Positions 1-11,237 of a stretch of 11,237 bases of DNA are shown here, piece by piece. The stretch comes from Bacteroidia bacterium (GTDB taxonomy: Bacteria > Bacteroidota > Bacteroidia > Cytophagales > Cyclobacteriaceae). A program made the translations under genes and the position numbers. The stretch's first letter is position 1. The number at the start of each line of letters is the position of its first letter. The notes under the pieces were generated by a model, which saw only the letters and a list, made by a program, of their open reading frames with translations, did no database searches and was not told the DNA's origin. Location: positions 1 through 11,237 of the forward strand of contig JAAURZ010000029.1 in the NCBI GenBank assembly GCA_012031955.1, read 5' to 3'.

Positions 1-351
1 CGTGGAGATGATGGTGTATTCTATGGTGACCATGATCATACCGTTTGGAATGTCTGGCACCATATCGATGTCGCTCACTTTCACGCGGGGTTCATAAAAC
101 AGGATCGCGCGCTTCAGCCGGTTTACGATGATGGTGGCGGTGGTGACGTTGATGTTCTCAAAAAGCATATCGACGAGATTTGCTCCATACTCTGGTTGCA
201 TCACACGTTCTCCCAATGAAGTTTTTAATAATATGATCAAGCTCTGTTTAATATCAGTATCGTCTTCAGACAGGGCGACGGTGAAACTTCCTTTTCGAAA
301 AGTTACGGGGAATGCCCAGCCTCTGCCCAGGAATGAGTTGTCGCCTGCCAT
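1..351 (-). CDS. gp25-like baseplate wedge protein (Afp9/Pvc9 type), 3' end outside the window
   Basis: The frame is open from ATG at 351-349 to the window edge and gives 117 residues with no stop. Family members usually have about 130-140, so only a short C-terminus is missing. The family signature is clear: GRGWAFP near residue 9, then a helical stretch with QSLIILLKTSLGERVMQPEYG, followed by LVDMLFENI. This is the GPW/gp25 fold of phage T4 gp25, T6SS TssE and Afp9/Pvc9, which sits in the inner baseplate and nucleates the first sheath ring. The start lies one base after the PAAR stop, so the two are certainly co-transcribed. TssE shares the fold, but the neighbours argue for an eCIS rather than a T6SS. 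Confidence 0.93.
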   Translation of the reverse strand, partial: MAGDNSFLGRGWAFPVTFRKGSFTVALSEDDTDIKQSLIILLKTSLGERVMQPEYGANLVDMLFENINVTTATIIVNRLKRAILFYEPRVKVSDIDMVPDIPNGMIMVTIEYTIIST

Positions 352-352
352 G

Positions 353-631
353 TTATCCGATTGTTACTGTTGGTTCACCTACTGCTGCCGATGCGCCGCA
401 CAAGCAGGTGTCGCCGACCCTGATTGCCGGTTTGCCGCCTATCAGGACGGTCACACTTCCCACAAGAAATGGACTGGCTGTGGGCTGATGCACATTGGGC
501 GGAAGGGAGCAAACGTGATTGTCGCCCATCACGCAGGCGGGCATCCCTCCTATCAACACGGTCGGTTCGCCCGGTCCCATGATGGTGCCACCGTGATTGG
601 TTGTGTCGAGTACGCGTGCTGCTGCTGGCAT
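353..631 (-). CDS. PAAR-domain spike tip protein (Afp10/Pvc10 type)
   Basis: This 92-residue protein consists of little more than a PAAR domain. It has two PAAR-type repeats, GEPTVLIGGMPA at about 21-32 and GSVTVLIGGKPAIRVGD at about 58-74. The motif DTTNHGG comes first (His13), and further candidate zinc ligands are His39, Cys41, His48, Cys76 and Cys78. PAAR proteins form a metal-stabilised cone that sharpens the end of the trimeric spike. There is no N- or C-terminal extension, so it carries no fused toxin. It lies 24 bases after the spike gene and one base before the gp25 gene, the usual eCIS order of spike, tip and inner baseplate. Confidence 0.95.
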   Translation of the reverse strand: MPAAARVLDTTNHGGTIMGPGEPTVLIGGMPACVMGDNHVCSLPPNVHQPTASPFLVGSVTVLIGGKPAIRVGDTCLCGASAAVGEPTVTIG

Positions 632-655
632 AGTTTTCTAGTAATTTGATCTGCT

Positions 656-2422
656 TCAATTGATTTGCACCATCGATCCGCTTATCACTGCCTGACCGCT
701 GGTCGATAGTTCGGCGCCACCACTTCCCTCCGCCTTGAACTGCGACTGCGCTGTGAGCGTGATGTTGCTGCCTTCTATTTTCACATCGCCGCTCGCTTTT
801 ATGTTTACATCGCCGGCGCTTTCGATGGTGATGCCGTCGCTGTTCATCTGTATTTTATTTCCACTTTTATCCTCCAAAAGAATGGACTCATCGTCGTCGT
901 TAAGTACGATCTTGTTGGCGCCCGGTGTTTCGATTGTGATCGACTTGAGGTCGTCATTGAAAGTGACTTTGAGTTGCCCCCGCGTGACGATGCCCTTTTC
1001 GAAATTATCCTCGGTGATGTCGTATGGCGCCGGCTTGGTACTGCTGTGCATCTTGCCGAGCACCACGGGATCGCGCGGTCGTCGTTGAAGAAACCAACCA
1101 CTACTTCGTCGCCGACTTCGGGAAAGAAGAATGTGCCTCTTGGCGCGTCGTCGTCGCCGAGTCCGCCGTCGAGCGTGGCCACGCGCGCCCAAACGCCGTC
1201 TTCTTCGTTGTGAATGACGGGAATGCGGACTTGCACGCGTCCTTCGCCGTCGGGGTCTTCGTGGATGTTGGTTACGATGCCTTGATGCAACCCGTGAATG
1301 GCGGGCACCAGGCCCGACGCGGGCTTGTCGAGAAAGTCATCGTATTTGCAGGCTGTCCATTGCTGATCCAAACCAAACTCGATATGCGTATACCATTTCT
1401 TATCCGGCGAGAGTTCGTGATAGACAGAAGCCGCAAGTGTCTTCCCGTTGAAGCGATCGCCCATGCCGGCGAGCTCTATCACGTTTCCCGGTTTTATACT
1501 GGCAACGCCAATCACTTTTACGCGGCCTCGTACTTTGGAGAGCCGGCTTCGGAGCAAGCGGGCGTCGATCCAGGCTTGCAACTCCTGATCGGGAATATGA
1601 CCTGCGTGCTGTAGCGGCCATTCGGCCAGACCAATTACGTCGGCTAACTCACTGGCTGCAATATTTCCGGGAACATCGACGCCGGGATCGCTGCCGTCGA
1701 GTTCGGTCAGTTCCTGCTTTATAAAATTCCACGACCGTCCTTTAGTGGCCGCATACTGATCGCGCGCATCCATGACGGCCTCGATCTCGATGGCGTTGTC
1801 GCCGAACGTGACGGTGAGCGCAGGCGTTTCATCTAACGACGGCGCCTTCACCGTTATCTTTCCGTCATCCGCAAACACCAGCATGCCATTGGCTTCGGCG
1901 CGGGTCAACATAAAATCCCAATCGGTAGAGGCGTACTGCACCATTTCCTGATGCGTGACAGAGGTAGCCGATACGTCGGTGTCGATGCCGGCGTAGTTGC
2001 CGATTATCTCTTCGATAATGTCACTGTCGAGGCTATCGGGTTCGAAGTATTTGTTCTTCCTGCCCACGGTCATTTTCACACTTACGTCCTTGAGTTCGAG
2101 TTGTAGCTTGGATGACTGGTCGGTTTTCGCCGCTATGCCGTGCCGTATCACAATGCCTTTGAAGATCGTTTCTTCCTCGCCCTTGTAGCCGGCTTTTTAT
2201 TTCTATTTCACTGCCTGGCTTGAAAAGATCTCCCGCACTCAGTTCAAAATCCTCGGTGGCCACGCTGCCGTCGAAGAGCACTACCTGTGCCGCCGGGATT
2301 CTATTTACTTCTTTCAAGACGGTGATAAGACTCACACCAATTTCGTCGGGAATTGCGCTGCCCCCTGCGAAAACTTTGAAAGTGGCTACGTTGGTGTTCT
2401 GCTGTGTGGTGGTCTCGGGCAT
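656..2422 (-). CDS. VgrG-like spike protein (Afp8/Pvc8 type), interrupted by two single-base indels
   Basis: The gene needs three successive frames: about 2422-2199, 2193-1078 and 1076-656. Removing one T from the T5 run at 2194-2198 and adding one G at the GG at 1077-1078 restores a 588-residue protein, a normal size for this family. The order is a gpD/gp27-like region (roughly residues 1-370), an OB-fold with DGEGRVQVRIP and FFPEVGDEVVVGFFNDD (about 380-448), then the conserved PRDPVVLGKMHS and a C-terminal repeat-rich beta-helix with GNKIQMNSDGITIES and GDVNIKASGDVKIEG. Trimers form the puncturing needle under the tube and carry the PAAR tip. As written, the reading frame would end at about 129 residues. 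The indels may be sequencing errors or real inactivation; the sequence alone cannot decide. The start follows the LysM gene by 8 bases. Confidence 0.92.
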
Positions 2423-2430
2423 AGTGCGTA

Positions 2431-3213
2431 TTATTTCTTAATTGGCGGCAGCAATATTTGCTGTCCGTTTCTCAACGCTCGGAAATTCTTGAGTTTGTTA
2501 GCCAGGGCAATCTGAATGTAAAATGACGGATCGCCGTAGATTTTTCGCGCCAGCAAAGGAAGTGTGTCGCCAGCCTGCACCACGCGCGCATGCGTGAGGT
2601 CGGGCGACGACCGCGATGTGGCTGCGGCTTGCTCCTGCCGTGAAATGGATTCCTGAAACGTAACCGACACGGTGGCTCTTATCGGCAGCCCCGAGGAGTT
2701 GAACAATTTATAATTGATGGTGGCACTGGCGAGCACGCCACGGAACTGGTAGGCTCCCCAGTTGATTTGCAAATAGTTGGGTGTATGTGTTTCACCCTGG
2801 ATGGTCTGCGCCATGTTCAGGAACTCGCGAATCGCGCGGTCTACATGCTTGTCTTCCTTGATGATTTCGATCGCGCTCACGGACTCACCGCGCGACGCGT
2901 TGACGGAATCACCCAGGTAGCTAAGGTCCACGTTGCCCGGTGTATCGTTGCCCGGCGGCGATGCGCCGGTTGCGTCAAAAAGAAACTCGAACGTTGCCTT
3001 GTCAGACTGGTTGCTCCTGAACTGGAGCTGGCGCCCGTCCGGGCTCACACCTTCTTCAGGAATCCACGTGGTCTTGATCTCCGTGCTATACGTGGTGGGG
3101 TTGTACATGACCACGTATGTCTTGGTGGCCCTGGCATACGTGTCATCTTCAAAAGCGGTTATCTTCAGCTTTTCCAGTCCGCCCAGTGGTTCAGAAATAT
3201 CTGTAAGCGCCAT
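2431..3213 (-). CDS. LysM-domain tube-baseplate linker protein (Afp7/Pvc7 type)
   Basis: This is an intact 260-residue protein. The N-terminal part (about 10-190) has the features of the CIS tube/baseplate family, including VVMYNPTTYSTEIKTTW, KATFEFLFDATG and the PNYLQINWGAYQFRGVL strand pair. After a Gln/Ala/Ser-rich linker (about 191-207), a single LysM domain covers about 209-257, with VVQAGDTLPLLARKIYGDP and ending in NGQQILLPP. In phage Mu gp45/T4 gp53-like and Afp7 proteins this module links the spike hub to the first tube ring and the baseplate; it is not a secreted cell-wall hydrolase, and no signal peptide is present. Its ATG shares its A with the TAA stop of the DUF5908 gene (TAATG), which implies translational coupling. 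Confidence 0.94.
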   Translation of the reverse strand: MALTDISEPLGGLEKLKITAFEDDTYARATKTYVVMYNPTTYSTEIKTTWIPEEGVSPDGRQLQFRSNQSDKATFEFLFDATGASPPGNDTPGNVDLSYLGDSVNASRGESVSAIEIIKEDKHVDRAIREFLNMAQTIQGETHTPNYLQINWGAYQFRGVLASATINYKLFNSSGLPIRATVSVTFQESISRQEQAAATSRSSPDLTHARVVQAGDTLPLLARKIYGDPSFYIQIALANKLKNFRALRNGQQILLPPIKK

Positions 3214-3374
3214 TACCTTTCATTTTTCTTTCTGATCACTTCCATCAGTTTTTCAACCGCTTCCGCTACGCTGTTTTTCGAGGCCTGCGGGTTCTCGCTG
3301 GCGGCGGCAGTGCTCTTCTCATCCGTGGCATTGATCACGGTTCGGATAATCAACTCTTTCACCTCAACTGGCAT
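3213..3374 (-). CDS. DUF5908 small protein (Afp6/Pvc6 position)
   Basis: This is a 53-residue protein starting MPVEVKELIIRTVI, the hallmark of DUF5908, a family known mainly from eCIS loci between the second tube gene and the LysM gene. I chose ATG at 3374-3372 because this motif normally begins the family and the codon lies 10 bases after the upstream stop. An earlier in-frame codon at 3431 would overlap the tube gene by 47 bases. The N-terminal beta-like segment is followed by an Ala/Ser/Asn-rich linker (about 18-34) and a charged C-terminal helix, AVEKLMEVIRKKNER. Its role is not established; position suggests an accessory of tube or baseplate assembly. It overlaps the LysM gene by one base. 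Confidence 0.88.
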   Translation of the reverse strand: MPVEVKELIIRTVINATDEKSTAAASENPQASKNSVAEAVEKLMEVIRKKNER

Positions 3375-3384
3375 AGGAATGGAA

Positions 3385-3852
3385 TTAGATGACCGGATCG
3401 ACGCGGCGATAGTACTGATAAGCAAATTCAATGTTCTCGACCATGATGGAATTGTCTTGCGCGTTGAGTCCTTCCACTGACCACTTCACTGGCCAGGCAT
3501 TGATAAAGTTCCACGCTTGCAACGGTACGTGATCAGCGTTGAGGAGCACCACGGTAAGGTCGTGCGCTTCGAATTGAAATCCTTCCACTGCTTCTTTGAA
3601 CCACTGTACAAGCTGCGACCCTATAAGCATGCCGCGCTTCATGGTGAGCGTAGGATAGGTAACCGGATTGGGCAACCGGTGCGCGTACCGGTTTTCTCCG
3701 CCTTCGCGGAATTCTTCAATACCGATTTCGGCGTTGAGGCCCGACACTTCCTGGAAGCCCTGGTCGACTATGCCCGGATACTTGTTCTGAAGCCCCTCGA
3801 AGCGGACGATAAAATGAAAGCCGGTAGGAGGATAGTTCAGTTCGCGTGCCAT
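3385..3852 (-). CDS. Tail tube protein, baseplate-proximal initiator type (Afp5/Pvc5-like)
   Basis: This 155-residue protein belongs to the T4 gp19-like tube family. FHFIVRFEG, FQEVSGLNAEIG, YPTLTMKRGML and LLNADHVPLQAWNFINAWPVKW occur in the family order. Compared with the adjacent 144-residue paralogue it has a longer N-terminal loop (LQNKYPGIVDQ, about 21-31), the usual difference between Afp5-type proteins, which form the first tube ring on the hub, and the bulk tube protein. Its position directly before DUF5908 and the LysM linker supports that assignment. It starts 4 bases after the main tube gene ends. The paralogue split is known in the family; which of the two is the initiator here is an inference from order and loop length. 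Confidence 0.9.
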   Translation of the reverse strand: MARELNYPPTGFHFIVRFEGLQNKYPGIVDQGFQEVSGLNAEIGIEEFREGGENRYAHRLPNPVTYPTLTMKRGMLIGSQLVQWFKEAVEGFQFEAHDLTVVLLNADHVPLQAWNFINAWPVKWSVEGLNAQDNSIMVENIEFAYQYYRRVDPVI

Positions 3853-3856
3853 GTGC

Positions 3857-4291
3857 TTACGGTGTCTCTATCGTTAGCCCTTCGTGACACAACTCGATCG
3901 CCTCGACGGCCACTTCATTGCCTGTGGAGTTCAGCGATGGCCCTTCTACTTTACATGGCCATGCGTCTTTCACTTTCCACACCATTACCGGGTTGTGCTC
4001 TTCGTTGAGCAGGCTGATGGTGATCTCGCGTCGCTCGATATTGTTTTTCTTCACCGTGTTCAACCATTGATAAAATTCGTTGTCGGCCTTGAAGATGCCG
4101 CGCTTGAGTGTGATGTTGGAATACTGGGGTATGCCAGGCATCTTGGTCACCTGGTATTCAAATGCGTTGCCTTCGCGGTAGTCGATGGTTTGCAGTTCTA
4201 CGGTAAGTCCCGAGACTTCCGTAAACCCAATGCGTGTGCCGCCCCATGCTACCTGGAAATGAAACGCGGCCACCGGATATGATTGTGCCAT
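3857..4291 (-). CDS. Main inner tube protein (Afp1/Pvc1-like)
   Basis: This 144-residue protein has the T4 gp19-like tube fold. It contains AAFHFQVAWGG, GFTEVSGLTVELQTIDYREG, QYSNITLKRGIFK and ISLLNEEHNPVMVWKVKDAWPCKV. Hexamers stack to form the inner tube through which cargo is carried and which is driven out when the sheath contracts. It is close to the usual length of bulk tube subunits and lacks the extra N-terminal loop of the following paralogue. It lies 35 bases after sheath 2 and 4 bases before the second tube gene; no terminator is visible in either gap. Identification as a tube protein is secure; calling it the major subunit rests on gene order. Confidence 0.92.
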   Translation of the reverse strand: MAQSYPVAAFHFQVAWGGTRIGFTEVSGLTVELQTIDYREGNAFEYQVTKMPGIPQYSNITLKRGIFKADNEFYQWLNTVKKNNIERREITISLLNEEHNPVMVWKVKDAWPCKVEGPSLNSTGNEVAVEAIELCHEGLTIETP

Positions 4292-4326
4292 AGTGTTTGC
4301 TGTTTATTGTTTTGGAAATGTTGTCG

Positions 4327-4890
4327 TTACGATTGTTGCAGTTTGTGAGAGAACTTGAGTATGATGAATTCCGCCGGCCTCACTGCTGCCAGGCCTATCT
4401 CCACGTTCATCCTCCCTTCAAGTATGTCGAGGGCGTTCATGGTCTGCCCCAGGCCGACCTTCACAAAGAAGGCGTCGTCGGTTTTCGCGCCCGCCAGTGC
4501 GCCGTCGCGCCACAACTTGGAGAGAAAGTTTTCTATCATTGTTTTCACTCTCAGCCAGGTGTTGGCGTCGTTTGGCTCGAACACTACAAACTCGGTGGCT
4601 TTCTTCACCGACTCTTCGATAAAAATGTACAGTCTTCTTACAGGGATATAACGCCACTCGTTGTCGTTGCCTGCCAATGTGCGTGCACCCCACACGAGGG
4701 GTCCCTTTCCCGCAAAGGTTCTGATCACGTTCACGGATTTTCCGGATGATGGATCGACATTGAGCGAACCTTGCTGTTCGTGCGTCACTTTCACTTTCGG
4801 TTCAATCACGTTCCGAACATCTACGTTGGCGGGTGCCTTCCATACACCGCGCTGTGCATCGACGCGCGCGTATATTCCCGCGACCGAACC
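4327..4890 (-). repeat. C-terminal sheath module, copy 2 (paralogous to 5821-6384)
   Basis: This 564-base coding segment is collinear without gaps with the 564-base segment at 5821-6384. The encoded 187 residues agree at 158 positions by hand count. Long DNA stretches are nearly identical, for example around 4531-4580 against 6025-6074. It is a within-operon duplication that offers a substrate for recombination or gene conversion, and it can also mislead short-read assembly. Confidence 0.8.
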
Positions 4891-5790
4891 GGAAGGCGGC
4901 AGGTCGAGATAGAGTTTCCTCAGTTCCGCTTCAACCGCCCGGAAGAGACTCGGATCTGAACCTTCCAATGAATTGAGGGCGGGTGTGTTGCTGACAGGAA
5001 TGGCCGGGTTCGGCGCGCCGGTGCCTATGTATGTCTTATTGTGCGTGATCGGCAGCGTGGCATCATAGCGATAGTTGAGCGATGTTTTGATATTGGGGTA
5101 GTACACGGCGCCATACTTCAGGTTACCCATGCCGATGCCGTTGTCTCTGAATTCCTTCACGTCGTTCAGCGGACTGATGGAGTTGTCTTTCACATCCATG
5201 ACGACAAATCTGTCGGCCAGCTTTTCACATTGGGCCAGCGCGGCGTCGTACACACTCTTGTAGTTTGCAACCGACAAGTAGTCGGGGAAAACGATCAATG
5301 TAGGCTCATCCACTTTTTCAAGAATGGCAAGGCCGCCGCGCAAACTTGTGAATGTGGTCTCATCGCCGGCAGTGACGGCGCCGCCATAGCCGTTGACGGA
5401 CACGATGTAACAAGGACCGCCGCCGTTGGCAAAATACATTTGAAGGCTGTGGTACATTTTGAATGCACTCACCGCGACGGGTTGCTCCACTTTAACGACG
5501 CGATCAATCATCGCCGCCGGCTGCCCGTCTACGCCATTGTAGCGGTCGGTAACAGTTACACGCGGCACTTCCTTGTTGGCGCCGCCGAAATGCGCTTCAT
5601 ACTCGAGCATCGATGTGATGCGGGTGGGCACCTGCAGCAACTTATTGTCGCCAGGTACGCTGTTGGGATCCTCGTTCGCCTTTTCTGTATGACCGATGAA
5701 CGCCGGTATGGCGGTCTCGACGGCGGCAATGGAGGCTGGCAATGTCTGCAGCTCTTTAATATATACGCCGGGTGTGTTTAGAATTTCCAT
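4327..5790 (-). CDS. Contractile sheath protein 2 (Afp2-4/Pvc2-4-like), intact
   Basis: This is an intact 487-residue phage-type tail sheath protein. The N-terminus TPGVYIKELQTLPASIAAVETAIPAF is the conserved arm that links neighbouring subunits. The core has the ANGGGPCYIVSV motif (about 121-132), VDEPTLIVFPD and FRDNGIGMGNLKYGAVYYPN. The C-terminal sheath domain includes GSVAGIYARVDAQRGVWKAPAN, TLAGNDNEWRY, PVRRLYIFIEESVKKATE and the final EFIILKFSHKL, which forms the C-terminal linking strand. Subunits polymerise around the tube and contract to drive it out. It follows sheath 1 by 30 bases. Over its last 187 residues it matches sheath 1 at 158 positions (my hand count), whereas the middle regions differ strongly. 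Confidence 0.95.
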   Translation of the reverse strand: MEILNTPGVYIKELQTLPASIAAVETAIPAFIGHTEKANEDPNSVPGDNKLLQVPTRITSMLEYEAHFGGANKEVPRVTVTDRYNGVDGQPAAMIDRVVKVEQPVAVSAFKMYHSLQMYFANGGGPCYIVSVNGYGGAVTAGDETTFTSLRGGLAILEKVDEPTLIVFPDYLSVANYKSVYDAALAQCEKLADRFVVMDVKDNSISPLNDVKEFRDNGIGMGNLKYGAVYYPNIKTSLNYRYDATLPITHNKTYIGTGAPNPAIPVSNTPALNSLEGSDPSLFRAVEAELRKLYLDLPPSGSVAGIYARVDAQRGVWKAPANVDVRNVIEPKVKVTHEQQGSLNVDPSSGKSVNVIRTFAGKGPLVWGARTLAGNDNEWRYIPVRRLYIFIEESVKKATEFVVFEPNDANTWLRVKTMIENFLSKLWRDGALAGAKTDDAFFVKVGLGQTMNALDILEGRMNVEIGLAAVRPAEFIILKFSHKLQQS

Positions 5791-5820
5791 ACTATCGTTG
5801 TTTAGTAACCTGATTTTTTG

Positions 5821-6384
5821 CTATGACTCCTGAAGCTTGTGTGAAAATTTGAGGATGATGAATTCTGCCGGACGAACGGCGGCCATACCGATCTCGATGT
5901 TCATGATTCCTTCGAGTATGTCGAGGGCGGTCATGGTTTGGCCGAGCCCCACTTTCACGAAGAACGCATCCTCGGCTTTGGCACCGGCGAGTGCGCCGTC
6001 GCGCCAGAGTTTTGCGAGAAAGTTTTCGATCATGGTTTTCACTCTCAGCCATGTGTTGGCGTCGTTGGGTTCGAACACCACGTGCTCTGTCGCTTTCTTT
6101 ACCGACTCTTCCACGAAGATGTATAACCTGCGCACGGGCACGTAACGCCACTCGTTGTCGTTGCCGGCCAGTGTGCGGGAGCCCCACACGAGATTGCCCT
6201 TGCCGGCAAACTTCCTGATTACGTTAATCGATTTGCCGGTGCCGGGATGAACGTTGAGTGTGTTCTGTTCTTCGGTTGTGACGAGCACAACAGGCGCGCT
6301 GACGCCGCGCACGTCGACGTTGGCGGGCGCTTTCCATACGCCGCGTTCGCGATCCACACGTGCATAGATACCGGCTACGGAACC
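5821..6384 (-). repeat. C-terminal sheath module, copy 1 (paralogous to 4327-4890)
   Basis: This is the partner of the segment at 4327-4890: the same length, no gaps, and about 84% identity at protein level. It covers the conserved sheath C-terminal domain from GSVAGIY to the stop codon. Similarity drops sharply upstream of it, where sheath 1 carries its extra domain. Confidence 0.8.
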
Positions 6385-7534
6385 ACATGGATACAACTCC
6401 ATTTTGTATACCTGCAGCATCTCCACGATTTTATTGTAAAGGGCCTTTTCCGGGTTAACGACTTCAAGGTTGTTGCCCGATAGCGCCGCCGCATCGCCTG
6501 TACCGCTGTCGTTGTAGTCCAACGCGATTGCCGGGGCGCCCGCAGTGGCTGTGAGCGTGATTACCGGACCGACCTGTGCAACGGTGTAGCCCGGATTTGC
6601 AATAGCGCTTATGGCCTGTGCCAGTGCTGCGGCAGTAGCCGTGGCATCAACTCCTTTATCAAAGTCGGTACCTTCAACAAAGTCGTCGGTATCCACCGTG
6701 AATGTGTCGCCGTCTACTACGTCATTGTCGGTGATCACGATCTGCCCAATAGCAAGGTCGCCTGCATTGGAAACGTTGTCGAGGCTATAACCGTGGAAGG
6801 GGCCGTTGCCAGGCGTCGGGCGGTTATCCTCCACCATCACGCTGCCTTCCTGCACGTACCGGAAGATGTCGGTCTTCAAGTTAGGGTAATAGGCTGCACC
6901 GTATTTAAGGTTACCGGCTCCGACCGTGGTACGGAACGTATCGGCGTCATCTACCACCGTGGCACCGCCTGTGGCTGCGTCGAGTATGGCGAACCTGTCC
7001 TGGAGTTTGTTGCATTGTGCAAGCATCTGATCGTACACAGTTTTCCGTTCGGTGGCAGACAACTGCATGGCTTCCGGAACAACCAGCAGTGTTGGCTCAT
7101 CTTCTTCTTCCACGGCGTTGACACCGCTAATAAGGTTGGCAACCAAAATGTCTGCGGTAGTAGGTTCCGTGGTAACATAGTCTCCCACGACACGATGTAA
7201 CAAGGCCCTCCTCCATTGGCAAGTACATTCGCACCTGGTAGTACAGCAGGTAAGGAGAAAATTCGGTTGGCTCGACAATCTCTGCGGTGGTGGCCGCCAT
7301 CGTACCTGCAAGGCGCACACCGAATGATTCCGGGAAGGGCCCGCCGAATATCTGTATGAATTCCAGCAAGGACGTTATTCGCACCGGTTTGTTGACAGGA
7401 ATGGACTCACCGTTCCTTTCCTTTTTTTGCGTGTACCCGACAAACGCGGGTATCGCGGTCGCTACGGGTGCAACGGATGCCGGGAGTGTTGATATCTCTT
7501 CGACATATACGCCTGGGGTTTTGTAAATAGCCAT
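5821..7534 (-). CDS. Contractile sheath protein 1 with an extra inserted domain, interrupted by two single-base deletions
   Basis: The start MAIYKTPGVYVEEISTLPASVAPVATAIPAF is a canonical sheath N-terminal arm. The frame breaks at residue 105 and again 11 codons later. Adding one base between 7220 and 7221, and one between 7188 and 7189, restores YFANGGGPCYIVSVGDY, matching sheath 2 (YFANGGGPCYIVSVNGY), and gives a 571-residue protein. The 84-residue excess over sheath 2 comes mostly from an insertion at about residues 261-358 (6756-6463), with GDTFTVDTDDF and DATATAAALAQAISAI, of the kind seen in phage tail proteins and probably exposed on the outer surface. The C-terminal sheath domain is complete, ending EFIILKFSHKLQES. 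As written, translation from 7534 would give 135 residues. It lies 12 bases after the 378-aa gene. Sequencing error or true inactivation cannot be separated here. Confidence 0.93.
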
Positions 7535-7546
7535 ATGGATAGTCTT

Positions 7547-8683
7547 TTATATAAATACATAGATCTCTGAAGCTGGTTGGCCCGCATCCTCCTTGGTGAC
7601 ACCGCGATGCGATGGGTTGGGGAGATGTTGTATCACGCTCACGTTGCCCGGATTCTTGCGCAACTCGATGTTCAACTTAGGCTGTTCGAAAAAAGGTATG
7701 GGCACATTGGATTTAAACACGACGGTGTCGAGTCCGTTTACGCGTACATCGGTGTTCGGCTCCGCACCAATGCGGCTAAAGTTGTACACGCCGTACGGTG
7801 TTCCACCTCCGGAACCGGTATCTGTGATGAGCAGGTCGTTAGCTACCAGGTCCACTTTCTTGTTTTTGTCGGCGATGAAATATTTCCAGATGGTTGACTG
7901 TCGCCGGAACTTCAACTCGTATTCTTCCGTGGCTGCGTAGATGTGATTGGTCGCGGCTGTATAGATGATGTCCACAATGCCGACGATTTTACTTGGTACG
8001 AGGCTGCCGTCTGCATAGATAACTTCTTCCTTAAGTGTAAGTGTGTCGGCCGAATTACGAATGGTGACGGTGTACTTGCCAGTCGCCTTATCGCGAAGGT
8101 CCACCTGCTGCCGGTAAACACCGTCGACGTCCTTCTTTACAGTAAGCACGTTGGGCAGCGGGCTGCCGGTTCCATCTTTACCAGCCGACACGGGGTTGCC
8201 GGATTCATCGGTCAGCTTAAACAAAACTTCCGGTGGCGCCGCCGCTATCGTGAAGGAATACGTGAACAATGAGTCACGCAGCGAATCGACCAGGGTGTGG
8301 GTAATTTGCTCGGGATTGGCCGCATCGGTTGACACGCTGGCCGGATCGTTCTTGAAATACAGCATGTTCGACGACTTGAATTTTCGTGTCGACGACTCGT
8401 CCAGGTTCGTGATGTTCATGAACTCATCCAGGTCGATGATGCTGATGCTGAAGATCAACCTCAGGTCTTTACCCATGTTCACGAGCGGCGTAACCTCGTC
8501 TTCGGCTGCGCTGTAAAATACGACAACGCCATCGGGTTTTACCCGAAACAGCATACGACCATTCCGGAGCTGCCGGCTGGTTTGTGGCGTTGGCTGGATG
8601 ATCAGTCCCTTCGCCACGCCATCTTTGAAGTAGTCGTGACTTACTTTCAAATTGAATAGCCGGGTATACACAATGCTGCTCAT
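7547..8683 (-). CDS. Uncharacterised eCIS-linked 378-aa protein, cap-adjacent
   Basis: I do not recognise a named domain family for this protein. It is intact, has no signal peptide or membrane segment, and looks rich in beta strands. Residues 1-110 form a compact region with FNLKVSHDYFKDG, SRQLRNGRMLFRVKPDG and DLDEFMNITNLDESSTRKFK. Residues about 150-225 read like an Ig/carboxypeptidase-regulatory-like beta sandwich (PEVLFKLTDESGNPV, then VDLRDKATGKYTVTIRNSADT). The rest has DLLITDTGSGGGTPYGVY and a C-terminal ASEIYVFI. It shares an ATGA overlap with the DUF4255 gene and lies 12 bases before sheath 1, so it is probably made in step with them. A structural part of the distal cap or collar is the simplest inference; an accessory decoration or assembly factor is also possible. 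Confidence 0.85.
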   Translation of the reverse strand: MSSIVYTRLFNLKVSHDYFKDGVAKGLIIQPTPQTSRQLRNGRMLFRVKPDGVVVFYSAAEDEVTPLVNMGKDLRLIFSISIIDLDEFMNITNLDESSTRKFKSSNMLYFKNDPASVSTDAANPEQITHTLVDSLRDSLFTYSFTIAAAPPEVLFKLTDESGNPVSAGKDGTGSPLPNVLTVKKDVDGVYRQQVDLRDKATGKYTVTIRNSADTLTLKEEVIYADGSLVPSKIVGIVDIIYTAATNHIYAATEEYELKFRRQSTIWKYFIADKNKKVDLVANDLLITDTGSGGGTPYGVYNFSRIGAEPNTDVRVNGLDTVVFKSNVPIPFFEQPKLNIELRKNPGNVSVIQHLPNPSHRGVTKEDAGQPASEIYVFI

Positions 8684-9291
8684 ACCTTGTGGTTGGCTTT
8701 GGTTTTGATTTTCTCAATTGGCCGGTTGGAATCGAGCAGCGCGTGCTCCTGAAACCTGACGAGGCGCACTTTGTACAAAACCGAGGGCAGGTATTTGGTG
8801 CCTACCACCGTCCAGAAGTTATAGAGTTGTTCGAATGAGTATGAATACAATTCGACCACCAGCTTAAGCATGTCGGCATCGAAGGCCGACATGGAGGGCG
8901 AGTTGTCCTGGGTGAATACGTTTTTTGATTGGAAGAACGAGATGGCGTAAGACAACTGCTTCAGGCCTTCCACATAGTCGTCGGTGGGGTCATTGGCCTC
9001 TTTGTTCTGGAAGTTGGCGGAGATGAGGATGTACAGATTGAGTTTTATCTCCGGATTGATGTGCTCCGCCAGCCCGTCTTTATTAATATAGCTGTTGCGC
9101 TGGTCTTTAAACATTCTCTCTTCTTCTATGTTCATGAGCGACAACCCCAGCGACTTGTCGGGTATAACCACGCCACCGCTTTCGGTGGCCACGCTGGTGA
9201 GAAATACCCTGTTTACATTCGGTGTGCCGGTACGCAACTTCAAATAGCTGTTGAGTTCGTTGGTAAGGAATGACAAGGATGAGTGTATCAT
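8680..9291 (-). CDS. DUF4255 tube/sheath terminator (Afp16/Pvc16-like cap protein)
   Basis: This 203-residue protein has the Pvc16 N-terminal (DUF4255) pattern. It starts MIHSSLSFLTNELNSYLKLRTG, followed by KSLGLSLMNIEEERMFKDQ, the strand LNLYILISANF (about 84-94), a helix GLKQLSYAISFFQSKNVFTQ, and the conserved LYSYSFEQLYNFWTVVGTKYLPSVLYKVRLV (about 148-178). Family members form a hexamer that ends tube and sheath growth at the distal end of the particle. It is near the shorter end of the family's length range, with only a basic tail (KIKTKANHKV) after the domain. Its stop overlaps the next start (ATGA), and it starts 9 bases after the small upstream gene. Confidence 0.94.
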   Translation of the reverse strand: MIHSSLSFLTNELNSYLKLRTGTPNVNRVFLTSVATESGGVVIPDKSLGLSLMNIEEERMFKDQRNSYINKDGLAEHINPEIKLNLYILISANFQNKEANDPTDDYVEGLKQLSYAISFFQSKNVFTQDNSPSMSAFDADMLKLVVELYSYSFEQLYNFWTVVGTKYLPSVLYKVRLVRFQEHALLDSNRPIEKIKTKANHKV

Positions 9292-9300
9292 CGGTTGCTA

Positions 9301-9558
9301 CTATATCTTTTTAAATACAAGTTGAAAATCACCTTCTTCCACCATCCGCTCTATTATCTCCTTGAGATTGGTCTTTTGCAAATCGCGTACTAGCACTTCA
9401 TTCAACACCATGTAGGCGCGACCTTCTTTATACTCCATGCCTTCTTTGTGTCCCTTCAACAAGTCTTCCAGGTATGTGCAAGAATAAAACGGTGCCACGT
9501 AACTCTCGACCAAATGGCTGTCTTCATCTTCGATCTCCACGATCACGTCGGAACTCAT
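9301..9558 (-). CDS. Uncharacterised small acidic protein, first gene of the eCIS operon
   Basis: This gene is read as 85 residues from ATG at 9558-9556. The same frame is open to a TTG at 9651 (116 residues) with a GTG at 9621 between; I prefer the ATG because TTG is a rare start and the extra residues look low in information. The body is compact: an acidic start (DVIVEIEDEDSHLVESY), then APFYSCTYLEDLLKGHKEG, a strand-helix part (GRAYMVLNEVLVRDLQ), and a C-terminal NLKEIIERMVEEGDFQLVFKKI. No signal peptide or membrane segment is seen. I do not recognise the family. It lies 9 bases before the DUF4255 gene, so it is part of the operon; a chaperone, regulator or minor structural part are all open. 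Confidence 0.75.
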   Translation of the reverse strand: MSSDVIVEIEDEDSHLVESYVAPFYSCTYLEDLLKGHKEGMEYKEGRAYMVLNEVLVRDLQKTNLKEIIERMVEEGDFQLVFKKI

Positions 9559-9604
9559 ATTACTATAGTCCAGTGATCCCTGAGATTCGTGTTCCGCTGT
9601 CAAA

Positions 9605-9621
9605 ATGATACTTCTTATCAC
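9605..9621. repeat. Small dyad ahead of the operon start
   Basis: TGATA (9606-9610) and TATCA (9616-9620) form a perfect 5-bp inverted repeat around CTTCT. It lies 48 bases upstream of the chosen ATG of the first operon gene and could be an operator half-site pair. It is short enough to be chance, and it would be coding if translation began at the TTG at 9651. Confidence 0.25.
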
Positions 9622-9692
9622 TTCACTGGTGCCATTGTGATTGCTATTCAATGTTATGTGAAAGTGAGGCGATGATCAATGAAGATCAGACC

Positions 9693-9704
9693 TGCGCCGG
9701 CGCA
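9693..9704. promoter_or_regulatory. Perfect 12-bp palindrome TGCGCCGGCGCA
   Basis: This is a perfect dyad with no spacer, located between the LytTR regulator gene and the eCIS operon and immediately beside the two direct repeats at 9707-9741. It could be a binding site for a dimeric regulator or the stem of a short hairpin in the leader. No run of T or A follows it on either side, so it is not an intrinsic terminator. Confidence 0.4.
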
Positions 9705-9706
9705 TT

Positions 9707-9741
9707 TGGAATTACCGGCATCAAAGCTGGAATTATCGGCA
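9707..9741. promoter_or_regulatory. Candidate LytTR operator: two 14-bp direct repeats at a 21-bp period
   Basis: TGGAATTACCGGCA (9707-9720) and TGGAATTATCGGCA (9728-9741) differ at one base, and their starts are exactly 21 bp apart, two helical turns. LytTR-domain regulators such as AgrA, VirR and ComE typically bind pairs of short direct repeats at this period (9 bp plus a spacer of about 12). The pair sits 9 bases beyond the stop codon of the LytTR gene and upstream of the first eCIS gene. The core does not match the AgrA-type consensus, so the assignment rests on spacing, placement and the neighbouring regulator. Confidence 0.5.
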
Positions 9742-9749
9742 GGTAATTT

Positions 9750-10475
9750 CTAGAGGTGCTTGAGTTGTTGAAGGAATTCGAGGCGTTTTCGACGGGCCAG
9801 TGGCACGGCTTCAGCATCACTGAGAACGATAAACCCCTCCCGGGTAACGCGCTTCACATGCATGAGATTGATGAGATGTGACTTGTGGCACATGAAAAAC
9901 CCGTATGTGTCCAGGAGTTTTTTGAACTCGCCGATGTTGTAGGAACTGATCAGCGACTTCCTTCGCATGGTTACAACGCGTGTACATTTTTGGAGGCCTT
10001 CGCAGCGGATGATCTCATGCACGTAAATGAAGTCTATTCCCTCCATGGTGGGTATGCCTATGAGACGCGTGTGCGGAAGGCCGGCCTGATCCACCGGGGT
10101 ATCTGCGATTGTCTGTGTTTCCAGGTTCCTGATCGCGCTTTTCACGGAGATCACGATGTCGCCGGCGTTAAGGGGCTTGAGAATGAAGCCGCACACATGA
10201 TGACGCAGGGCGGTGATAGCGTCGTCGGCGCGGTCCGAAAGGCAGATCATCTCGCAACGGTTGCTCAGGCCCTCTGTCAATTCCAGAAGGGAATCTATGT
10301 TGAAAAGCTTCATGTCGGCAAACACCAGGCTTGGATTGACGTCATGGATCAACCTGCGCGCGATGCCAATGCCAGCCGCTTCGCCCTGCACTTTGATATC
10401 GGGAAATTGCGTGATGAGGCAACTCTTCAGATAGGAAGAGGGTTCCTGATCGATAATGATGGCGTCTATCCTCAT
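9750..10475 (-). CDS. LytTR-family response regulator (REC + LytTR DNA-binding domain)
   Basis: This is an intact 241-residue two-domain regulator. The receiver domain covers about 1-120, with acidic-pocket residues Asp9 and Glu11 in IIIDQEP, phospho-acceptor Asp54 in VFADMKLF, switch Ser80 in ICLSDR and Lys100 in GFILKPLN, so it should be phosphorylatable. The LytTR domain covers about 136-240 and shows IYVHEIIRCEG, the recognition segment FMCHKSHLINLMHVKRV and the closing VPLARRKRLEFLQQL. Such proteins normally pair with a LytS/YpdA-type histidine kinase; none is in the window. It is encoded just upstream of the eCIS genes in the same direction and is separated from them by candidate LytTR operators, so control of the injection system is the obvious inference. 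Confidence 0.95.
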   Translation of the reverse strand: MRIDAIIIDQEPSSYLKSCLITQFPDIKVQGEAAGIGIARRLIHDVNPSLVFADMKLFNIDSLLELTEGLSNRCEMICLSDRADDAITALRHHVCGFILKPLNAGDIVISVKSAIRNLETQTIADTPVDQAGLPHTRLIGIPTMEGIDFIYVHEIIRCEGLQKCTRVVTMRRKSLISSYNIGEFKKLLDTYGFFMCHKSHLINLMHVKRVTREGFIVLSDAEAVPLARRKRLEFLQQLKHL

Positions 10476-10521
10476 AAGCTAAACAAAATAATCGACGAGT
10501 CATGCCCCGATTCTCCATCAT

Positions 10522-10563
10522 AAAAAAAGCCCACCACCGCCAATAGGGACAGGTTAATGGGCT
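10522..10563 (-). terminator. Intrinsic terminator-like hairpin before the LytTR gene
   Basis: Read on the minus strand, AGCCCA (10563-10558) pairs with TGGGCT (10533-10528) and is followed at once by a run of seven T (10528-10522). The loop is 24 nt and GC-rich, and may pair further. It would end transcripts coming from the outer-membrane gene, or act as an attenuator, since it lies 46 bases before the ATG of the LytTR gene. The long loop lowers confidence. Confidence 0.5.
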
Positions 10564-10640
10564 CATGATTCGAAGGTAGAATGGGCAAGCGAAGTTTACA
10601 ATGCTTTCAACCAATTAAGTTTTGATTAAGAGATCGAACT

Positions 10641-10687
10641 AATTGCGACCTCCCTGATGTCATTGACCAGTCGCAGTTGATGGTCAA
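10641..10687. repeat. Two interleaved inverted repeats
   Basis: Arm a, AATTGCGAC (10641-10649), pairs with a', GTCGCAGTT (10670-10678), with one mismatch. Arm b, TTGACCA (10663-10669), pairs perfectly with b', TGGTCAA (10681-10687). The order a-b-a'-b' means the two hairpins either exclude each other or form a pseudoknot. No gene overlaps it. Confidence 0.5.
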
Positions 10688-10876
10688 ACATTCAACACAA
10701 TCCGGTTCGCTAACGCAGCTATTTTGAAATGAAATGTTGTGAAAAATGAAGCGCTAGGGTGTATTGATTCAAGATACAGATTGAATTGACGAGCTGTTAT
10801 CCCACTATTCAGGCAGTGATAGCCCGGGCATTGCCAGATTACTAAGCACATTATACCTCAATCAACGAGCAGGAAG

Positions 10877-11237
10877 TTAAAAATTGAAAGTGAGGGAGGT
10901 CGTCCACCGGTCTCCTCCCTTTATCTCTGCCTGATCGTCGCTGTTGTAAGTTTGCGAAACAGGTCGCTGGAAATTTACGCCCCACGTAAAGCGCCCGACG
11001 TACACATCTAAACCGGCGGATGCAAGCGTGGCGGAGCCGCCGGTGCGCAAGATGGCGACGTGCGTCCAAGCGCCGAAACTGACGGTCCGCGTCGTTTTTG
11101 TGTCAGGGATCACCGAGACGTTGGCGATTTCCCAGAACCCGTCCTCCGTGATGCGGGGAGCTCCAAGATCCGTGCCCAGCGTCCATAAGGTCTGGCGGGT
11201 CCCTTGGCTAGCGGGATTGGGACGAACCCAACCCTGG
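10877..11237 (-). CDS. C-terminal part of an outer-membrane beta-barrel protein, 5' end outside the window
   Basis: The frame is open from the window edge to TAA at 10879-10877, giving 120 C-terminal residues. Alternating strands with aromatic residues and turns are visible: GFWEIANVSVIPDT, VSFGAWTHVAILRTGG, LDVYVGRFTWGVNFQRPV, then DRWTTSLTFNF. The last strand ending in Phe is the typical sorting signal of outer-membrane barrels recognised by BamA. PVSQTY followed by a closing strand resembles the ends of putative outer-membrane transporters of Bacteroidota, but the family cannot be fixed from this fragment. It runs in the same direction as the regulator but is separated from it by about 400 bases, so a separate unit is likely. 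Confidence 0.7.
   Translation of the reverse strand, partial: QGWVRPNPASQGTRQTLWTLGTDLGAPRITEDGFWEIANVSVIPDTKTTRTVSFGAWTHVAILRTGGSATLASAGLDVYVGRFTWGVNFQRPVSQTYNSDDQAEIKGGDRWTTSLTFNF

What the first reader, a model, noticed from the sequence alone, without database searches (positions are those of the whole stretch)
9707..9741. Direct repeats with LytTR-operator spacing between a LytTR regulator and the eCIS operon
Two 14-bp near-identical repeats have starts 21 bp apart, the geometry known for LytTR-domain binding, and stand exactly between the regulator gene and the operon it would control. The base sequence does not match the AgrA-type consensus, so it may be a lineage-specific operator. 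This would supply a phospho-signal input to an eCIS, whose control in Bacteroidota is poorly known to me.
Basis: partly seen in the sequence, partly recalled or inferred. Interest (0 to 1): 0.7.

Follow-up and report, generated by a model that had tools for sequence, protein, structure and literature searches.

The report
Three-box switch for bacterial injection machine
The repeats between a regulator gene and the genes for a phage-tail-like injection machine are two of three evenly spaced docking sites of a promoter that recurs in distantly related bacteria, so this DNA is very probably the machine's on-switch, although the regulator may not be an ordinary phosphorylation-driven one.

Summary
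The repeats are real: the only 13/14 direct repeat with 10-40 bp spacing in the window, matched in 1 of 20,000 shuffles. In 15 related loci the same LytTR gene stands beside eCIS genes. Between regulator and operon lies a conserved element: two half-sites xCCGTTNRTTCC 20-21 bp apart, a weaker third half-site (TGGTCARAT core) 21 bp on, a TTG at fixed distance (-33) and a partial TAnnTTTG (-7), about 44-100 bp before the operon's first gene. Leave-one-out scans rank the true site first in 17 of 17 loci; 0 of 60 eCIS loci chosen without regard to the regulator carry regulator, small gene or element. Two points change: on the operon strand the half-sites fit the general LytTR consensus (recalled), and phospho-signal input is doubtful: the phosphoacceptor Asp is present in 8 of 26 linked or element-bearing regulators versus 54 of 58 others, five lack a receiver, and no LytS-type kinase gene lies near in 8 of 8 genomes checked. 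The window's own protein keeps the Asp. Three-repeat LytTR operators are known (RcoM-1, CoxC). No binding or transcription was measured.

The parts
9750..10475 (-). LytTR-domain regulator, 241 aa; N-terminal receiver-like domain below the Pfam cut-off, C-terminal LytTR DNA-binding domain
   Evidence: Pfam LytTR 45 bits (cut-off 22.6), Response_reg 20 bits (cut-off 30.2); one relative at 88-89% identity, the other 47 aligned at 49-63%
9729..9740 (-). half-site 1, GCCGATAATTCC
   Evidence: repeat copy; PWM xCCGTTNRTTCC; leave-one-out rank 1 of 22,388 positions for the whole element
9708..9719 (-). half-site 2, GCCGGTAATTCC, 21 bp from half-site 1
9687..9698 (-). half-site 3 (weaker), GGCGCAGGTCTG, exactly 21 bp from half-site 2; family core TGGTCARAT
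   Evidence: core matched 7 of 9 here; +21 bp is the best offset for the half-site PWM among 35 offsets tested over 21 loci
9677..9681 (-). -33-like element CATTG (inferred)
   Evidence: TTG at this fixed offset in 16 of 21 loci; Bacteroidota -33 consensus TTTG (PMC6847099 passage)
9649..9656 (-). -7-like element TAACATTG, 20 bp after the TTG (inferred); predicted start of transcription about 9644
   Evidence: 5 of 6 fixed positions of TAnnTTTG, best of 12 offsets tried, no chance level computed; consensus and its position from PMC6847099; start site inferred, not measured
9301..9621 (-). first gene of the operon: about 106-aa protein of an undescribed family, probably starting at GTG 9621 rather than TTG 9651, because the TTG would lie inside the -7 element
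   Evidence: alignment with 15 relatives; no Pfam, NCBIfam or PADLOC match; 502 homologues at E<=1e-3
8680..9291 (-). Pvc16/Alg16A-like tail-terminator (cap) protein
   Evidence: Pfam Pvc16_N 105 bits
7547..8683 (-). 378-aa protein of the eCIS operon, position of a cap adaptor (role inferred)
   Evidence: no Pfam or NCBIfam match, no convincing PDB match; weak tblastn matches in L001, L007, L073
5821..7534 (-). sheath-like gene, open in two overlapping frames
   Evidence: ORFs 7127-7534 and 5821-7320; sheath identity by resemblance of the translation to 4327-5790, no family search hit (NCBIfam none)
4327..5790 (-). contractile sheath protein
   Evidence: PDB 7adz (AlgoCIS entry by my reading) E 6e-141, 7b5h (All3325 protein) E 9e-139; Pfam sheath domains
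3385..4291 (-). two inner-tube proteins (3857-4291 and 3385-3852)
   Evidence: Pfam PF06841 165 and 135 bits
2431..3213 (-). CIS_tube protein
   Evidence: Pfam PF19266 149 bits
844..2151 (-). VgrG-like spike protein (part of a gene spread over three frames)
   Evidence: NCBIfam vgr_GE 168.5 bits; ORFs
353..631 (-). PAAR spike tip
   Evidence: Pfam PF05488 72 bits

Best explanation
The repeats are the two upstream half-sites of a three-half-site operator for the adjacent LytTR protein, placed just upstream of a Bacteroidota-type promoter (-33 CATTG, -7 TAACATTG) that drives the eCIS operon, starting with a small orphan gene. LytTR domains would bind head to tail on one face of the DNA (21-bp, two-turn period). 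The pair of boxes 2 and 3 is centred about 59 bp upstream of the predicted start and would help RNA polymerase fire; box 1 would add cooperativity. The regulator is largely dedicated to this site. Its input is probably not a classical kinase-to-aspartate relay across the family: more likely its own level or oligomeric state, an unlinked or non-phosphate signal, or the co-encoded small protein. Shown: sequence, spacing, conservation and co-occurrence. Inferred: binding, activation rather than repression, promoter use, nature of the signal.
For: Direct repeat unique in the window, 1 of 20,000 shuffles. In 22 linked loci, repeats of at least 10/12 occur at spacing 20 (6 loci), 21 (2) and 27 (1) and at no other spacing from 13 to 35; in 63 other loci counts are 0-3 at every spacing, with 3 each at 20 and 21. 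Half-site PWM. Third site: 13 of 21 loci match the core 7/9 or better at exactly +21 (a 7/9 match anywhere in the 16 positions searched has chance 0.044), and +21 is the best of 35 offsets for the box PWM. TTG at a fixed offset in 16 of 21 loci. Leave-one-out: 17 of 17 true sites rank first. Profile R1 matches loci outside the model directly behind the regulator stop: L022 36.7 bits, L004 30.9, L005 27.9, L013 19.1. The distance regulator-to-box varies (1-412 bp in 16 loci) while TTG-to-operon start is 44-100 bp, and in L011 the regulator points the other way yet the element stays with the operon. 0 of 60 PF14065 loci have regulator, small gene or element within about 1.5 kb. In 196 genomes of one family only the 3 with the regulator have a site of 30 bits or more. 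In 17 of 22 host genomes the best site is the one at the regulator. Precedent: AgrA promoter-proximal repeats centred near -60 (PMC4227749 passage); LytTR repeats mostly 10 bp upstream of -35 in LRS operons (PMC6193735 passage).
Against: No binding, start-site or expression data. The third site in the window is weak (GGCGCAGGTCTG). In 8 of 21 loci the third-site core matches only 4-6 of 9 (L002, L009, L010, L014, L015, L016, L026, L074), and in three of these (L009, L015, L074) it is not at +21; three more linked loci (L024, L025, L032) were not put into that count. The third-site consensus was read from the same loci it was counted in. 5 of 22 host genomes gave no genome-wide match at E<=0.1. 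4 of 25 small-gene loci gave no R1 match at E<=1 (L193-L196); L195 has a divergent copy by eye. No small gene was found at L009 and L016 although both stand beside eCIS genes. The -7 element matches only 3-5 of 6 positions. Seven R1 matches at E<=1 are not near the regulator end (L004 second site, L017, L019, L023 first site, L031, L056, L074). A sigma-70-type scan finds a 9/12 match at 9662-9634, at chance level (4 found, 2.1 expected). Genome-wide searches scored only 150 or 26 candidates per genome.
Confidence: 0.82

Rival explanations
1. The same operator, but the regulator is an ordinary phosphorylated response regulator fed by an unlinked histidine kinase.
For: The window's protein keeps D9, E11, the phosphoacceptor D54 and K100; in the close family (A1) D54 is D in 38 of 49 rows and K100 is K in 47 of 49. 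Many of the 120 listed homologues carry a precomputed receiver domain PF00072. The element-bearing L004 has a full receiver, 77 bits.
Against: Across 26 linked or element-bearing loci D is found in 8, another residue in 12 and no aligned residue in 6, one of which (L009) is cut by a contig end; of the 14 that stand beside eCIS genes 4 have D. Five proteins have no receiver, three of them beside eCIS genes (L020, L029, L039). Receiver scores are below the Pfam cut-off in the window, L001, L002, L073 and L189, and none is found in L014. No PF06580 kinase near the regulator in 8 of 8 genomes, while in one of them 15 of 16 other LytTR genes have one within 3 kb. Other kinase families were not searched. 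(Confidence raised from 0.20 to 0.25 on re-reading.)
Confidence: 0.25
2. The LytTR protein is a repressor of the eCIS promoter, as CoxC is for cox genes, and a signal relieves it.
For: Three LytTR repeats next to a promoter are the CoxC arrangement, and CoxC represses (PMC11347149 abstract and passages).
Against: CoxC's repeats overlap the -35 box; here the third half-site ends 7 bp upstream of the TTG, its conserved core 5 bp, near the place used in LRS promoters and by AgrA. The poor -7 match suggests a weak promoter that needs help.
Confidence: 0.12
3. The repeats form an RNA element or terminator between regulator and operon.
For: There is an inverted match around the repeats (I22) and a perfect 12-base palindrome at 9693-9704 (read by eye).
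Against: Fold z-score -0.83; no consensus structure in 17 relatives; no terminator-like site in 9640-9750; the conserved columns are the boxes, not paired arms.
Confidence: 0.02
4. The repeats are a chance duplication, or shared sequence kept only by descent.
For: They lie only 9 bp after the regulator stop, and in 10 of 16 loci the first box is within 11 bp of it.
Against: 1 of 20,000 shuffles; conserved boxes separated by less conserved spacers in loci whose regulators are 33-61% identical to the window's; the element's place is tied to the operon rather than to the regulator end.
Confidence: 0.02

Closest known systems
RcoM-1 and CoxC LytTR operators (CO-responsive regulators)
   Same: Three LytTR direct repeats at two-helical-turn intervals beside the target promoter; CoxC senses through its own N-terminal domain rather than a kinase (PMC11347149 abstract and passages)
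   Different: Repeat sequence TTCNNGCA/TTNNNGCN rather than CCGTTNRTTCC; CoxC has an MHYT sensor domain and its repeats overlap -35; target is cox genes, not an eCIS
AgrA-type paired operators
   Same: Direct repeats, the promoter-proximal ones centred about -60 (PMC4227749 passages); similar half-site core as I recall it
   Different: Pairs rather than three half-sites; kinase-coupled (recalled); -35/-10 promoter
LytTR Regulatory Systems (HdrRM, BrsRM)
   Same: LytTR regulators with direct repeats separated by 11-13 bp, immediately upstream of the promoter (PMC6193735 passages)
   Different: Those repeats drive the regulator's own operon with a membrane inhibitor; here the repeats lie 3' of the regulator, drive the next operon, and the partner is a small protein with no Pfam match
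GerE/LuxR-type eCIS regulators
   Same: A regulator gene next to the eCIS operon (25.8% of loci; PMC8213781 passages)
   Different: Different DNA-binding family; the passages seen mention no operator
AlgoCIS (Algoriphagus machipongonensis)
   Same: Best PDB match of the window's sheath (7adz); Pvc16/Alg16A-type cap gene
   Different: A term search of its main text finds no 'regulator' (PMC8894135); whether it carries this LytTR was not tested

Membership tests
LytTR-domain direct-repeat operator | Direct repeats with about two-turn (20-22 bp) start-to-start spacing | tested here: met
   21 bp in the window; spacings 20 and 21 account for 8 of 9 hits in 22 linked loci
LytTR-domain direct-repeat operator | Half-site resembles the LytTR consensus | tested here: inconclusive
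   PWM xCCGTTNRTTCC looks alike, but the comparison consensus is recalled and comes from no call; the window's copies deviate at the central base
LytTR-domain direct-repeat operator | Repeats lie just upstream of a promoter | tested here: inconclusive
   TTG fixed in 16 of 21 loci, -7 partial match; start of transcription not measured
LytTR-domain direct-repeat operator | Bound by a LytTR protein | not testable with these tools
   needs a binding assay; only co-occurrence shown
Three-repeat LytTR operator (RcoM-1/CoxC kind) | Third repeat at the same interval | tested here: met
   +21 in the window; 13 of 21 loci match the core 7/9 or better at +21; the copy in the window is weak
Canonical two-component system | Conserved phosphoacceptor Asp and receiver | tested here: not met
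   D in 8 of 26 linked or element-bearing loci; receiver absent in five (four of the five scanned). The window itself keeps D54 and its close family has D in 38 of 49, so for the window alone the test is open
Canonical two-component system | Cognate histidine kinase gene nearby | tested here: not met
   no PF06580 hit within 37 kb on the same contig in 8 of 8 genomes; nearest in G001 143 kb; other kinase families not searched; window too short to judge
LytTR Regulatory System (LRS) | Membrane inhibitor protein in the regulator's operon | tested here: inconclusive
   next gene codes for a compact alpha/beta model, pLDDT 85, which speaks against it, but no transmembrane predictor was run
Extracellular contractile injection system | Sheath, tube proteins, CIS_tube, VgrG, PAAR and Pvc16 in one cluster | tested here: met

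The most novel reading that the evidence does not exclude
A phosphorylation-independent LytTR regulator, its three-box promoter and a new ~100-aa partner protein form one transferable control cassette that switches on whole weapon-like operons across Bacteroidota: contractile injection systems in some loci, subtilase or caspase operons in others, with the partner protein acting as the sensor or feedback brake.
Probability: 0.3. Interest if true: 0.8.

Novelty: new variant of a known kind. Interest (0 to 1): 0.6.

Why it matters
How Bacteroidota turn on eCIS operons is little known to me; the survey consulted names GerE, BTAD and RfaH regulators but no operator in the passages seen. A conserved 66-bp element with a predicted start site gives a direct handle: mutate three boxes, or delete one gene, and see whether the particles appear. 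The regulators also show DNA recognition kept while the receiver decays or vanishes, which raises the question of what signal now controls an injection machine.

Tried and rejected
Rejected: chance; RNA structure or terminator. Disfavoured: strict two-component input across the family; LRS membership.

Led nowhere: the LytTR family in viral contigs (no relative confirmed); plasmids gave 19 records with relatives of at most 28.1% identity. Fold search of the small-protein model gave no match with E<=0.001 in PDB or viral models. PADLOC gave caspase/subtilase-type hits for three of six neighbouring genes of non-eCIS cassettes and none for the window's regulator or small protein. Of the 7 weak R1 hits in other genomes of the family (18.4-20.5 bits) one, L212, has a LytTR match in its stretch.

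In print: 'contractile injection system' with 'LytTR' gave 0 papers. Two looser searches listed none joining the two: 4 of 4 papers lack 'contractile injection', and the 15 listed of 168 all have zero 'LytTR'; 153 were not listed. Only the open-licence library was searched.

Rows dropped: L081 and L086 duplicate L001 and L002 and were left out. L011 was counted among the others because its eCIS lies on the opposite strand. A4 uses 17 of the 24 loci (left out: L009, L010, L015, L024, L025, L032, L074); searches use 21 of those 24 (left out: L024, L025, L032). The sites were first chosen with a typed seed motif.

Full report
The observation. The two 14-bp copies are at 9707-9720 and 9728-9741, 93% alike, 21 bp apart. 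They are the only 13/14 pair with spacing 10-40 in the window; 1 of 20,000 dinucleotide shuffles of the 98-bp stretch 9652-9749 holds such a pair at spacing 15-30, none at 20-22. They lie between the LytTR gene (9750-10475, minus) and the first gene of an eCIS operon on the same strand. The operon holds Pvc16_N, sheath, two gp19-type tubes, a CIS_tube protein, VgrG and PAAR; the sheath at 4327-5790 is closest in the PDB to 7adz (E 6e-141) and 7b5h (E 9e-139), which I take to be AlgoCIS and the cyanobacterial thylakoid-anchored CIS.

Relatives. The regulator has 303 homologues at E<=1e-3. A profile of 49 of them drew 342 stretches from genome contigs, 308 confirmed, the best 80 kept. Fifteen distinct related loci carry the regulator beside eCIS genes: L001, L002, L003, L007, L009, L010, L011, L014, L015, L016, L020, L029, L039, L073, L085. 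A small gene between them was found in all but L009 and L016. Record titles range over Pseudochryseolinea, Mangrovivirga, Poritiphilus, Christiangramia, Flavilitoribacter, Phaeodactylibacter, Lewinella, Flavobacteriaceae and Bacteroidales. Seven more loci (L008, L025, L026, L032, L034, L051, L072) have regulator and small gene but no eCIS gene found in the stretch held. In the genomes of four of these (L008, L026, L034, L072) tube proteins (PF06841) lie on other contigs; in the other three none was found.

The element. In 22 linked loci a plain search for repeats of at least 10/12 gives spacing 20 in 6 loci, 21 in 2, 27 in 1 and nothing else from 13 to 35; in 63 other loci the count is 0-3 at each spacing, 3 each at 20 and 21. 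A PWM trained from a typed seed gives [A/C/G]CCGTTNRTTCC. Downstream of the pair, the best match to a third core, TGGTCARAT, sits at exactly 21 bp in 18 of 21 loci. In two of those 18 (L010, L014) the match is 4-5 of 9, chance level, and in three (L002, L016, L026) it is 6 of 9; 13 of 21 reach 7 of 9 or more, against a chance of 0.044 each for any of 16 positions. The box PWM itself, slid from +10 to +44 behind box 2, scores best at +21 (-4.3 against a mean of -14.2, sd 4.0), so I read the third core as a degenerate half-site. A TTG stands at one fixed offset behind it in 16 of 21 loci, and the best partial TAnnTTTG (3-5 of 6, best of 12 offsets) lies 20-22 bp further in 19 of 21. The Bacteroidota consensus is TTTG (-33) and TANNTTTG (-7) (PMC6847099, two passages seen). 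In the window these are CATTG 9677-9681 and TAACATTG 9649-9656, which predicts a start near 9644 and puts boxes 2 and 3 around -59. AgrA's promoter-proximal repeats are centred near -60 (PMC4227749, passages).

Tests of the element. Leave-one-out models rank the true site first in 17 of 17 loci over 7,384-41,390 positions each; in 8 of the 17 the closest relatives were left out too. This is a partial control, because the sites were first chosen with the full set. Profile R1 (17 sequences, no structure) over 82 sources gives 39 matches at E<=1. In loci not used for the model, matches fall directly behind the regulator stop in L022, L004, L005 and L013 and, as weaker partial matches at or near the stop, in L012, L018, L021, L023, L024 and L027. 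Seven matches are elsewhere: a second site in L004, one in L023, and those in L017, L019, L031, L056 and L074. In L011 the regulator is divergent and the match lies before the small gene on the operon strand. Of 25 small-gene loci 21 have a match at E<=1; 15 of the 21 are model members, and of the 10 non-members 6 match and 4 (L193-L196) do not.

Controls. Negative: the 30 best PF14065 loci of each of two draws (147 of 390 and 77 of 395 genomes with a match; stretches with about 1.5 kb on either side) contain no regulator, no small gene and no element, 0 of 60 each. The protein part was repeated with a positive control that found both genes in 7 of 7 loci. These are the best-scoring loci, not a random draw. 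Specificity: of 196 genomes in one family 10 match at E<=0.01 and only G001, G064 and G164 reach 30 bits (the next is 20.5). The same three are the only ones of 390 with a regulator match at E<=1e-30. Their own sites are in the model, so this tests specificity, not sensitivity. In 22 host genomes 17 have a match at E<=0.1; in each of the 17 the best site is the one at the regulator, and nine further sites are weak (E 0.01-0.1). Five have none (G394, G395, G397, G403, G409). Five further genomes give 1-2 sites each; the two sites in G796 lie on one contig about 3 kb apart.

Operon anchoring. The distance from regulator stop to box 1 runs from 1 to 412 bp in 16 loci, but from the TTG to the operon's first start codon it is 44-100 bp (two of the starts used are off by one base). 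The element thus belongs to the operon's promoter. The window's small gene must then start downstream of the TTG at 9651, which lies in the -7 box; GTG 9621 fits the alignment.

Input. In the close family the phosphoacceptor column is D in 38 of 49 and the Lys is K in 47 of 49, and many listed homologues carry a Pfam receiver. In 26 linked or element-bearing loci (window not counted) it is D in 8, N in 5, E in 2, H in 2, K, G and T in one each, and unaligned in 6; in 58 other LytTR proteins it is D in 54. Of the 14 among the 26 that stand beside eCIS genes, 4 have D (L002, L007, L016, L085). Complete ORFs of 152-197 aa without receiver occur at L020, L029, L034, L039 and L074 (Pfam on all but L039); the first two and L039 stand beside eCIS genes, L034 beside the small gene only, and L074 has only a weak box pair. 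The sixth unaligned one, L009, is cut by a contig end. PF06580 kinases lie at least 37 kb from the regulator, or on other contigs, in 8 of 8 genomes. In G001 the nearest is 143 kb away, while 15 of the 16 other LytTR genes have one within 3 kb. Only this kinase family was searched. A kinase relay is thus not a shared requirement, though the window's protein could still be phosphorylated.

The small protein. It has 502 homologues at E<=1e-3, none of the 120 listed with a Pfam domain, and no Pfam or NCBIfam model. A model from 54 sequences is confident (pLDDT 85, pTM 0.76) but matches no solved or viral fold with E<=0.001. It was absent from the 60 regulator-less eCIS loci and also stands before operons with S8 subtilases (L034, L051, L072) and a C14 caspase (L026), so a regulatory partnership is plausible but unproven.

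Comparison with the known. Three LytTR repeats at two-turn intervals are described for RcoM-1 and CoxC (PMC11347149, abstract and passages), and LytTR activators with repeats upstream of the promoter for LRS (PMC6193735, passages). What appears new is the combination: a widespread Bacteroidota cassette of a LytTR with a decaying receiver, three CCGTTNRTTCC-type boxes beside a -33/-7 promoter, a new small protein, and an eCIS as the target. A full-text search found no paper with both 'LytTR' and 'contractile injection system' (looser searches, listings only). That speaks only for the open-licence library held here.

Noticed in passing
window 5821-7534 (minus): A sheath-like gene is open in two overlapping frames (7127-7534 and 5821-7320), suggesting a frameshift or an assembly error.
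   Followed up: no
window 656-2422 (minus): The VgrG-like spike gene is spread over three frames (2033-2422, 844-2151, 656-1192).
   Followed up: no
L034, L051, L072, L026: The same regulator plus small gene stands before operons with S8 subtilases or a C14 caspase instead of eCIS genes.
   Followed up: partly
G392 (L184, L195, L197): One genome has three regulator-small-gene-eCIS loci; the element is clear in one, weak in another and divergent in the third.
   Followed up: partly
L004 1590-1652 and 4626-4688: Two copies of the element about 3 kb apart near genes for apparently secreted proteins, with a regulator that has a full receiver.
   Followed up: partly
window 10877-11236 (minus): Incomplete ORF upstream of the regulator, running off the window's end; not identified.
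   Followed up: no
genomes of the G001 family: Pvc16 genes are common (147 of 390 genomes) but this regulator was found in 3 of 390, so it serves only a minority of eCIS loci there.
   Followed up: no
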